Origin: Chloroflexota bacterium | GTDB taxonomy: Bacteria > Chloroflexota > Limnocylindria > Limnocylindrales > CSP1-4 | Assembly: GCA_005883615.1 (NCBI GenBank) | Contig: VBEC01000016.1 | Span: 62,001 to 126,000, forward strand | Direction: 5' to 3' | DNA length: 64,000 nt | Shown: positions 1 through 64,000 of the stretch, in pieces | Numbering within the stretch: the first letter of the stretch is position 1 | Layout of the letters: each line of letters starts with the position of its first letter | Notes under the pieces: generated by a model | What the model saw: the letters and a program-made list of their open reading frames with translations, nothing else | What the model was told of the DNA's origin: nothing | Database searches by the model: none | Made by a program: the position numbers and the translations under genes

Positions 1-355
1 GCGACCCGACGGTGAGCCGGTAGACGCCAGGCTTTCGCACGGCGCCAGATACCTCGATCACCAATTCCGCGACCGGTGACGAAATCGGCGTCCCTGCGCG
101 CGGCTCAGGGCTCCCGGTCGACGGCTCGAGCGACAGTTCACCGGCGGTGCCCCGGGTTGCGAGGGCGACGCCCGCGACGCCGATCAGGAGGGCGCCGAGG
201 AGTCCTGCCGCCAGCACGAGCCGGCGTCCATCAATGAACGAGGTACCGGTCGCCCCGCCACCGCCAGAAGTCTCCTGCGGATCATCCGCTTTCGAGGCCG
301 GCGGTTCGAGCTCCGGCGTCTCGAGGACTCGCCATGGCGCCGCCGAACGATCCAT
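1..355 (-). CDS. comEA: ComEA-like competence/DNA-binding protein, N-terminal part (runs off left edge)
   Basis: The minus-strand frame opens at ATG 355 and is still open at base 1, giving about 118 residues. A GGAG five bases before the ATG supports the start. After a polar N-terminus there is one hydrophobic helix (about residues 46-66), a Pro/Ser/Thr-rich linker, and then VIEVSGAVRKPGVYRLTVGS, the classic opening of an SLBB domain in ComEA-type proteins. In that family a C-terminal helix-hairpin-helix pair binds incoming DNA outside the membrane; that part would lie beyond the window. leuS lies 2.2 kb upstream on the same strand. In many Actinobacteria leuS is followed by comEA, comEC and holA, which fits. 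The SLBB assignment is firm; ComEA rather than another SLBB protein is likely but unproven. Confidence 0.8.
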   Translation of the reverse strand, partial: MDRSAAPWRVLETPELEPPASKADDPQETSGGGGATGTSFIDGRRLVLAAGLLGALLIGVAGVALATRGTAGELSLEPSTGSPEPRAGTPISSPVAELVIEVSGAVRKPGVYRLTVGS

Positions 356-559
356 TGGTACTCCGCGGCGGGAGTCTGAGGATCGGGCCGCAGGGCGGCC
401 GGGGAATCGGTACGTCCCGCCACGGTGGGGGCACTTCCATCGCGGCGGGACGTCAGAGAGACTCTAAGGCGAGCCTCTTAGCTGCGACTTATCTCAGATC
501 GTCGACTTGATTTCGGCTGTGCTGCCATTCGACCCAGCGCGTCTCCGTCTTATGCATGC

Positions 560-793
560 TCATGTTCGAACCGTTCGACCGGCGGAAACGGCGCCGCAGT
601 CGAGGGTCTCAGCCACCCGGATCGCCCCGACACTTACGGCCACTGCCGCACGGGCGGCGAGCCGGCGGGCAAGGTTGACGCGAGACGACCTGGCGACGTG
701 AACTTCAGCGGACCGAGCCAACCGGCGCTGACTCGCGTCGCGCATCGACTCGTCCATGATCTCGAGGGCGCGCATGTACTGGGCGTACCACAT
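560..793 (-). CDS. Small basic hypothetical protein (77 aa), second gene of a mini-operon
   Basis: Starts at ATG 793, 15 bases after the stop of the 42-residue membrane protein upstream, with a strong purine-rich ribosome site (GGGAGGGG) between them. The protein is Arg/Ala-rich and probably mostly helical, beginning MWYAQYMRALEIMDESMRDA. It has no signal peptide and no membrane helix. The pairing with a tiny membrane protein and the tight spacing suggest co-expression. I do not recognise the family; similar short proteins next to one-helix 'FDVLA.RFGxDSR' proteins are common in high-GC Gram-positives. The function is unknown. The good ribosome site makes it more likely real than random. Confidence 0.5.
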   Translation of the reverse strand: MWYAQYMRALEIMDESMRDASQRRLARSAEVHVARSSRVNLARRLAARAAVAVSVGAIRVAETLDCGAVSAGRTVRT

Positions 794-808
794 CCCTGTT
801 CCCCTCCC

Positions 809-937
809 TCAACGACCCATCGGCCGGGCGTAATCGTCGCCCACGGAGGGCCGTGAATCGACCCCGAACCGGGCGGCCAGCACGTCGAACAGCACGATCC
901 CGCCGATCATCGCGACGAAGACGAAAACCGCTTCCAT
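809..937 (-). CDS. Small one-helix membrane protein (42 aa)
   Basis: ATG at 937 follows a GGAGG about nine bases upstream. The frame ends at TGA 811-809. The product starts with a hydrophobic helix (about residues 3-20, MEAVFVFVAMIGGIVLFDVL), then AARFGVDSR, then a short polar tail. The pattern 'helix + FDVLA-x-RFG-x-DSR' recurs in uncharacterised mini-proteins of Actinomycetota and Chloroflexota (from memory, not searched here). The next gene starts 15 bases downstream on the same strand. It is divergent from the CGNR regulator at 1035, with a motif-rich gap between. Likely a membrane-anchored peptide; function unknown. Confidence 0.6.
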   Translation of the reverse strand: MEAVFVFVAMIGGIVLFDVLAARFGVDSRPSVGDDYARPMGR

Positions 938-950
938 TTCCGGGCCTCCG

Positions 951-1031
951 ATAACCTTCTAATGACTCTTCAGTGGTTACCCGTAGAATAGCCTCTTGCG
1001 CGTAACCTGTCAACCGCTGTAAAGTGGTTAC
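951..1031. promoter_or_regulatory. Divergent control region with repeated GGTTAC/GTAACC half-sites
   Basis: The gap between the divergent small-protein genes and the CGNR regulator has AGTGGTTAC twice in the same orientation (972-980 and 1023-1031). The reverse half-site GTAACC is at 1002-1007, and a degenerate ATAACC at 951-956. GTAACC (1002-1007) and GGTTAC (1026-1031) form an inverted pair just before the regulator's ATG, the usual place for an autoregulatory operator. A possible -10, TAGAAT, lies at 984-989. That the CGNR protein binds here is inference. Confidence 0.4.
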
Positions 1032-1034
1032 ACC

Positions 1035-1676
1035 ATGACAACTGCGCACCAACACGAGGCCACCCTCGAGGACGCTCTCGACTTCATCAACACGCTCCAC
1101 ATCGAAGAAGATGCGCCTGACCACCTGGCAGAGCTCGGGGCGGGAACCGAGTGGCTCGCCCAGCGGGGCCTGCTCCACGAGCGGCGCGACGGACGGTTGC
1201 CCGGCGTTGACGACGAGGGCACCAACACGCGGATTCGGGGCTGTCGAGACGCGATGCGCGCCCTGTTCGACGCCACCGTGGAGGGGCATCGTGTATCCCG
1301 GGACGTCCTGGACGAGCTCAACCGCGTGCTCCAACATCGGGAGCTGATCGAGCTGGTCCCGTCTCGTGCGGGAGCGCGTCTCGACCATCGGCACGTGGGC
1401 GATCCCGTGGATGACGCCTTGGCCAGACTGGCCGAGGTTCTCGCGCGGGAGGTGGGAACCGACGATACGAGCCGGCTGCGGATCTGCGCCAACGAAACCT
1501 GCCGATGGGCCTTCCGCGACAGCTCGCCGACCGGACGCCGTCGCTGGTGTGACATGGCGTCCTGCGGCAACAGGGCAAAGGCCGCCCGCCATCGAGCCCG
1601 GGTTCGCGCGGCGACGAGCGCGCCGGCTCGACCCGGGGCAGACGCCGTCGGGAATGCCGACGTTGCGCGTGCCTGA
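1035..1676 (+). CDS. CGNR zinc-finger / ABATE-domain stress regulator
   Basis: 213 residues. The N-terminal two thirds are a helical ABATE-type ligand domain. The C-terminus (about residues 148-190) carries a CGNR zinc finger with four metal ligands: CANETC, then WCDMASCGNRAKAARHRAR, with the eponymous CGNR motif followed by a basic helix. Proteins of this build are treated as putative stress-induced transcription regulators. The gene is divergent from two small-protein genes, and repeated AGTGGTTAC motifs precede its ATG, so it may regulate itself and them. The stop lies inside the next gene's proposed start region, suggesting coupled expression with the thioesterase. Confidence 0.8.
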   Translation: MTTAHQHEATLEDALDFINTLHIEEDAPDHLAELGAGTEWLAQRGLLHERRDGRLPGVDDEGTNTRIRGCRDAMRALFDATVEGHRVSRDVLDELNRVLQHRELIELVPSRAGARLDHRHVGDPVDDALARLAEVLAREVGTDDTSRLRICANETCRWAFRDSSPTGRRRWCDMASCGNRAKAARHRARVRAATSAPARPGADAVGNADVARA

Positions 1677-2163
1677 GCTGGAGCGCGTGACCGTCCCGGC
1701 GGACGCACGCGACCTGCCCGGGCCGTTCCGCGACCGGCGCATGGTCGAAGTCAGGTTTGCGGACACGGACGCGATGGGGCATGTGAATAACGCCAAGTAC
1801 CTGACGTACGTCGAGACCGCCCGGACGAAGTACATCGAGGAAGTCATCCTCGGGGAGCCGATGCGCCTGGGCGTGTACGGCGAGCTCAGCTTCATCGTCG
1901 CGGACGTCCGGCTGGCGTATCGCTCGCCCGCGCACTACGGCGAGACGCTGACCGTCGAGACGCGGACGAGCCGCGTGGGCCGGACGAGCCTGGGCATGGA
2001 CCACCGAATCACGGCACCGGACAGTGCGTTGGCGAAGGCGCGCCTGATCGCCACCTGCGAATCGGTGCTCGTGCGCTACGACTACGGGTCTGAGGCGCCG
2101 GTACGCATCTCCGAAGCCGACATCGAGCGGATCGAGGCCTTCGAGGGCCGTTCCCTCCGCTGA
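1654..2163 (+). CDS. Hotdog-fold acyl-CoA thioesterase (FadM/YbgC-like)
   Basis: About 169 residues if translation starts at ATG 1654, overlapping the CGNR gene by 23 bases; GTG 1687 after a GGAG is an alternative. The open frame extends upstream but there it only shadows the CGNR gene. The motif VRFADTDAMGHVNNAKYLTY is the signature of 4-hydroxybenzoyl-CoA thioesterase-like hotdog enzymes: the Asp (TDAMGHV) is catalytic and NNAKY contacts substrate. These enzymes hydrolyse short or medium acyl-CoA or acyl-ACP thioesters in the cytoplasm as tetramers. Substrate cannot be told from sequence. Confidence 0.82.
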   Translation: MPTLRVPELERVTVPADARDLPGPFRDRRMVEVRFADTDAMGHVNNAKYLTYVETARTKYIEEVILGEPMRLGVYGELSFIVADVRLAYRSPAHYGETLTVETRTSRVGRTSLGMDHRITAPDSALAKARLIATCESVLVRYDYGSEAPVRISEADIERIEAFEGRSLR

Positions 2164-2169
2164 GCGGGC

Positions 2170-2571
2170 TTAGGTCCGACGGCTCGGATTCCCGGCCGTG
2201 CCTTTGCCGGGCGTCCGCCGTCTGGCAACGGCTTGTGCGATTAGCTCACCTAGGGCGGGCCGCTCCGCGTCCTCGAGCGTTCGCGACTTGACGTGGCGCA
2301 CGCGCTTGCCCGTGCCCTCGAGCAGGCCGGCCGGATCCGCCAGGTCGACGCCATCGGCGAACTGGAGGTTGACGTGGTTCGCGTGGGGGGCAATGGCGAG
2401 CACCTGCTCCCCCAGGCGGGGTCCGGTGCCGTAGGCGATCAGCCCGTCGGGCGGATCGACCTGCTCGACGGCGCCGGGCATCGCCTCGAGAATGAGCCTC
2501 CTTACGCGTGCGGCGATCTCCCGAACGATCGGCGTATGCCTGATCAGGAGCCGGTCGACCTCCGCATCCAT
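2170..2571 (-). CDS. DUF1801 (YdhG-like) protein
   Basis: 133 residues, ending 18 bases before leuS's own stop region on the same strand. The pattern is that of DUF1801: an N-terminal helix with IVREIAARVRRLILEAMP, then EQVDPPDGLIAYGTGP and VLAIAPHANHVNLQFADGVDL, where the conserved aromatic/His strands of the YdhG/CyaY-like fold sit. A basic tail follows. The family is small, cytoplasmic and of unknown biochemical role. It lies directly downstream of leuS and may be cotranscribed, but nothing links the two functionally. Confidence 0.7.
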   Translation of the reverse strand: MDAEVDRLLIRHTPIVREIAARVRRLILEAMPGAVEQVDPPDGLIAYGTGPRLGEQVLAIAPHANHVNLQFADGVDLADPAGLLEGTGKRVRHVKSRTLEDAERPALGELIAQAVARRRTPGKGTAGNPSRRT

Positions 2572-2588
2572 CGGACGGTCACCGGCAG

Positions 2589-5186
2589 CTAGCGGACGAC
2601 GATGTTGACCAGCCGACCGCCGCTGGCGTGGATCACGCGATCGGGCTCCCTTCCGCCCAGTGCCGCGTGGATGCGATCGCGGGCCAGGATGACCTGTTCG
2701 AGCTCGATCTCGCCGATGCCCGCGGGCACGACGACGCGGTCACGCAGCTTGCCATTCACCTGGACGGGAACCTCGCGCGTGTCCGCGGCCGCGGCCGTCT
2801 CGTCGACCATGGGCCATTCCTCGGAATGGATGGATGACCAGTCCTCGCCTGCCTCGGCCAGTCGCCGTGACCACAGCTCCTCGGTGATGTGCGGCGCGGC
2901 CGGAGCAAGCATCAGCAGCATCAGCCGGATCGCCTCGTCCCACTCCGGATCGCCGGCAACGACCGTCCCGCGATAGCGGAACAACGTGTTGGCCAGCTCC
3001 ATCAGGTGGGCGACCATCGTGTTGAAGCGGAAACCGGTGTAATCACCGGAGACGACCTTCAGCGTGCGGTGCGCCGTCGCACGAATGGCCCGCCGTGCCG
3101 ACGACTCGTCCTCGCCTTCGGGCAGCTGACCGCTCGCGGGGTCGCCAGGCTCCTGGCCGTGGGGATCCAGCGCGAGCGTCCAGACGCGATTCAGGAAGCG
3201 GAACACGCCACCGATGCCTGTCGGGCTCCATGGCCCGCCCTGGTCCCAGGGACCCATGAACATCAGGAACAGCCGGATCGTGTCGGCCCCGTATCGGCCA
3301 ACGAGCGCATCGGGATCCTGCACGTTGCCACGCGACTTGCTCATGCGTTCGCCGTCAGAGCCCAGGATCTGGCCCTGGTTGAACAGCCGCCTGAAGGGTT
3401 CGTCTTCGTGGATGAGCCCGATGTCACGCATCGCCTTGGTGAAGAAGCGCGAGTACAGCAGGTGCATCACGGCGTGCTCCGCGCCACCCGTGCACTGGTC
3501 GACCGGGCACCATCGTTCGACGAGCGGCTTGTCGATGGGCGCATCGTTCGTGTGCGGCGACAGGTAGCGATACCAGTACCAGCTGCTGTCGACGAAGGTG
3601 TCCATCGTGTCCGTCTCCCGCCGGGCCGGTTCGCCGCAGCGCGGGCACGTGACGTTCAGGAACTCCGGGTGATTGAGCAGAGGATTCTCGCCCTTCGCGC
3701 CGTAGACGAAATCGTCCGGCAGCAAAACAGGGAGCTGCTCCTCGGGCACCGGCACGATGCCATCCCGGTCGCAGTAGATGACCGGGATTGGCGTGCCCCA
3801 CGGCCTCTGCCGGCTGATCAGCCAGTCGCGGACGCGATACGTCACCGTCGGCCTGGCCTTGTCCTGCGACGCCAGCCACTCGACGATTTTCCGCCCACCT
3901 TCGTCAGCGGACGTCCCCGAGAAGCGGCCCGAGTTGACGAGGATCTCGCCCTCGGTGTGGGCGGCGTACGCGTCGTCCATCGGCGCATCGTCGGGCGTTC
4001 CGGGCGCGGCGACCACCCGCCGTATCGGCAGCCCGAACTTGCGGGCGAACTCGAAGTCGCGCTCGTCGTGGGCCGGCACGGCCATGATCGCGCCGGTTCC
4101 GTACGACGCCAACACGTAATCTGCGATCCAGATCGGGACCCGTTCGCCGTTGACCGGATTGATGGCATCGGCGCCGATCGGCACGCCCGTCTTCTCGCGC
4201 TCGGTCGACAGGCGTTCGATCTCCGTTTCCCGGCGCGTCTGGTACACGTATGAGTCGACGGCGGCCTTGCGGTCGGGGGCAGTCAGCCTCGCCACCAGAG
4301 GGTGCTCGGGCGCCAGGACCATGAACGTCGCCCCGAACAGCGTGTCAGGCCGCGTGGTAAATACGCGCACTTCGTCGCCGCCCGGCTGGTGGTCATCGGG
4401 CGCGACCGTGAACACGATCTCGGCGCCCTCCGAACGGCCGATCCAGTTCGTCTGCATCAGGCGGATCGGCTCGGGCCAGTCGATGCCATCGAACGCGAGC
4501 AGCTCGTCCGCGTACTTCGTCAGGCGGAAGAACCACTGCTCCAGGTCGCGCTTGATGACGGGCGTGCCGCACCGCCAGCAGACGCGGTTCGGGCCCTCGA
4601 CCTGCTCGCGAGCCAGGACGACCTGGTCCTTGGGGCACCAGTCGACCGGAGCCATTGCTCGATAGGCCAGGCCGGCTTCCAGAAACTTCAGGAAGAACCA
4701 CTGGTTCCAGCGGTAGTACTCGGGCTCGCTCGTGACGACCTCGGCGTCCCAGTCGAACGTGGCGCCCATGCTCCGAAATTGACGGCGCATCGTCTCGATG
4801 TTGCGCATCGTCCACTCTCGCGGGTGGACACCCGAAGTGATCGCGGCGTTCTCCGCGGGCAGGCCGAAGGCATCAAAGCCGATCGGCAGGAATACGTTGT
4901 CGCCGTGCATCCTGCGAAAACGCCCGAACGCGTCGGTCGGCGTGACGATGTACCAGTGGCCGATGTGCAGGTCGCCCGACGGGTACGGGTACATCGTCAA
5001 TAGGTAGAACTTCGGGCGTGTCTTGTCGTGAAGGTCCGTGTGGTGGAGCCCAACCTCGGCCCACTTTGCCTGCCAGCGCGGCTCGGTCGCCACCGGGTCG
5101 TAGCGCTCGACCCGGTCCGCACGCGGACTCCGGGCGGGTGTTTCGGCGCTTCGTGTGTCCGTACGCTGATCTCGGGTGGTCGTCAT
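2589..5186 (-). CDS. leuS: Leucyl-tRNA synthetase
   Basis: 865 residues, a normal bacterial LeuRS length. It is a class I synthetase charging tRNA-Leu in the cytoplasm. HIGH lies at residues 74-77 (GDLHIGHWYI). The KMSKS loop is at about 614-618 (GERMSKSRGNVQDP, with R for the first K). The CP1 editing domain between them has the threonine-rich VRVFTTRPDTLFGATFMVLA. A zinc-ribbon CXXC pair is visible (CWRCGTP), as is a second one (CPRCGEP). The C-terminal anticodon-binding and tail domains are complete. ATG 5186 is preceded by AGAGG. The first 25 residues are a polar extension, so a slightly later start is possible. A tRNA-Ala gene lies immediately upstream on the same strand. Confidence 0.98.
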   Translation of the reverse strand: MTTTRDQRTDTRSAETPARSPRADRVERYDPVATEPRWQAKWAEVGLHHTDLHDKTRPKFYLLTMYPYPSGDLHIGHWYIVTPTDAFGRFRRMHGDNVFLPIGFDAFGLPAENAAITSGVHPREWTMRNIETMRRQFRSMGATFDWDAEVVTSEPEYYRWNQWFFLKFLEAGLAYRAMAPVDWCPKDQVVLAREQVEGPNRVCWRCGTPVIKRDLEQWFFRLTKYADELLAFDGIDWPEPIRLMQTNWIGRSEGAEIVFTVAPDDHQPGGDEVRVFTTRPDTLFGATFMVLAPEHPLVARLTAPDRKAAVDSYVYQTRRETEIERLSTEREKTGVPIGADAINPVNGERVPIWIADYVLASYGTGAIMAVPAHDERDFEFARKFGLPIRRVVAAPGTPDDAPMDDAYAAHTEGEILVNSGRFSGTSADEGGRKIVEWLASQDKARPTVTYRVRDWLISRQRPWGTPIPVIYCDRDGIVPVPEEQLPVLLPDDFVYGAKGENPLLNHPEFLNVTCPRCGEPARRETDTMDTFVDSSWYWYRYLSPHTNDAPIDKPLVERWCPVDQCTGGAEHAVMHLLYSRFFTKAMRDIGLIHEDEPFRRLFNQGQILGSDGERMSKSRGNVQDPDALVGRYGADTIRLFLMFMGPWDQGGPWSPTGIGGVFRFLNRVWTLALDPHGQEPGDPASGQLPEGEDESSARRAIRATAHRTLKVVSGDYTGFRFNTMVAHLMELANTLFRYRGTVVAGDPEWDEAIRLMLLMLAPAAPHITEELWSRRLAEAGEDWSSIHSEEWPMVDETAAAADTREVPVQVNGKLRDRVVVPAGIGEIELEQVILARDRIHAALGGREPDRVIHASGGRLVNIVVR

Positions 5187-5206
5187 CGCCCGCCTCTAGA
5201 AACTGA

Positions 5207-5231
5207 ACCCCCCGCCGGCCCGGTGGGGGGT
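5207..5231 (-). terminator. GC hairpin between tRNA-Ala and leuS
   Basis: A C6/G6 inverted repeat (5208-5213 with 5225-5230, extendable by one A-T pair) sits just past the 3' CCA of the tRNA on the transcribed strand. The following bases are only modestly T-rich (TTCAGTTT). It could terminate tRNA transcription or act as a processing hairpin before leuS. The weak T tract keeps confidence low. Confidence 0.4.
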
Positions 5232-5306
5232 GGTGGAGCTACGGGGATTCGAACCCCGGACCTTCTGAATGCCATTCAGACGCTCTTCCAGCTGAGCTAT
5301 AGCCCC
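5231..5306 (-). tRNA. tRNA-Ala (anticodon GGC)
   Basis: Read on the minus strand, the 76-base sequence folds as a full cloverleaf. The acceptor GGGGCTA pairs with TAGCTCC and includes the G3-U70 wobble that defines alanine tRNAs. There is a standard D arm with GCTCAGCTGG, an anticodon stem TCTGA/TCAGA with loop ATGGCAT (anticodon GGC), and a T arm with GGTTCGAATCC. The 3' CCA is encoded (5233-5231). Confidence 0.97.
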
Positions 5307-5487
5307 GTCGATTGGTGCTCAACAGCGCTCGTCGGCGTTCGCCGGGCATTCTACCGGGTCGCCCGGGTTACGCACAGCGGCGTCGGGGAGCTAGCGGTCC
5401 GTAGGGTAGGTAATGTGCCCAATGGCACACGATGCGACCACAGCTCTATCGTCCCGGCTCCCCAGCGGGAATCTCGGGGTCGGAAGG

Positions 5488-5712
5488 ATGGAGCAGATGG
5501 CGAAGCCACCAAGACGCGTTTCGGAGCCCGGCCGCGACAACCACACCTGGAATGATGAACGCGCCCAATTAGTCAGGACGCGTCTGGCCTATCTGCGGAC
5601 CTATTCGGAGCAATTCCAGCGCCTGTTCGGGAAGTCACCGAGCGAGTCGGATCTGGAGCGGGCGGTCGAGCAGTACGAGCCCGATCAGGGTTTCCCAGAC
5701 GCTAGCCCTTGA
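5488..5712 (+). CDS. Hypothetical small helical protein (~74 aa)
   Basis: The reading frame is open further upstream, but GGAAGG and GGAG near ATG 5488 and ATG 5497 favour a start there. The product is polar with two amphipathic helices (DERAQLVRTRLAYLRTYSEQ, then SESDLERAVEQY). It has no membrane segment or cysteines. I do not recognise the family. It stands alone between the tRNA/leuS unit and the DUF427 gene on the opposite strand. Composition is less skewed to Arg/Pro than a random frame here, which favours a real gene, but only moderately. Confidence 0.4.
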   Translation: MEQMAKPPRRVSEPGRDNHTWNDERAQLVRTRLAYLRTYSEQFQRLFGKSPSESDLERAVEQYEPDQGFPDASP

Positions 5713-5902
5713 AAATAGCCTCCGCCGGTGCGTTGGAGCCAAGCCGCCGAGGCAAGCGACTGCTCGACTCGAACGAATCTGCCAGAGCGGAAAACTACCG
5801 CGATGCCGCTAGGGTCGTCACTGGGCCTTCTAACTCCAGCATCGGTGCTGCAAGCCCCCGAGCAGCCGTTTCGAACGCCCACGGGTCGCCGATGTTGACT
5901 GG

Positions 5903-6709
5903 CTACGACGACCAGGGCGTCCGCGGCTTCGGCTGGACTTCGCCATCGACTTCGACCGTGTCCACGCGCTCGTCGTAGAAACAGATCAGGTTCTCGATCT
6001 TCGGGCATTCGGGGATCGGGAACGGGTAGCTCCACGCGATGTCCGGCCGGGCCCGGTCGCCCAAGCGGAGGCTGTAGTGGACGGTTCGACCCTTGTAGGG
6101 ACACTGGGTGACCGTGTCGGATTGGGTGAGGAGCTCCATCCGGACGTCCATGCGAGGCAGGTAGTAGCGAGTCGGGAGTCCCGTCTCGAACAGGAGGCGC
6201 GGACGGTGCGAGTCGGCGACCACCTCGCCGCCGACGACGACCCGGACGTGGCGTGAGCTGTTGAGGACGTCCACCCGGTGGTGCGGGTCACGCGGGTGGA
6301 CGAAGACCTCGTCGTCTTCCTCGTACCAATGATCGAGGCGGCCCCAGTAGAAGGCAACATGCTCGCCGAGCCTGGGGGCCTCGGGTGGTGGCGCCTCGAA
6401 TCGCCACGCCGCGTCCTCGATGAACCGGTCACCCAGGCGCAGGTGGTAGAAGGAGCGCTGGCCCAAGGTGGAATGCGACTCCTTCCTGTCTGACCGCTCC
6501 AACATATCGGCGCGGACATCGCGTAGCGGGAAGTAGTAGACAGGCAGGCCCAGCGTGACAGTCAGGAGCTGTTTTGAGTCGGCCACGACAACCCCGTCAA
6601 CGACAGCCCTCACCCAGCGAGGACTGGGCTCGACGCGAATCTCCGCGCGCGATTGCGCCTGCTCTGCGGCCGCGATGAGTTGATCTTCGAGTGGCTTCTG
6701 GGCAATCAC
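5903..6709 (-). CDS. Tandem DUF427-domain protein
   Basis: The frame is open from 6979, but a strong GGAGG six bases before GTG 6709 and the loss of protein-like sequence upstream support a 268-residue protein from GTG 6709. It contains two DUF427 repeats. Each has a WVRAVVDGVVVADS or HVRVVVGGEVVADS strand, then YYFPLRDVRADML or YYLPRMDVRMELL, then a LGDR-x-(I/P)-x-A-W segment. DUF427 proteins are small cytoplasmic beta-rich proteins of unknown activity. Many bacteria have this two-copy form. It is divergent from the MarR-ABC operon and no functional link is evident. Confidence 0.82.
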   Translation of the reverse strand: MIAQKPLEDQLIAAAEQAQSRAEIRVEPSPRWVRAVVDGVVVADSKQLLTVTLGLPVYYFPLRDVRADMLERSDRKESHSTLGQRSFYHLRLGDRFIEDAAWRFEAPPPEAPRLGEHVAFYWGRLDHWYEEDDEVFVHPRDPHHRVDVLNSSRHVRVVVGGEVVADSHRPRLLFETGLPTRYYLPRMDVRMELLTQSDTVTQCPYKGRTVHYSLRLGDRARPDIAWSYPFPIPECPKIENLICFYDERVDTVEVDGEVQPKPRTPWSS

Positions 6710-7085
6710 CTCGAACCTCCGGAAGCGAGTGGCCCACCTTACGTCTGAAGCGTCCAGAATGCACACCCGAGCCCAGGATCCGTTGAGCTGCTCGACCGGA
6801 CGCTCCACATCGTCGTAGACGCGTGCCTGGGCGATCTTGCCCGTCCAACCCCGTTCGTACCTGCCACGCCCGCCACTTATCACAGCCAGTGGCCACTCCT
6901 TCCGCGGCGGGCGATGCGGCCGGGTGTGTCGCGACGTTCGGGGCCGACGGCTGCTTCCGCGAGCCATCCGGGCCGCCATACCACAGGTTGGACCAGCGTG
7001 ATTCTCCTACGCGGCTGTCACCGAGCGTCGAGGTCGTCGGCTTGGCAGCTTGCTCGAGACGCTACTGGTGGTGTAGATTGTCAAT
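6710..7085. other. Intergenic region between DUF427 gene and marR-ABC operon
   Basis: 376 bases separating two divergent genes. The minus-strand frame remains open to 6979, but its translation is Arg/Pro-rich and unlike the family. The right end holds the promoter described for the MarR gene. I see no RNA gene or repeat in the rest. Confidence 0.5.
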
Positions 7086-7088
7086 GTG
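7050..7088 (+). promoter_or_regulatory. Promoter for marR-ABC operon, apparently leaderless
   Basis: TTGCTC (7050-7055), an 18-base spacer and TAGATT (7074-7079) fit a vegetative promoter. The predicted start point, seven bases past the -10, coincides with the GTG start codon at 7086, so the mRNA would have no leader. The segment between -10 and start contains the short palindrome ATTGTCAAT (7077-7085), a candidate MarR operator half. No competing Shine-Dalgarno site is present. Confidence 0.5.
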
Positions 7089-7667
7089 TCATTCAATGTC
7101 AGCGACGCACTGAGCAATACGTCAGCGTCACCTCGCCGCGGCAGGCTGGCGGACGCCCTCCTCGACGAGCTCCTGTCCTGGAACCCGCGCGAGTTCATCA
7201 CCGCCTTCCGCCGATGGCATCGCGACTCGGTCAGCCTCATTCACCTCAACGTGCTGACGCTGCTCGATGCAGATGGACCCGATTCGATGAGCCACCTCGC
7301 CGACGCCCTTGAGGTCTCGGTGGCGAGCATGACCGGGATCGTCGATCGCATGGAGAAGCGCGGCCTGGTCGAACGCCGCCATGACGGCACCGATCGGCGT
7401 GTCGTGCTCGTCCATACCACCGGTGCCGGCCGCGATGTCTTCCTGGCAATCGATCGCCGTCGCCGGGAAGGCCTCGCCAAGATCCTCGAGCGGATTACCG
7501 AAGAGGATCTGGCGGCCCTGCTGCAGGGTCACCGCGCTTTGCGCGCCGCGCGAGGCGCGGTCGTCGGGCGGGCCGGCCCAGGCGAGGGGACGAAGGGGTC
7601 CCGGGCGGTCGAACGACGCCCAGGCGCGTCCAAGACCGCGAGTGCAGCGAGCGAGCCCCACCGATGA
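7086..7667 (+). CDS. MarR-family transcriptional regulator
   Basis: 193 residues with a GTG start at the predicted transcription start. The winged helix occupies about residues 50-125: SLIHLNVLTLLDADGPDSMS, then the recognition helix LADALEVSVASMTGIVDRME, and the wing KRGLVERRHDGTDRRVVLVH with its typical DxRD-like core. The tail is Arg/Ala-rich and low in complexity. The stop overlaps the ATG of the first ABC gene by four bases, so regulator and exporter form one operon. MarR proteins usually repress adjacent drug-efflux genes until a ligand binds; that role is inferred from context. Confidence 0.92.
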   Translation: MSFNVSDALSNTSASPRRGRLADALLDELLSWNPREFITAFRRWHRDSVSLIHLNVLTLLDADGPDSMSHLADALEVSVASMTGIVDRMEKRGLVERRHDGTDRRVVLVHTTGAGRDVFLAIDRRRREGLAKILERITEEDLAALLQGHRALRAARGAVVGRAGPGEGTKGSRAVERRPGASKTASAASEPHR

Positions 7668-9406
7668 TCGCGCTGCTACGGACCTACCTGCGACCGTATG
7701 CCCGTCAGATCGGCCTGGTCCTGGTGCTCCTGCTGATCCAGTCGATCGGCAACCTGTACCTGCCGACGCTCAACGGCGACATCATCAACAACGGCGTCGC
7801 CAAGGGCAACAACGACTACATCATCAACACCGGCGCGTTCATGCTCGTGGTAACGCTGGCGCTCGGGGTGGCGTCGATCCTGGCGGTGTACGGGGGGGCC
7901 AGGACGGCGATGGGGTTCGGGCGCGACGTGCGCAGCGCGATCTTCCGGAAGGTCGAGAGCTTCAGCCAGGTCGAGGTCAACAGGTTCGGGCCGCCGTCGC
8001 TCATCACCCGCAATACGAACGACGTACAGCAGGTCCAGACGGTCGTGTTCATGGCTCTGACGCTGTTGATCGCAGCGCCAATCCTGATCGTCGGCGGAAT
8101 CATCATGGCGATCCGCCAGGACGTGCCCCTATCAGGACTTCTGGTCGTCGTCCTGCCAATCATGGTCGTATTCATCGGAATCGTCATGTACCGGGCAATC
8201 CCCCTCTTTCGAGCGATGCAGGCCAAGCTCGATCGTATCAACCAGGTCATGCGCGAGACGCTGGCCGGGGTCCGGGTCATCCGCGCGTTCGTGCGAACGG
8301 GTCACGAGGAACGCCGCTTCGACGACTCCAGTCGGGACCTCTTCGAAACTTCGATCCGCGTCAACCGGCTGTTCGCAATGACGATCCCGGTCATGACCGC
8401 GATCCTGAATCTCTCGACGGTTGCCGTCATGTGGTTCGGCGCTTCGCGGGTCGACAGCGGTCAGATGCCCATCGGCAACCTGACGGCCTTCCTCCAGTAC
8501 CTGATGCAGATCCTGTTCTCGGTCCTGATGGCCGTGTTCATGTTCGTCTTCGTGCCCAGGGCGGCGGTGTCGGCGGGCCGCATCCAGGAAGTACTGGACA
8601 CGGAGCCCTCCGTGCGCGACCCGGAGCGCCCCGTGGCGCTGCCGGTGACCGACCGGACTGGTGGACGCGTCGTGTTCCGCGACGTCGAGTTCGGCTATCC
8701 GGGCGCGGAGCACCCCGTGCTTCGAGCCATCTCCTTCGAGGCTCGCCCCGGCGAGATCACCGCGATCGTGGGCAGCACGGGGGCGGGCAAATCGACGCTC
8801 GTCAACCTGATCCCGCGCTTCTACGACGCCACGGGCGGCGCGGTCCTCGTCGACGGGGTCGACGTGCGCGACATGGACCGGGAGCACCTCTGGAAGCGGA
8901 TGGGCGTCGTGCCCCAGAAGGCATTCCTGTTCAGCGGCACGGTGGCCAGCAACCTCCGCTTTGGGGACGAGGAGGCCACCGACGACGACCTGTGGCACGC
9001 CCTCCAGATCGCCCAGAGCCGCGACTTCGTGGAAGAGATGGAGGGCGGTCTCGATGCCCCGATCACGCAGGGCGGAACGAACGTCTCGGGAGGCCAGCGC
9101 CAGCGCCTGGCAATCGCTCGAGCGTTGGTGAAGAAGGCCGGGATCTTCATTTTCGATGACAGCTTCTCGTCGCTCGATTTCGGCACCGACGCGCGACTTC
9201 GAGCCGCGCTCGAGCGCGAGCTGGGATGGGCGACGGTGATCATCGTTGCCCAGCGCGTGGGCACGATCATGAATGCCGATCGCATCCTGGTCATGGATGC
9301 GGGGCGGATCGTCGGCAGCGGCACCCATACGGAGCTCCTCGAGAGCAGCGAGACGTATCGCGAGATCGTGTACTCGCAGCTGTCCGAGGCAGAGGCGGTC
9401 GCATGA
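7664..9406 (+). CDS. ABC exporter half-transporter A (degenerate-site subunit)
   Basis: 580 residues: six membrane helices (about 1-310), then a nucleotide-binding domain. Walker A is GSTGAGKST (about 369-377) and the signature VSGGQRQ is intact. The Walker B end reads FIFDDSFSSLD, with Asp in place of the catalytic Glu, and the switch histidine is Gln (VAQRVGTI). This is the pattern of the non-hydrolytic subunit in heterodimeric exporters such as BmrCD and TM287/288. The partner gene overlaps its stop by four bases (ATGA). The complex would sit in the cytoplasmic membrane and probably exports drugs or lipids. Regulation by the upstream MarR protein is likely. Confidence 0.93.
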   Translation: MIALLRTYLRPYARQIGLVLVLLLIQSIGNLYLPTLNGDIINNGVAKGNNDYIINTGAFMLVVTLALGVASILAVYGGARTAMGFGRDVRSAIFRKVESFSQVEVNRFGPPSLITRNTNDVQQVQTVVFMALTLLIAAPILIVGGIIMAIRQDVPLSGLLVVVLPIMVVFIGIVMYRAIPLFRAMQAKLDRINQVMRETLAGVRVIRAFVRTGHEERRFDDSSRDLFETSIRVNRLFAMTIPVMTAILNLSTVAVMWFGASRVDSGQMPIGNLTAFLQYLMQILFSVLMAVFMFVFVPRAAVSAGRIQEVLDTEPSVRDPERPVALPVTDRTGGRVVFRDVEFGYPGAEHPVLRAISFEARPGEITAIVGSTGAGKSTLVNLIPRFYDATGGAVLVDGVDVRDMDREHLWKRMGVVPQKAFLFSGTVASNLRFGDEEATDDDLWHALQIAQSRDFVEEMEGGLDAPITQGGTNVSGGQRQRLAIARALVKKAGIFIFDDSFSSLDFGTDARLRAALERELGWATVIIVAQRVGTIMNADRILVMDAGRIVGSGTHTELLESSETYREIVYSQLSEAEAVA

Positions 9407-11475
9407 GCGAGCGACCGGGCATCGGTAGGCCTCCTGGCGGAAACGGGGCGCGCCCGGGCGGAGCAGGCGTCTCCGGTCGACCCCTCGGCCCCGCGGGCCC
9501 GGGGGGCCCCGGCGGCGCGGGTGTGCGGCCCGGAATGGGTGGGCCCGGAGCACGTCGCGGCCCCGGGATGATGGGCATGATGGGCATGCCGGCCGAGAAG
9601 CCCAAGAACTTCCGGGACTCGTTCGCGCGGTTGCTGCGCCAGCTGCGCCCCGAGGCCCCTCTGATCCTCTTCGTGGTTGCCCTGGCAGTCATCAGCGTGT
9701 CCTTCGCAGTGATCGGCCCCAAGATCCTGGGCAACGCGACGAACGACATTTTCTCGGGGGTCGTCAGCAAGAACCTGCCAGCTGGTGTCACGCAGGACCA
9801 GGCCGTCGCGGCCCTCAGGGCCCAGGGTGAGAACCAGCTCGCCGACATGCTCGCGAGCATGCATCTCACGCCCGGCCGGGGCGTCGACTTCGGGGCGCTC
9901 GCGCAGATCCTCTTGTTCCTTGCGGGGGTCTACATCCTGAGCTCGATCTTCAGCTGGATGCAGGCCTACATCATGGCCGGCGTCACCCAGCGGACGGTCT
10001 ATCGGCTGCGCCAGGATGTCGATCGAAAGCTCGGGCGCCTGCCGCTTCGCTACTTCGACAGCCACCCCCGCGGCGACACCCTGAGTCGCGTCACCAACGA
10101 CATCGACAACATCGGCCAGACGCTCCAGCAGAGCTTGACGCAGCTGATCACGTCACTCCTGACGGTCGTCGGCGTGCTGATCCTGATGTTGACCATCAGC
10201 CCCATCCTCGCCGTGCTCTCGCTGTTGGCCGTGCCGCTCTCGATCGTCGTAACCGTCCTCATCGCGAGCCGCTCGCAGAAACAGTTCGTCCGTCAGTGGG
10301 CATCGACCGGAGCGCTCAACGGCCACGTCGAGGAGATGCATACGGGCCACTCGATCGTCAAGGTCTTCGGGCGCCAGGAGGAGGCGATTGCCAAGTTCGA
10401 AGAGGAGAACGATCGGCTGTACCAGGCGAGCTACCGCGCACAGTTCATCTCGGGGATCATCCAGCCAGCGCTGAACTTCGTCGCCAACCTCAACTACGTG
10501 GCCATCGCCGTGATCGGCGGCTTGCGCGTGGCGGCGGGCCAGATGAGCCTGGGCGACGTCATCGCTTTCATCCAGTATTCGCGGCAGTTCACGTTCCCCA
10601 TCGTCCAGACGGCAAGCATCGCCAACGTGCTGCAGTCGGCCGTCGCATCGGCGGAGCGGGTGTTCGAGCTGTTGGACGAGGCCGAGGAGGTCCCGGACCC
10701 AGTTCGTCCGCGCGTCCTCTCGGACGCCCGGGGTGCCGTCGCCTTCGAGAATGCGTCGTTTCGTTACGAGCCCGAGAAGCCGCTCATCGACGATCTGGAT
10801 CTCGTCGCCGACGCCGGCCAGACCGTGGCGATCGTTGGCCCGACAGGCGCGGGCAAGACGACGCTCGTCAACCTGCTCATGCGCTTCTACGAGCTCGACG
10901 GAGGCCGCATCACGGTCGACGGCATCGATACCCGCGAGATGACTCGCGACAACCTGCGCCGCACGTTCGGCATGGTCCTCCAGGACACGTGGCTGTTCCA
11001 CGGTACGATCGCCGACAACATCGGCTACGGGCGGGAGGAAGCCACCCGGGACGAGATCGTCGCCGCGGCCGAAGCGGCCCACGTCGACCACTTCGTGCGC
11101 ACGCTGCCCGACGGCTACGACACGGTGATCGACGACGACGCGACGAACCTCTCGGCGGGCGAGAAGCAGCTGATGACGATCGCGCGGGCCTTCCTGGCCG
11201 ATCCGCCGATCCTGATCCTCGACGAGGCGACGAGCTCGGTCGACACCCGAACCGAGGTCCTCATCCAGCGCGCGATGAACCGGCTCATGAAGAGCCGGAC
11301 GACATTCGTGATCGCGCACCGGCTCTCGACGATCCGCGATGCGGACACGATCCTGGTCATGGACCGCGGTCAGATCATCGAGCAGGGCACGCACGAGGAG
11401 CTCCTCGCGCGGCGCGGGTTCTACTTCGACCTTTACAACAGCCAGTTCGCGGAGGCTCTGGCCGAGGCGGTCTGA
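9403..11475 (+). CDS. ABC exporter half-transporter B (catalytic subunit, Gly/Pro-rich N-terminus)
   Basis: 690 residues from ATG 9403, which overlaps the previous stop. The first 60 or so residues are Gly/Pro/Arg/Met-rich and probably disordered, ending in MMGMMGMPAEKPKNF. Six membrane helices follow, with a longer first external loop, then the nucleotide-binding domain: Walker A GPTGAGKTT (about 478-486), signature LSAGEKQ (Gly to Ala, Gln to Glu), Walker B ILILDEATSSVD with the catalytic Glu, and switch His in IAHRLST. Together with subunit A this gives one canonical site (B Walker motifs with A's VSGGQ) and one degenerate site, as expected of an asymmetric heterodimer. Confidence 0.94.
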   Translation: MSERPGIGRPPGGNGARPGGAGVSGRPLGPAGPGGPGGAGVRPGMGGPGARRGPGMMGMMGMPAEKPKNFRDSFARLLRQLRPEAPLILFVVALAVISVSFAVIGPKILGNATNDIFSGVVSKNLPAGVTQDQAVAALRAQGENQLADMLASMHLTPGRGVDFGALAQILLFLAGVYILSSIFSWMQAYIMAGVTQRTVYRLRQDVDRKLGRLPLRYFDSHPRGDTLSRVTNDIDNIGQTLQQSLTQLITSLLTVVGVLILMLTISPILAVLSLLAVPLSIVVTVLIASRSQKQFVRQWASTGALNGHVEEMHTGHSIVKVFGRQEEAIAKFEEENDRLYQASYRAQFISGIIQPALNFVANLNYVAIAVIGGLRVAAGQMSLGDVIAFIQYSRQFTFPIVQTASIANVLQSAVASAERVFELLDEAEEVPDPVRPRVLSDARGAVAFENASFRYEPEKPLIDDLDLVADAGQTVAIVGPTGAGKTTLVNLLMRFYELDGGRITVDGIDTREMTRDNLRRTFGMVLQDTWLFHGTIADNIGYGREEATRDEIVAAAEAAHVDHFVRTLPDGYDTVIDDDATNLSAGEKQLMTIARAFLADPPILILDEATSSVDTRTEVLIQRAMNRLMKSRTTFVIAHRLSTIRDADTILVMDRGQIIEQGTHEELLARRGFYFDLYNSQFAEALAEAV

Positions 11476-11553
11476 GGGTCGGGATTTGGCCCCGATCAAG
11501 CGCGCTGATGACAAGGCGCCTGACGCGGTAGGCTCGGTATGGAGGTTGCCGCC

Positions 11554-13935
11554 ATGTCAGCAAGCAAGGCCCCATCCGTTCTCGAAGCCGAACCCCTCTC
11601 TGACACGGAGCTCGAGCGAATCGATGCCTATTGGCGAGCGGCGAACTACCTCTCCGTCGGGCAGATCTACCTGCTCGACAACCCACTCCTGCGTGAGCCA
11701 CTCCGGGCGGACCATGTCAAGCCTCGCCTGCTGGGCCACTGGGGCACCACCCCGGGCCTGAACTTCATCTATGCGCACGCCAATCGAGCGATCAAGGCGC
11801 GTGACCTCGATGCCATCTATGTGATGGGACCCGGTCATGGCGGACCCGCAACGGTGGCGAATGCCTATCTCGAAGGGACGTATACGGAGGTCTACCCGAA
11901 CATCACGCGGGACGAGCAGGGGCTGCGACGGCTCTTCCGACAGTTCTCGTTTCCGGGAGGGATTGGCAGCCACGTCACGCCGGAGACTCCTGGGTCCATT
12001 CACGAGGGTGGCGAGCTCGGATATGCCCTGACTCACGCTTCCGGTGCGGCCTTTGACAACCCCCAACTCGTCGTCTTCTGCGTGGTTGGCGACGGCGAGG
12101 CCGAGACCGGGCCCCTCGCGACGAGCTGGCATGCCAACAAGTTCGTCAACCCCACGACCGATGGAGCCGTCATTCCGATCCTGCATCTGAACGGCTACAA
12201 GATCGCCAACCCGACCGTGCTCGCCCGAATCCCCAAGGGGGAGCTGGAGGCCCTCTTCGACGGCTACGGGTATCGGGTCTACGTCGTGGATGGCAGCGAT
12301 CCGCCGGTCGTCCACCAACGGATGGCAGCCGTGCTGGACCAGGTACTCGATGAGATCACGGCGATCCAGCGCGCGGCCCGCGCCGAGGGCGACCTGACCC
12401 GGCCACGGTGGCCGATGATCGTCCTTCGCACGCCCAAGGGCTGGACGGGCCCGAAGGAGGTCGACGGCCTCCCGGCGGAGGGAACATTCCGGTCGCACCA
12501 GGTCCCGATCGCCGATGTCCGCGACAAGCCGGAGCACCTCGAGCTTCTCGATCGCTGGATGCGCAGCTACCGGCCGGAGGAGCTGTTCGACGAACGCGGA
12601 TCTCTTCGTCCGGAGCTTGCGGCGCTGCCTCCCACCGGGAACCGCCGGATGAGTGCCAATGCCCATGCCAACGGCGGCGTCCTGCTGCACGACCTGGCGT
12701 TGCCCGACTTTCGCGACTACGCGGTGGCCGTGGAGCATCCGGGTGGCAGCTTCAGCGAGGCCACCCGGGTGCTCGGGACCTTCCTGCGCGACGTCATCCG
12801 GCGCAACCCGGCGACGTTCCGGTTATTCGGCCCGGACGAGACGAACTCCAACCGGCTCAATGCGGTCTTCGAGGCGACCGATCGCGCGTGGGTCGCCGAG
12901 ACCATCCCGGGCGACGACCACCTGGCCCCTGACGGGCGCGTCATGGAGGTCCTCTCCGAGCACCTGTGCGAAGGATGGCTCGAGGGCTACCTGCTCACCG
13001 GCCGACACGGCCTGTTCAACTGCTACGAGGCCTTCATCCACATCATCGACTCGATGTTCAACCAGCACGCCAAGTGGCTCAAGATGAGCCGCGAGATCCG
13101 GTGGCGCCGGCCCATCGCGTCGCTCAACTACCTGCTCACAAGCCACGTCTGGCGCCAGGACCACAACGGCTTCAGCCACCAGGACCCGGGCTTCATCGAC
13201 CACGTCGCCAACAAGAAGGCGGAGGTCATTCGGATCTACCTGCCGCCGGATGCCAACTGCCTCCTGTCCGTGGCAGACCATTGCCTGCGCAGCCGCGACT
13301 ATGTCAACGTGATCGTGGCCGGCAAGCAGCCTGCTCTCAACTATCTGTCGATGGACGAAGCCGTCCTCCACTGCACCCGCGGGATCGGAATCTGGGAATG
13401 GGCGAGCAACGACGACGGCAACCCGGACGTCGTGATGGCCTGTTGCGGCGACGTACCGACACTCGAGACGCTCGCCGCCGTGGATCTCCTGCGACAGCAC
13501 CGGCCGGACCTCAAGATCCGGGTCGTCAACGTCGTCGACCTCATGCGCCTTCAGCCCGATACCGAGCATCCGCACGGCCTGCGCGACCGCGAGTTCGACA
13601 CGCTCTTCACGACCGACCGGCCGGTGATCTTTGCCCACCACGGCTATCCCTGGCTGATTCACCGCCTGGCCTACAGGCGGACGAACCACGTCAACCTCCA
13701 CGTCCGCGGTTACAAGGAAGAGGGGACGGTGACGACGCCGTTCGACATGGTGATGCGCAACGACCTCGATCGCTTCCATCTCGTCATGGACGTCATCGAT
13801 CGGGTGGACAGATTGGGCTCATCGGCGGCCGAGCTCCGCCAGGACATGGCCGACCGGCGGGTCCTCGCGCGTGCGTACGCCGCTGAGCATGGCGAAGACT
13901 CGCCCGACGTGAGCGGCTGGACCTGGCCATCCTGA
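11554..13935 (+). CDS. xfp: Xylulose-5-phosphate/fructose-6-phosphate phosphoketolase
   Basis: About 793 residues, normal for the family. The frame opens at ATG 11539, but GGAGG eight bases before ATG 11554 marks the true start. It is thiamine-diphosphate dependent and splits xylulose-5-P or fructose-6-P with phosphate to acetyl-phosphate plus a C3 or C4 sugar phosphate. Family marks are [46 protein letters not shown], the cofactor motif [15 protein letters not shown], and [14 protein letters not shown] near the end. Acetate kinase begins 19 bases downstream, the usual partner that converts acetyl-phosphate to acetate and ATP. Confidence 0.97.
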
Positions 13936-13954
13936 GCGGGCGAGAGCCGGGACC

Positions 13955-15097
13955 ATGCGTGTCCTCGTCCTTAATGCCGGGTCGAGCTCGCTGAAGGCGA
14001 GCATCGTGGAGGACGGCGCCACGGTCGCTCGTGCCGAGCATTCCTTCGGTGCGGATGCCACCACGTCACCCGGCCAGCCAGCGGCCGTCCGCGATGTTCT
14101 GGCCTCCCTGGGTGGTGCCGGGGTGGGGGCGCAGACGATCGAAGCCGTCGGACATCGCGTGGTCCACGGCGGGGCGACCTTCAGCCAGCCCACGCTCCTC
14201 GACGAGCGGACCATGGCAGCGTTCGATGCGCTCGACGAGCTTGCGCCGCTTCACAACGCGGTCGCGGTCGCCACGATCCGCGCCGCGCAGGCCGCGCTTC
14301 CCGGCGTTCCCCACATTGCCTGCTTCGATACGGCCTTTCACGCGACTTTGCCCGAAGCCGCCGCCCGTTACCCGCTCCCGGAGAGCTGGAATGCAGATTG
14401 GGGAATCCGGCGCTTCGGGTTCCACGGGCTATCGGTGGCGTGGGCCGTTGAGAAGGCCGGCGAGCTCCTGGGGCGCCCGTCCAGGGAATTGGCACTCCTG
14501 GTCGCGCATCTCGGCAGTGGCTGTTCGGTGACAGCCGTTGCGGAAGGCAGCTCGGTGCAAACGTCGATGGGATTCACCCCGCTTGAGGGCCTGATGATGG
14601 GGACGCGCGCCGGCTCGATCGACCCAGGGATCCTGCTGTACCTCCTGCGCTCCCGACGGATCGGACTCGATGATCTGCACGGCGCCCTCGAGCACCGCTC
14701 CGGGCTCATGGGGGTCTCCGGGCTCGGTTCGGACGTACGCGCGCTCGAGGCTGCGGCAAGTGCCGGCGATCACCGGGCGGGCCTCGCCCTCGAGATGTTC
14801 ATTGCCCGCGCGGCGGCGGGAATCGCCTCAGCGGCGGTCTCCCTCGACCGACTGGACGCACTCATCTTCACCGGTGGGATCGGCGAGCACGCGGGGCGAA
14901 TCCGGGCGGCGATCGTAGACCGTCTGTCCATCATCGGATTCCCGCGGATCGAGCCAGAAGAGACTGGCGTGGATCGAGTCCTGGCTGAAGGCGACCTCGC
15001 GGCCCGGGCGGATCGCCTCCGGCCCGCCGTCCTTCGAATCGAGGCTCGCGAGGACCTCGTCATCGCGCATTCGGTCTTCGCCCTGCTGGCCGCGTGA
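13955..15097 (+). CDS. ackA: Acetate kinase
   Basis: 380 residues, slightly shorter than the usual 390-400. It transfers phosphate between acetyl-phosphate and ADP in the cytoplasm. The ASKHA-fold signatures are present: VLVLNAGSSSLKASI at the N-terminus, VGHRVVHGG, CFDTAFHATLP, FGFHGLS, LVAHLGSGCSVTAV, TPLEGLMMGTRAGSIDPGIL, and FTGGIGEHAGRIRAAI. It sits in one strand-run with phosphoketolase upstream and the debranching-type glucosidase downstream, so the three probably share a transcript. Confidence 0.96.
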   Translation: MRVLVLNAGSSSLKASIVEDGATVARAEHSFGADATTSPGQPAAVRDVLASLGGAGVGAQTIEAVGHRVVHGGATFSQPTLLDERTMAAFDALDELAPLHNAVAVATIRAAQAALPGVPHIACFDTAFHATLPEAAARYPLPESWNADWGIRRFGFHGLSVAWAVEKAGELLGRPSRELALLVAHLGSGCSVTAVAEGSSVQTSMGFTPLEGLMMGTRAGSIDPGILLYLLRSRRIGLDDLHGALEHRSGLMGVSGLGSDVRALEAAASAGDHRAGLALEMFIARAAAGIASAAVSLDRLDALIFTGGIGEHAGRIRAAIVDRLSIIGFPRIEPEETGVDRVLAEGDLAARADRLRPAVLRIEAREDLVIAHSVFALLAA

Positions 15098-15179
15098 TTG
15101 ACTCGGGGGCAGGGGCCCGCGACGATGGCGGAGTGACGCGCGAAGCGGGCCTCGGTCCGATCCCGGGCAGGCAGGACGC

Positions 15180-17354
15180 GTGACCCTTCCCGTACAGGTA
15201 GGTCCGGCCACCGTCACGATCAACCGCGATGACCGGGTTGTCGTCTGCCAGGCAGATGGTCGGATCGACGCGGACGGCGACGAGGGCTTCTTCGCCCGAG
15301 ACACCCGGTTCATCTCCGGTTATGGGCTCTGGATCAACGGGCGGATGCCGGTCCTCCTGAACTCCTCGCCCGTCCAGTTCTTCTCGGCCCGGTTCGAGTT
15401 CACGAACGGTGTCTCCATCGACGAGGCCGGCTCGATCGAGCCGCACTCGATCTCGATCCGACTGGACCGCACCCTCGGCGGCGGCGTCCACGAGGATTAC
15501 GACATCGTCAACTACGGCCGGCGGGTGGTGCGCCTGACGATCGAGATCGCGATCGAGTCGGACTTCGCCGACATCTTCGACGTAAAGCGGCATGCGATCG
15601 TGCGGCGCGGGGACCTGAACAGCCGCTGGTTTCGGTCACGTCGGGAGCTCCGCACGGCCTACACCAACCGCGACTTCCAGCGCGAGCTCGCGGTCGTCGT
15701 GGAGCGGGCGGACTCGCCGCCGCAGTTCGCGAATGGCCGTCTCGTGTTCGTCGCGACGATTCCTGCGAAAGGCGCCTGGCACACCTGCCTCAAATGGCTG
15801 CCGATCACGAGCAATGGCCGCCGGCCCTCGACCCTCGGATGCAATGCCGTGGCCGATGCTCTTCTCGACATCGGTGCAGCCAGGCTGCCGAGGGTGAGCA
15901 TCGACACGCCGAACGAGACCGTACGGCACGCCTGGGTGCAGGCGGCCCGGGACATGGAGGCACTCCGCCTCGAAGATCCCACCTTCGAGCGTGGAGTCTT
16001 CATTCCGGCCGGCGGTGTTCCGTGGTTCATGACGCTCTTCGGTCGCGACGCCTTGATCGTGTCCATGCAGGGCATCACGGGCTACCCCGAATTCGCCTCG
16101 GGCGCCCTTCGCCGGCTGGCCGGGCTGCAGGCCACGGAGGATGATCCGGAACGGGACATGGAGCCGGGCAAGATCCCTCACGAGGTCCGTCACGGCGAGT
16201 TGGCCCAGCTCGGGATCCTTCCGTACACGCCCTACTACGGCACCCACGACGCGACGAGCCTGTACGTCATCGTGCTGTCCTACCTGTACCAGTGGCGCGG
16301 CGACAAGTCGATCCTCGCGCGCTACCTGCCCAACGTCGAGGCCGCCATGGCCTGGGTCGACCGGTATGGCGACCTCGATCACGATGGTTTCCAGGAATAC
16401 CGAACGCGCTCCAGTCACGGAACATACAACCAGGGCTGGAAGGACGCGTGGGATGCCATCCCCGAGGCCGATGGCTCGGTCTCGGCGGTGCCGATCGCCC
16501 TCTGCGAACTCCAGGGCTACGCCTACGACGCCAAGCTGCGGCTGGGCGCCATCTACGACCTGCTGGATCGGCCGGAGGATGCCCAGCGGCTGCGGGCCGA
16601 AGCCAACGCCCTGTACGAGCGTTTCAACGACGCTTTCTGGTGGGAGAGCGAAGGGACGTACTACCTCGGGCTGAACGGGAAGAAGCGGCCGATTCAGACC
16701 GTTGCCTCGAATGCCGGCCACTGCCTGTCGAACGGGATCGTTCCGCCCGAGCGGGCCGAGCGGGTTGTCCGCCGATTGCTGGCCGACGACATGTGGTCGG
16801 GTTGGGGAATCCGGACGCTCTCCTCGGAGCACGTCGCCTATAACCCGTTCAGCTATCACACGGGCACCGTCTGGCCCCATGACAACGCCATGATTGCGGG
16901 CGGCTTCCGGCGCTATGGGTTCGAGGCGGAGGCGGCCCAGGTCGCGAAGGGAATGTTCGACGCGGCCGAGCGGTTCGTCGCGTATCGGCTGCCGGAGCTA
17001 TTCGCGGGGCTGCCGCGGGCCCCCGGCAGCTTCCCTGTCCAGTACCTCGGAGCGAATGTTCCCCAGGCTTGGGCGGCGAGCGCGATCTTTCGCCTCGTCG
17101 CGATCCTGTGCGGGATCCACGCCTCCTCGAACGCCGCCGGTTCGACCCTGTATGTCAATCCCGCGCTTCCGGACTGGCTGCCCGAGCTGACGATCGACAA
17201 CCTGCGAGCGGGCGGCGGCTCGCTCTCGCTGCGGTTCCACGCCGCCGACGTGGAGATCCTCTCGAACACCAGCGGTTTCGACGTCGTCCACGGACCCGCG
17301 CCCCGACCGGCTGCTCCGGCATTCTCCCCTCCGCGGCGACACCGACGACGGTGA
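15180..17354 (+). CDS. Glycogen-debranching-type amylo-alpha-1,6-glucosidase family protein
   Basis: 724 residues with a GTG start. The N-terminal beta domain (about 1-200, GFFARDTRFISGYGLWINGR) is the bacterial 'glycogen debranching N-terminal' module. The rest is an (alpha/alpha)6 glucosidase barrel: GVPWFMTLFGRDALIVSMQG, GKIPHEVRHGELA, YYGTHDATSLYVIVLSYLYQ, TYNQGWKDAWDAIP, and SYHTGTVWPHDNAMIAGGF. Such proteins are annotated as amylo-alpha-1,6-glucosidases, although the true substrate is unproven for most. Placement after xfp-ackA suggests supply of sugar phosphates from a storage glucan to the phosphoketolase route. The last 20 residues are Pro/Arg-rich and poorly conserved. Confidence 0.88.
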   Translation: MTLPVQVGPATVTINRDDRVVVCQADGRIDADGDEGFFARDTRFISGYGLWINGRMPVLLNSSPVQFFSARFEFTNGVSIDEAGSIEPHSISIRLDRTLGGGVHEDYDIVNYGRRVVRLTIEIAIESDFADIFDVKRHAIVRRGDLNSRWFRSRRELRTAYTNRDFQRELAVVVERADSPPQFANGRLVFVATIPAKGAWHTCLKWLPITSNGRRPSTLGCNAVADALLDIGAARLPRVSIDTPNETVRHAWVQAARDMEALRLEDPTFERGVFIPAGGVPWFMTLFGRDALIVSMQGITGYPEFASGALRRLAGLQATEDDPERDMEPGKIPHEVRHGELAQLGILPYTPYYGTHDATSLYVIVLSYLYQWRGDKSILARYLPNVEAAMAWVDRYGDLDHDGFQEYRTRSSHGTYNQGWKDAWDAIPEADGSVSAVPIALCELQGYAYDAKLRLGAIYDLLDRPEDAQRLRAEANALYERFNDAFWWESEGTYYLGLNGKKRPIQTVASNAGHCLSNGIVPPERAERVVRRLLADDMWSGWGIRTLSSEHVAYNPFSYHTGTVWPHDNAMIAGGFRRYGFEAEAAQVAKGMFDAAERFVAYRLPELFAGLPRAPGSFPVQYLGANVPQAWAASAIFRLVAILCGIHASSNAAGSTLYVNPALPDWLPELTIDNLRAGGGSLSLRFHAADVEILSNTSGFDVVHGPAPRPAAPAFSPPRRHRRR

Positions 17355-17392
17355 GAAGCTGACGCTCGGGTCGGGGGCAACCGTGGCCGCGA

Positions 17393-17812
17393 TCAGTCGA
17401 TCCGCTCGAGGAGGATCATGGGAATGACCCTGTCCGTCATCTTGGGGTATTCGCGGAACTCCGGTCGCTCTTCGGCATGCTGTTTCCACAGGCGATCGCG
17501 CTCCGCGCCGCTGGTGACCCTCGCGTGCGCCCTGAGCTTCTCGCCGCCGAGCTCGACGGTCACTTCCGGGTTTGCCTGCAGGTTGTAGTACCACGCGGGA
17601 TTAGTCGGTGCCCCGCTCTTCGAGGCGGCGATGACGTACCGGTCGGCATCACGCGTGTAGGTCACGATCGCCGTCCGTTCCTGCCCTGTCCTCGCGCCTG
17701 TTGTGGTCAGGATCATGAGCGGCCTTCCGGCCATCGGGCCCGTTGTCACTGCGCCGTGAGATCGAATGTCGTCCATCAACATGCGCGTGAATTCCGCGTA
17801 GTCGCTGGTCAT
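17393..17812 (-). CDS. Deazaflavin (F420)-dependent nitroreductase family protein
   Basis: 139 residues, the usual size for the Ddn/FDOR-A split-barrel family. Recognisable stretches are GRPLMILTTTGARTGQERT, which lines the F420 phosphate tail, YVIAASKSGAPTNPAWYYNLQANPEVTVELGG, and the closing Tyr/Arg-rich MTDRVIP region. These enzymes use reduced F420 to reduce quinones, nitro compounds or fatty acids, often at the membrane face. Its presence suggests the organism makes F420, consistent with Actinomycetota or Chloroflexota. It stands alone, convergent with the glucosidase gene. Confidence 0.9.
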   Translation of the reverse strand: MTSDYAEFTRMLMDDIRSHGAVTTGPMAGRPLMILTTTGARTGQERTAIVTYTRDADRYVIAASKSGAPTNPAWYYNLQANPEVTVELGGEKLRAHARVTSGAERDRLWKQHAEERPEFREYPKMTDRVIPMILLERID

Positions 17813-17911
17813 CCAACGTCTCCAGTTCAGTCAGCGATTTCTCGATGATTGCGGCCGCAATCATCGCACGACGACAGAATAATGCAGTTGGAAGTGCGAA
17901 ACAGCTAGCGG

Positions 17912-18616
17912 GTGCAACGGATGAGGCAGGTGACAGCAGCAATCGATGCGATCAAGCGTGACGACGCCGAGCAGATGCGGGCGTTGCTCCGCGACGATCC
18001 GAGCCTGGCCGTGGCTCGAGCGGCCGACGGCCTCTCGGTACTGACCACGGCCGCGTATCACAGCCGCAAGACGATCGTGGAGCTGCTCCTTGCAACAGGT
18101 CCCCTTCTGGACATTTTCGAGGCAAGCACGGTCGGACGGGCGGATCGCGTTGGCGAGCTCCTCGACGAAGGCGTGTCACCAGCAACGGTCTCTCCGGATG
18201 GCTTCACACCGCTCCACCTCGCTGCGTTCTTCGGGCATCCGGAGACCGTCCGCCTTCTCCTCGATCGGGGCGCCGAGGTCGATCCCGTCAGTGACAACGA
18301 CCTCCGCGTGAGGCCGCTCAACAGCGCAGCCGCGGGCGGGCACGGCAAGGTGGTCGGGCTGCTGCTGCAGCACGGAGCCGCGGTCGATGGGCCCGAAGGA
18401 GCGGGCTTCACGCCCCTCCATGTTGCTGCCGAGAACGGCGACGTCGAATCGGCACGCCTGCTTCTCGCCGCCGGCGCGAATCCCGAACGCCGCACGGACG
18501 ACGGACGAACGGCTGCCGATATGGCATCAGAGCGCGGCCACACTGGAGTTCTCGTCCTGCTGCGCGAGTCACCAGCTGAGGAGGCCGCCGGGCAACACCG
18601 AGAGACCACCTCGTAG
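17912..18616 (+). CDS. Ankyrin-repeat protein
   Basis: About 234 residues from GTG 17912, or 231 from ATG 17921; neither has a convincing ribosome site. Five to six ankyrin repeats fill the protein. The best are DGFTPLHLAAFFGHPETVRLLLDRGAEVD and GAGFTPLHVAAENGDVESARLLLAAGANPE, each with the TPLHxAA turn. There is no signal peptide, so it is probably a cytosolic protein-binding scaffold. It is convergent with the NADH dehydrogenase gene. Partner unknown. Confidence 0.88.
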   Translation: MQRMRQVTAAIDAIKRDDAEQMRALLRDDPSLAVARAADGLSVLTTAAYHSRKTIVELLLATGPLLDIFEASTVGRADRVGELLDEGVSPATVSPDGFTPLHLAAFFGHPETVRLLLDRGAEVDPVSDNDLRVRPLNSAAAGGHGKVVGLLLQHGAAVDGPEGAGFTPLHVAAENGDVESARLLLAAGANPERRTDDGRTAADMASERGHTGVLVLLRESPAEEAAGQHRETTS

Positions 18617-18629
18617 CGGGGCGGGCCTG

Positions 18630-20018
18630 CTACAGCGTCAGCTCGTCGCTCGCCTCTGGACGCGCGCCGATGGAGACCGGCTCGCCGGGGATCTCGCCCG
18701 GTGCCTCGCCCGGCGTGCTGCGCGTCCTTCGCACGCTGATCTCGACGATGTCACGCGCAAGGAGCAGGTCCAGGGTCCAGTCGATCGCGACCCGGATCCG
18801 GCGGTCGAGCGTGGGCAGGCGAAGCAGGTAGTAGCTTCGCCAGAGAAGCCAGCCCAGCAGACCGCTGACCTTGATCCCGAGGATGTCGCCCACCGCCTTG
18901 AACCGGCCGACCGAGACCAGCATGCCCAGCTGCCGATAGTCGAACGGCGTCTGGGCCTGACCTTCGAGGGCGGCGAGGACGTTGCGGGCGGCGTGCGGGC
19001 CCTCGCGCACGGCGTGCTGTGCCGTGGCAGGCATCGGTCGATCCGTGTTTGGATCGATGATCGAGGCGCAATCGCCGATCGCCCAGACGTCGGGAGCCCC
19101 AGGCAGTGAAAAGGTCGCGTCGGGCGCGAGCCAGCCGCGGCCGTCGCGCGCGGCCGGGATGCCCGCGAGCACCGGGTTGGGCGCGTTGCCAACGGTGCTG
19201 ACGACCGTCGCCGAGTTGATGGAGGAATGGTCATCGAGCTCGACGCGGTCAACCTCGACACGGCGGACGCGGCGCCCGAGCCGAAGCTCGATTCCGGCGT
19301 TGCGCAGCTTCCTGGTGGTATAGCGTCCGAGCCGCGGCCCGAGCTCCGAGAGCACCATCGGGCGACTGTGGACGAGGACGACGCGCGGCCGGAGCTCGAC
19401 GTCCCGGAAGCTGCGGGCAGCGAGCTCGAGGAGATCCTTGAGCTCGGCAGCCACCTCCACGCCGGTCGAGCCTCCGCCAACCACCACGAACGTCAGCAGC
19501 CGCTCTCTCCGGGCGGGGTCCGTCTCGATGCGCGCCTCCTCGAGCATGTCGAGCGCCCTGTTCCGCAGGTAGAAGGCATCGCCCAGCGTCCGCACGCCGA
19601 CGCCGTGCTCGGCCATCCCGGGCACCGCGGCCAGGTCCGTGACGCTACCGAGGGCGATGATCAGCGCGTCGTAGCTGATCGTCGCTACGTCGCCGCTCCA
19701 GCGGCGGCGGAGGCCGACCTCTCGGCGCGTCACGTCGACGCTGTCGAGGTATCCGACCTCCACGGTGCCACCCGGCAGCATGCGCCTGAGCGGGACCACG
19801 ACGTGTGTGGTCTCGATCGTCCCGGAGATGATGTCCGCAAGCAACGGCTGGAAGACGAAGTAGTTGTCCCGGTTGAGGAGAACGACCTCGTAGGCCTCAT
19901 CCGCCTTGGCGCCGCGCGCGCCGACGAGACGCCGCCGGCGGCGCAGCTGCTTGACAAGCTCCTGGGCAGCGCTAACCCCGGCGAAGCCGCCACCGAGGAC
20001 CACGATTCGACGCGTCAT
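18630..20018 (-). CDS. ndh: Type II NADH dehydrogenase (NDH-2)
   Basis: 462 residues. It oxidises NADH and passes electrons to quinone at the membrane without pumping protons. The FAD-binding dinucleotide fold is VVLGGGFAGVSAAQEL at the N-terminus, the NADH-binding fold VVVGGGSTGVEVAAEL at about 183-198, and DVWAIGDCA marks the second FAD contact. YFVFQPLLADIISGTIE is the quinone-side motif. The C-terminal amphipathic region (LGWLLWRSYYLLRLPTLDRR) provides membrane attachment. A basic stretch (LRRRRRLVGARGAKADEA) lengthens the first Rossmann helix-strand link. It is separated from the acyltransferase by 23 bases on the same strand. Confidence 0.93.
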   Translation of the reverse strand: MTRRIVVLGGGFAGVSAAQELVKQLRRRRRLVGARGAKADEAYEVVLLNRDNYFVFQPLLADIISGTIETTHVVVPLRRMLPGGTVEVGYLDSVDVTRREVGLRRRWSGDVATISYDALIIALGSVTDLAAVPGMAEHGVGVRTLGDAFYLRNRALDMLEEARIETDPARRERLLTFVVVGGGSTGVEVAAELKDLLELAARSFRDVELRPRVVLVHSRPMVLSELGPRLGRYTTRKLRNAGIELRLGRRVRRVEVDRVELDDHSSINSATVVSTVGNAPNPVLAGIPAARDGRGWLAPDATFSLPGAPDVWAIGDCASIIDPNTDRPMPATAQHAVREGPHAARNVLAALEGQAQTPFDYRQLGMLVSVGRFKAVGDILGIKVSGLLGWLLWRSYYLLRLPTLDRRIRVAIDWTLDLLLARDIVEISVRRTRSTPGEAPGEIPGEPVSIGARPEASDELTL

Positions 20019-20041
20019 CCTTCCCGACGATGGTACGCGGG

Positions 20042-22021
20042 TCAGTCGATGGCCGCCGCAATGAGTGTCGCGTAGAGCCTGGCGCCAAGCGCTCGCGGGT
20101 GATAGCCGTCCTGCCAGAAGTATTCGGGGTGGCCGCTGCTCGCCGCATGCCAGTCGACCATGCGAGCGTTCGCATACTCCTGAATGCCCGCCGCGATCGC
20201 ACGGTTGTTCGCGGATTCCCAGCTGCGCGGCACGCTGAGGTTGACCCAGATCACGAGCGGCACGGACGCCATCGCCTTCATGGCATCGTCGAAGAGGCCC
20301 GGTGTAAGCCGTCCGTTGCTTCCCAGATCCACGATGACGACGTCTCCCAGGTCGTTCGCCGCCGCGCGATGTCGCAGGACGGCCACGCCCTCACCGACCG
20401 AGCGACCGATCGCTGCGTCGACCGTCACGGGACCAACCTTCTGGGCCACGGCTTCATAGGCGGCAATCACCACCGAATCGCCGATCAGGACGATTCGTCG
20501 CGAGACAGGGCGGGTGTCCACCAGGAAGCGCGGCGAAACGGCGGTCCTGGATGTCGGCCCTCGACCGAGCACTCCGCCTGCAGGCCCCAGGCCGCTGGCG
20601 GCTGCCTGGCCTGGGCCCCTTCGGTCGACGGTTACCAGGCGGTCGATCGAATCCGCCGACAGGAAGGTCGGCCGCGCCGGAGCTGACGCCGTCGCTATTG
20701 GACCGGCCAGGATCATGACCGCTGCCGCAATGCTGCCGGCCCAGGCGAGCTTGGCGGCCAACGGTCGCCCTGTCGCCGGCTGATTGCTCGCGACAGACAC
20801 GCCGCGATACCGGAATCGCGTTTCAACGAAGCGGAATGACAGCTCGGCCAGGGTCGCCGTCAGGACGAGTCGCAGCGCGAATGCCACGACCGGATCGAGC
20901 GGGATGTCCAGCCCCGGGCGGGTGACGCTGAAGACCGGCCAGTGCCAGAGATACACGCTGTACGAGCGTGTGCCCAGCCACCGAAGCGGCCCCAGGTCGA
21001 GGACCCCGACTCCGATGCGCCCGGCCGGATGGACGACCGCTGCGATGGCCACGGCCGTCGCAGCGGCCAGCAGGACGAGGCCCCCGTGAAAGAGGAAGGC
21101 ATCCGACTCGTCCACCGCGAGCAGGAACCAGGCGATGACGGCCAGGCCGGCCAGCGCGACACCGTCGAGCACGACATGCACGAGAGGTTGCCAGCGCGGC
21201 GAGGTTGGCAGCCAGGTCTCCCGTCCGGGTCGCGGCAGCCAGACGAAGGCAAGGGCGGCGCCGAGCAGGAGGCCCGTCAGGCGCGTGTCGGTGCCGTAAT
21301 AGATCCTCGAGACGTCGCCCTCGGGCTGATACAGGACGCCCATCCACACGGCGGAGAGGAGTGCGCCACCGAGCGTGACGACGAAGAACACCCTCCGCCC
21401 GACGAGCCATAGCCCGGCGGCCAGCACGACCGGCCAGAACACGTAGAACTGCTCCTCGACTGCAAGCGACCAGAGGTGCAGCAACGGCGACTGCCGGTCG
21501 AGGTTGGCGAAATACGACTGCTGGCCGAGGACGAGGTACCAGTTCGTGACGTAGCCCATCGCCGCCAGCACGTCGACCCGCAGTTGGGCGAGCTGTCCTG
21601 GCAGCCACGCCAGCGCATACGCGAGCGTCGCCGCGAGCAGCACGAAGAGCGCCGGAAGCAGTCGCCGTGCCCGGCGGATCCAGAAGGCCCGCAGGTCGAT
21701 CCGCCCATGCACACGCCACTCGTTGATGAGCAGGCCCGTAATGAGGTAGCCACTGATTACGAAGAAGACTTCGACGCCGAGGAATCCGCCCGGCAGCCAG
21801 TCGAGTCCCGAGTGGTACAGCAGCACGGCGAGGACGGCGATTGCGCGCAGGCCATCCAGGCCTGCGAGACGACCCAGACGCGAGGGGGATTCGAGCTCGG
21901 GTTCGGGCGCTTCGGCGCCGGGTTCGGGATCGATGCGAAGTCTGCGCTGGCCACGAACCGCGGCGGTCGGGGAAGCCGGGACCGGGACCGTCAGCCAACC
22001 CGAGCGCAGGCCCAGCTCCAT
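20042..22021 (-). CDS. Acyltransferase-3 membrane protein with fused SGNH domain (OafA-like)
   Basis: 659 residues. After a polar N-terminus, the acyltransferase-3 domain begins LAGLDGLRAIAVLAVLLYHSG with the conserved His. About ten membrane helices follow, with RRARRLLPALF, LLHLWSLAVEEQFYVFWPV and YSVYLWHWPVF as family signatures. From about residue 510 an extracytoplasmic SGNH-hydrolase domain follows: IVLIGDSVV (nucleophile block), GRSVGEGV, VIVDLGSNG, and the catalytic DGYHP. Such fusions O-acetylate cell-wall or envelope polysaccharides. The target glycan is not evident here. Confidence 0.92.
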   Translation of the reverse strand: MELGLRSGWLTVPVPASPTAAVRGQRRLRIDPEPGAEAPEPELESPSRLGRLAGLDGLRAIAVLAVLLYHSGLDWLPGGFLGVEVFFVISGYLITGLLINEWRVHGRIDLRAFWIRRARRLLPALFVLLAATLAYALAWLPGQLAQLRVDVLAAMGYVTNWYLVLGQQSYFANLDRQSPLLHLWSLAVEEQFYVFWPVVLAAGLWLVGRRVFFVVTLGGALLSAVWMGVLYQPEGDVSRIYYGTDTRLTGLLLGAALAFVWLPRPGRETWLPTSPRWQPLVHVVLDGVALAGLAVIAWFLLAVDESDAFLFHGGLVLLAAATAVAIAAVVHPAGRIGVGVLDLGPLRWLGTRSYSVYLWHWPVFSVTRPGLDIPLDPVVAFALRLVLTATLAELSFRFVETRFRYRGVSVASNQPATGRPLAAKLAWAGSIAAAVMILAGPIATASAPARPTFLSADSIDRLVTVDRRGPGQAAASGLGPAGGVLGRGPTSRTAVSPRFLVDTRPVSRRIVLIGDSVVIAAYEAVAQKVGPVTVDAAIGRSVGEGVAVLRHRAAANDLGDVVIVDLGSNGRLTPGLFDDAMKAMASVPLVIWVNLSVPRSWESANNRAIAAGIQEYANARMVDWHAASSGHPEYFWQDGYHPRALGARLYATLIAAAID

Positions 22022-22360
22022 TCAGTCGATCGACGACTCGTTTCCGACCAGTGTCCGCAACGCCCGACAATTATGCCCCGATGGGACCCGGATTCCTCGC
22101 CGATTCCGTCAACACGACGAGGTCGGCGTCGCCCGGGCGCACCGATTCGCGAGGGTCCTGGCCCGAAAGAACCAGCCAAGAGCCATGGCGGCTCCTCGAC
22201 CGGTGCCCATAGCGTGTCGTCGGCTACATCGCGCCGCCGAGCTTGCTGGCCGGGAGCGCACACTTTCCGGGGGCCGGGAGCAGGGACCGGCGACGGGCAC
22301 ACCGTCGGTCCCCCCTCCCGGGACAAGAACCCTTGTTGCGTTGTGGCACCATTCGCCGCG
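22022..22360. other. Intergenic region between divergent acyltransferase and metallopeptidase genes
   Basis: 339 bases. Frames from both neighbours run into it but give low-complexity translations. CATAAT on the minus strand, about 50 bases before the acyltransferase ATG, could be a -10. I see no RNA gene, strong hairpin or repeat. Confidence 0.4.
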
Positions 22361-23221
22361 ATGTCTGGCCGCGCCCGCCCTCTGTCGACGGCTGCCCCCG
22401 GCACGATCGCGCCGGACCAACCCATTCCCTATTCGCTCCGCCGCTCGAGCCGGTCCCGGGGGATGCGTGTCACGGTCGATCCATGGGCTGGCGTCGTTGT
22501 GTCCGTGCCGCCGGTCAGCCGGCGCGGCTGGGCGCATCCCGAAACGCGGATCGAGGCGTTCCTCCGCGAGCGCGAGCGGTGGCTTCGCCGGCACCTCGAC
22601 CGCTTCGCCCGAGAGCGCGCCGAGCTCACGGCACGGGGTCGGCTGGGCAACGGCGCGCTCGTTCGCTATCGCGGTGTGCTGCACGCGCTCCGAATCGAAC
22701 CGGCGACGGGCGGGGTCAGGCGCTCGACGGTGACCCGCGAAGGAGGAGACCGGATCGACGAGCTGGTTGTCCGCATTGCCGTTGCTGACCGGCGCCCGAT
22801 CCAGACCGTACTGACCGCATGTCTCCGTGAGCGGGCGCGCGCCGCCATCGATCGGTCGATCGCCAGCCACGCGCCCGCGCTCGGCGTGACTCCGGCCGCC
22901 ATCAGTCTTCGTGACCCCCGGACCCGCTGGGGCAGCGCGTCGCGGCACGGCCGGCTCAGCTTCAGCTGGCGCCTCGTCCTGGCTCCTCCGGAGGCGCTCG
23001 AAACCGTCGTGATCCACGAGCTTGCGCACCTGCGCGTGTTCGGGCATGGACCACGGTTCTGGGATCTCGTTGCCGAACGTCGGCCGGACCACCGGGCATG
23101 GCGCCGCTGGCTGCACGTCCACTCGACCGAGCTCCACGGCATCCTGCGACCTGGCGGGAGGCTTCCCGAAGGAATACCACTCTCGCCCGACAACAGCGAT
23201 CACGATCGCGCCATCGCTTGA
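22361..23221 (+). CDS. YgjP/DUF45-type M48-like metallopeptidase
   Basis: 286 residues from ATG 22361; the frame is open upstream but not protein-like there. The family layout is an N-terminal strand region (YSLRRSSRSRGMRVTVDPWAG), then TRWGSASRHGRLSFSWRLVLAPPEALETVVIHELAHL, and the zinc site HELAH with the downstream third ligand in FGHGPRFWDLV. The fold resembles the WLM/SprT metallopeptidases; the physiological substrate is unknown. No Shine-Dalgarno site is visible, so this mRNA may also be leaderless. Confidence 0.9.
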   Translation: MSGRARPLSTAAPGTIAPDQPIPYSLRRSSRSRGMRVTVDPWAGVVVSVPPVSRRGWAHPETRIEAFLRERERWLRRHLDRFARERAELTARGRLGNGALVRYRGVLHALRIEPATGGVRRSTVTREGGDRIDELVVRIAVADRRPIQTVLTACLRERARAAIDRSIASHAPALGVTPAAISLRDPRTRWGSASRHGRLSFSWRLVLAPPEALETVVIHELAHLRVFGHGPRFWDLVAERRPDHRAWRRWLHVHSTELHGILRPGGRLPEGIPLSPDNSDHDRAIA

Positions 23222-23243
23222 TCGAACCTGCCCTTTGGCCGAC

Positions 23244-24038
23244 TCAGCCGGCGATTTCGGCCCGTTCCGTGAATGCGGCAGCGACGACGAGCGAGGCGAC
23301 CAGCCAGGCGGTCACGGCGACGAGGGCGGTGCCCGGATCGAGCCGTTGGACGATCCCGCCGCCGCCTCCGGGATTGGTGTTGACGACGACTGCCATGGCC
23401 GCGTTGAAGGGCAGGTATTTGACGATGTCGGGCAGGAACAGGCTGGCAAACTGTTCCCCGAAATAGAGCCCGATCCCTGCTCCCACCCCGGCCAACTGAC
23501 TGCGCGCGAGGGTGGCCACGGCAAAGCCGAAGGCCGCTTCCTCCACCATCGCAAACCACGATCGGCCGAGCTTATCGGGTAAGGCCCCGAGGCTTGCCGA
23601 GTCGGTCACGCCGTTCGTCGAAACACCCGCGAGCGTGGCCCCGACGAGGCCCATGAGGATCCCGATGCCGAACGCGACGAGCAGCCCGATGCCGATGAGC
23701 AGCGCCACGGAAGCAAACGTGAGGAGGACGTAGCCGCTCCGGCTCTCGCCGCGGGCGACGGCGTTCTTGAGCGTGCCCCAGCTCCATTCGGAACCAGCCA
23801 CGGCCGCTCCATACACCAGCGAGATCAGGCCGCCGAGGCCCAGAATGAACGAAAGGATGAGGACGTAAGCACCCGGGAAGGTAACGAGCAGGAGAGCCTC
23901 GGCGCCGTTTGGCCGGGATCTGGCCGTCGCCCCGACGGCGACCAGGATCAGAGAGAGCAGGCCCGCCAGCAGCCCCAGCGAGACCAGGGTTGCGGGCCGG
24001 CGGACGAGCTTGCGCAGGCCGGCAATGAACAACCTCAC
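23244..24038 (-). CDS. ABC-2 type transporter permease
   Basis: 264 residues with six predicted membrane helices: after a short basic N-terminus, LVSLGLLAGLLSLILVAVGA, then long hydrophobic spans up to LVAVTAWLVASLVVAAAF. The helix-2 stretch YGAAVAGSEWSWGTLKNAVARGESR is typical of ABC-2 permeases of the bacitracin/lantibiotic-immunity type, with the coupling region GTLKNxLxRGxSR. Its ATG overlaps the stop of the ATPase gene by four bases, so the pair forms one exporter. Substrate unknown. Confidence 0.88.
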   Translation of the reverse strand: MRLFIAGLRKLVRRPATLVSLGLLAGLLSLILVAVGATARSRPNGAEALLLVTFPGAYVLILSFILGLGGLISLVYGAAVAGSEWSWGTLKNAVARGESRSGYVLLTFASVALLIGIGLLVAFGIGILMGLVGATLAGVSTNGVTDSASLGALPDKLGRSWFAMVEEAAFGFAVATLARSQLAGVGAGIGLYFGEQFASLFLPDIVKYLPFNAAMAVVVNTNPGGGGGIVQRLDPGTALVAVTAWLVASLVVAAAFTERAEIAG

Positions 24039-25027
24039 GGCGAGCCCTTCGGACTGACGCCGGCCGCACCGAACGTCGGTCGCTCCCCATCGGCAGCGGG
24101 CGCGCCGCCGGTCAGTTCGAGGAAAACGGATTCGAGGTCGCTCTCCGCGGTCAGCTCCGACGCATAGATGCCTGCCTCGGCGAGGCTCCGATTGATCTCG
24201 GAGGCTCGACCCGCATCGGCCTCGACCGAGAGCCAGCCACTCTCCGCCGACTGCACGCTGACCTGCCCTGCGCCGAGCATTCCGGGCAGTATCGCGACGG
24301 CCCGGGCGACTTCCTCCGGCTTGATCCGGATGCGGACGATCGCCCCGCCGCTGAGGATGTCGTCGAGTGATCCCTCCCGGACCAGCCGGCCCGCGGCGAT
24401 GATGCCGACCATGTCCGCCAGCTGCCGAACCTCACCCAGGATGTGGCTCGAGACGAACACCGTCTTGCCCATGCCGGCCAGATTTCGGAGGGTGTCGCGC
24501 ATCGCGACGATGCCCGCAGGGTCGAGTCCGTTCGCCGGCTCGTCGAGAAGAAGCAGGCGAGGGTCACTGAGCAGCGCGGCAGCGATCCCGAGTCGTTGCT
24601 TCATGCCGAGTGAGTAGGTCGACACGCGGTCGCGCGCGCGGTCCATCAGGCCGACCAGGTCCAGCAGCTCGTCCACCTTGTTCGCCGGAGTCGAGGCCCC
24701 GGTCGCAGCGAGGGCTCGAAGGTTCTCGCGACCGGAAAGGTAGGGATAGAACGCGGGTGACTCGATGAGGGCTCCGATGTCGAAGAGCCGCCGGCGGTCC
24801 CGGCGCCCGAATGGCCGGCCGAGCAGCTCGATCGAACCGGTATCGGGATGGATCAGTCCCGTGAGCAGCCGCATGGTCGTCGTCTTGCCGGCACCATTCG
24901 GCCCCAGGAAGCCGTAGACGACGCCCTCAGGAACCGACAGATCGAGGCCGGCCAGCGCGACTCGGGAGCCATAGCGCTTGTGGAGTCCGTGGGTGGCGAG
25001 CGCAAGGCTTGCTGCAGCGGGACCCAT
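24035..25027 (-). CDS. ABC transporter ATPase (BcrA/CcmA-like)
   Basis: 330 residues. The ATP-binding domain comes first: Walker A GPNGAGKTTT (about 43-52), signature YSLGMKQR (Gly-rich LSGGQ variant), Walker B LLLLDEPANGLDP, switch His in VSSHILGE. A C-terminal regulatory segment of about 110 residues follows. The partner is the overlapping ABC-2 permease gene. The 5' region has two copies of an 18-base sequence, and tRNA-Ala(CGC) lies just upstream, so readthrough from the tRNA promoter is possible. Similar pairs export peptides or confer resistance to them. Confidence 0.92.
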   Translation of the reverse strand: MGPAAASLALATHGLHKRYGSRVALAGLDLSVPEGVVYGFLGPNGAGKTTTMRLLTGLIHPDTGSIELLGRPFGRRDRRRLFDIGALIESPAFYPYLSGRENLRALAATGASTPANKVDELLDLVGLMDRARDRVSTYSLGMKQRLGIAAALLSDPRLLLLDEPANGLDPAGIVAMRDTLRNLAGMGKTVFVSSHILGEVRQLADMVGIIAAGRLVREGSLDDILSGGAIVRIRIKPEEVARAVAILPGMLGAGQVSVQSAESGWLSVEADAGRASEINRSLAEAGIYASELTAESDLESVFLELTGGAPAADGERPTFGAAGVSPKGSP

Positions 25028-25045
25028 CTGCCCCCTCTCGCCGAT

Positions 25046-25085
25046 CTGGCCGCCGCGTTCCGCCAGGCTGGCCGCCGCGTTCCGC
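25046..25085. repeat. 18-bp direct repeat, period 22
   Basis: CTGGCCGCCGCGTTCCGC occurs at 25046-25063 and again at 25068-25085, separated by CAGG. The duplication lies between tRNA-Ala and the ABC ATPase start, in the likely 5' untranslated region. It looks like a recent local tandem duplication. Confidence 0.8.
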
Positions 25086-25102
25086 GTGGCTCGGTGTGGA
25101 AA

Positions 25103-25178
25103 TGGTGGAGATGAGGGGACTCGAACCCCTGACCCCCGCGATGCGAACGCGGTGCTCTTCCAGCTGAGCTACATCCCC
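25103..25178 (-). tRNA. tRNA-Ala (anticodon CGC)
   Basis: The minus-strand 76-mer folds as a cloverleaf. Acceptor GGGGATG pairs with CATCTCC, with the alanine-defining G3-U70. The D arm has GCTCAGCTGG, the anticodon stem is CCGCG/CGCGG with loop TTCGCAT (anticodon CGC), and the T arm is GGTTCGAGTCC. CCA is encoded at 25105-25103. It is the second alanine isoacceptor in the window, differing mainly in acceptor and anticodon stems. Confidence 0.97.
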
Positions 25179-25503
25179 ACCGGAGACGGCCAACGGGCCC
25201 GGTTCGGACGGCGCCGAGTGTAGCACGAGGGTCCTCGGCCTCCGCCTCGGGGGGATGCCGGCGGCCGTGTCCCGGCATGTAGCAATGGGGGAGCTGTTAT
25301 CCGGTGATCGCGGCCTGGTGCGCGGTCTTTCGTCCCGATTCGTGCTTGCGCCGGCGCGGTTTGCGGGTTGAGGCCAGAGCCTTTTCTGGTTAGTAGTTCT
25401 CCGGTTGCTGGGCGGCAGGAAAGGCGTGCGGCGCCCTCCGCGGGACTAGCCCGGACGACCATATAGACCTTGACCAATCGAACAAATGTTCTATCATCGA
25501 CAG
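25179..25503. other. Intergenic region between tRNA-Ala(CGC) and imuA
   Basis: 325 bases between divergent units. It holds the SOS promoter of imuA at its right end (annotated separately) and a 7-bp inverted repeat around 25255-25279 (ATGCCGG ... CCGGCAT). No tRNA promoter can be named with confidence. No gene is seen. Confidence 0.5.
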
Positions 25504-25504
25504 A
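25470..25504 (+). promoter_or_regulatory. SOS promoter of imuA: LexA box in the spacer, leaderless start
   Basis: TTGACC (25470-25475), a 16-base spacer and TATCAT (25492-25497) form the promoter. The spacer ends with GAACAAATGTTC (25480-25491), a perfect match to the actinobacterial/Gram-positive LexA consensus GAAC-N4-GTTC, so bound LexA would block polymerase directly. The expected start point falls on ATG 25504. The same box-to-minus-10 geometry occurs before dnaE2 at 30928. Confidence 0.85.
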
Positions 25505-26604
25505 TGGCGGATGCCTCGCCCGACGTCGCAACTGCGCTGGCTTTCCTCCGGGAGCGCTGGGGTGGGGCAGCTCCGGTCATCGGAGCCCTGGCGAGGGCAC
25601 CCGAGCCATCACTCCTGCCCGACGAGCAGAGCACGGAACGCCTGGCCGACGAGGCTCACGTCGTTCGAACCGGCTTTCCGGCACTCGACGCGATCCTCGG
25701 ACCAGGGGGCGTACCACGGCAGGCGAGCCTGGCGGTCCTCGGGGAGCATTCGAGCGGCAAGACCACCCTCGCCCTCCGTCTTGCTGCGGAGGCACAGGCT
25801 GCCGGCGGGATCGTTGCCTATCTCGATCTGGCGCGCAGCCTGGATCCCGTCGAAGCCGTTGCGCGAGGGGTGCAGCTCGAGTGGCTGGTCGTCCTCACGC
25901 CGACCGACCTGGATGAAGGGCTGGCGATGGCCGGCGCGCTCCTTCAAGCCCGGGCGGTGGACCTCCTCCTGATCGATCTGCCGGTAGGGCGCGGAGCCTC
26001 TGGCGGGCCTCGAAAGAGGGACCGACCTGGCATTCCCGAACGGCTCCATCGCCTGACGGCCCTCGCCCGACGGGCTGGCACGCTACTGGTAGTCCTCGAG
26101 CCTCCCGGTTTGCCGTCCGCAACGGCGGAGGCGCTGGCAGAGGCTGCCGGGCTCCGCCTCGAGCTCGCCCGGCGATCGTGGATCCGCCTGGGCCGGGACG
26201 TGATCGGGCAACGGACGGAGGTGGTGGTCGCTCGCAACCGTTTTGGCCCGCCGGGGCGGCGGACTGAGCTGCGAATCCTCTACGCGGAAGGCGGCGATCG
26301 GGACGCCTGTCTCGCTCGCGGCGATCTCCTCCGCGAGATTCCCGCCCCCGGCCGGATCGACGCCCCCGGTAACCACTCCATCGAGAAGTTCAAAGACCAT
26401 GAGACTCCTCCACCTCTTCTGGCCCCATCTGCCCCTCCGTCTCGCCCGGTCGCACTGCGGGTCCTCGCGGTTCCCGAGCGGTCCGGTCATCCTGGGCGGC
26501 CAGCCCTGGACGGCTGGCTCGGTGCTCGACGCCAGCCCGGAGGCCGAGGCGCTCGGCGTCCGGCGCGGGATGGCGCTCGGCAGCGCACATCGGCTGGCGC
26601 CTGA
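25504..26604 (+). CDS. imuA: ImuA-like RecA-fold mutasome protein
   Basis: 366 residues from ATG 25504. The in-frame ATG at 25486 lies inside the LexA box and upstream of the predicted transcript start. The RecA-like fold has TGFPALDAILGPGGVPRQ, Walker A LGEHSSGKTTLAL, and Walker B-like AVDLLLIDLP, followed by WIRLGRDVIGQRTEVVVARN. ImuA interacts with ImuB and DnaE2 in damage-induced translesion synthesis. From about residue 300 the frame overlaps the start of imuB by 206 bases, and the tail becomes Pro/Arg-rich and family-unlike, so the conserved part ends near 26370. Whether the tail is made as read is worth checking. Confidence 0.88.
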   Translation: MADASPDVATALAFLRERWGGAAPVIGALARAPEPSLLPDEQSTERLADEAHVVRTGFPALDAILGPGGVPRQASLAVLGEHSSGKTTLALRLAAEAQAAGGIVAYLDLARSLDPVEAVARGVQLEWLVVLTPTDLDEGLAMAGALLQARAVDLLLIDLPVGRGASGGPRKRDRPGIPERLHRLTALARRAGTLLVVLEPPGLPSATAEALAEAAGLRLELARRSWIRLGRDVIGQRTEVVVARNRFGPPGRRTELRILYAEGGDRDACLARGDLLREIPAPGRIDAPGNHSIEKFKDHETPPPLLAPSAPPSRPVALRVLAVPERSGHPGRPALDGWLGARRQPGGRGARRPARDGARQRTSAGA

Positions 26605-27679
26605 GGCAGCCTTTCTCGATCACCATCCGGCAGCCGATGAGGCGGCCGTGGAAGCCGCCCTGGAGCGACTGGCGAGCTTCAGCCCCGGAGTCGCCGGGAC
26701 CACCGACGTCGACGATGCCGCCTTCGGGCGCCTGGAGGTCCAGGTCGACGGCCTCGAGCGTCTGTGGGGACTGGAGCCGGTCCTCGTGGAGCGGATGGCG
26801 GCTGCTCTGGCGGATGTCCTGCCGGGTTCGCCTCGAGGGGGCATTGCAGGGACGCGCTTCGCGGCAATGATCGCGGCGACCGTGCGATCACCCGACACCC
26901 CGGGCCGTCGCCTCGTCGTGGTGTCCTCGGGTAGAGAAGCGGCCTTTCTTGCGCCGCTCCCGGCAGCCCTGCTGACCACCGATCCGGACGTTCGCGCTCG
27001 CCTCGCCCGGTTCGGTTTGCGGGATGTGGCTGCCATCGCCGGGTTGCCGCGGACCGCGCTGGTGGCGCGCTTTGGAATGGAGGGGGAGCGCCTTCATGCC
27101 CGGGCCCGCGGCGAGGAGACCGACCCGTTCCGACCACGTCGTACGCCCGAGCGCATGGCGCTCGCCCTACCCATCGACCCGCCCGTGGATGCTCTCGAGC
27201 CGCTGCGTTTCGTCCTCCACCGCCTGGCGGCAGCCCTGGGCGATCAGCTCCTGGCCCGTGGAGCGGCAACGGCCCGAGCGCACCTCCGCCTGGAGCTCGA
27301 TCGTGCGTTCGCACCCGAGGACACCCCACCAGAGCAGGTCATCGCGCAGCGTCTGCCCGAGCCGACGGCGGAAGCCGAGGCGATCGAACGGCTGCTCTTC
27401 GCCCGCCTCGAGCGGACGCCGCCGCCCGCGCCGGTCGCCCGCCTGGAACTGGAGCTGGCCGAAGTCGAGCCGGCAGCCGGGCAGCAGCTCACGCTATTCG
27501 TGCCCCAGGCGGCCCGACTGACCCGGCTGGGATGGCAGCTCGCCCGCCTGGCATTGACGTTCGGAGAGGACCGGATCCGGACGGTCGAGCTCACGGACCC
27601 GGAGATGCCGCTGCCGGAACGGCGCTGGCACTGGCGGCCGGTCGCGTCCGGGGCGATCGAAGAAGGGAATGGCGGGTAA
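26399..27679 (+). CDS. imuB: ImuB, Y-family polymerase-like mutasome adaptor
   Basis: 426 residues from ATG 26399. The Y-family fold is recognisable (MRLLHLFWPHLPLRLA..., the thumb helix FGLRDVAAIAGLPRTALVARFGMEGERLHARARG, and a little-finger domain), but the acidic active-site residues of DinB (IDMDAFYA, DE) are missing at the N-terminus. This is as known for ImuB, which is a non-catalytic bridge between the beta clamp and DnaE2. QLTLF at residues 363-367 is a good beta-clamp-binding motif. It overlaps imuA by 206 bases, and its TAA overlaps the next ATG (TAATG). It would be expressed from the LexA-controlled imuA promoter. Confidence 0.93.
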   Translation: MRLLHLFWPHLPLRLARSHCGSSRFPSGPVILGGQPWTAGSVLDASPEAEALGVRRGMALGSAHRLAPEAAFLDHHPAADEAAVEAALERLASFSPGVAGTTDVDDAAFGRLEVQVDGLERLWGLEPVLVERMAAALADVLPGSPRGGIAGTRFAAMIAATVRSPDTPGRRLVVVSSGREAAFLAPLPAALLTTDPDVRARLARFGLRDVAAIAGLPRTALVARFGMEGERLHARARGEETDPFRPRRTPERMALALPIDPPVDALEPLRFVLHRLAAALGDQLLARGAATARAHLRLELDRAFAPEDTPPEQVIAQRLPEPTAEAEAIERLLFARLERTPPPAPVARLELELAEVEPAAGQQLTLFVPQAARLTRLGWQLARLALTFGEDRIRTVELTDPEMPLPERRWHWRPVASGAIEEGNGG

Positions 27680-27927
27680 TGACACGCCTGCTGCGGGAGC
27701 ATCCCGTCATCGATCCCGAACTCGATTCGAACGGTCGCCTCGTTGCCATTCGCTGGGCTGGACGTCGCGAGCCGGTGGAGGTCTGCAACCAGTGGCGCGT
27801 CGAGGAGGGTTGGTGGCGAGAGCCGATCGCCCGCGACTACTTCAAGGTCGTCGGGCCGCACTGGCTGGCCCTCGTCTATCTCGACAGGGTTGACGGCAGT
27901 TGGCACCTGGAGCGCCTCTACGACTAA
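27679..27927 (+). CDS. DUF6504 family mutasome-associated small protein
   Basis: 82 residues; its ATG overlaps the imuB stop (TAATG), so translation is coupled. The sequence GRLVAIRWAGRREPVEVCNQ, then WWREPIARDYFKVVG, LALVYLDRVDGSWHLERLYD, matches what I recall of DUF6504, which is encoded between imuB and dnaE2 in many Actinobacteria. The C-terminal 'WHLERLYD' strand is the most typical part. It is a small beta-rich cytosolic protein, and its role in mutagenesis is unknown. Here dnaE2 is not adjacent but lies 3 kb further on. Confidence 0.8.
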   Translation: MTRLLREHPVIDPELDSNGRLVAIRWAGRREPVEVCNQWRVEEGWWREPIARDYFKVVGPHWLALVYLDRVDGSWHLERLYD

Positions 27928-28276
27928 GGGATTGGCCGCTGATCCGACTCATGCCTGCGTTGCCGCCTGCGCCACCTCGCTTATCACCAGATGCGCTCGC
28001 TCGTGTGTTCGCCGGCGCCTTGGCCTGAGATCGGTCGAGCGCCGATCCCGTCATGGTTCCTCGAGTTGGACTCAGATGAGCGGGGATCCTGTCAGTGGAC
28101 GGCGGGGGCAGCGAGGATGGATATGCGAACAGGATCGGAAAGAAGCCCACGACGAGGAGGAGCGCTTCGAAGTCGCGCGGGTGCGTGTCCTGCATTGCCG
28201 CTGCGCCTTGTCCGGGCGCATCCAGTTTGGACGCCTCAGAGCCGCCGCCCGCCGGGGCGATGCTCCAGAGAAGCCG
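27928..28276. other. Intergenic region between DUF6504 gene and lipoprotein gene
   Basis: 349 bases between convergent genes. Open frames on both strands give Arg/Pro/Ser-rich translations without recognisable features. I see no T-tailed terminator, RNA gene or repeat. Confidence 0.4.
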
Positions 28277-28879
28277 CTAGACGAAAGGACAGGCAGCAGC
28301 GAACAGGACTGACTCGATCGTGGTGCCGCCTTGGGGCACGAACGTGGCCTGGACGCGGCAGCTCGGCGATTGCCCGAGGGAGTGGACGATGATGCTGCCG
28401 TTCTCGAGTGGGCCTTCGGTACTCTGAGTCGAAAAGCCAGCTCGCGTCAGCGCCGTGGCCCACCAATTCGAGGCGGTTTTTGCGTCGGTCCGGATGGCAA
28501 GCGTCGCGCTGGCCGCACCTTCCCCAGTGTCGGTCGGCTCAGCCCCCGGGTATTCCGGGAACCCCGGCGGCAGCGCATCCCAGATCGTGCCCCAGTCAGT
28601 CATGGTCTGTCGCACCGCCGGGGACGGCGGCGGCGATGACTGCGCGGATGCGGCCGAGGTCGGCGTGCTCACGCTCGCTAGTTGGGTCGCGCCTGGCGAT
28701 GACACGCTCGGGGACGGCACCGGCGTCGATGAGACCGAGCTTCCGCAACCCGCGCCGAACAGCGCGGTTGCGACGACCGCGAACGGGAGGATCAGATGTC
28801 GGGCGAGCCGGTCCCGACGCGTGCTCGAGGGGCAGCGGAAGGGCGGGATCCTCGACACGGCTACCTCTCGGTGATGCAA
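28277..28879 (-). CDS. Predicted lipoprotein, unknown function
   Basis: About 200 residues. A basic N-terminus (RRDRLARH) precedes a hydrophobic stretch ending in a lipobox (ALFGAGC, Cys near residue 46). A Ser/Pro/Thr-rich linker follows, then a compact C-terminal domain from about residue 95 (TIWDALPPGFPEYPGAEPTD ... NWWATALTRAGFSTQSTEG ... CRVQATFVPQGG). Two cysteines late in the domain could form a disulphide. The start may be a few codons inside. Surface-anchored; the family is not recognised. The 181-residue lipoprotein at 63055 has a similar layout of lipobox plus small domain but no obvious sequence match. Confidence 0.75.
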   Translation of the reverse strand: MHHREVAVSRIPPFRCPSSTRRDRLARHLILPFAVVATALFGAGCGSSVSSTPVPSPSVSSPGATQLASVSTPTSAASAQSSPPPSPAVRQTMTDWGTIWDALPPGFPEYPGAEPTDTGEGAASATLAIRTDAKTASNWWATALTRAGFSTQSTEGPLENGSIIVHSLGQSPSCRVQATFVPQGGTTIESVLFAAACPFV

Positions 28880-28905
28880 TCGAGCGTCGGGCGATGGTAC
28901 ATGGC

Positions 28906-28937
28906 AGGACCCCGTCGCCCCCGGGCGACGGGGTCCT
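28906..28937. repeat. Perfect 14-bp-stem inverted repeat
   Basis: AGGACCCCGTCGCC (28906-28919) pairs exactly with 28924-28937 around a four-base loop. It lies upstream of the lipoprotein start and downstream of the GH18/small-ORF unit on the minus strand. No T tract follows on either strand, so it is not a classic intrinsic terminator. It could be a terminator of another type, an mRNA stability hairpin or a protein site. Confidence 0.7.
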
Positions 28938-29060
28938 GCAGCCCTTGCGCCCGCTCACCAGGCGCTCGGGCGGGTCGGCGATCGGCCTCGCAGCCGGTGC
29001 CGCCGTTTTCTCGCCCCGTGCCCCCAGGCGCGGGACGAAAGGGAGTTGTGACAGCTCAGG

Positions 29061-29195
29061 TCAAGATGGCCGAACGCTCGCCGTGGAGACAGCGGCAAGG
29101 ACGGCCGGCAAGAGAACCAGGATCAACAGCACAGCCGCGGCGAGAAGTCCTATCGGTAGAGCGATGGAGGATGCCAGGGAGCGGGATCGCTGCAT
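29061..29195 (-). CDS. Possible small membrane protein (44 aa)
   Basis: An ATG at 29195 opens a 44-residue frame that ends at TGA 29063-29061. After MQRSRSLASS it is almost entirely hydrophobic (ALPIGLLAAAVLLILVLLPA, about residues 12-31, then VLAAV) and ends in a short polar tail. It looks like a single-pass membrane peptide. No Shine-Dalgarno site is visible. It lies 66 bases downstream of the GH18 gene on the same strand. It may be chance in GC-rich DNA, but the strongly membrane-like composition is notable. The 28880-29260 stretch holds nothing else except the 28906 hairpin. Confidence 0.3.
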   Translation of the reverse strand: MQRSRSLASSIALPIGLLAAAVLLILVLLPAVLAAVSTASVRPS

Positions 29196-29260
29196 CACGG
29201 GCGTGAGACGTCACGCCGCTCGCCGATGTTTCGGGAAGTTGGGCCTCCGACCGTCGCCAT

Positions 29261-30826
29261 TTAGTACGGCTGTCGGAAGGTACTCGTGGGACTTCTCCAC
29301 GTCTGCGTCCTCGTCGTGAATGTCACGGTGACGCTGTACCTACCCGCCGGTAGCAGCGAGGCTCGGCCGAGAAGCGCGCCGCGCGTTACGTACCCGGTCT
29401 TCCTGCCTGGGTAGATCGTGACGGCCAGGTTTGCGTGGACGCGAGCGCGACCGTACCGGTCGCGGATAGTCCAGACCATCCGACCGGACTCGGGCACGTT
29501 CCCGGAGTTCCGGATCCGCCGCCACACGTCGGCATACACGTAGCCACGTCGGAGGGTGACGCCCGTGACGCTGCCCTGGACGGCGATGGAGTGAACCGGC
29601 GCATAGAACTTGGCCTGAATGACATTCCACAGATCGGAGTAGCCGCGGTCGTTGCCGAGCGTCCAGATTCCGATCCCAGCTAGCCCCGAAGCGATGGCAA
29701 AGTCATCCTTGGCTACCAGGCTCTGTGCATCCTCGAAGTACACCTCGCGCCAGGTCTTGTACTGGCCGTCCCAGTAGCTGTACCAGCCGCTGCCCTGGAC
29801 GGTGTCCTCGTGGAGCGTCACGCCGGGGTGCGAAGCGAGCCAGTCCCGGGCGTAGCGATAGCTGACGCTCCAGACGTCCCCGTAGAGAGCCCGATTGGCC
29901 TGGACTGTGGCGTAGGGGCCGCTTCCCGTCACGGGCCAGTCGTAGCCGTACAAGCCTTCGCCGAGCAGGAGCTTCGAAGCGGGAGCGACCGTCAGGAACC
30001 GCGCGATGTGCTTTTTCACGGTCCTCGTGGTGTTGTCCAGCGGCGCGATGGGCCCCGCAGCAGTCGACCCCGACCAGCGGTAGTTGTAGGTCATCACGAA
30101 GAGCTGTTCGACATTGGGGACCAGCGCCCCTATGAGGATGTTAGATGCACCCGCCGACGTGGCATTGACGAGGATGGCGCCGGGGAACCAGGCCTTCATG
30201 GCGCTGTGGAAACGGCCGACGAAGGCTGCGTAGGCATCCTGAACCGAGGCCGGCACAGGCTCGAAGTCGAGGCTCGCGCCGTCAGCAGAACGACGCGCCA
30301 TGAGGTCCAGCGCCTCGCCGATGAACCGGCTCTGGGCAGTGGCGCTGTTGAGGAATGTCGTCATCCTGGTGAGGCTGCCACTATCGAACAGCTGGAACGT
30401 CGGCATGACTCGCACGCCGGCGGCATGGGCGGCATTGGTCACCGCCACGGCGTTATCGGACAGGTAGGCGGTGTAGCCGCGCCATGCCGTGTCGAGGCTG
30501 CCGTCGGCCTTGATGCCTAGGCCGAAGAAGGCGATGGATGACAGCAGCTCGTAGCGGAGTTCGCCCGCGGTGTCAACGTCGAGGCGCCAGTAGGGCAGGT
30601 ATCCGAAGACTTCACGGTTGAGGGGTCGGGCCTGGCGCACGAAGGGCTGAATTCCGGGGTCGACCGCTGTCGGCGAGGGGGCTGCCTGTGTGGCCGGGCT
30701 GGCCACGGCCGCACGCGCCAACGGCGATCCGGCGAGGATCGCGCCGTTCGGGAGGAGACCCAGGGAGAGCAGGACGGCCAGGAGAACCGGGAGCCGTCGA
30801 CGGGGCCGGCGGACTTCGTTCGACAT
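29261..30826 (-). CDS. Secreted GH18-family glycosidase
   Basis: About 521 residues starting at ATG 30826 (MSNEV); the frame continues to 30922, but only the internal start gives a proper signal peptide (RRPRRRLPVLLAVLLSLGLL..., cleavage near the Ala-rich ARAAVASP). The GH18 barrel (about 75-400) has FGYLPYWRLD, IAFFGLGIKADGSL, and the catalytic signature DGASLDFEP (DxxxDxE). VMTYNYRWSGS and GIGIWTLGNDRG follow. It resembles the spore-cortex/YaaH-type glycosidases more than true chitinases. The C-terminal ~110 residues form a beta domain. It would cleave beta-1,4 N-acetylhexosamine bonds outside the cell. The gene is divergent from dnaE2. Confidence 0.85.
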   Translation of the reverse strand: MSNEVRRPRRRLPVLLAVLLSLGLLPNGAILAGSPLARAAVASPATQAAPSPTAVDPGIQPFVRQARPLNREVFGYLPYWRLDVDTAGELRYELLSSIAFFGLGIKADGSLDTAWRGYTAYLSDNAVAVTNAAHAAGVRVMPTFQLFDSGSLTRMTTFLNSATAQSRFIGEALDLMARRSADGASLDFEPVPASVQDAYAAFVGRFHSAMKAWFPGAILVNATSAGASNILIGALVPNVEQLFVMTYNYRWSGSTAAGPIAPLDNTTRTVKKHIARFLTVAPASKLLLGEGLYGYDWPVTGSGPYATVQANRALYGDVWSVSYRYARDWLASHPGVTLHEDTVQGSGWYSYWDGQYKTWREVYFEDAQSLVAKDDFAIASGLAGIGIWTLGNDRGYSDLWNVIQAKFYAPVHSIAVQGSVTGVTLRRGYVYADVWRRIRNSGNVPESGRMVWTIRDRYGRARVHANLAVTIYPGRKTGYVTRGALLGRASLLPAGRYSVTVTFTTRTQTWRSPTSTFRQPY

Positions 30827-30927
30827 TCCGCAATGTGACCCTGAGAGCAGGGCCACGTCCATCCGTACGAAGGGGTCAATGCGACCCCGCCCCATCGAGC
30901 CACGTCCGTCGCACCGGAGCAAAATTA

Positions 30928-30945
30928 GAACTTATGTTCTATTAT
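30928..30945 (+). promoter_or_regulatory. LexA box and -10 of dnaE2
   Basis: GAACTTATGTTC (30928-30939) is a perfect GAAC-N4-GTTC LexA site and is directly followed by TATTAT (30940-30945), a good -10. This is the same arrangement as at imuA. The expected transcript start is near 30952, only 10-13 bases before the GTG/ATG starts of dnaE2, so the leader is very short. The -35 region is poor. The box lies about 100 bases from the divergent GH18 start and might influence that gene too. Confidence 0.85.
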
Positions 30946-30964
30946 CTGTACGTCCGAGCCCGTG

Positions 30965-33900
30965 ATGGGAACCCGAACATCGACGATGCCGGCAGCCTAC
31001 GCCGAGCTCCACTGCCATAGCCACTTCTCGTTCCTGGACGGGGCCTCCTCAGCAGACGAGCTGGTCGAACGAGCGGTCGAGCTCGGCCTGTCCGGCCTCG
31101 CCATCACGGACCACCAGGGCCTGTACGGAGCTGTTCGTTTCATCTCAGCGGCGCAAGAGGCCGGTCTCCATCCTGTGATCGGTCTGGAGATCGAGCTGCT
31201 GGATGCAGCCGAACCAGACCCGTCCGGGCTGGTCACCCCGAAACGGCGGCGAGTTCGCCGCTTTGGCCTCCCCGAGCCCGACCGCGAGGCACCTCATGAA
31301 GGATCGCCTCGTCGCCCGCGAGCCGAGCGCGCCCGTCTCCCTGGCCACCGGGAGGCCATCCGGGAAGACCTGCGTGGCATCGGCATCGGCCAGCGCGGTC
31401 CGCATCTGGTCCTCATGGCGCGCGATGCCAGTGGCTATCGGAGCCTGTGCCGTCTCGTCTCGCGCGCGAACCTGGCCGGGACAAAGGGCGTGCCAAGGTT
31501 CAGCCACGCGCTCCTGCGCGAGCACAACGAGGGTGTCGTCGCCCTCTCGGGCTGCCGCGACGGCGAGATCGCCCGACGTCTCAGGGCTGGAGATCGTGAG
31601 GGTGCTCGGATGGTAGCCGAGGGATTCGCCGCGTTGTTCGGGCGGGCGGACGCACGCGCACAAGGAGGGCCCCGGGGGATGGCCTCGGCCGGTTTCTTCC
31701 TCGAGCTCGAACACCATCTCCTGCCGGATGACGACTGGCTGGTCGCCGAAACAGCGCGCCTGGCCGAGGAGGTGGGTCTTCCTGTCGTCGTCACCAACGA
31801 CGTCCATTACGCGCACCGGGCCGGGCGGGAGCTGCATGACGTCGTCACGGCGATCCGCCACGGCCGAACCCTCGACGGGCTGGCCGATCTGCGGGATCCG
31901 TCCGGCGAGCTGTACCTCAAGTCGGCCGAGGAGCTGGCGGCTCTGCCGCCCGGCGACGAGGCCACGATGTCAGGCGATCCGCGAACCGCCCGAGCGTGGG
32001 CGGAAGGACTGCGGACGGCCGGTGAGCTGGCGGCTGAATGCTCGGTCGAGCTCGGCTTCGAGCAGTACCGCTTCCCCGGTTTCGCGGTTCCCGACGGCGA
32101 CACGCCATTGTCATACCTGGAGGGTCTGTGCCACGACGGCGCTCGCCGCCGCTACCACCCGATGACCTCGGCAGTTGTCCGGCAGCTGGCCCACGAGCTG
32201 TCCGTCATCGAGAAGACCGGCCTGGCCGAGTTCTTCCTCATTTGCTGGGACCTGATGCGCTTCGCGAAGCAACGTGGCATCCCGGCTCAGGGCCGGGGCA
32301 GCGCGGCCGACTCGATCGTGGCGTATGTACTCGGCATCACACGTGTCGATCCCATCCGCCACAACCTGCTCTTCGAACGGTTCATCAACGAGGGCCGGAC
32401 GGCCTATCCGGATGTTGACATCGACTTCTCGGCGGCGCGACGTGAGGAGGTCATCCAGTACGTCTACGACAAATATGGCGAGGAGCACACCGGGATGGTC
32501 TGCAACCTCGTCACGTACCGGGCGCGGTCGGCGGTTCGCGAGGTCGGCTATGCGCTGGGCTTTCCGCGGCCGCTGGTGGACCGGGTGGCCAAGGCGCTCG
32601 AGACGTACGACTCGGTGATGGTCCGGCGCGACCTCGAGGCAGAAGGCGGGTTCGGGCAGTTCTTCGCACATCCCGGCGAACTCGGACCCCAGGGGCCGGA
32701 AGCCGTGGCCGGAGCGGCCGCCGAGGCTGGGGGGCGCGGCCTGGTCGATGAGATGGGCCGGCTCAATCATGGCCGTGGGGGACGGGAGAGGTCCCCAACC
32801 GACGGAAGCCAGAACGAAGCCCAGGCCGATTCCCGACGGTCAGTCAAGGGGGGACTGATATCTGGGGACTCTCCCGGATCCGGTGCCGAACATATCCCGG
32901 TCCGAACGGCGAGCGGCACAAACGGAGTCAGCGGACGCGATCATCTTCCGATTACCAGTCTTCCCCGGACTGGCCGTCAGGATCCGGGCTCACCGGGTCC
33001 AGTCGACCGCCTCGCCCCGGTGACCACGATCCGGGCGGGCCGATGGGACGACGAGGGCGGCCCGGGTGACTCGCCGGCCAGTGTCCACTGGCTTCGAAGC
33101 GGGCACGGCACCGGCTACCGGCCGGACGGCAACCGGACGGACTTGCCCGGCCTGGTTGGCGGCCGCCGGATCGACCCCGAATCGGGCGTTCTCATGCCGC
33201 CCGAGCGCCGCCACGACCCCGAGCATCCGGAGACGGACAGCCTCGGCAGGCCGTTCCACCGGGGGCCGGTTCGGGACCTTGTCGCTGCCGCCGAACCCTC
33301 CGAGGGCCGAGGCGACGCTCCTCCGAGTCATCGGCCCGAGGATTCGACGGTCGGTCTCTCTGACTGGGACCGCTGGCTGGAGATGTGCGCGCGGCTCGAC
33401 GGCTTCCCGCGTCATCTGTCGATCCATTCGGGCGGCATGCTCGTGACCGCGGCGCCCCTGATCGACATCGCCCCACTCGAGCGGGCGACCATGCCCAAGC
33501 GCGTCGTGGTCCAGTTCGACAAGCGCGACGTCGAGACGCTCAAGCTGATCAAGCTCGACCTGCTGGGCCTGGGAATGCTGGCCGCGATGGACGAGGCGCT
33601 CCAGCTGATCGAGCACGACTGCGCGGTCTGCCTGGACCTCGACCGTCTGCCCGAGGAGATTCCCGAGGTCTTCGAAATGCTCCAGGCAGCCGACACCGTG
33701 GGCGTCTTCCAGGTCGAGAGCCGTGCCCAGATGCAGACACTCCCGAAGAGCCGCCCGGCCAGCCTGGACGACCTGGTCGTGGAGGTCGCGATCATCCGGC
33801 CCGGGCCGATCCAGGGCAACGCCGTCCACCCGTACCTGCGCCGGAAGCAGGGGCTCGAGCCGGTGATCTATCTGCATCCGTCCCTCGAGCCGGTCCTGCG

Positions 33901-35320
33901 CGACACGCTCGGGGTGATCCTCTACCAGGAGCAGGTCATGCGCATTGCCATCGAGGTGGGTGGCTTCTCACCAGCCGAGTCCGACGGCTTCCGTCGGGCG
34001 ATGGGCACGTGGCGGTCGACGCGCGAGATGGAGAAGCTGCACCGGCAGTTCGTCGAGGGCTGCCTCCGCCAGCCGGGCATGACCGAGGAGATGGCCGAGG
34101 AGCTGTTCCGGCAGGTCGCCGCCTTCGCTAGTTTTGGATTTGCCAAGAGCCACGCGGCGGCGTTCGCCCGCACCGCCTACGAGTCCGCCTTCCTGAAGCT
34201 GTTCTATCCCGCCCAGCTCCTGGCCGGCCTCATCAATGCCCAGCCGATGGGCTTCTACCCGGTCGAGGTGCTCGCCAACGACACCAAGCGCCACGGGGTC
34301 GCCGTGCTGCCGGTCGACATCAACGCATCGAGCTACAAGACGACCACCGAATGGGTGGGCCGGCCGGGTTGGGCACTCGGGCAGGGCGACCATGGGCCGG
34401 GAGAGCCCATGCCGGAGAACGCCTCCATCGGGGCCCGACCCATGCCGGTGCGTTCTGCCGCCTGCGTGATCCCATCGTCCAAAGCGCGAGAGCGATGGGC
34501 GGCCGAGAGCGCGGTCGGCTATGGCGTGCGGCTCGGGCTCGGGCTCGTCAAGGGGATCGGCGAGGAGCAGGCCGAGCGGCTGGACGCGGAGCTGGCACGA
34601 GGCCCGTACGAAACGTTGAGCGAAGTGGTGGAGCGGACGGGCCTGTCGGAGGAGGTAGTCGAGCGGTTGATCCGGGCAGGAGCGCTCGACTCGCTTGGCC
34701 GCCCGCGGCGCGAGCTGCTCTGGCAGCTTCGCGAGGTGGCCGGTGCGACGAAAGGCCGCGTCGATGGTCGAGCGACTGGCGGAGCCCGGGCGGGCCGGCG
34801 GGCGGCGGGTCGCCCCGCGGATCTCCGCCTGCCGGCGACACCGGTCCCCCAGCTGCCGGCGATCACCGAAACCGAGCGGTTGGGCGATGCCTATGCGGTG
34901 GTCGGGATGGACGCTCGGCGTCAGGTGGTCGGGCTCTTCCGGGAGGCGCTGGTCAAGCTCGGCGCCCAGCCGAGCTCGGCGCTCGCGGTACGGCCACCGG
35001 GCCGGATCCGGCTGGGCGGGCTGGTGGTGACGCGCCAGCATCCGATGACCGCGCGCGGAACGGTCTTCCTGGCGCTCGAGGACGAAACCGGAATGGTCAA
35101 CGTCACGCTCTGGCCGGATCGCTGGATGCGCTTCAGGGGAGTGGTTCGGCGCCACGCCCTGTTGCTGGTCGATGGGCAGCTGCAGCGCGAGGGCAACGTG
35201 GTCAACGTCGTCGCGGACGACGTGCGGTCACTCGTCGAAGAGGCTCGCCGCGTCGGAGGCCCAGAGGGTGCGCCCGGCGTTCGCCACATGGGTCATGCCG
35301 GCATGCGCCGGCTCGGTTGA
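30965..35320 (+). CDS. dnaE2: Error-prone DNA polymerase III alpha subunit DnaE2 (ImuC) with inserts
   Basis: About 1451 residues, against roughly 1050-1100 for typical DnaE2. Starts at GTG 30962, ATG 30965 or ATG 30986 (MPAAYAEL) are all possible. The PHP domain opens AELHCHSHFSFLDGASS. The polymerase motifs include GRGSAADSIVAYVLGITRVDP, the catalytic YPDVDIDFS, and KLDLLGLGMLAAMDEA, then HhH and an OB domain (IRLGGLVVTRQHPMTARGTVF). Three polar, Pro/Gly/Arg-rich inserts interrupt it: about 31200-31400, 32645-33355 (~237 residues) and 34345-34515. The conserved cores on both sides remain in frame. It replicates past lesions together with ImuA/ImuB and is LexA-controlled. Confidence 0.95.
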   Translation: MGTRTSTMPAAYAELHCHSHFSFLDGASSADELVERAVELGLSGLAITDHQGLYGAVRFISAAQEAGLHPVIGLEIELLDAAEPDPSGLVTPKRRRVRRFGLPEPDREAPHEGSPRRPRAERARLPGHREAIREDLRGIGIGQRGPHLVLMARDASGYRSLCRLVSRANLAGTKGVPRFSHALLREHNEGVVALSGCRDGEIARRLRAGDREGARMVAEGFAALFGRADARAQGGPRGMASAGFFLELEHHLLPDDDWLVAETARLAEEVGLPVVVTNDVHYAHRAGRELHDVVTAIRHGRTLDGLADLRDPSGELYLKSAEELAALPPGDEATMSGDPRTARAWAEGLRTAGELAAECSVELGFEQYRFPGFAVPDGDTPLSYLEGLCHDGARRRYHPMTSAVVRQLAHELSVIEKTGLAEFFLICWDLMRFAKQRGIPAQGRGSAADSIVAYVLGITRVDPIRHNLLFERFINEGRTAYPDVDIDFSAARREEVIQYVYDKYGEEHTGMVCNLVTYRARSAVREVGYALGFPRPLVDRVAKALETYDSVMVRRDLEAEGGFGQFFAHPGELGPQGPEAVAGAAAEAGGRGLVDEMGRLNHGRGGRERSPTDGSQNEAQADSRRSVKGGLISGDSPGSGAEHIPVRTASGTNGVSGRDHLPITSLPRTGRQDPGSPGPVDRLAPVTTIRAGRWDDEGGPGDSPASVHWLRSGHGTGYRPDGNRTDLPGLVGGRRIDPESGVLMPPERRHDPEHPETDSLGRPFHRGPVRDLVAAAEPSEGRGDAPPSHRPEDSTVGLSDWDRWLEMCARLDGFPRHLSIHSGGMLVTAAPLIDIAPLERATMPKRVVVQFDKRDVETLKLIKLDLLGLGMLAAMDEALQLIEHDCAVCLDLDRLPEEIPEVFEMLQAADTVGVFQVESRAQMQTLPKSRPASLDDLVVEVAIIRPGPIQGNAVHPYLRRKQGLEPVIYLHPSLEPVLRDTLGVILYQEQVMRIAIEVGGFSPAESDGFRRAMGTWRSTREMEKLHRQFVEGCLRQPGMTEEMAEELFRQVAAFASFGFAKSHAAAFARTAYESAFLKLFYPAQLLAGLINAQPMGFYPVEVLANDTKRHGVAVLPVDINASSYKTTTEWVGRPGWALGQGDHGPGEPMPENASIGARPMPVRSAACVIPSSKARERWAAESAVGYGVRLGLGLVKGIGEEQAERLDAELARGPYETLSEVVERTGLSEEVVERLIRAGALDSLGRPRRELLWQLREVAGATKGRVDGRATGGARAGRRAAGRPADLRLPATPVPQLPAITETERLGDAYAVVGMDARRQVVGLFREALVKLGAQPSSALAVRPPGRIRLGGLVVTRQHPMTARGTVFLALEDETGMVNVTLWPDRWMRFRGVVRRHALLLVDGQLQREGNVVNVVADDVRSLVEEARRVGGPEGAPGVRHMGHAGMRRLG

Positions 35321-35335
35321 GGCCGGCCGCTTCAG

Positions 35336-36049
35336 TCAGCGGCGGCGCGCCGTCGCCGGACGCTGCGACGGCCGCTCAGCCGAGCGTTGAGAACCACCGT
35401 GGCGGGCGCGTTCCTGCGCTCGCCGAGCGGCGCTCTGGTTCGAGACCCGCAGGAAACGGCGGTAGAACGCGGCGAACGACGCCACGAACGCCGAGAAGAT
35501 GGGGAACACCACCAGGTAGTTGATCGCGAAATCGCGACGTTGGGCCGCCGTGATGGCCACGCCGGTTACCGGCACGACCAGGACGTACAGCGATGAGATG
35601 ACCGCCGAGATGAGGCCGACGATCAAGCCCGCCAGCCACGACGCGCGTGGGGCCCAGATGCCGGCAAGGAAGGGGCCGGCCATCGGAGCCTGAAGCACGA
35701 ACAGCGGAATGACGATTGAGAGCGGGCTCGCGAGGACCCCGGGAACGAAGACGGCAGCTCCGGCGGCGATCGTGAGCAGGCTCGGCGCCCAGACTGCCTT
35801 GTTGCGAATGAGCTCCGGCAGGTACCCGAGATCTGCACGCAGGTCGGGGCGACGAATGGAGCCACTGAAAGCTCCCAGCAGGCCAGGCCGAGCAGCCGGG
35901 GCGGTTCGCTCCGTCGAGGAGCGAGCCGGCGAACCATCAGCAACCCCCGCGTTGTCCAGGCTCGAGTCGTCCGTCGCATCCTCCGCTGCCTGGCTGGCGC
36001 GGTAGCGACGCCGGGCCTCGGCACGGTCGGTTCTCTTGGCGCGGGCCAC
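35336..36049 (-). CDS. Multi-helix membrane protein, unknown
   Basis: 237 residues with a GTG start preceded by GGAGGAG. A charged, Ser/Ala-rich cytosolic N-terminus of about 85 residues is followed by four or five membrane helices (SLLTIAAGAAVFVPGVLASP, LSIVIPLFVLQAPMAGPFLA, WLAGLIVGLISAVISSLYVL, NYLVVFPIFSAFVASFAAFY). A very basic Arg/Ser/Ala tail closes it. I do not recognise the family. It is convergent with dnaE2, and its stop lies 15 bases from dnaE2's. There is no evidence for a role in repair. Confidence 0.75.
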   Translation of the reverse strand: MARAKRTDRAEARRRYRASQAAEDATDDSSLDNAGVADGSPARSSTERTAPAARPGLLGAFSGSIRRPDLRADLGYLPELIRNKAVWAPSLLTIAAGAAVFVPGVLASPLSIVIPLFVLQAPMAGPFLAGIWAPRASWLAGLIVGLISAVISSLYVLVVPVTGVAITAAQRRDFAINYLVVFPIFSAFVASFAAFYRRFLRVSNQSAARRAQERARHGGSQRSAERPSQRPATARRR

Positions 36050-36225
36050 GGCTCCTCCAGTTGGGGATCGGTCCGCGCATGGTAGTGGAGCAGCAGGTGT
36101 TCCGCTGGTAATCGAGCGCTAACCGGCGGGTGCGTTTTGGCGAATGGCGTTGCCAAGCCGGGGAGAGTGCTGCCTGTTACAACCTGCCCACCGCCGCCGC
36201 CCGTGCCCGCCGGGAGGTCACCTGA

Positions 36226-39200
36226 ATGGATCGCGCCCGGCGGTCGGCCGCGCTGGCCACACTCCTCGTCTTCGGCATCTCGGCGATCGCACTCGCATCC
36301 TCGGGTGCCCCCGCATCTCAGGCTGCGTCTTCGGTGGCCTGGCCGATCTCCACCGGCCTCCTTCTTGCCGAGGTCGTCACGGGCGGCGCATCTGCGTCAG
36401 ACGAATACGTCGAGATCACCAACGGGGGGTCCGTCGACGCGGATCTCGGCGGGATCGAGCTCGTTTACATCACGTCGAGTGGCGCCGCCGTGACGCGAAA
36501 GGCAACGTGGTCGAGTCCGCGTCCACTCGGACCCGGTCAGCATCTGTTGGTCGCCAACGTATTGGGCGTCTACGCTCCAACCGCGGACGCCTCGTACAGC
36601 GGCGGTCTCGCCGCGACCGGCGGGGCGCTCGCCCTGCGCGTCGTCGGCGGAGCCCCGATCGATGCACTCGGCTGGGGGGATGCCACCAACGGATTCGTGG
36701 AAGGCACTGCCGCTCCGGCGCCGGCCGCCCGTTCGAGTATCGAGCGGAAACCGGGCGGCATCGGTGGCAACGTCATCGACACGAACGACAACGCCCCCGA
36801 CTGGCTGGTCAATGCTGCCCCGAGCGCGCAGAACCTGGCGGCTCCGCCCGTGCCCGCGCCGACCGCCACGTCATCGCCGAGCCTCCCCCCGTCGGCCAGC
36901 CCGTCGCCGAACGCGTCGCCCGATGTCAGCCCCTCGCCGTCCATCGCGCCAAGCCCGGATTCGTCCCCAACGCAGAGCGCGAGCCCATCGGCGGAGCCGA
37001 GTCCCTCTCCAGAGTCGTCACCCTCTCCGGAGCCGTCGACCGCAGCTTCTGCTTCGCCTTCTCCGGAACCCTCAACAACGCCCGCGCCCTCGCCTGACCC
37101 GAGCCCCTCGCCGTCGCCCGCGCCATCGACGACACCCAGTCCGAGTCCCAGCCCTGTCACCATCGCCGATGCTCGTTCGCTGCCCGATGGCACGGGTGTG
37201 ACAGTCGAGGGCGTCCTCACCACACGACTCGGCGCCCTCGAAACCGAGCACGCGGGTTTCATCCAGGACGGGACCGCAGGGATCGGGCTCTACCTGGATG
37301 CTCCGATGACGAGCGGGTTGCCTGCGGGAACGCAGGTCGTGGTCGAAGGGGTGCTCGACGAGCGGTACGGCCAACGAACGCTGAGGATCACGGCGGGTGC
37401 CGTTCGCGAGGTCGGCCTGGGCATCCTGCCCGAGGCACTCTCCGTCGCGACGGGGTCGGCCGGTGAGGCCCTCGAGGGTTCGCGCGTCGCGGTAGCCGGC
37501 GTCCTCACGGAGGCACCCTCGGCCCTCTCTGACGGAATCGGGCTGACCGTCGACGACGGAACCGGTCCCGTTCGGATCGTAGTCTCTCCTGAAGCCATGG
37601 ATGGCCAGGTTGCGGTGCGCGGAAGCCAGGTTTGGGCGATCGGTCCGCTCGGTCAGCGTGATTCGTCGGGCACCGGGCTCGCCGGATATCGGATCCATGC
37701 GACCCTTCGCGGAGAGCTGACCCTCGCGGCGCCGCCGAGCCCGTCGCCGGAGCCTTCCGCGAGCGCGGGTGCTTCGCCGTCGCCGATGCCTTCACCGACG
37801 CCCTACCCGAGCATCCCTCCGGGGCCCTCGCCGAGCGCGACGCCGGCTCCCTCGCCAACGCCGAGCCCAAGTCCCTCGCCCACGCCGTCGCCGGATGGCT
37901 TGACGTCCATCGGCGAGGCGCGCCTGCGGCCCGTCGGCAGCCACGTCCGCGTTCGAGGTGTCGTCACAGCCGAACCCGGTCGGATCGGCACACCGGCGTT
38001 GTTCGTGATCCAGGACGTCACGGCGGGGCTGGCTGTCCGTCGACTCGACGGCATGAATGTCCCGTCGCGAGGGAGCCTGATCGAAGTCGCCGGGGTGCTC
38101 GCGGCGCCAAATGGGCAACTCGAACTGCGCTTTTCCGACGCCGCGGCGCTCGTCAACATTGGCTCCTCGGTGCTTCCCAGCCCATTGGCGATAGACGGAG
38201 CGCAGCTCGCCGAGGCGACCGAGTCGCGTCTCGTGGCAATCAAGGGCCTCCTGGTTGAGGGTCCGACCAAAGCGACCAGCGGCGATCTCGGGATGTACCT
38301 CATCGATGCCGCTGGTGGGCGTTTCCGGGCGATGGCCGATTCTTCGAGCGGCCTGGCCGCCTCCGACTTCCCCCGAGGAAGGGCTTACAGCCTGACCGGC
38401 ATCGTCGGGCAGCACGCGAGCCGCAAGGGCGCACTCGACGGCTACCGCGTGTGGCTTCGAGACAGAGGAGACGTTTCGACAGCGGCCGTCGGCGCAGGAT
38501 CCTCGCCGACTGGCAGCCAGGCCGCCGGAGCGATCGCGATCGCCCGGGCGTTGCTGACCTCGGACGACCAGGTAGTCATCGAGGGCGTGGTAACCGTCGG
38601 CCCAGCTCTGCTCGACGGAACGGGCCGGCTGATCGTGATCCAGGACTCATCCGCGGCGGTCGAGGTCCGGCTGCCTGCTGCTGCGGCTCCTCCTGCGCTC
38701 CTCGACCGCTTGCGCGTCACCGGAACCATGGGCCGCGCCTATGGCGCTCCGCGCTTCACCGCCGAGTCTGTCGTGAGGCTCTCCAGGGGAGTCACCGCCT
38801 CGCCACTCGATATCCATGCTGCCCCGGGCTCATCGCATGAATGGCGGCTCGTCCGGATCACCGGAACGGTGCTGGACGTGCATCGTCTCGGTGGCCGCTG
38901 GCAGGCCGAGGTCCGCGTCGGCGGGGACCGAGTGCCCGTGATCGGCTTGGCTCGGTCGGGTATTCCTTCTACGGCAATCCAGGAGGGCCGACGGGTCACG
39001 ATCGTCGGGATCGTCCGTCGCCCGTACCCGTCCGCAACCGATCGGCGCTTTGCGATCGAGCCAAGATCCATGGCCGACGTCGCGCTCGGGCCGACCTCGG
39101 CTACCGCAGGCGCCGGGAGTCAGGGCGCGACCGGCAGCGGCCTGGCGGACGGGGCCGATGGGAGTGGCGCCGGGACAGGAGGATCTGTGATCGCCGAGGC

Positions 39201-39843
39201 AGGCGGTCCCCTCGACGTCGACATCGGCCAGCTGGGCGAGCACCTCGGCGAAACCGTCAGGATTGGCGGCCTGGTCGTCGAGATCGTGGCCGGCGAGATC
39301 ACACTCGACGATGGCACCGCCCGCGGGCGGGCCGTGCTGCGCGGGCAGGCAGCCGCATACCTGTCGCTCCTTGCCACCGGCGACCCCGTCAACCTCGTCG
39401 GCAGTGTGGAAGGTGAAGCGGAGCGGCCAGTGCTGGTGGTTACGGATCCGACTGGCGTAATCCGTGTCGGGGCGCTCGGAGAGCTGCTACCGCTCGCCGG
39501 GGGACTGGCCAGCCTCGCGCCGGCCAACGATCCGCCAGACCCGCAGTCGGCCACCCACGCGACAGCTGGTGCCATCCCCGACGGGCTGCTCGCTCCGACG
39601 GGTGCGGGACTTGCCTCGCTGCTGGCCGTCACGTTGTTGTCCGTCGTCGTCACGGTTCTTCGCCGCCGGAGGGTGCAGCGAGCCGTGGCGACCCGGATCG
39701 CGGCCCGGCTGGCGGCAATCTCGGGGTCGCGGCCAGCCTCATCGCCATCCATCCGACCGCCACGGATGGCCTCCCAAACGACCCAAGGATTGCCACAGGC
39801 CCCTGGCAACCCGGCCGCACCGGTCGAGCCACGCTCGATTTGA
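36226..39843 (+). CDS. Large surface protein: lamin-tail domain plus serial OB-like modules, C-terminal anchor
   Basis: 1205 residues; ATG 36226 has GGGAGG eight bases upstream. A signal peptide (about 1-34) comes first, then a lamin-tail domain (about 44-175, GLLLAEVVTGGASASDEYVE). A Pro/Ser linker (about 210-305) leads to paired OB-like modules (GVTVEGVLTTRLGALETEHA, then FIQDGTAGIGLYLD). A second Pro/Ser linker (about 505-555) is followed by more such modules to about 1090. Each module repeats the pattern 'VRVRGVVTAEPG ... FVIQD ... GLAVRR'. One membrane helix (about 1120-1142) and a basic tail RRRRVQRAV end it. LTD/OB combinations occur in secreted nucleases, but no nuclease domain is visible. 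It may bind extracellular DNA or polymer; that is inference. Confidence 0.85.
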   Translation: MDRARRSAALATLLVFGISAIALASSGAPASQAASSVAWPISTGLLLAEVVTGGASASDEYVEITNGGSVDADLGGIELVYITSSGAAVTRKATWSSPRPLGPGQHLLVANVLGVYAPTADASYSGGLAATGGALALRVVGGAPIDALGWGDATNGFVEGTAAPAPAARSSIERKPGGIGGNVIDTNDNAPDWLVNAAPSAQNLAAPPVPAPTATSSPSLPPSASPSPNASPDVSPSPSIAPSPDSSPTQSASPSAEPSPSPESSPSPEPSTAASASPSPEPSTTPAPSPDPSPSPSPAPSTTPSPSPSPVTIADARSLPDGTGVTVEGVLTTRLGALETEHAGFIQDGTAGIGLYLDAPMTSGLPAGTQVVVEGVLDERYGQRTLRITAGAVREVGLGILPEALSVATGSAGEALEGSRVAVAGVLTEAPSALSDGIGLTVDDGTGPVRIVVSPEAMDGQVAVRGSQVWAIGPLGQRDSSGTGLAGYRIHATLRGELTLAAPPSPSPEPSASAGASPSPMPSPTPYPSIPPGPSPSATPAPSPTPSPSPSPTPSPDGLTSIGEARLRPVGSHVRVRGVVTAEPGRIGTPALFVIQDVTAGLAVRRLDGMNVPSRGSLIEVAGVLAAPNGQLELRFSDAAALVNIGSSVLPSPLAIDGAQLAEATESRLVAIKGLLVEGPTKATSGDLGMYLIDAAGGRFRAMADSSSGLAASDFPRGRAYSLTGIVGQHASRKGALDGYRVWLRDRGDVSTAAVGAGSSPTGSQAAGAIAIARALLTSDDQVVIEGVVTVGPALLDGTGRLIVIQDSSAAVEVRLPAAAAPPALLDRLRVTGTMGRAYGAPRFTAESVVRLSRGVTASPLDIHAAPGSSHEWRLVRITGTVLDVHRLGGRWQAEVRVGGDRVPVIGLARSGIPSTAIQEGRRVTIVGIVRRPYPSATDRRFAIEPRSMADVALGPTSATAGAGSQGATGSGLADGADGSGAGTGGSVIAEAGGPLDVDIGQLGEHLGETVRIGGLVVEIVAGEITLDDGTARGRAVLRGQAAAYLSLLATGDPVNLVGSVEGEAERPVLVVTDPTGVIRVGALGELLPLAGGLASLAPANDPPDPQSATHATAGAIPDGLLAPTGAGLASLLAVTLLSVVVTVLRRRRVQRAVATRIAARLAAISGSRPASSPSIRPPRMASQTTQGLPQAPGNPAAPVEPRSI

Positions 39844-39935
39844 ACGTGGCCACGCTTGACTCACGTTCGAACGCAGGGCTATCCTCGGCCGAGTTTCGCG
39901 CCAGCGGAACGCCACCGTGAACGAGGAAAGAGGTT

Positions 39936-40775
39936 TTGCCGAACGCGGATCACCGCGTCGCCCTCCCGGTTGGGGAACGGCAGTACCACATCGGACTTGG
40001 CCCCGGAGAATTGGCCGAGTTCATCCTCCTCCCCGGTGACCCAGATCGAACGGCCCGCATAGCCGCACGCCTCGACACGATCGAGATCCAGCGGCGACAT
40101 CGGGAGTTCGCGTCGGCCACCGGCTCCTATCGGGGCCAGCGGGTTTCGATCGTGTCGACCGGGATCGGCACTGACAACGTCGAGATCGTAGTGGCGGAAG
40201 TGCTGGCGATCACGGAACGGCCAACCTTCATCCGGGTCGGCTCCTGTGGCGCTCTCCAACCGGAGATGCGTCTCGGGGACCTGGTCGTCTCGACCGGATC
40301 GGTCCGGCTCGAGTCGACAACGAGCTTCTTCGTCCACGATGGCTACCCAGCGGTCGCCGACCACCAGGCGATTCTGGCGCTGATCGAGGCCGCGGAGCGG
40401 CTCGGGCATCGGGCACACGTCGGGCTGACGGCCACGGCGCCGGGGTTCTTTGGGGCGCAAGGGCGTCCCATTCCCCAGCTTCCCATCCGTTACCCTGACC
40501 TCGCGGAAGAGATGGCGCGCCAGCGCGTCCTCAACTTCGAGATGGAGGCGTCAGCACTCATGGTCCTGGCCGGGCTGGCCGGATGCCGGGCGGGCGTCGT
40601 CTGTGCGGTCTACGCGCAGCGCACGACCGGAGAGTTCGTGACCGGCGAAGCCAAGGATCGCGCCGAGGCGGCGTGCGTGGAGACGGGCCTGGAAGGGCTT
40701 CGGATCCTCGCTGATATGGACCGCCAGGTGCGGGAATCGGCGGCGGATCGCTGGCGACCGTCGCTCTGGAATTGA
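39936..40775 (+). CDS. Nucleoside phosphorylase, uridine phosphorylase type
   Basis: 279 residues from TTG 39936, with GAGG a few bases upstream. The PNP/UDP superfamily fold is clear: FILLPGDPDRTARIAARLD (phosphate loop GDPxR), VSIVSTGIGTDNVEIVVAEV, FIRVGSCGALQPEMRLGDLVV, and NFEMEASALMVLAGLAG (ribose-binding Met-Glu-Ala). It splits nucleosides with phosphate to ribose-1-phosphate and base. The SCGALQ and FEMEAS forms favour the uridine phosphorylase branch. The base specificity is not certain. Confidence 0.9.
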   Translation: MPNADHRVALPVGERQYHIGLGPGELAEFILLPGDPDRTARIAARLDTIEIQRRHREFASATGSYRGQRVSIVSTGIGTDNVEIVVAEVLAITERPTFIRVGSCGALQPEMRLGDLVVSTGSVRLESTTSFFVHDGYPAVADHQAILALIEAAERLGHRAHVGLTATAPGFFGAQGRPIPQLPIRYPDLAEEMARQRVLNFEMEASALMVLAGLAGCRAGVVCAVYAQRTTGEFVTGEAKDRAEAACVETGLEGLRILADMDRQVRESAADRWRPSLWN

Positions 40776-40838
40776 TCGCGATCGCGGACACGGGGGAAAG
40801 GCTCTCGTGACGCCACGCTGAGAGGAGGAACCGCCCAG

Positions 40839-40979
40839 ATGGCCGAAGCCTATTGCGTCAAGGACAAGATGAAGGTCGAAGTCCAGAACCCGCAGCGGAT
40901 CACCATGAAGAACGGCAAGACCGCAATCCAGGGAACATGTCCCAAGTGCGGAACCAAGGTCTTCAGGATCGGCGGCTGA
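40839..40979 (+). CDS. DUF5679 mini-protein (46 aa) with altered zinc site
   Basis: A textbook AGGAGG (40823-40828) lies ten bases before ATG 40839, and a strong terminator follows the TGA. The product (MAEAYCVKDKMKVEVQNPQR, then ITMKNGKTAIQGTCPKCGTKVFRIGG) matches DUF5679. That family, as I recall it, has two CxxC pairs (YCVKCK and CPxCG) for a zinc ribbon. Here the first pair reads C-V-K-D, so one cysteine is replaced by Asp. It is probably a small cytosolic zinc-ribbon protein, expressed alone. Function unknown. Confidence 0.88.
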   Translation: MAEAYCVKDKMKVEVQNPQRITMKNGKTAIQGTCPKCGTKVFRIGG

Positions 40980-41002
40980 AGCTTCGCCTCACGGCAACTC
41001 GA

Positions 41003-41033
41003 GGCCTCCGCCGGAGACGGCGGGGGCCTTTTT
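41003..41033 (+). terminator. Intrinsic terminator after DUF5679
   Basis: GGCCTCCGCCG (41003-41013), loop GAGA, and CGGCGGGGGCC (41018-41028) make an 11-bp GC-rich stem with one G-U pair. It is followed at once by TTTTT (41029-41033). It lies 23 bases after the mini-gene's stop and is the clearest intrinsic terminator in the window. Confidence 0.92.
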
Positions 41034-41086
41034 CGAGGTCGGGCGAAGCGGTTTTTCGAGGCTCGCCGAAGCCGCTTTGCTAGAAT
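41029..41086 (+). promoter_or_regulatory. Imperfect 23-bp tandem repeat and extended -10 upstream of the ROK gene
   Basis: TTTTTCGAGG plus a related GAAGC-containing tail occurs at 41029 and again at 41052, period 23. GCGAAGCGG (41043-41051) and CCGCTTTGC (41072-41080) can pair as a second hairpin. TGCTAGAAT (41078-41086) is an extended -10 box, giving a transcript start near 41093 and an 80-base leader before the proposed CTG start at 41174. Use of the promoter is inferred. Confidence 0.45.
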
Positions 41087-41173
41087 GCGCCGGCGTGGTG
41101 GGCCTGTTCGTGCCTGCCCTGGACGGACTGACCCAGGGATCTCCCAGCAGCCGTCCGCACTTCGAGGTTCGCT

Positions 41174-42205
41174 CTGTCCGCACGTCCGGTCCTTGCGCTC
41201 GATCTGGGTGGTACACAGATTCGGGCCGCCGTGGTTCTGCCCGACGGCGGACGGGTCGCCAGGGTGGCAACGGAGACCCCCAAGGCTCAGGGTCCTGAGG
41301 CGGTCGTTCGCGCCTGCCTCGAGTCGCTGCGCATGTCGCGCGCTCGGGCCCCGCGCCAGCTCGCAGACGGAGCGGTGGGCATCGGCGTATCGAGCCCGGG
41401 CCCCATCGACCCCTGGCGCGGCATCATCATCGAGCCGCCCAACCTGGGGCCAGAGTTTCACGACATCGAGATTGCCGCTCCACTCGAGGCGGCGCTGGGC
41501 CTGCCGGTCTACCTCGAGCGGGACACCAACGTCGCCGCACTCGCCGAGGAGGCCTTCGGGGCGGCCAGGGACTGCCCCGACTTCCTGTACATGACCGTGT
41601 CGACGGGCATCGGCGGGGCGATCGTTTCCGAGGGCCGGATCCTGTACGGACCGGACGCCACTGCCGGCGAGCTCGGGCACGTGCCGGTCAATCTGGACGG
41701 TCCCGTGTGCGGCTGCGGAGGCATCGCACATCTCGAGGCGTATGCGGCAGGGGCCGGCCTGTCTCGCTTCGCACGCGAGGCCGTGGCCGCCGGCACGAGC
41801 TCCTTCCTGTCGCAGCGCGCAACCCGGGACGGGCTTGACGCACTGGGAGCGCAGGACGTGGCCGAGGGCGAGGACGCGGGAGACGCGGTTTGCGCTGCCC
41901 TCATGGCTCAGGCCCGCCATGCGTTCTCGGTTGCCTGTGCCGGCTACGTCAACATCTTCAACCCGAGCCGCATCGTGGTCGGCGGCACGATCGCAGAGAA
42001 GCAAGGCGATCGCCTGCTCGGTCCAGCGCGGGACTACGTGGCCCGATACGCCCTGAAGACCCCCCGTCGTCGGGTGGAGATCGTTCCGGCCGAGCTTGGC
42101 CCGGACGTTTCACTCGCTGGCGCATACCCATTGGTGACCGGTCGGCTCGGTGACGACCGATGGCGGCCAGGTCGCTCCGATGTCACGACCCTCGCGAGCG
42201 CCTGA
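41174..42205 (+). CDS. ROK-family sugar kinase (glucokinase-like), apparent CTG start
   Basis: 343 residues. The frame's first standard start is GTG 41231, but that would remove the phosphate-binding motif LALDLGGTQIRAAVV encoded just upstream in frame. Between an in-frame TGA (about 41130) and that motif no ATG, GTG or TTG exists. CTG 41174, with GAGG six bases before it, is the only sensible start. The ROK marks are DLGGT, VSTGIGGAIV, and the zinc site ELGHVPVNLDGPVCGCGGIAHLE, in which the usual GC before xE is AH. It precedes gap-pgk-eno, so glucose phosphorylation is plausible. Confidence 0.88.
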   Translation: MSARPVLALDLGGTQIRAAVVLPDGGRVARVATETPKAQGPEAVVRACLESLRMSRARAPRQLADGAVGIGVSSPGPIDPWRGIIIEPPNLGPEFHDIEIAAPLEAALGLPVYLERDTNVAALAEEAFGAARDCPDFLYMTVSTGIGGAIVSEGRILYGPDATAGELGHVPVNLDGPVCGCGGIAHLEAYAAGAGLSRFAREAVAAGTSSFLSQRATRDGLDALGAQDVAEGEDAGDAVCAALMAQARHAFSVACAGYVNIFNPSRIVVGGTIAEKQGDRLLGPARDYVARYALKTPRRRVEIVPAELGPDVSLAGAYPLVTGRLGDDRWRPGRSDVTTLASA

Positions 42206-42277
42206 GCCCGTGGAGGGCACCAGGCCGCACACCATCCACGAACCTGAAGATCGATCGAGGACCAGGAGGACACATTG

Positions 42278-43309
42278 ATGGCAGTCCGCGTTGGCATCAA
42301 CGGCTTCGGCCGCATCGGCCGGCAATCGCTCAAGGCGCTCATCGAGCGTGCACCGGACGTCGAGGTCGTGGCGGTCAACGACCTCGTGGACACCAGCATG
42401 AACGCCCTGCTGTTCAAGCACGACTCGACGTACGGCGCATACCCCGGCAGCGTCGACCACACGGACGATGCGTTGATCATCGATGGCCGCGAGATCAAGG
42501 TCCTCAAGGAAAAGGACCCGGCGACGCTGCCGTGGGGCGACCTGGGCGTGGACATCGTTCTCGAGTCGACGGGCATCTTCACCGACGCCGACAAGGCCAG
42601 GGCGCATATCGATGCCGGAGCAACGAAGGTCATCATCAGTGCGCCCGCCAGGAACGAGGACATCACGATCGTGCTGGGCGTCAACGAGGATCGCTACGAT
42701 CCGGAGGCGCACCACATCATCAGCAACGCGAGCTGCACGACCAACTGCCTTGCGCCGGCGGCCAAGGTCGTCCACGATCGCTGGACGATCGAGCGTGGCT
42801 TGATGAACACGATCCACAGCTACACCAACGACCAGCGCATCCTGGACGTTGCCCACAAGGACCCCCGCCGTGCCCGAGCCGCGGCGTTGAACATCATCCC
42901 GACGTCGACCGGCGCGGCAAAGGCCCTGTCGCTCGTGATCCCGGACCTCAAGGGTAGATTCGACGGGTTCAGCCTCCGGGTCCCGACGCCCACCGTCTCG
43001 GTCGTCGATTTCACAGCCGATGTGAGCCGCCCGACCTCCGTCGAGGAGGTCAACGCCGCATTCCGCGAGGCCGCCGCCGGTCCGCTGAAGGGCATCCTGG
43101 GCGTATCGGACGAGCCCCTCGTATCGACCGACTTCCGGGGCGACAGTCGCTCCTCGATCATCGACGCGGAATCGACGATGGTGCTGGGCGGCACGATGGT
43201 CAAGGTGATCAGCTGGTACGACAACGAATGGGGCTACAGCTGCCGCGTCGCGGATCTCATCGCGTTCGTGGCGGCCCGACAGCCTGTCGGGGAGCGCGCG
43301 ACCGCCTGA
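42278..43309 (+). CDS. gap: Glyceraldehyde-3-phosphate dehydrogenase
   Basis: 343 residues from ATG 42278, with AGGAGG (42264-42269) eight bases upstream; a TTG directly before it is not needed. The NAD-binding fold is [17 protein letters not shown]. The catalytic cysteine is in [12 protein letters not shown] and its His partner in [14 protein letters not shown]. The closing motif is [16 protein letters not shown]. It oxidises glyceraldehyde-3-P to 1,3-bisphosphoglycerate in glycolysis. An Asn-Asp pair in VVAVNDLVD suggests NAD rather than NADP. It heads the gap-pgk-eno cluster. Confidence 0.98.
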
Positions 43310-43385
43310 TCGAACCAGCCCGAGCCATGAGGGTATTGGCAACCGCGGTCGAACCCTCTCAGCGCGCCGCCAAGGACGATGCCCC

Positions 43386-46598
<3,213 letters not shown>

Positions 46599-46602
<4 letters not shown>

Positions 46603-46660
46603 CGACGGTCGAAACCAGACTACGGTCGAGGCCTGACGACGGTCGAGGCCTGGCTTCGGA
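46599..46660. repeat. Short imperfect direct repeats (ACGGTCGA)
   Basis: CTGACGACGGTCGA occurs at 46599-46612 and 46633-46646, with a third related ACTACGGTCGAGGC between them. The repeats span the end of the membrane-protein gene and the short gap before the convergent S20 gene. Likely local duplication; no function is evident. Confidence 0.6.
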
Positions 46661-46663
46661 CGG

Positions 46664-47323
46664 CTAGCTGTCCTCGGCCTTCTTGCGGGTAGCCCGCGGC
46701 GCGCTCTTTGACTCGCTCGCCTTTGCCTTGGACGTCCCGCTCGACGCCTTGCTCGAGGCCTCAGCTCGTGGCTTGGCGGTTGAAGCCCGCGAAGCCGATG
46801 CCTTCGTCTTCGCGGCTGCGGTCGATGTGGCCTTCGCGGGGGTGGCAGATGTGCGCGCCGCGGCCTCGGCGCGCGCCGTCTTGGACAATGCGGCCCGCGC
46901 CTTGCCGGCTGCGGTCTGCGCCCCCTTCGCCTTGGTCGCCTTCGATGCGGCAACACGAGCCTTGGCCGCCTTGACGGCCGCGGCCCGACCGGTGGTCTTG
47001 GCCGGGTGCCCGGCGGCCTGGACGGAAACACCACCGAGAGCGGCGTTCATCTTGAGAGTCAGTCGCGATTTCCGTCGCGCCGCAGCATTGGGGTGGATGG
47101 CCCCGGTCTTGGCTGCCTTGTCGAGGGCGCTGATCGCCTGGGCGAGGGCGGCTGCGGGATCGCCGGTGTCGGGGTGAGCGGCGACTCGGAGCGCCGTCGC
47201 CACGTATGTCTTCGCGGCGCTTCGCCGAGGGCCATTGACCGTTTCGCGACGCGCGGCCGTCCGGACGCGTTTGAGAGCTGACGGCGTCCGGGTGCCTGTC
47301 CAACCGCGCGGTTTCGTTGCCAA
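46664..47323 (-). CDS. rpsT: Ribosomal protein S20 with long histone-like tail
   Basis: 219 residues from TTG 47323, with GAGG upstream. The first ~95 residues are S20: SALKRVRTAARRETVNGPRR, then AAKTYVATALRVA, and IHPNAAARRKSRLTLKMNA. S20 normally ends there (about 88 residues) and binds 16S rRNA in the small subunit. The remaining ~125 residues are almost only Ala, Lys, Ser, Thr and Arg (for example AAAVKAAKARVAASKATKAK), like histone H1 or Hc1 tails. The gene is divergent from the EamA and lepA genes; rpsT-lepA adjacency is common. Confidence 0.93.
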   Translation of the reverse strand: MATKPRGWTGTRTPSALKRVRTAARRETVNGPRRSAAKTYVATALRVAAHPDTGDPAAALAQAISALDKAAKTGAIHPNAAARRKSRLTLKMNAALGGVSVQAAGHPAKTTGRAAAVKAAKARVAASKATKAKGAQTAAGKARAALSKTARAEAAARTSATPAKATSTAAAKTKASASRASTAKPRAEASSKASSGTSKAKASESKSAPRATRKKAEDS

Positions 47324-47442
47324 CTTCCAACCTCAGAGCATTGGGGGCGAGTTCTGGACCAGCCCGTCAGGAGGGCGCGGACCGGACACGGATCATGGGC
47401 GCCCGGCGCGACGGTGCATGGTAGCAGAGGACCTGCGCCGGC

Positions 47443-47486
47443 GATCGAGCGTCTCGATGATCGAGCGTCGCATCGGCGATCGAGCG
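47443..47486. repeat. Three copies of GATCGAGCG in the rpsT-EamA gap
   Basis: GATCGAGCG lies at 47443-47451, 47459-47467 and 47478-47486, spaced 16 and 19 bases, with a further related CGATCGGG after them. They sit in the 239-base divergent gap. They could be regulator sites or a decayed tandem repeat. Confidence 0.6.
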
Positions 47487-47562
47487 GCCGCTTCGACGAT
47501 CGGGAGTCCCTGCGGCTAGGCCGGGCCGGGCGCGCCCGCTCGGTCATGCCAGACTGTTCGGC

Positions 47563-48420
47563 GTGGAGGCCATCCTGGGTGGCGCCGTGACAGCCGGCTG
47601 CTGGGCGGTCTCGACGCTCTCTTCATCCCGTAGCGCTCGTCGCATCGGCGCGCTGTCGACCCTCGCGTGGGTCATGGTCGTCGGTCTCGCGGTCTCGGTG
47701 CCCATCGTCGCCGTTGGCGGCGTCGGACAGGCCCTCACCACGGACCAGGTCGTGCTCCTCGCCATCGCCGGAATCAGCAACGTCGTGGGCCTGCTCTTCG
47801 GATACACGGCACTGCGGCTCGGCAAGGTCGCCGTCGTCGCCCCGATCATGTCCACCGAGGGAGCCCTCGGGGCGGTCATCGCGATCGCGGCCGGGGAGCC
47901 GCTAGCGGCCGCCAGCGGAGTCGTGCTGGCGCTGATTGCCCTTGGTGTCCTGCTGACAGCAACGGAGGTCCCCGAGTGGTCGCCCGCGGCACGGAACGCC
48001 GAGCCTGTCCTCGTCCCGGCCGGGCTGGCCCTCGCGGCCGCGGCCTGCTTCGGCGTGAACCTCTACGTGTCGGGCCGGATCGGGATCGAGCTGTCGGTGG
48101 CGTGGGCCGTTCTGCCGGCACGCGTCGCCGGAGCCGTCGTTGTTGCCGTCCCGTTGCTGCTCACGGGCCGCGCGACCCTGACTCGGCAGGCAGTCCCTTT
48201 CGTCGTCATTTCGGGGATCCTCGAGGTCGCGGGTATCGCGGCGTTCGCACTGGCGGCGCGCGGCGGCATCGCCGTGAGCTCGGTCGTCGCGTCGCAATTC
48301 GCGGCCATCGCGGCAGTCGTGAGCGTGCTGCTGTTCCATGAACGACTGGCCCGCCATCAGCTCGTCGGCGTGACGATCATCGCAACGGGTGTGGCCGTCC
48401 TGACGGCGATCCAGGGCTGA
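47563..48420 (+). CDS. EamA/DMT-superfamily transporter
   Basis: 285 residues from GTG 47563. It has ten predicted membrane helices in two EamA halves of about 140 residues each. The loop after helix 3-4 ([26 protein letters not shown]) and its equivalent ([33 protein letters not shown]) are the typical EamA signature with a conserved Glu before the last helices. DMT proteins export or import small metabolites; the substrate is unknown. It ends five bases before lepA and may share its transcript. Confidence 0.9.
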
Positions 48421-48425
48421 TCGAC

Positions 48426-50237
48426 GTGATCCCCCAGGACCGCCTGCGCAACTTTTCGATCATCGCCCACATCGATCACGGCAAGTCCACGCTGGCCGAT
48501 CGCCTCCTCGAGCTGACGCACACGATCGACGCGCGCCAGATGACCAGCCAGGTGCTGGACTCGATGGACCTCGAGCGCGAAAAGGGAATCACGATCAAGG
48601 CTCGCGCCGTGCGGCTCGAGTACACGAGCAGTCGCGACGGCCTGGTCTACGGCTTGAACCTCATCGACACGCCGGGCCACGTCGACTTCAGTTACGAGGT
48701 AAGCCGAAGCCTGCAAGCGTGCGAGGGGGCGATCCTGGTGGTCGATGCCAGCCAGGGCATCGAGGCGCAGACCCTGGCCAACGTGCATCTCGCCCTACGG
48801 GAAGGGCTCACGATCGTCCCCGTGCTGAACAAGATCGACCTCCCGTCGGCCCAGCCGGAGCTCGTGCTGGAGGAGCTGGAGAACGTCCTCGCGATTCCGC
48901 GCGAGGAGGTGATCCTCGCCTCGGCCAAGGAGGGCACCGGCGTGCCCGACATCCTGGAGGCCATCGTGGCACGCATCCCGGCTCCCAGGGGGAACCCGAA
49001 GGATCGCCTCCAGGGACTGATCTTCGACTCCCACTACGATCCCTACAAGGGCGTCGTGGTCTACGTCCGCCTTGCAGCCGGGACCCTTCACGAGCACGAA
49101 GAGGTGCGGCTGATGGCCTCGGGCGCGGAGTCCGAGATCCTCGAGCTTGGCGTGTTCCGGCCCGGGCTCGTGCCTGTCCGCTCGCTCTCGGCCGGCGAGG
49201 TGGGCTACGTGGCCACCGGCCTCAAGAGCGTCCGCGACGCACAGGTCGGCGACACCATCACGAGCGCGGGCCGTCCCGCCGCCGAACCGGTGCCCGGGTA
49301 CCAGGAAGCCAAGAGCCTGGTCTTCGCCGGCCTCTATCCCCTCAGCGGCGAGGATTATCCGCTGCTCCGCGACGCCCTCGAGAAGCTGCACCTCAACGAC
49401 GCAAGCTTCACCTACAAGGCCGAAAGCTCGGTGGCACTCGGGTTCGGCTTCCGGTGCGGGTTCCTGGGGCTGCTGCACATGGAAATCGTGCAGGAGCGGC
49501 TCGAGCGCGAGTTCGGGCTGGATCTGATCGCATCGGCACCGTCGGTCGAGTACCAGGTGGTTCTGACCCACGGCCGGGGAACCGTGGCCGTCGACAATCC
49601 CTCGCGCCTGCCCGCCGCCAACGACATCGAAGAGATCCAGGAGCCCTGGGTGAAGCTCTCCGTGGTGACCCCGGCCAGCTACATCGGGCCGCTGATGGAG
49701 CTTTCGACCAATCGCCGCGGCGCGTTCCAGGACCTCGAATACCTGGATCCGCAGCGGGTCCTGATGCGCTTCCACATGCCGCTGGCTGAGCTCATCGTCG
49801 ACTACTACGACCAGCTCAAGAGCCGGACCGCCGGCTACGCGTCGATGGACTACGAAGAGGCCGGCTACCGGCCCGCAAACCTGGTCAAGGTCGACATCAT
49901 GGTCAACGGCGAACCCGTCGATGCGTTGTCGCTCATCGTCCACCGCGAGCGCGCGCAGAGCACGGGCCGGGTGCTCGTGGAGGCGCTCAGGAAGCTGATC
50001 CCGCGGCAGATGTTCGAAGTACCCATCCAGGCCGCGATCGGGTCCAACGTGATCGCCCGCGAAACCGTGCGCGCGCTCCGCAAGAACGTGCTGGCCAAGT
50101 GCTACGGTGGGGACATCACCCGGAAGCGCAAGCTCCTCGAGAAGCAGAAAGAGGGCAAGCAGCGAATGAAGCGGGTGGGCTCGGTCGAGATCCCCCAGGA
50201 AGCATTCCTGGCGATCCTGCGGATGGGCGAGGGCTGA
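48426..50237 (+). CDS. lepA: Elongation factor 4 (LepA)
   Basis: 603 residues, the standard length, with a GTG start. The GTPase motifs are [16 protein letters not shown] (P loop), [10 protein letters not shown] (switch), IDTPGHVDF and NKIDL. EF-G-like domains II, III and V follow, then the LepA-specific C-terminal domain ending [30 protein letters not shown]. It back-translocates or remodels stalled ribosomes. It heads the conserved run lepA-(CPBP)-hemW-hrcA. Confidence 0.98.
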
Positions 50238-50244
50238 CGGCCCG

Positions 50245-51015
50245 ATGGAGCTCACGACGACGCTGCGCGTCCTCGTCACTCTCGGCATCGTCCTGATTCT
50301 CGTGATGCTGCGCGTGGATGCCGAGCGCTTCGGCGCGGCCGAATACGACGAGGCGCGCAGGGACGGGCACTGGCCGTCGCTCGGGCGGCGCCTCGCGTGG
50401 TACGCGCTCGGATTCGGACTCGTCATCGCCGCGGCATTCGTCTACCCGCGGGAGGCCACCCACGACCTGTATCTGGGGCTCGGCGACCGGGCCGGCTCGC
50501 TCATCGGCGGGCTCCTCTTCGCAGGGATCGGCACCGCCCAGGCTGTGGGTTTCGCCGTGTACCGCTATCACCACGTTCGCCTGCCGGACCCCCGCGCCTA
50601 TCCCGGGGCGCTGCTCAACGCCGTTGCCACGTCGTTCATCGACGAGGCCGCGTTCCGCGGCATCCTGCTGGCCTTCCTGGTCGGGGCCGGCCTGCCGCCC
50701 CTCGTGGCCATCACGGGACAGGCTCTCGCCTACGCGCTGGCAACTCGCCTGGGCGCCCCTGGCCGCGATCGCTACATGCTGGGGCTGGTCCTGTTCGTTG
50801 GCTTCGCCAGCGGTCTCCTGACCGTTACCGTCGGGGGGATTGGCGGGGCGTTCCTGGGCCACGCCGTGACGCGTTGCGCGGTCTTCCTGGCGACCGGCCA
50901 CGCCGGCCAGGTGGCGCCGCGAGGGCGCGAGAAGGAGGACATCGAGCGCAAACGACGAACGCCCGAGGGCTGGAATGCGGTGGGAGCCAGGGATTCGAAC
51001 AGCGGAGATCGCTGA
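50245..51015 (+). CDS. CPBP (Abi/CAAX-protease-like) membrane protein
   Basis: 256 residues with about seven membrane helices. TSFIDEAAFRGILLAFLVG matches motif 1 of CPBP intramembrane proteases (EExxxR), with Asp in place of the first Glu (DEAAFR). A later histidine in GGIGGAFLGHAVTR fits motif 3 only loosely. CPBP members include Rce1-like proteases and many with no known activity. The C-terminus is a polar tail. It sits between lepA and hemW in what is otherwise a conserved pair. Confidence 0.72.
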   Translation: MELTTTLRVLVTLGIVLILVMLRVDAERFGAAEYDEARRDGHWPSLGRRLAWYALGFGLVIAAAFVYPREATHDLYLGLGDRAGSLIGGLLFAGIGTAQAVGFAVYRYHHVRLPDPRAYPGALLNAVATSFIDEAAFRGILLAFLVGAGLPPLVAITGQALAYALATRLGAPGRDRYMLGLVLFVGFASGLLTVTVGGIGGAFLGHAVTRCAVFLATGHAGQVAPRGREKEDIERKRRTPEGWNAVGARDSNSGDR

Positions 51016-51042
51016 AGCAGCCACCCGGGCTGCCCCTGGCCC

Positions 51043-52314
51043 ATGACCGAACGGGAGCCGGCCGAACTCGCGACCGGCCTGGAGGCCGCCTCCGGGCCCG
51101 CGCCGAGGAGCCTCTACGTCCACGTTCCATTCTGTGTGTCGCTGTGTCCGTACTGCGACTTCGTCGTGTACACGGGTCGTTCGACCCGCGGGCCGCGCAG
51201 CCGGATCGACGCATTTGTCGGCGCGCTCAGCCAGGAGCTGGAGCTGCGCGCGGACATCGTTGATGCCCGGTTCGGCGCACTTGGCAGCGTCGCCCGACGT
51301 CCGCTCGATACGCTCTATTTCGGCGGTGGGACGCCGTCTCTTCTGCCTCCGGCTTCGATCGCCGCCCTGGTGCAGGTGGTGCGCGAACGCTTCGGTCTTG
51401 CGACGGAGGCTGAGGTGACGCTCGAGGCGAACCCCGGGCCGGACGACCGAGGCGATGCCACGGGCTTTGCCGATGCCGGCGTGACGCGCCTCTCTCTGGG
51501 CGCGCAGAGTTTTCAGGACGAGGAATTGCGGACACTCGGTCGTCGACACCGCGGGGCCCACGTGGCCGATGCCGTCCTGGCTGCGCGCTCCGCCAGGATT
51601 GCCTCGATCAACATCGACCTTCTCTACGACGTTCCCGGCCAGACGCTGGCGAGCTGGACGGACAGCCTCGAGCGGGCCCTGGCCTTGGCACCGGACCACG
51701 TCTCGCTGTACGCGCTGACACTCGACGATCCCGACGCCGAAGGACTGACAGGGGAGTTGGGTGACCATCTTCCGACGCGGTCTGGCGCGAGGCGCTGGCG
51801 GGCCGCCTCTCGCCGACGCCAGGACGACGAACGCGCCACGGCCATGTACCACCACGCGACGGCTCTCCTTGCCGGCGAGGGCTGGCGTGCGTACGAGATC
51901 AGTAACTGGGCGCGGCGTGGCCACGAGAGCCGCCACAACCTGGCCTACTGGTGGCGGCAGCCATATGAAGCCGTGGGACCCGGTGCGCACGCCTTCGACG
52001 GCACCCGAAGGCGCTGGAACGCGGCCCGCCTCGAGGGCTACCTCGCCGCCCTGCAGCCGCCCGATGGTTCGAAGCCGATACTCCCGCCGGGCTCCTCGGA
52101 GACGGTTGATGCATCGACCGCTGCCGCCGAGAGCATGATCCTCGGGCTGCGCCTCGACACCGGCGTGCCTGCGGAGCTCATGGCGGAGCCAGCCCTCACC
52201 GACGCCTTTGCCTGGGCGAAGTCGCTTGGCTTTCTGCTCGTCGATGGCAGCAGGGTCCGCCTTACCACCCGCGGCCGCCTGTTCTCGAACGAGCTGTTCG
52301 CCCGCCTGATTTGA
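51043..52314 (+). CDS. hemW: HemW-type radical SAM heme chaperone
   Basis: 423 residues. The radical SAM cluster motif is CVSLCPYCDF (CxxxCxYC) at about 32-39, within YVHVPFCVSLCPYCDF, which is typical of HemW/HemN. LYFGGGTPSLL binds SAM, and SINIDLLYDVPGQTLASW is the HemW strand. The C-terminal HemW domain has HNLAYWWRQPYEAVGPGAHAFDG. HemW carries heme to membrane respiratory proteins, and the old name 'coproporphyrinogen oxidase' is misleading. A basic insert (RSGARRWRAASRRRQDD) lengthens one loop. Confidence 0.94.
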   Translation: MTEREPAELATGLEAASGPAPRSLYVHVPFCVSLCPYCDFVVYTGRSTRGPRSRIDAFVGALSQELELRADIVDARFGALGSVARRPLDTLYFGGGTPSLLPPASIAALVQVVRERFGLATEAEVTLEANPGPDDRGDATGFADAGVTRLSLGAQSFQDEELRTLGRRHRGAHVADAVLAARSARIASINIDLLYDVPGQTLASWTDSLERALALAPDHVSLYALTLDDPDAEGLTGELGDHLPTRSGARRWRAASRRRQDDERATAMYHHATALLAGEGWRAYEISNWARRGHESRHNLAYWWRQPYEAVGPGAHAFDGTRRRWNAARLEGYLAALQPPDGSKPILPPGSSETVDASTAAAESMILGLRLDTGVPAELMAEPALTDAFAWAKSLGFLLVDGSRVRLTTRGRLFSNELFARLI

Positions 52315-52352
52315 CCGGGGAAAACGGGGAATGGGGCCGCCCCGCGGCTGCG

Positions 52353-52382
52353 TTGACACTCGTAGGACGCGACTGCTACCAT
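52353..52382 (+). promoter_or_regulatory. Sigma-70-type promoter of the heat-shock operon
   Basis: TTGACA (52353-52358), an 18-base spacer and TACCAT (52377-52382) form a good vegetative promoter. The expected start near 52389 lies just before the CIRCE element, the usual arrangement for HrcA-repressed operons. Confidence 0.75.
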
Positions 52383-52395
52383 GCCCTCGAACGAA

Positions 52396-52422
52396 TTAGC
52401 ACTCTACCCGTGAGAGTGCTAA
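52396..52422. promoter_or_regulatory. CIRCE element (HrcA operator)
   Basis: TTAGCACTC, nine bases (TACCCGTGA), then GAGTGCTAA: a perfect match to the CIRCE consensus. It sits between the promoter and hrcA, so HrcA represses its own operon and releases it on heat or unfolded-protein stress with GroEL. Confidence 0.98.
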
Positions 52423-52496
52423 CCGGCTGAGCAATCAACTCAGAAGGTCTTACTCAGAACTCAGAACGGCTCTCCCAGCTGGAAGAAGGCCCCACC

Positions 52497-53558
52497 TTGG
52501 CGCGTCGAATCCGCCCCGCGGGCCCGCTGGACTCCCGAGCGCAGGCGATCCTCCGGGCCGTCATCGAGGAATACGTCACCACCGCCGTGCCGGTCGGCTC
52601 GCAGGCGCTTGTTGCCCGTTACGCGCTGTCCGTCAGCAGCGCCACGGTGCGCGGGATCCTCGCTGACCTCGAGGCGGCCGGCTTGCTGACCCATCCCCAC
52701 ACGTCGGCCGGCCGTATTCCCACCGACGACGGCTACCGCTTCTATGTCGAGTCGATCGTCGAGGCGACCCCGCTCCCGCACGTCGAGCAGCTGATGATCC
52801 GCCATCAGTTCGGCCAGGTCGAGTTCGCCAACGAACACTGGTTCCGCCTGGCGGCGACGACCCTTGCATCGGTGACCGGGTCGGCGGGTCTCGCGACTCC
52901 TGCCAAGCCCCGTTCGGCCCGCATCCGACGGATCGACCTGGTCGCCATCCAGGAGCGGCTCGCCAGCCTCGTGCTGGTCCTCCGCGAGGGGACCATCAAG
53001 CAGGCCCTCCTGACCCTCGACGCGCCAACCGACCAGGAATCCTTGAGCGCCGTGGCGCGCCGGCTCAACGAAGCCTTCCTCGACCGAACGGCGAACGAGA
53101 TCGACGCCCGCGTGGAGCGCTTCGACCCGGACGATCCCGCGAACGTGCTCGTCCGCAAGATCGCCCAGCGGATCGGGCGAACGATGCGCGAATTCGACGA
53201 CGCGATGATCGCCGAACTGTTCAGCGACGGGCTCCTCAACGTCATGTCCGCGCCAGAATTCGCGCAGAGCGAGAAGCTGCGGCGCGTGTTCTCTGCGCTC
53301 GAGGATCGAGCCTATCTGGGCCGCCTGTTGGGCAGCGTTGCCGGTGGAGGCCGCGTGCAGGTCTTCATCGGTCACGAGAACCCGCCCGAGGACATGCGCG
53401 AGGTTTCGCTCGTCCTGGCCCCGTATGGACAAGCGGGTCGAGCCCTGGGCGTCGTGGGCGTCCTCGGCCCTACCCGCATGGCTTACCCGCACGCGATCGG
53501 CACGGTCCGGTTCGTGTCGGGACTGATGAATGAGCTGGTGGATCACCTTTATGCCTGA
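52497..53558 (+). CDS. hrcA: Heat-inducible transcription repressor HrcA
   Basis: 353 residues from TTG 52497, after GAAGAAGG. The N-terminal winged helix (about 12-75) has LDSRAQAILRAVIEEYVTTA, VPVGSQALVARYALSVSSAT and VRGILADLEAAGLLTHPHTSAGRIPTDDGYR, the family's best-conserved stretch. The GAF-like dimerisation domain ends VFIGHENPPEDMREVSLVLA. It is the repressor of the CIRCE site directly upstream. The next gene (grpE) overlaps its end. Confidence 0.97.
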   Translation: MARRIRPAGPLDSRAQAILRAVIEEYVTTAVPVGSQALVARYALSVSSATVRGILADLEAAGLLTHPHTSAGRIPTDDGYRFYVESIVEATPLPHVEQLMIRHQFGQVEFANEHWFRLAATTLASVTGSAGLATPAKPRSARIRRIDLVAIQERLASLVLVLREGTIKQALLTLDAPTDQESLSAVARRLNEAFLDRTANEIDARVERFDPDDPANVLVRKIAQRIGRTMREFDDAMIAELFSDGLLNVMSAPEFAQSEKLRRVFSALEDRAYLGRLLGSVAGGGRVQVFIGHENPPEDMREVSLVLAPYGQAGRALGVVGVLGPTRMAYPHAIGTVRFVSGLMNELVDHLYA

Positions 53559-54207
53559 GATGGACGGCCAATCTCGCGACCGGCACGGTCGCTCGGCCAG
53601 TCGACACGACGCGACCGAAAAAAGCCAGCGAACCCGCGCCCAGGAGCGCGCTGACGAGATCGACATCTCGCCGACGCACCTGCTCGCTGAGATCGAAGGG
53701 CTCAACGCCGAGCTCGCCGCGGCCAGGAAGCAGTCGGACGAGTATCTGGCCGGTCTCCAGCGGGAACGCGCGGAGTTCACGAACTTCCGGCGGCGTACCA
53801 CCGAGGAGCGGGAGCAGTGGCTCGGCCTGGCCAGCGAATCGCTGATCCGCAAGATGCTGGCCATCGCCGACGACTTCGATCGGGCGATCGAGGCCATGCC
53901 GGCGGAGCTGGCCGAGAACCCGTGGGCACAGGGTGTTGCCGCGATCGACCGCAAGCTCCGTCAGCTGCTCGAGAGCGAAGGCGTCAGCCCGCTCGAAACG
54001 GTCGGCAAGGCCTTCGATCCCCGGGAGCACGAGGCGATCAGCAGCGTGCCGGGGACTGGCCGGCCGCAGGGCGAGGTCGTCGCGGAGGTCCAGCGCGGCT
54101 ACAGACTGCGCGATCGCGTCCTTCGGCCGGCTCTCGTAGCCGTGGCTTCAGACGGCGACGGGCGTGGCGAGTCGGCACCTGCAGACGACGACTCAAGGGA
54201 CAACTAA
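53551..54207 (+). CDS. grpE: GrpE nucleotide-exchange factor
   Basis: About 218 residues from ATG 53551, which overlaps the hrcA stop; ATG 53530 and ATG 53560 are alternatives. After a polar N-terminus, a long coiled coil (about 50-105, AEIEGLNAELAAARKQSDEY) leads to FTNFRRRTTEEREQW, the GrpE signature. The beta wing has REHEAISSVPGTGRPQGEVV and GYRLRDRVLRPALVAVA. It opens the DnaK nucleotide site and acts as a thermosensor. dnaK follows 42 bases later. Confidence 0.95.
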   Translation: MPEMDGQSRDRHGRSASRHDATEKSQRTRAQERADEIDISPTHLLAEIEGLNAELAAARKQSDEYLAGLQRERAEFTNFRRRTTEEREQWLGLASESLIRKMLAIADDFDRAIEAMPAELAENPWAQGVAAIDRKLRQLLESEGVSPLETVGKAFDPREHEAISSVPGTGRPQGEVVAEVQRGYRLRDRVLRPALVAVASDGDGRGESAPADDDSRDN

Positions 54208-54249
54208 CTCAACCAACACCGAATCAGCGACCAGGAGCAAGGAACACAA

Positions 54250-56223
<1,974 letters not shown>

Positions 56224-56250
56224 CGCCGCCTCCGCTCGCTCATCACAGAC

Positions 56251-56283
56251 GAGAAGCCGCGGGCGATCCGCCCGCGGCTTCTC
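56251..56283 (+). terminator. Hairpin terminator after dnaK
   Basis: GAGAAGCCGCGGGCG (56251-56265) pairs perfectly with 56269-56283 around a three-base loop, a 15-bp stem 28 bases after the dnaK stop. The T run after it is short, but stem strength and position fit a terminator that closes hrcA-grpE-dnaK. Confidence 0.82.
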
Positions 56284-56428
56284 CATGTCCTCGGCCTCTT
56301 GGTTCGGGTATCCGCCCGCCCGGGAGCCGCGTACTACCCCGCTGAGCGTCATGGCGGGCGCCAGAGGGCCAATTCCCGCGAGACGAGCGCGAGGCACTCT
56401 CCTCGCCCATCGCCCCCGATTTCGAGCC

Positions 56429-57161
56429 TCAACGTGAGCACGGAAGAGTCCTTCGCGTTCGTTTCGGAGCCCATTTTCGGTGCCCGGTGCGCGCCTGGAG
56501 GGAATTTGGTACCAACAGGACCCCAGCCAGCGTTCCTAAAGGGCGCCGAAGCCATTCTGAGACGCCTGGTCCGCGCTTCGGAAGGACAGTCGCGAAGATC
56601 GCCTGATGCTCCGCGAGCCTGCGGCGTGTGGTCGTCGTTTTCTCGATCACAAGGTCTCGAGAGGCCGGCAGTTGTGGCCAGCCCCGCTGTCGGGCGACGA
56701 CGGGAGCAAGTCGTGCTTTCCGGTCGAGCGCCATCAATGTGCCCTGCAGGTCGGGGATGACCGACTTCACCTCGACGACGAGCAGGGCACCGGCCTCCCT
56801 GTGCCACGCCAGAACGTCGATTGAGCCGCGCTCGCCATAGATTCGAGAACGAAGCTTCGACCACCACTTGCCATCCGTAACGGCGGAGACGACGGACCAC
56901 GAGATCGACCAGCGCTGCGTGTCGCCTATCGAGCAGGCGCTCGAGACCTTCGCCGCGCCAGAGCACCCTGAGGTCCAGGCGCGCACCCAGTGCCTGTGTG
57001 ACAGTGTCTACCGTCATGATCGAGATCCCTCGCAGCTCGCCACGCTCAATCCGCGAGACCACGCTTCGCGACATTGCTGCCCGATCAGCGACGTCCTGCT
57101 GGCGCCAGCCGCGGCGCCGACGAAGGGCCTGCGGGCTTCGGCCGAAGCGGATCGGATCCAT
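56429..57161 (-). pseudogene. XRE-HTH protein with nuclease-like domain, broken by a frameshift
   Basis: From ATG 57161, one frame encodes an XRE helix-turn-helix (FGRSPQALRRRRGWRQQDVA, then SRSVVSRIERGELRGIS) and continues to WQVVVEASFSN. There the family-like sequence moves to the next frame: YGERGSIDVLAWHREAGALL, then VVEVKSVIPDLQGTLMALDR, which looks like a restriction-endonuclease-fold core (D...EVK). The change needs the skipping of one base near 56835-56845 (AAT-C-TAT). Intact proteins with both halves fused occur in Actinobacteria as I recall. It is either a real disruption, a +1 frameshift or an assembly error. Confidence 0.75.
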
Positions 57162-57308
57162 CGGGCCAAAAGGATGACCGCGTGACCTCATCACTGACTT
57201 ACTTCGAGGGCCGGTCCCCCGTCGCGACTCAATTCCTGTCACCCGGTGGCGGCATCGGCTCCCAGAGTGACATCCATGACGGCGGACCCGCGGTACCATC
57301 GCGGACCC

Positions 57309-58265
57309 ATGGCCCAAGCCCAATCGCCCGAATCCTCGCTGATCCATGCCCGCGGGCTGACCAAGCGCTTCGGCGACTTCACCGCCGTGGACGCCATCGA
57401 TTTCGATGTCGCACCAGGGGAGGCGTTTGGCTTCCTCGGCCCCAACGGGGCCGGCAAGACCTCGACCATGCGCATGATCGGCTGCGTCTCGCCCAAGACA
57501 GAGGGCACGCTCACGGTGCTAGGCATGGAGCCCGCGACGTACGGCCCTCTGATCCGCGCTCGCATCGGAGTGGTGCCCCAGGAGGACACGCTCGACCAGG
57601 AGATGACGGTCCGCGACAACCTCGTTATCTATGGCCGCTACTTCAACCTGCCGCGCGCCGAGGCGCGGCGACGGGCCGACCAGCTGCTGGATTTCGTGCA
57701 GCTGACGGAACGTGCCGAGTCGTCGGTCGAGCCCCTGTCCGGCGGCATGAAGCGTCGCCTGACCATCGCCCGCTCGCTGATCAACGAGCCAAGCCTCTTG
57801 CTGCTCGACGAGCCAACGACGGGTCTCGATCCCCAGGCGCGCCACCTGCTGTGGGACCGCCTCTACCGGCTGAAGCAGCGCGGCACGACGCTCGTCCTCA
57901 CGACGCACTACATGGACGAGGCCGAGCAACTGTGCGATCGCCTGGTTGTGATGGACAAGGCGCGGATCGTGGCGGGCGGTTCGCCACGGGAGCTGATCGA
58001 CCAGTACTCCTCCCGAGAGGTGCTCGAACTCCGCTTTGCGTCGGACATCGTCGAGTCGCTGGACGGGCAGCTCGAGCAGCTTCTCGACGGGCGCGCCGAA
58101 CGCGTGGAGCGCCTGCCAGACAGGGTGCTCGTCTACGCGGCGGATGGAGAGGCCGCTGCCGTCGCGGTCCACGCTGCAGGACTCAGACCGGAGAGCAGCC
58201 TCGTGCGACGGAGCACGCTGGAGGACGTCTTTCTACGGCTCACCGGTCGCAGCCTGATCGAGTAG
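57309..58265 (+). CDS. ABC transporter ATPase (NodI/DrrA-like)
   Basis: About 318 residues from ATG 57309 (MAQAQSPE); ATG 57276 is possible. Walker A is FGFLGPNGAGKTSTMRM, then VVPQEDTLDQEMTVRDNL, signature PLSGGMKRRL, Walker B LLLLDEPTTGLDPQAR, and switch His in LTTHYMDEAEQL. The C-terminal domain (about 215-318) resembles the NodI/DrrA type. Two permease genes follow in the same direction, so it likely energises one or both. Together the three form an exporter between dnaK and dnaJ. Confidence 0.93.
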   Translation: MAQAQSPESSLIHARGLTKRFGDFTAVDAIDFDVAPGEAFGFLGPNGAGKTSTMRMIGCVSPKTEGTLTVLGMEPATYGPLIRARIGVVPQEDTLDQEMTVRDNLVIYGRYFNLPRAEARRRADQLLDFVQLTERAESSVEPLSGGMKRRLTIARSLINEPSLLLLDEPTTGLDPQARHLLWDRLYRLKQRGTTLVLTTHYMDEAEQLCDRLVVMDKARIVAGGSPRELIDQYSSREVLELRFASDIVESLDGQLEQLLDGRAERVERLPDRVLVYAADGEAAAVAVHAAGLRPESSLVRRSTLEDVFLRLTGRSLIE

Positions 58266-58278
58266 CCAGCCTGACCGA

Positions 58279-59052
58279 ATGACCGCGCCCGCCGTCCATG
58301 TCTTCGAGCACCGGCTGGTCTCTTACCGCCGCACGTTCCGTGGCTCGCTGTTCAGCTCGTTCCTGCAACCGGCGCTGTTCCTGACGGCGATGGGCGTCGG
58401 TCTGGGCGCTCTCGTGAATAGACCGGGAAATGCGGCGCTCGGCGGGGTGTCCTACCTCGTCTTCCTGGCGCCCGGCCTGCTGGCCGGTACCGCGATGCAG
58501 ACGGCCGCCTTCGAGTCGACCTTCCCGGTAATGGCGGCCATCCGCTGGGTCCGCAGCTATGTGGCGATGCTCGCGACGCCGATCGGCGTGAACGACATCG
58601 TCATCGGCCAGCTGGCCTGGATCGCGGTTCGCCTGACGATGGTCGCCACGATCTTCGTCGCGATCATGACCCTGTTCGGCGCGACGCACTCGCCGGCGAT
58701 CCTGCTTGCAATCCCGGTTGCGGTCCTGACTGGGATGGCCTTCTCCGCGCCGATCGCCGCCTTCAGCGCGACCCAGGAAAATGCGGAGGGCTTCAACATG
58801 CTCTTCCGCTTCGTCATCAACCCGCTGTTCCTGTTCTCGGGGACCTTCTTTCCCGTCGGTCAGCTTCCGGCGCTCCTCCAGCCGATCGCCTACGTGACAC
58901 CGCTCTACCACGGGGTTGCGCTCGCTCGCCAGCTGTCACTCGGAACGGGAACCGTCTCCGAGGCGATCCTTCACGGCGGCGTCCTGGTCGCCTTCGTCGT
59001 GGTCGGCGTTGTCGCGTGCCTCATCACATTCCGGCAGAGACTCGTCAAGTGA
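58279..59052 (+). CDS. ABC-2 permease (NodJ-like) A
   Basis: 257 residues with six membrane helices. SSFLQPALFLTAMGVGLGAL opens it, and NPLFLFSGTFFPVGQLPALL, PIAYVTPLYHGVALARQLSL is the NodJ/DrrB C-terminal signature (FSGTFFP ... P.YH). Its stop overlaps the GTG of the next permease by four bases (GTGA). With the second permease it would form a heterodimeric channel served by the upstream ATPase. Substrate unknown. Confidence 0.9.
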   Translation: MTAPAVHVFEHRLVSYRRTFRGSLFSSFLQPALFLTAMGVGLGALVNRPGNAALGGVSYLVFLAPGLLAGTAMQTAAFESTFPVMAAIRWVRSYVAMLATPIGVNDIVIGQLAWIAVRLTMVATIFVAIMTLFGATHSPAILLAIPVAVLTGMAFSAPIAAFSATQENAEGFNMLFRFVINPLFLFSGTFFPVGQLPALLQPIAYVTPLYHGVALARQLSLGTGTVSEAILHGGVLVAFVVVGVVACLITFRQRLVK

Positions 59053-59852
59053 CGGTTCTGAGTCGCGTCTCCAGCCCGTTCGCCTTCGGAAGCGGACGAG
59101 CTCGCTTCCTCATCGAGCGCAACGTCTACGTCTACCGGCGGACGTACATGACGCTCGTGTCCGGCTTCTTCGAGCCGCTGTTCTACTTGCTCGCGATGGG
59201 CTTCGGGCTGGGTGTCCTCGTCGGCCAGGTTCCGGGGCCCGACGGACGGGATATTTCGTACACGGTGTTCATCGCGCCGGCGCTGCTGGCTGCCTCGGCG
59301 ATGAACGGCGCGATCTACGACAGCACGTTCAACGTCTTCTTCAAGCTCAACTACGAGAAGGTCTACAACGCCGTGCTGGCCACCCCGCTCGGGGTCGGCG
59401 ACGTCGCACTCGGAGAGATCATCTGGGCGCTCATCCGAGGGCAGCTGTACGCGATCGGTTTCATGGGCGTCGTCCTGCTGCTCGGCCTGATGCCCTCCGC
59501 GTGGGGGTTGCTCGCCGTCCCAGCGTCGGTCCTGCTGGGCTTCGCGGCGGCCGGCCTCGGCATGGCGGCGACTTCGTTCATGAAAACCTGGCAGGACCTC
59601 GATCTCGTGCAGCTCGTGGTGCTCCCGGTCTTCCTGTTCTCCGGCACGTTCTACCCGCTGTCGGTGTATCCGGAACCGCTGCGCACGATCGTTCAGTTCT
59701 CACCCCTCTATCGCGGCACAGACCTGATCCGCCGCCTGATGACGGGGGCGCTCGATCCGGTCATGCTCCTCGATCTCGGCTATCTCGCGCTGCTCGGCAT
59801 GGTCGGGCTGGCAATCGTGTCGCGGCGCTTGGACAAGCTGCTGCTCAAGTGA
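59049..59852 (+). CDS. ABC-2 permease (NodJ-like) B
   Basis: 267 residues from GTG 59049, whose overlap with the previous stop fixes the start. The N-terminus has a basic stretch (GRARFLIERNVYVYRRTYMT), then six membrane helices. VVLPVFLFSGTFYPLSVYPE and PLYRGTDLIRRLMTG are the family's closing motif. It is paralogous to the upstream permease but clearly diverged, so a heterodimer is more likely than a duplicate. It ends 37 bases before the uracil-DNA glycosylase gene. Confidence 0.9.
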   Translation: MTVLSRVSSPFAFGSGRARFLIERNVYVYRRTYMTLVSGFFEPLFYLLAMGFGLGVLVGQVPGPDGRDISYTVFIAPALLAASAMNGAIYDSTFNVFFKLNYEKVYNAVLATPLGVGDVALGEIIWALIRGQLYAIGFMGVVLLLGLMPSAWGLLAVPASVLLGFAAAGLGMAATSFMKTWQDLDLVQLVVLPVFLFSGTFYPLSVYPEPLRTIVQFSPLYRGTDLIRRLMTGALDPVMLLDLGYLALLGMVGLAIVSRRLDKLLLK

Positions 59853-59889
59853 GACGCCGCCCCCTTCGACGCCGCCGTCGACGCCGAAT

Positions 59890-60603
59890 GTGACCGATCC
59901 TGACGAGCGGGCCACGCGTCTATCGGCGTTGGCCGAACTCAACACTGAGGTCATAGCCTGCCGACGCTGCCCCCGCCTTGTTGCCTGGCGGGAGGAGGCG
60001 GCCCGCCAAAGGCCGCGCCGCTATGCGTCCGACGCGTACTGGGCCAAACCCGTGCCGGGTTTCGGCGACCCCGATGGGGGCATCCTGATCGTCGGCCTGG
60101 CTCCGGCCGCGCACGGAGGCAACCGGACCGGCCGGATATTCACCGGCGACCGCTCGGGCGACTTTCTGTTTGCCTCGCTGCACCGGGTGGGGCTGGCCAA
60201 TCAGTCGACGAGCGTTTCCCGGGACGACGGCCTCCAGCTGCGAGGCGCGTACGTCGCTGCGATCGTCCGCTGCGCGCCGCCAACCAACAGGCCGACGCCG
60301 GAGGAGCGCGACACCTGCCTGCCATACCTGGTCCGGGAGCTGCGCATCCTGAGCGAAGTCCGCGTCATCGTCGCCCTGGGCGCGTTCGCCTGGGACGGGG
60401 CCCTGCGCGCGCTCGCGGCTCTCGCCTACGTCGCCCGCCCGCGGCCTGCCTTCGGCCATGGCACCGAGGCCGTCGTTGGGCCGTACCGCCTGATCGGCAC
60501 CTATCACCCGAGCCAGCAGAACACGTTCACCGGCAAGCTGACCGAGGCGATGCTCGACGCGATCTTCGTTCGGGTTCGAGCCTTCGCCGAGGTCGCTCGG
60601 TAG
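59890..60603 (+). CDS. Family 5 uracil-DNA glycosylase (UdgB-like)
   Basis: 237 residues, GTG start. [16 protein letters not shown] carries the CxxC of the iron-sulphur site, with later cysteines in IVRCAPP and RDTCLPYL as ligands. The active-site block is [20 protein letters not shown] and [10 protein letters not shown], where family 5 enzymes have Ala instead of the usual Asp. The C-terminal [16 protein letters not shown] is the leucine-loop region. It removes uracil, and hypoxanthine in some members, from DNA. It precedes dnaJ by 11 bases. Confidence 0.93.
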
Positions 60604-60614
60604 ACTCTCGGCCA

Positions 60615-61739
60615 ATGGCAACCGAGCTCGACTACTACGCAGTCCTGGGGGTTTCACGCGAAGCGACGGAAGCCGAGCTGAAGCGGGCCTTCCGCAAGCT
60701 CGCGCAGCAGTGGCACCCTGACGTGAACAAGGATGCCGCGGCGCATGAGCGCTTCAAGGAGATCAACGAGGCCTACCAGGTCCTGTCCGATCCGCAGCGG
60801 CGCCAGGCGTACGACCTGTTCGGACGGGCCGGCGTGGCTGGCGCAGGTGAGGGCTTCGGGGCCGGATTCGAGGGCGGCTTCGGGGGTTTTGGGGACATCT
60901 TCGATGCGTTCTTCGGTGGCGGCACGGGTACGGCCCGGCGCGGTCGCCCTGCCCCCGGCGCCGACCTGCGCTACGACCTGCGGATCACCTTCGAGGAAGC
61001 GATCCTCGGGGTCGAGAAGGAGATCGAATTCCCCGTCCTTGAGCGCTGCCCAACCTGCAGCGGGTCGGGCGCCAAGCCGGGAACGTCGCCCACGACGTGT
61101 CCTCAATGCAACGGCCGCGGCGAGGTTCGGACGGTTCGCCAGACGATGCTGGGGCAGATGGTCAACGTCTCGGCCTGCCCGCGCTGCCGCGGTGAGGGCC
61201 GGATCGTCGAGCAGCCCTGTGAAACGTGCCGGGGCGACGGCCGTTTCGAGAAGCGCAAGAAGCTGCGCGTCACGATCCCCGCGGGCATCGACGAGGGACA
61301 CCAGATCCGCCTGTCCAACGAGGGTGAAGTCGGTCCACGCGGCGGAGCTGCGGGGAGCCTGTACGTCGCGGTCCACGTCGCGCCCCACAAGCGGTTGAGT
61401 CGCGAGGGCACGGAGCTGTTCTACGAGCTCGGTGTCTCGATCGCGCAGGCGGCACTTGGAACGACGATCAAGGTGCCCACGATCGAAGGCGACGAGGAGG
61501 TCGAGATCAAGCCGGGGACGCAGCCCGGAACGGAGGTGCGGCTGCGCGGCCGGGGCGTCCCGCACCTTAGGCGGTCGGGGATGCGCGGCGACCTGCACGT
61601 GCTCATCAACGTCGCCATCCCGACCAAGCTCAACAAGCGCCAGCGCGAGCTGCTTGAAACCTACGCAGCCGAGTCCGGAGAACAGGTCGGGTCGAACCCA
61701 GGGCGCATCTTCGAGCGCGTCCGCGACGCACTTGGCTGA
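60615..61739 (+). CDS. dnaJ: Chaperone DnaJ (Hsp40)
   Basis: 374 residues. The J domain starts [20 protein letters not shown] and has the HPD triad in [10 protein letters not shown] Gly/Phe-rich stretch ([20 protein letters not shown]) follows. The zinc domain has four CxxCxGxG repeats: [32 protein letters not shown]. The C-terminal substrate domains end the protein. It partners DnaK, but here lies 4.4 kb downstream of dnaK behind an exporter and a glycosylase. prmA follows, overlapping. Confidence 0.98.
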
Positions 61740-62721
61740 GGAGGACGGCACCTCGGCTGAGGGGACGTGGCTCGAGCTGGCGGTCACCGCCGACCTCGAA
61801 GCCGTCGAAGCCGTTAGCGAGATCCTGTCACGCGTCGCGTCCGGCGGCGTGAGCGTCGAGCCGGCGTTCGAGCTCCTCCACGAAGGCCTCGATGCCCGCG
61901 TCGATCCCGCCCGGCCGGCGATCGTCCGCGGTTACCTTCCGGGACGCGACCGCCTGGCCGCACGGAGAGCCGTGGCCGCTGCTCGCGAGGGCCTCGGTCA
62001 TCTCCAGGCTTTCGGCCTGCGGCCGATCGGGGAGCTCCAGACCCGCGTCGTCCACGAATCGGACTGGGCAAGCGCATGGAAGCGGCACTTCCCGGTGCTG
62101 CGGGTCGGCCGGCGAGTCGTCATCCGTCCCACCTGGCGACGCCATCGACGTCAGCGGGGTGAGGTCGTCCTTGCGCTCGACCCTGGAATGGCGTTCGGCA
62201 CCGGGCTCCACCCGACCACCCGGCTGTGCCTTGCCGGTATCGAGCGCTGGGCGGACGACGGCCGGCTGACGGCCGAATCGCGCGTCCTCGACGTTGGCTG
62301 CGGATCCGGCATCCTGGCCATCGCGGCGGGACTCTTCGGCGCCGGCCATATCCTCGGCCTCGACCCCGATCCGATCGCCGTCGAGGCGACGGCCGCCAAC
62401 GCGAAGCGCAACGGGCTCGCCGCTCGGCTGCACGTCCGGCGCGGCAGCCTGCCATCGCGTGAGGCGCCCGTTGATTTCGTCCTCGCCAATCTGATCGCCT
62501 CGCTGGTGGTCGACCTGGCGGCAGGTTTCGCGCGGGAGATGCGGCCGGGCGGACGCCTGTTGGCCTCGGGCATCTTCGTCGATCGAGAAGCGGACGTCCG
62601 TCGGGCATTCAAAACGGCAGGCCTGACGCCGAGCGGCCGCTGGGTCGAGGGAGAGTGGGTCGCCCTGGAAGCCACGGCCCGGTCGGAAGGGTCCCCCCTA
62701 CAATCGTCCGGTGGCCGCTGA
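61732..62721 (+). CDS. prmA: Ribosomal protein L11 methyltransferase
   Basis: About 329 residues if it starts at TTG 61732, overlapping the dnaJ stop by eight bases; no better start is visible, and the frame upstream only shadows dnaJ. PrmA's marks are [20 protein letters not shown] (substrate and SAM entry), [15 protein letters not shown] (motif I), [20 protein letters not shown], and [16 protein letters not shown]. It trimethylates ribosomal protein L11. dnaJ-prmA adjacency is common in Gram-positives and Chloroflexota. The following HIT gene overlaps its end. Confidence 0.93.
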
Positions 62722-63058
62722 CTGCCTGTTCTGCCGGATCGCTGCCGGCGAGATCCCGTCCGACCAGGTGCATTCCGACGATCTGGTGGTTGCATTCCGG
62801 GACATCGCGCCGCGTGCACCGACGCACATCCTCATCCTCCCGCGCGAGCACATTCCGTCGGCCGCCTCCCTCACCGAGGAGCATGGTCCGCTACTGGGCC
62901 GGATCTTTGCCGTGATTGCTGAGACCGCGCGGAAGGAGGGCATCGCCGACTCCGGCTACCGGATTGTCTCGAATGTGGGCCGCTGGGGCGGCCAGACCGT
63001 CGACCATCTCCACTTTCACCTGATGGGCGGCCGCCCGTTCACGTGGCCGCCGGGGTGA
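62711..63058 (+). CDS. HIT-family nucleotide-binding hydrolase (HINT type)
   Basis: 115 residues, GTG start inside the end of prmA. CLFCRIAAGEIPSDQVHSDD gives the N-terminal CxxC of HINT proteins, then VVAFRDIAPRAPTHILILPR and the catalytic histidine triad DHLHFHLMGG. It hydrolyses AMP-lysine-type phosphoramidates in the cytoplasm. Its stop overlaps the GTG of the next gene. Confidence 0.95.
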   Translation: MAADCLFCRIAAGEIPSDQVHSDDLVVAFRDIAPRAPTHILILPREHIPSAASLTEEHGPLLGRIFAVIAETARKEGIADSGYRIVSNVGRWGGQTVDHLHFHLMGGRPFTWPPG

Positions 63059-63600
63059 GCCGGCGGTCCCACGCCATCGGGCTCGCCATTGCCGGCATGG
63101 CCCTGGCAGTCGTATCCGGTGGCTGCGGCACGGCGTCCCGGAACGCGACATCCGAACCAACCGCCAGCCTTCCCATCGCGTCGATCTCGCCGGTGATCGC
63201 GTTGACCCAAGCGCAGGTCGTGCGCGCGCTTAGCGCGGCAGGCCTGGCGCTGACCGCAGCCCGCCTACCGTTTCGGCCGCCCGAGCCACCCGATCTGATG
63301 GCAGTACCGCGGGCTGTATTCCAGGCGGTGCTCCCGGCCGACCCGACACACGGCTACATCGTCGTCTACCAGCTGCGTGACGAAGCCACCGCGGCCACGG
63401 CTGGGCGGGAGCTGGCCGACTATCTCGCCACCGGCTATGGCCGCACGCAGTTCCCGCCCGACGCCAATCACGTCCTTCGCCAACTCCAGACAACCCTGAT
63501 CTCGTTCTCCTGGTCGCCTGCCAGCTCGCCGGACCCGAACACCTCGAAGATCGCCGATGCCCTGCAGACGGTGGGAACGCCGATCGACGTCCCCCGGTAG
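63055..63600 (+). CDS. Predicted lipoprotein, unknown function
   Basis: 181 residues from GTG 63055, chosen for the GTGA overlap with the HIT stop; GTG 63043 is an alternative. The signal ends in a lipobox (ALAVVSGGC). After a Thr/Ser-rich linker there is a domain of about 120 residues (LTQAQVVRALSAAGLALTAA ... HGYIVVYQLRDEATAATAGR ... FPPDANHVLRQLQTTLISFSW). It would be anchored outside the membrane. The family is not recognised. It ends eight bases before the convergent ligase gene. Confidence 0.8.
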   Translation: MSRRSHAIGLAIAGMALAVVSGGCGTASRNATSEPTASLPIASISPVIALTQAQVVRALSAAGLALTAARLPFRPPEPPDLMAVPRAVFQAVLPADPTHGYIVVYQLRDEATAATAGRELADYLATGYGRTQFPPDANHVLRQLQTTLISFSWSPASSPDPNTSKIADALQTVGTPIDVPR

Positions 63601-63608
63601 CGCCAGCC

Positions 63609-64000
63609 TCACCCGGCGGCGACCTCCTCGGCGGTCCGGTCCTGGGTCGTCGCGGCCTCGGCGGTCGGCGCCGGTTGTGTCCCGCCCACCCACGCTCGGA
63701 CCTCGTTCCGCTTGACCTTGAAGGTGTGCGTCCGTGGAAAGTCGTCGTGTGGCCACAGACGCCACCCTGAAAGGCGCTGGTTGATTCCCAGGGTTGCATT
63801 GGCCTGCTTGACGAGCGGCTCGATCCTCTCGTGGAGCGCTTCCTGGCGCGCGGCCGCTTCGAGACGGTCAAGGTCATGGCCCGCCGGGGCAAGGACCACG
63901 GCCTCGATCCTGCCGGGCCTCGTCTCGACCACCACCGAATCTCGGACGCCCGCCACCCGGAGGGCGTTCTCGATGTCCTCGGGGTACACGTTGAAGCCGT
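63609..64000 (-). CDS. AMP-binding (acyl-CoA synthetase-type) protein, C-terminal part
   Basis: The frame is open at base 64000 and stops at 63609, giving the last ~130 residues. GFNVYPEDIENALRVAGVRD is the start of the C-terminal domain of ANL-superfamily ligases, and FPRTHTFKVKRNEVRAW carries the catalytic lysine region (PRTxTxKxxR). The tail is Ala/Thr-rich. The full enzyme would activate a carboxylic acid as an acyl-AMP and then transfer it, usually to CoA. The N-terminal domain lies outside the window, so the substrate class is unknown. Confidence 0.88.
   Translation of the reverse strand, partial: GFNVYPEDIENALRVAGVRDSVVVETRPGRIEAVVLAPAGHDLDRLEAAARQEALHERIEPLVKQANATLGINQRLSGWRLWPHDDFPRTHTFKVKRNEVRAWVGGTQPAPTAEAATTQDRTAEEVAAG

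Follow-up and report, generated by a model that had tools for sequence, protein, structure and literature searches.

The closest described systems come from four publications. According to these, the imuA-imuB-dnaE2 cassette is persistently LexA regulated wherever it is present (PMC3323433), and the Deinococcus cassette lexA-imuY-imuB-C-dnaE2 includes a gene for a protein of 80 residues, placed between the Y polymerase gene and dnaE2 (PMC8072749). The latter paper mentions leaderless mRNAs once, in a reference title. The lexA gene of Mycobacterium tuberculosis is leaderless, with the translation start coinciding with the mapped transcript start, and its annotation was wrong (PMC2897130). Leaderless genes carry a TANNNT signal approximately 12 bp upstream of the start codon, and in the Chloroflexi they were reported in 4 of 12 genomes, with a mean of 4.7% (Zheng et al. 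2011, PMC3160421). The literature searched yielded no account of an imuA gene in Chloroflexota that is leaderless and carries a LexA box, and searches for leaderless genes combined with a LexA or SOS box, for leaderless genes combined with dnaE2, and for LexA-binding GAAC sequences in Chloroflexi returned no such imuA; none was found for LexA and a GAAC box in Dehalococcoides. The parts are known, namely, LexA-controlled imuA cassettes, the leaderless signal, and the leaderless mycobacterial lexA gene, and their combination is apparently undescribed. Its conservation across a whole class is the surprising part.

The window, a 64,000-nucleotide stretch of a Chloroflexota genome (G000), contains a mutagenesis operon followed by dnaE2. 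With a probability of about 0.88, the promoter in front of imuA is the SOS promoter of this operon, predicted to be controlled by LexA and to start its transcript at or next to the ATG at 25504. The features are as follows.

25470 to 25475, plus strand: -35 hexamer TTGACC of imuA
25480 to 25491, plus strand: LexA box GAACAAATGTTC in the -35/-10 spacer, abutting the -10 hexamer
25486 to 25488, plus strand: ATG inside the operator, rejected as a translation start by comparison across 91 loci
25492 to 25497, plus strand: -10 hexamer TATCAT of imuA
25504 to 25506, plus strand: imuA start codon ATG, aligned with the in-frame starts of relatives; its A is the predicted +1
25504 to 26604, plus strand: imuA, RecA-like protein of the mutagenesis cassette (PF00154 RecA, 99 bits)
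26399 to 27679, plus strand: imuB, Y-family polymerase homologue (PF00817, 47 bits over a cut-off of 23), start chosen by eye
27676 to 27927, plus strand: 83-amino-acid open reading frame (ORF) overlapping the imuB stop codon (ATGA)
30928 to 30939, plus strand: LexA box GAACTTATGTTC of dnaE2
30940 to 30945, plus strand: -10 hexamer TATTAT of dnaE2, abutting the box, from the sequence and the compound pattern described below
30986 to 35320, plus strand: dnaE2, probable start ATG at 30986 (NF004225 error-prone DNA polymerase, 1037 bits over a cut-off of 939)

The protein beginning at 25504 scores 33.4 bits against the NCBIfam ImuA model NF033429, which is below the curated cut-off of 150, and the name ImuA is taken from its context, the genes that follow encoding a Y-family polymerase homologue (PF00817) and an error-prone DnaE (NF004225). 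The locus has the arrangement of an ImuA-like cassette, in which the gene for a RecA-like ATPase precedes that for a Y-family polymerase homologue, with dnaE2 nearby. imuB appears to begin within imuA, in a different frame, so that its first 206 nt overlap the end of imuA (26399 to 26604). The 83-amino-acid ORF matched nothing in Pfam or NCBIfam, and its size and position, which are as in the Deinococcus cassette, suggest that it is possibly an ImuB-C; the operon comprises imuA, imuB, and probably this small third gene. ARAGORN also called a tRNA-Ser (cga) at 27364 to 27444, antisense inside imuB, which is probably a false call.

The genes 5' of imuA, encoding tRNA-Ala and an ABC transporter, lie on the opposite strand, which means that imuA must have a promoter of its own. 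The first-pass annotation had read TTGACC-N16-TATCAT with a perfect GAAC-N4-GTTC box against the -10 hexamer, and this reading is exact: the spacer occupies 25476 to 25491, the box forms its 3' part, and the -10 hexamer is followed by CGACAG (25498 to 25503) and the ATG, so that a polymerase site, a damage-repressor site, and a first codon are packed into approximately 35 letters. No other sigma-70-like site occurs in positions 25100 to 25600; this one has 10 of 12 matches, and shuffled sequences give 0.1 such sites. The box taken alone is weak evidence in the window and is not significant, with three GAACN4GTTC sequences seen against 1.00 expected and at least three in 9 of 100 shuffles. The third of these perfect boxes, at 52833, has no -10 hexamer beside it and appears to be inside a coding region.

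In the proposed mechanism, the near-consensus sigma-70 promoter would bear a LexA operator in its spacer. LexA is predicted to bind there, and since the operator sits directly against the -10 hexamer, a bound dimer would exclude RNA polymerase. RecA on damaged DNA would trigger the self-cleavage of LexA, and the freed promoter would be induced. Polymerase would then begin the transcript on the A of the ATG at 25504 or no more than about one nucleotide away, and the mRNA would be translated from its 5' end without a leader or a Shine-Dalgarno sequence.

The significance rests on the box fused to the -10 hexamer and not on the box alone. In the 3.06-Mb genome, the compound pattern GAACN4GTTCTATNAT occurs twice, at the imuA and dnaE2 genes of the window, and its reversed control does not occur; across the class, 108 of 177 genomes contain the compound pattern, compared with none of the 177 for the reversed control. 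When extended by N6-10 and ATG, the pattern matched 50 genomes in a sample of 400 from the phylum, with no control matches. An ImuA match was obtained in 169 of the 177 genomes of the class, the weaker matches (approximately 38% identity) looking like RecA itself. From a larger number of matches, 95 ImuA-like loci were examined (30 from the search and 65 fetched), with G046 and G103 left out as having no N-terminal match. A perfect GAACN4GTTC box was found at 93 of them (91 at the first pass and 2 more after a wider search), and the two loci without one are both at contig ends. The operator thus overlaps the imuA promoter and is kept in relatives, as expected of a LexA-regulon promoter. The 91 loci of the first pass, 81 of family f1 and 10 of f5 with f2, f3, and f4 hardly represented, were used for most of the following counts. 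The hexamer abutting the box is TANNNT in 70 of 91 promoters and GATNNT in most others. The -35 hexamer has at most two mismatches from TTGACA in 82 of 90 class promoters, whereas a control placed 40 nt upstream gave 13 of 89, and the spacer is mostly 16 (47 loci) or 17 nt (31 loci). All 93 boxed loci have an in-frame ATG or GTG 6 to 11 nt past the hexamer, whereas five equally wide windows further downstream gave 0, 1, 0, 0, and 9 of 91. A Shine-Dalgarno-like 4-mer precedes the start at 2 of 91 loci. At one locus of the class (L032, G030:C247), a single LexA box is shared by two divergent -10 hexamers, one for imuA and one for a different gene.

The spacing between the -10 hexamer and the start codon was compared with a census of leaderless genes in 852,794 bases of G000, in which a crude gene caller of our own gave 623 genes and 1,660 candidate ATG or GTG starts. 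TANNNT ended 6, 7, 8, and 9 nt before 37, 26, 15, and 10 candidate starts, respectively, while gap 5 had 2 and the remaining gaps approximately 4, and out-of-frame ATG or GTG codons gave a flat distribution with no peak. In G158, another genome surveyed, the counts at these gaps were 28, 15, 11, and 15. TANNNT at leaderless spacing was found for 88 of 623 genes in G000, compared with 12 to 23 in control windows, and for 69 of 302 in G158, compared with 7 to 13, which suggests that leaderless genes are commoner in the class than the 4 to 6% printed for a few Chloroflexi. G000 thus has a clear class of leaderless genes, and its commonest gap of 6 nt is that of imuA, whose -10 hexamer falls within the range of approximately 6 to 9 nt and which has no Shine-Dalgarno sequence. 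Such a sharp edge at gap 6 is what a +1 on the first base of the start codon would produce, and imuA sits on this edge. The placement of the transcript start on the ATG in the first-pass annotation is supported, the exact +1 being a prediction from the spacing. A -35 hexamer with at most two mismatches was present in only 6 of the 88 G000 candidates (gaps 6 to 9), against a random rate of 6.7%. Most leaderless candidates have no -35 hexamer, and imuA therefore has an unusually strong promoter of the leaderless type, which suits a tightly repressed gene.

The best surviving alternative keeps the same LexA-controlled promoter with a leader of 1 to 5 nt, the polymerase picking the purine at 25502 or 25503, in which case "leaderless" would be only an operational term. 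The zero-leader reading has against it that the 6-nt gap occurs at only 9 of 91 imuA loci, the others having gaps of 7 (5 loci), 8 (4), 9 (27), 10 (44), and 11 nt (2). Most relatives thus have gaps of 9 or 10 nt, from which leaders of approximately 3 to 5 nt follow if the distance to the transcript start is fixed, and G158 shows an enrichment at gap 9 as well. A recurring GTCC(G/C)ATG or GGGC(G/C)ATG is seen at imuA starts with gaps of 9 or 10 nt, which also speaks for a short leader, and at several f5 dnaE2 promoters. This sequence is not general among leaderless genes, since a loose form is present in 10 of 91 candidates in G000 (gaps 6 to 10) and 7 of 74 in G158. For the window itself, however, the peak of the G000 census falls exactly on 6 nt, and gap 5 is almost empty (37 versus 2); a short leader at this imuA is considered an unlikely, though serious, alternative. 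Since the relatives mostly have the longer gaps, "a leader of 0 to 5 nt" appears to be the fairer wording for the group, with the genus of the window at the zero end. In G159, G160, G162, and G176, the imuA start region is GACCGATGTGA, in which an AUG is directly followed by UGA and an overlapping in-frame GTG is taken as the start; this is possibly a minimal start-stop element.

A second alternative, considered very improbable, is an upstream promoter with a longer transcript and translation from the ATG at 25486. This ATG begins the longest ATG ORF of imuA, which is the sense in which it is "commonly called" here rather than as the call of any annotation pipeline, and an in-frame ATG likewise lies in the box of G023, the nearest relative (locus L107). 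However, no second promoter-like site is found between 25100 and 25600, and the upstream genes lie on the other strand. Across the 91 loci, the box contains no ATG in 47, an in-frame ATG lies between box and start in only 24, and an in-frame stop intervenes in 52. The gap lengths leave the frame unfixed, with remainders of 0, 1, and 2 after division by three at 36, 49, and 6 loci, respectively. Because the frame is unfixed, the ATG often absent, and in-frame stops frequent, the in-box ATG is best explained as a by-product of the palindrome (NATGTTC). The first-pass annotation was right to place 25486 inside the operator and to reject it, and the comparison indicates that the conserved ImuA protein begins at 25504. 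That the box and the -10 hexamer are a chance resemblance at a constitutive imuA can be dismissed, since the modest excess of the box alone in the window (3 against 1.0) is all that favors it, whereas the compound pattern had 108 genomes with real matches against zero control matches and the module stands at 93 of 95 imuA loci.

In the window, dnaE2 was rejected as an equally leaderless gene. Its in-frame candidate starts, GTG at 30962, ATG at 30965, and ATG at 30986, lie 16, 19, and 40 nt after the -10 hexamer, and the last scores best, so that dnaE2, unlike imuA, probably has a leader. In total, 85 dnaE2 loci (30 and 55) were examined, of which 77 have a perfect box; the start lies 4 to 12 nt past the hexamer in 29, and the leaders are longer in 48. 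The eight other loci also have no one-mismatch box followed by TA. These variable dnaE2 leaders and the Shine-Dalgarno leader kept by lexA in this genome stand in contrast to imuA and bear on a further idea, that the leaderless (or 3- to 5-nt) start of imuA is itself selected, with operator, -10 hexamer, and AUG forming one fixed module, retained at practically all imuA loci examined, and leaderless translation tying damage-induced mutagenesis to the state of the ribosome. This idea is speculative and more doubtful than a short leader at imuA; if it were true, the state of the ribosome under stress would be a second control on top of LexA.

The genome encodes one LexA of 216 amino acids (TIGR00498, 200 bits over a cut-off of 111), which has DNA-binding and protease domains and aligns along its full length with solved LexA structures. 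The lexA promoter consists of TTGACA, the box GAACGTCTGTTC, with the same half-sites as the imuA box, and TATCAT two bases further from the box; unlike imuA, lexA has a leader with AGGAGG. A radical SAM gene on the minus strand of G000 (contig C27, box at 41812) has a box, TATTCT, 7 nt, and GTG. It is related to the Rv2578c family (spore-photoproduct-lyase-like), scoring 285 bits against the family model, below the cut-off of 430. The module of LexA box, -10 hexamer, and start 6 to 10 nt away is found at this gene not only in the genus but also in a second family of the class and beyond the class (L027, L342, L343, and L370 to L376), which points to a likely SOS gene. Rv2578c is named among the LexA targets in mycobacteria; a literature search for Rv2578c and LexA found no paper. 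In family f4 (L334 to L339, L345, L348, and L351), TTGACA, a box, and TATNAT are closely followed by a second box-like sequence and then by short ORFs of approximately 70 to 240 amino acids (crude calls), several with a PPR(V/A)YSP motif, which gave no match to the five SOS proteins compared.

In this large and little-studied group of Chloroflexota, the conserved SOS mutagenesis operon is probably translated without a leader, and a likely gene-start call (25486) is corrected to 25504. The layout also gives a search rule for further SOS genes in the group, namely, GAACN4GTTC, TANNNT, 6 to 11 nt, and ATG or GTG.

Compared with the literature cited above, the locus resembles the cassette of PMC3323433 in its genes, in the logic of the cassette, and in having a LexA box at the promoter; it differs in that lexA is located elsewhere, that dnaE2 has a boxed promoter of its own approximately 3 kb downstream, and that imuA is predicted to be leaderless or nearly so. 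The Deinococcus cassette (PMC8072749) is likewise an SOS mutagenesis cassette with a small protein, but it is without imuA and has lexA within the operon. Like the leaderless genes of Zheng et al. (PMC3160421), imuA has the TANNNT signal at the expected spacing, and the crude leaderless excess of approximately 12% in G000 and 20% in G158, in a high-GC class, differs from the Chloroflexi mean of 4.7% reported there. A parallel to the start itself is M. tuberculosis lexA (PMC2897130), also a gene of the SOS circuit with its start codon at the transcript start (predicted here) and a misplaced annotated or ORF start; that case is experimental, from another phylum, and concerns lexA rather than imuA, whereas the lexA gene here has a leader and a Shine-Dalgarno sequence.
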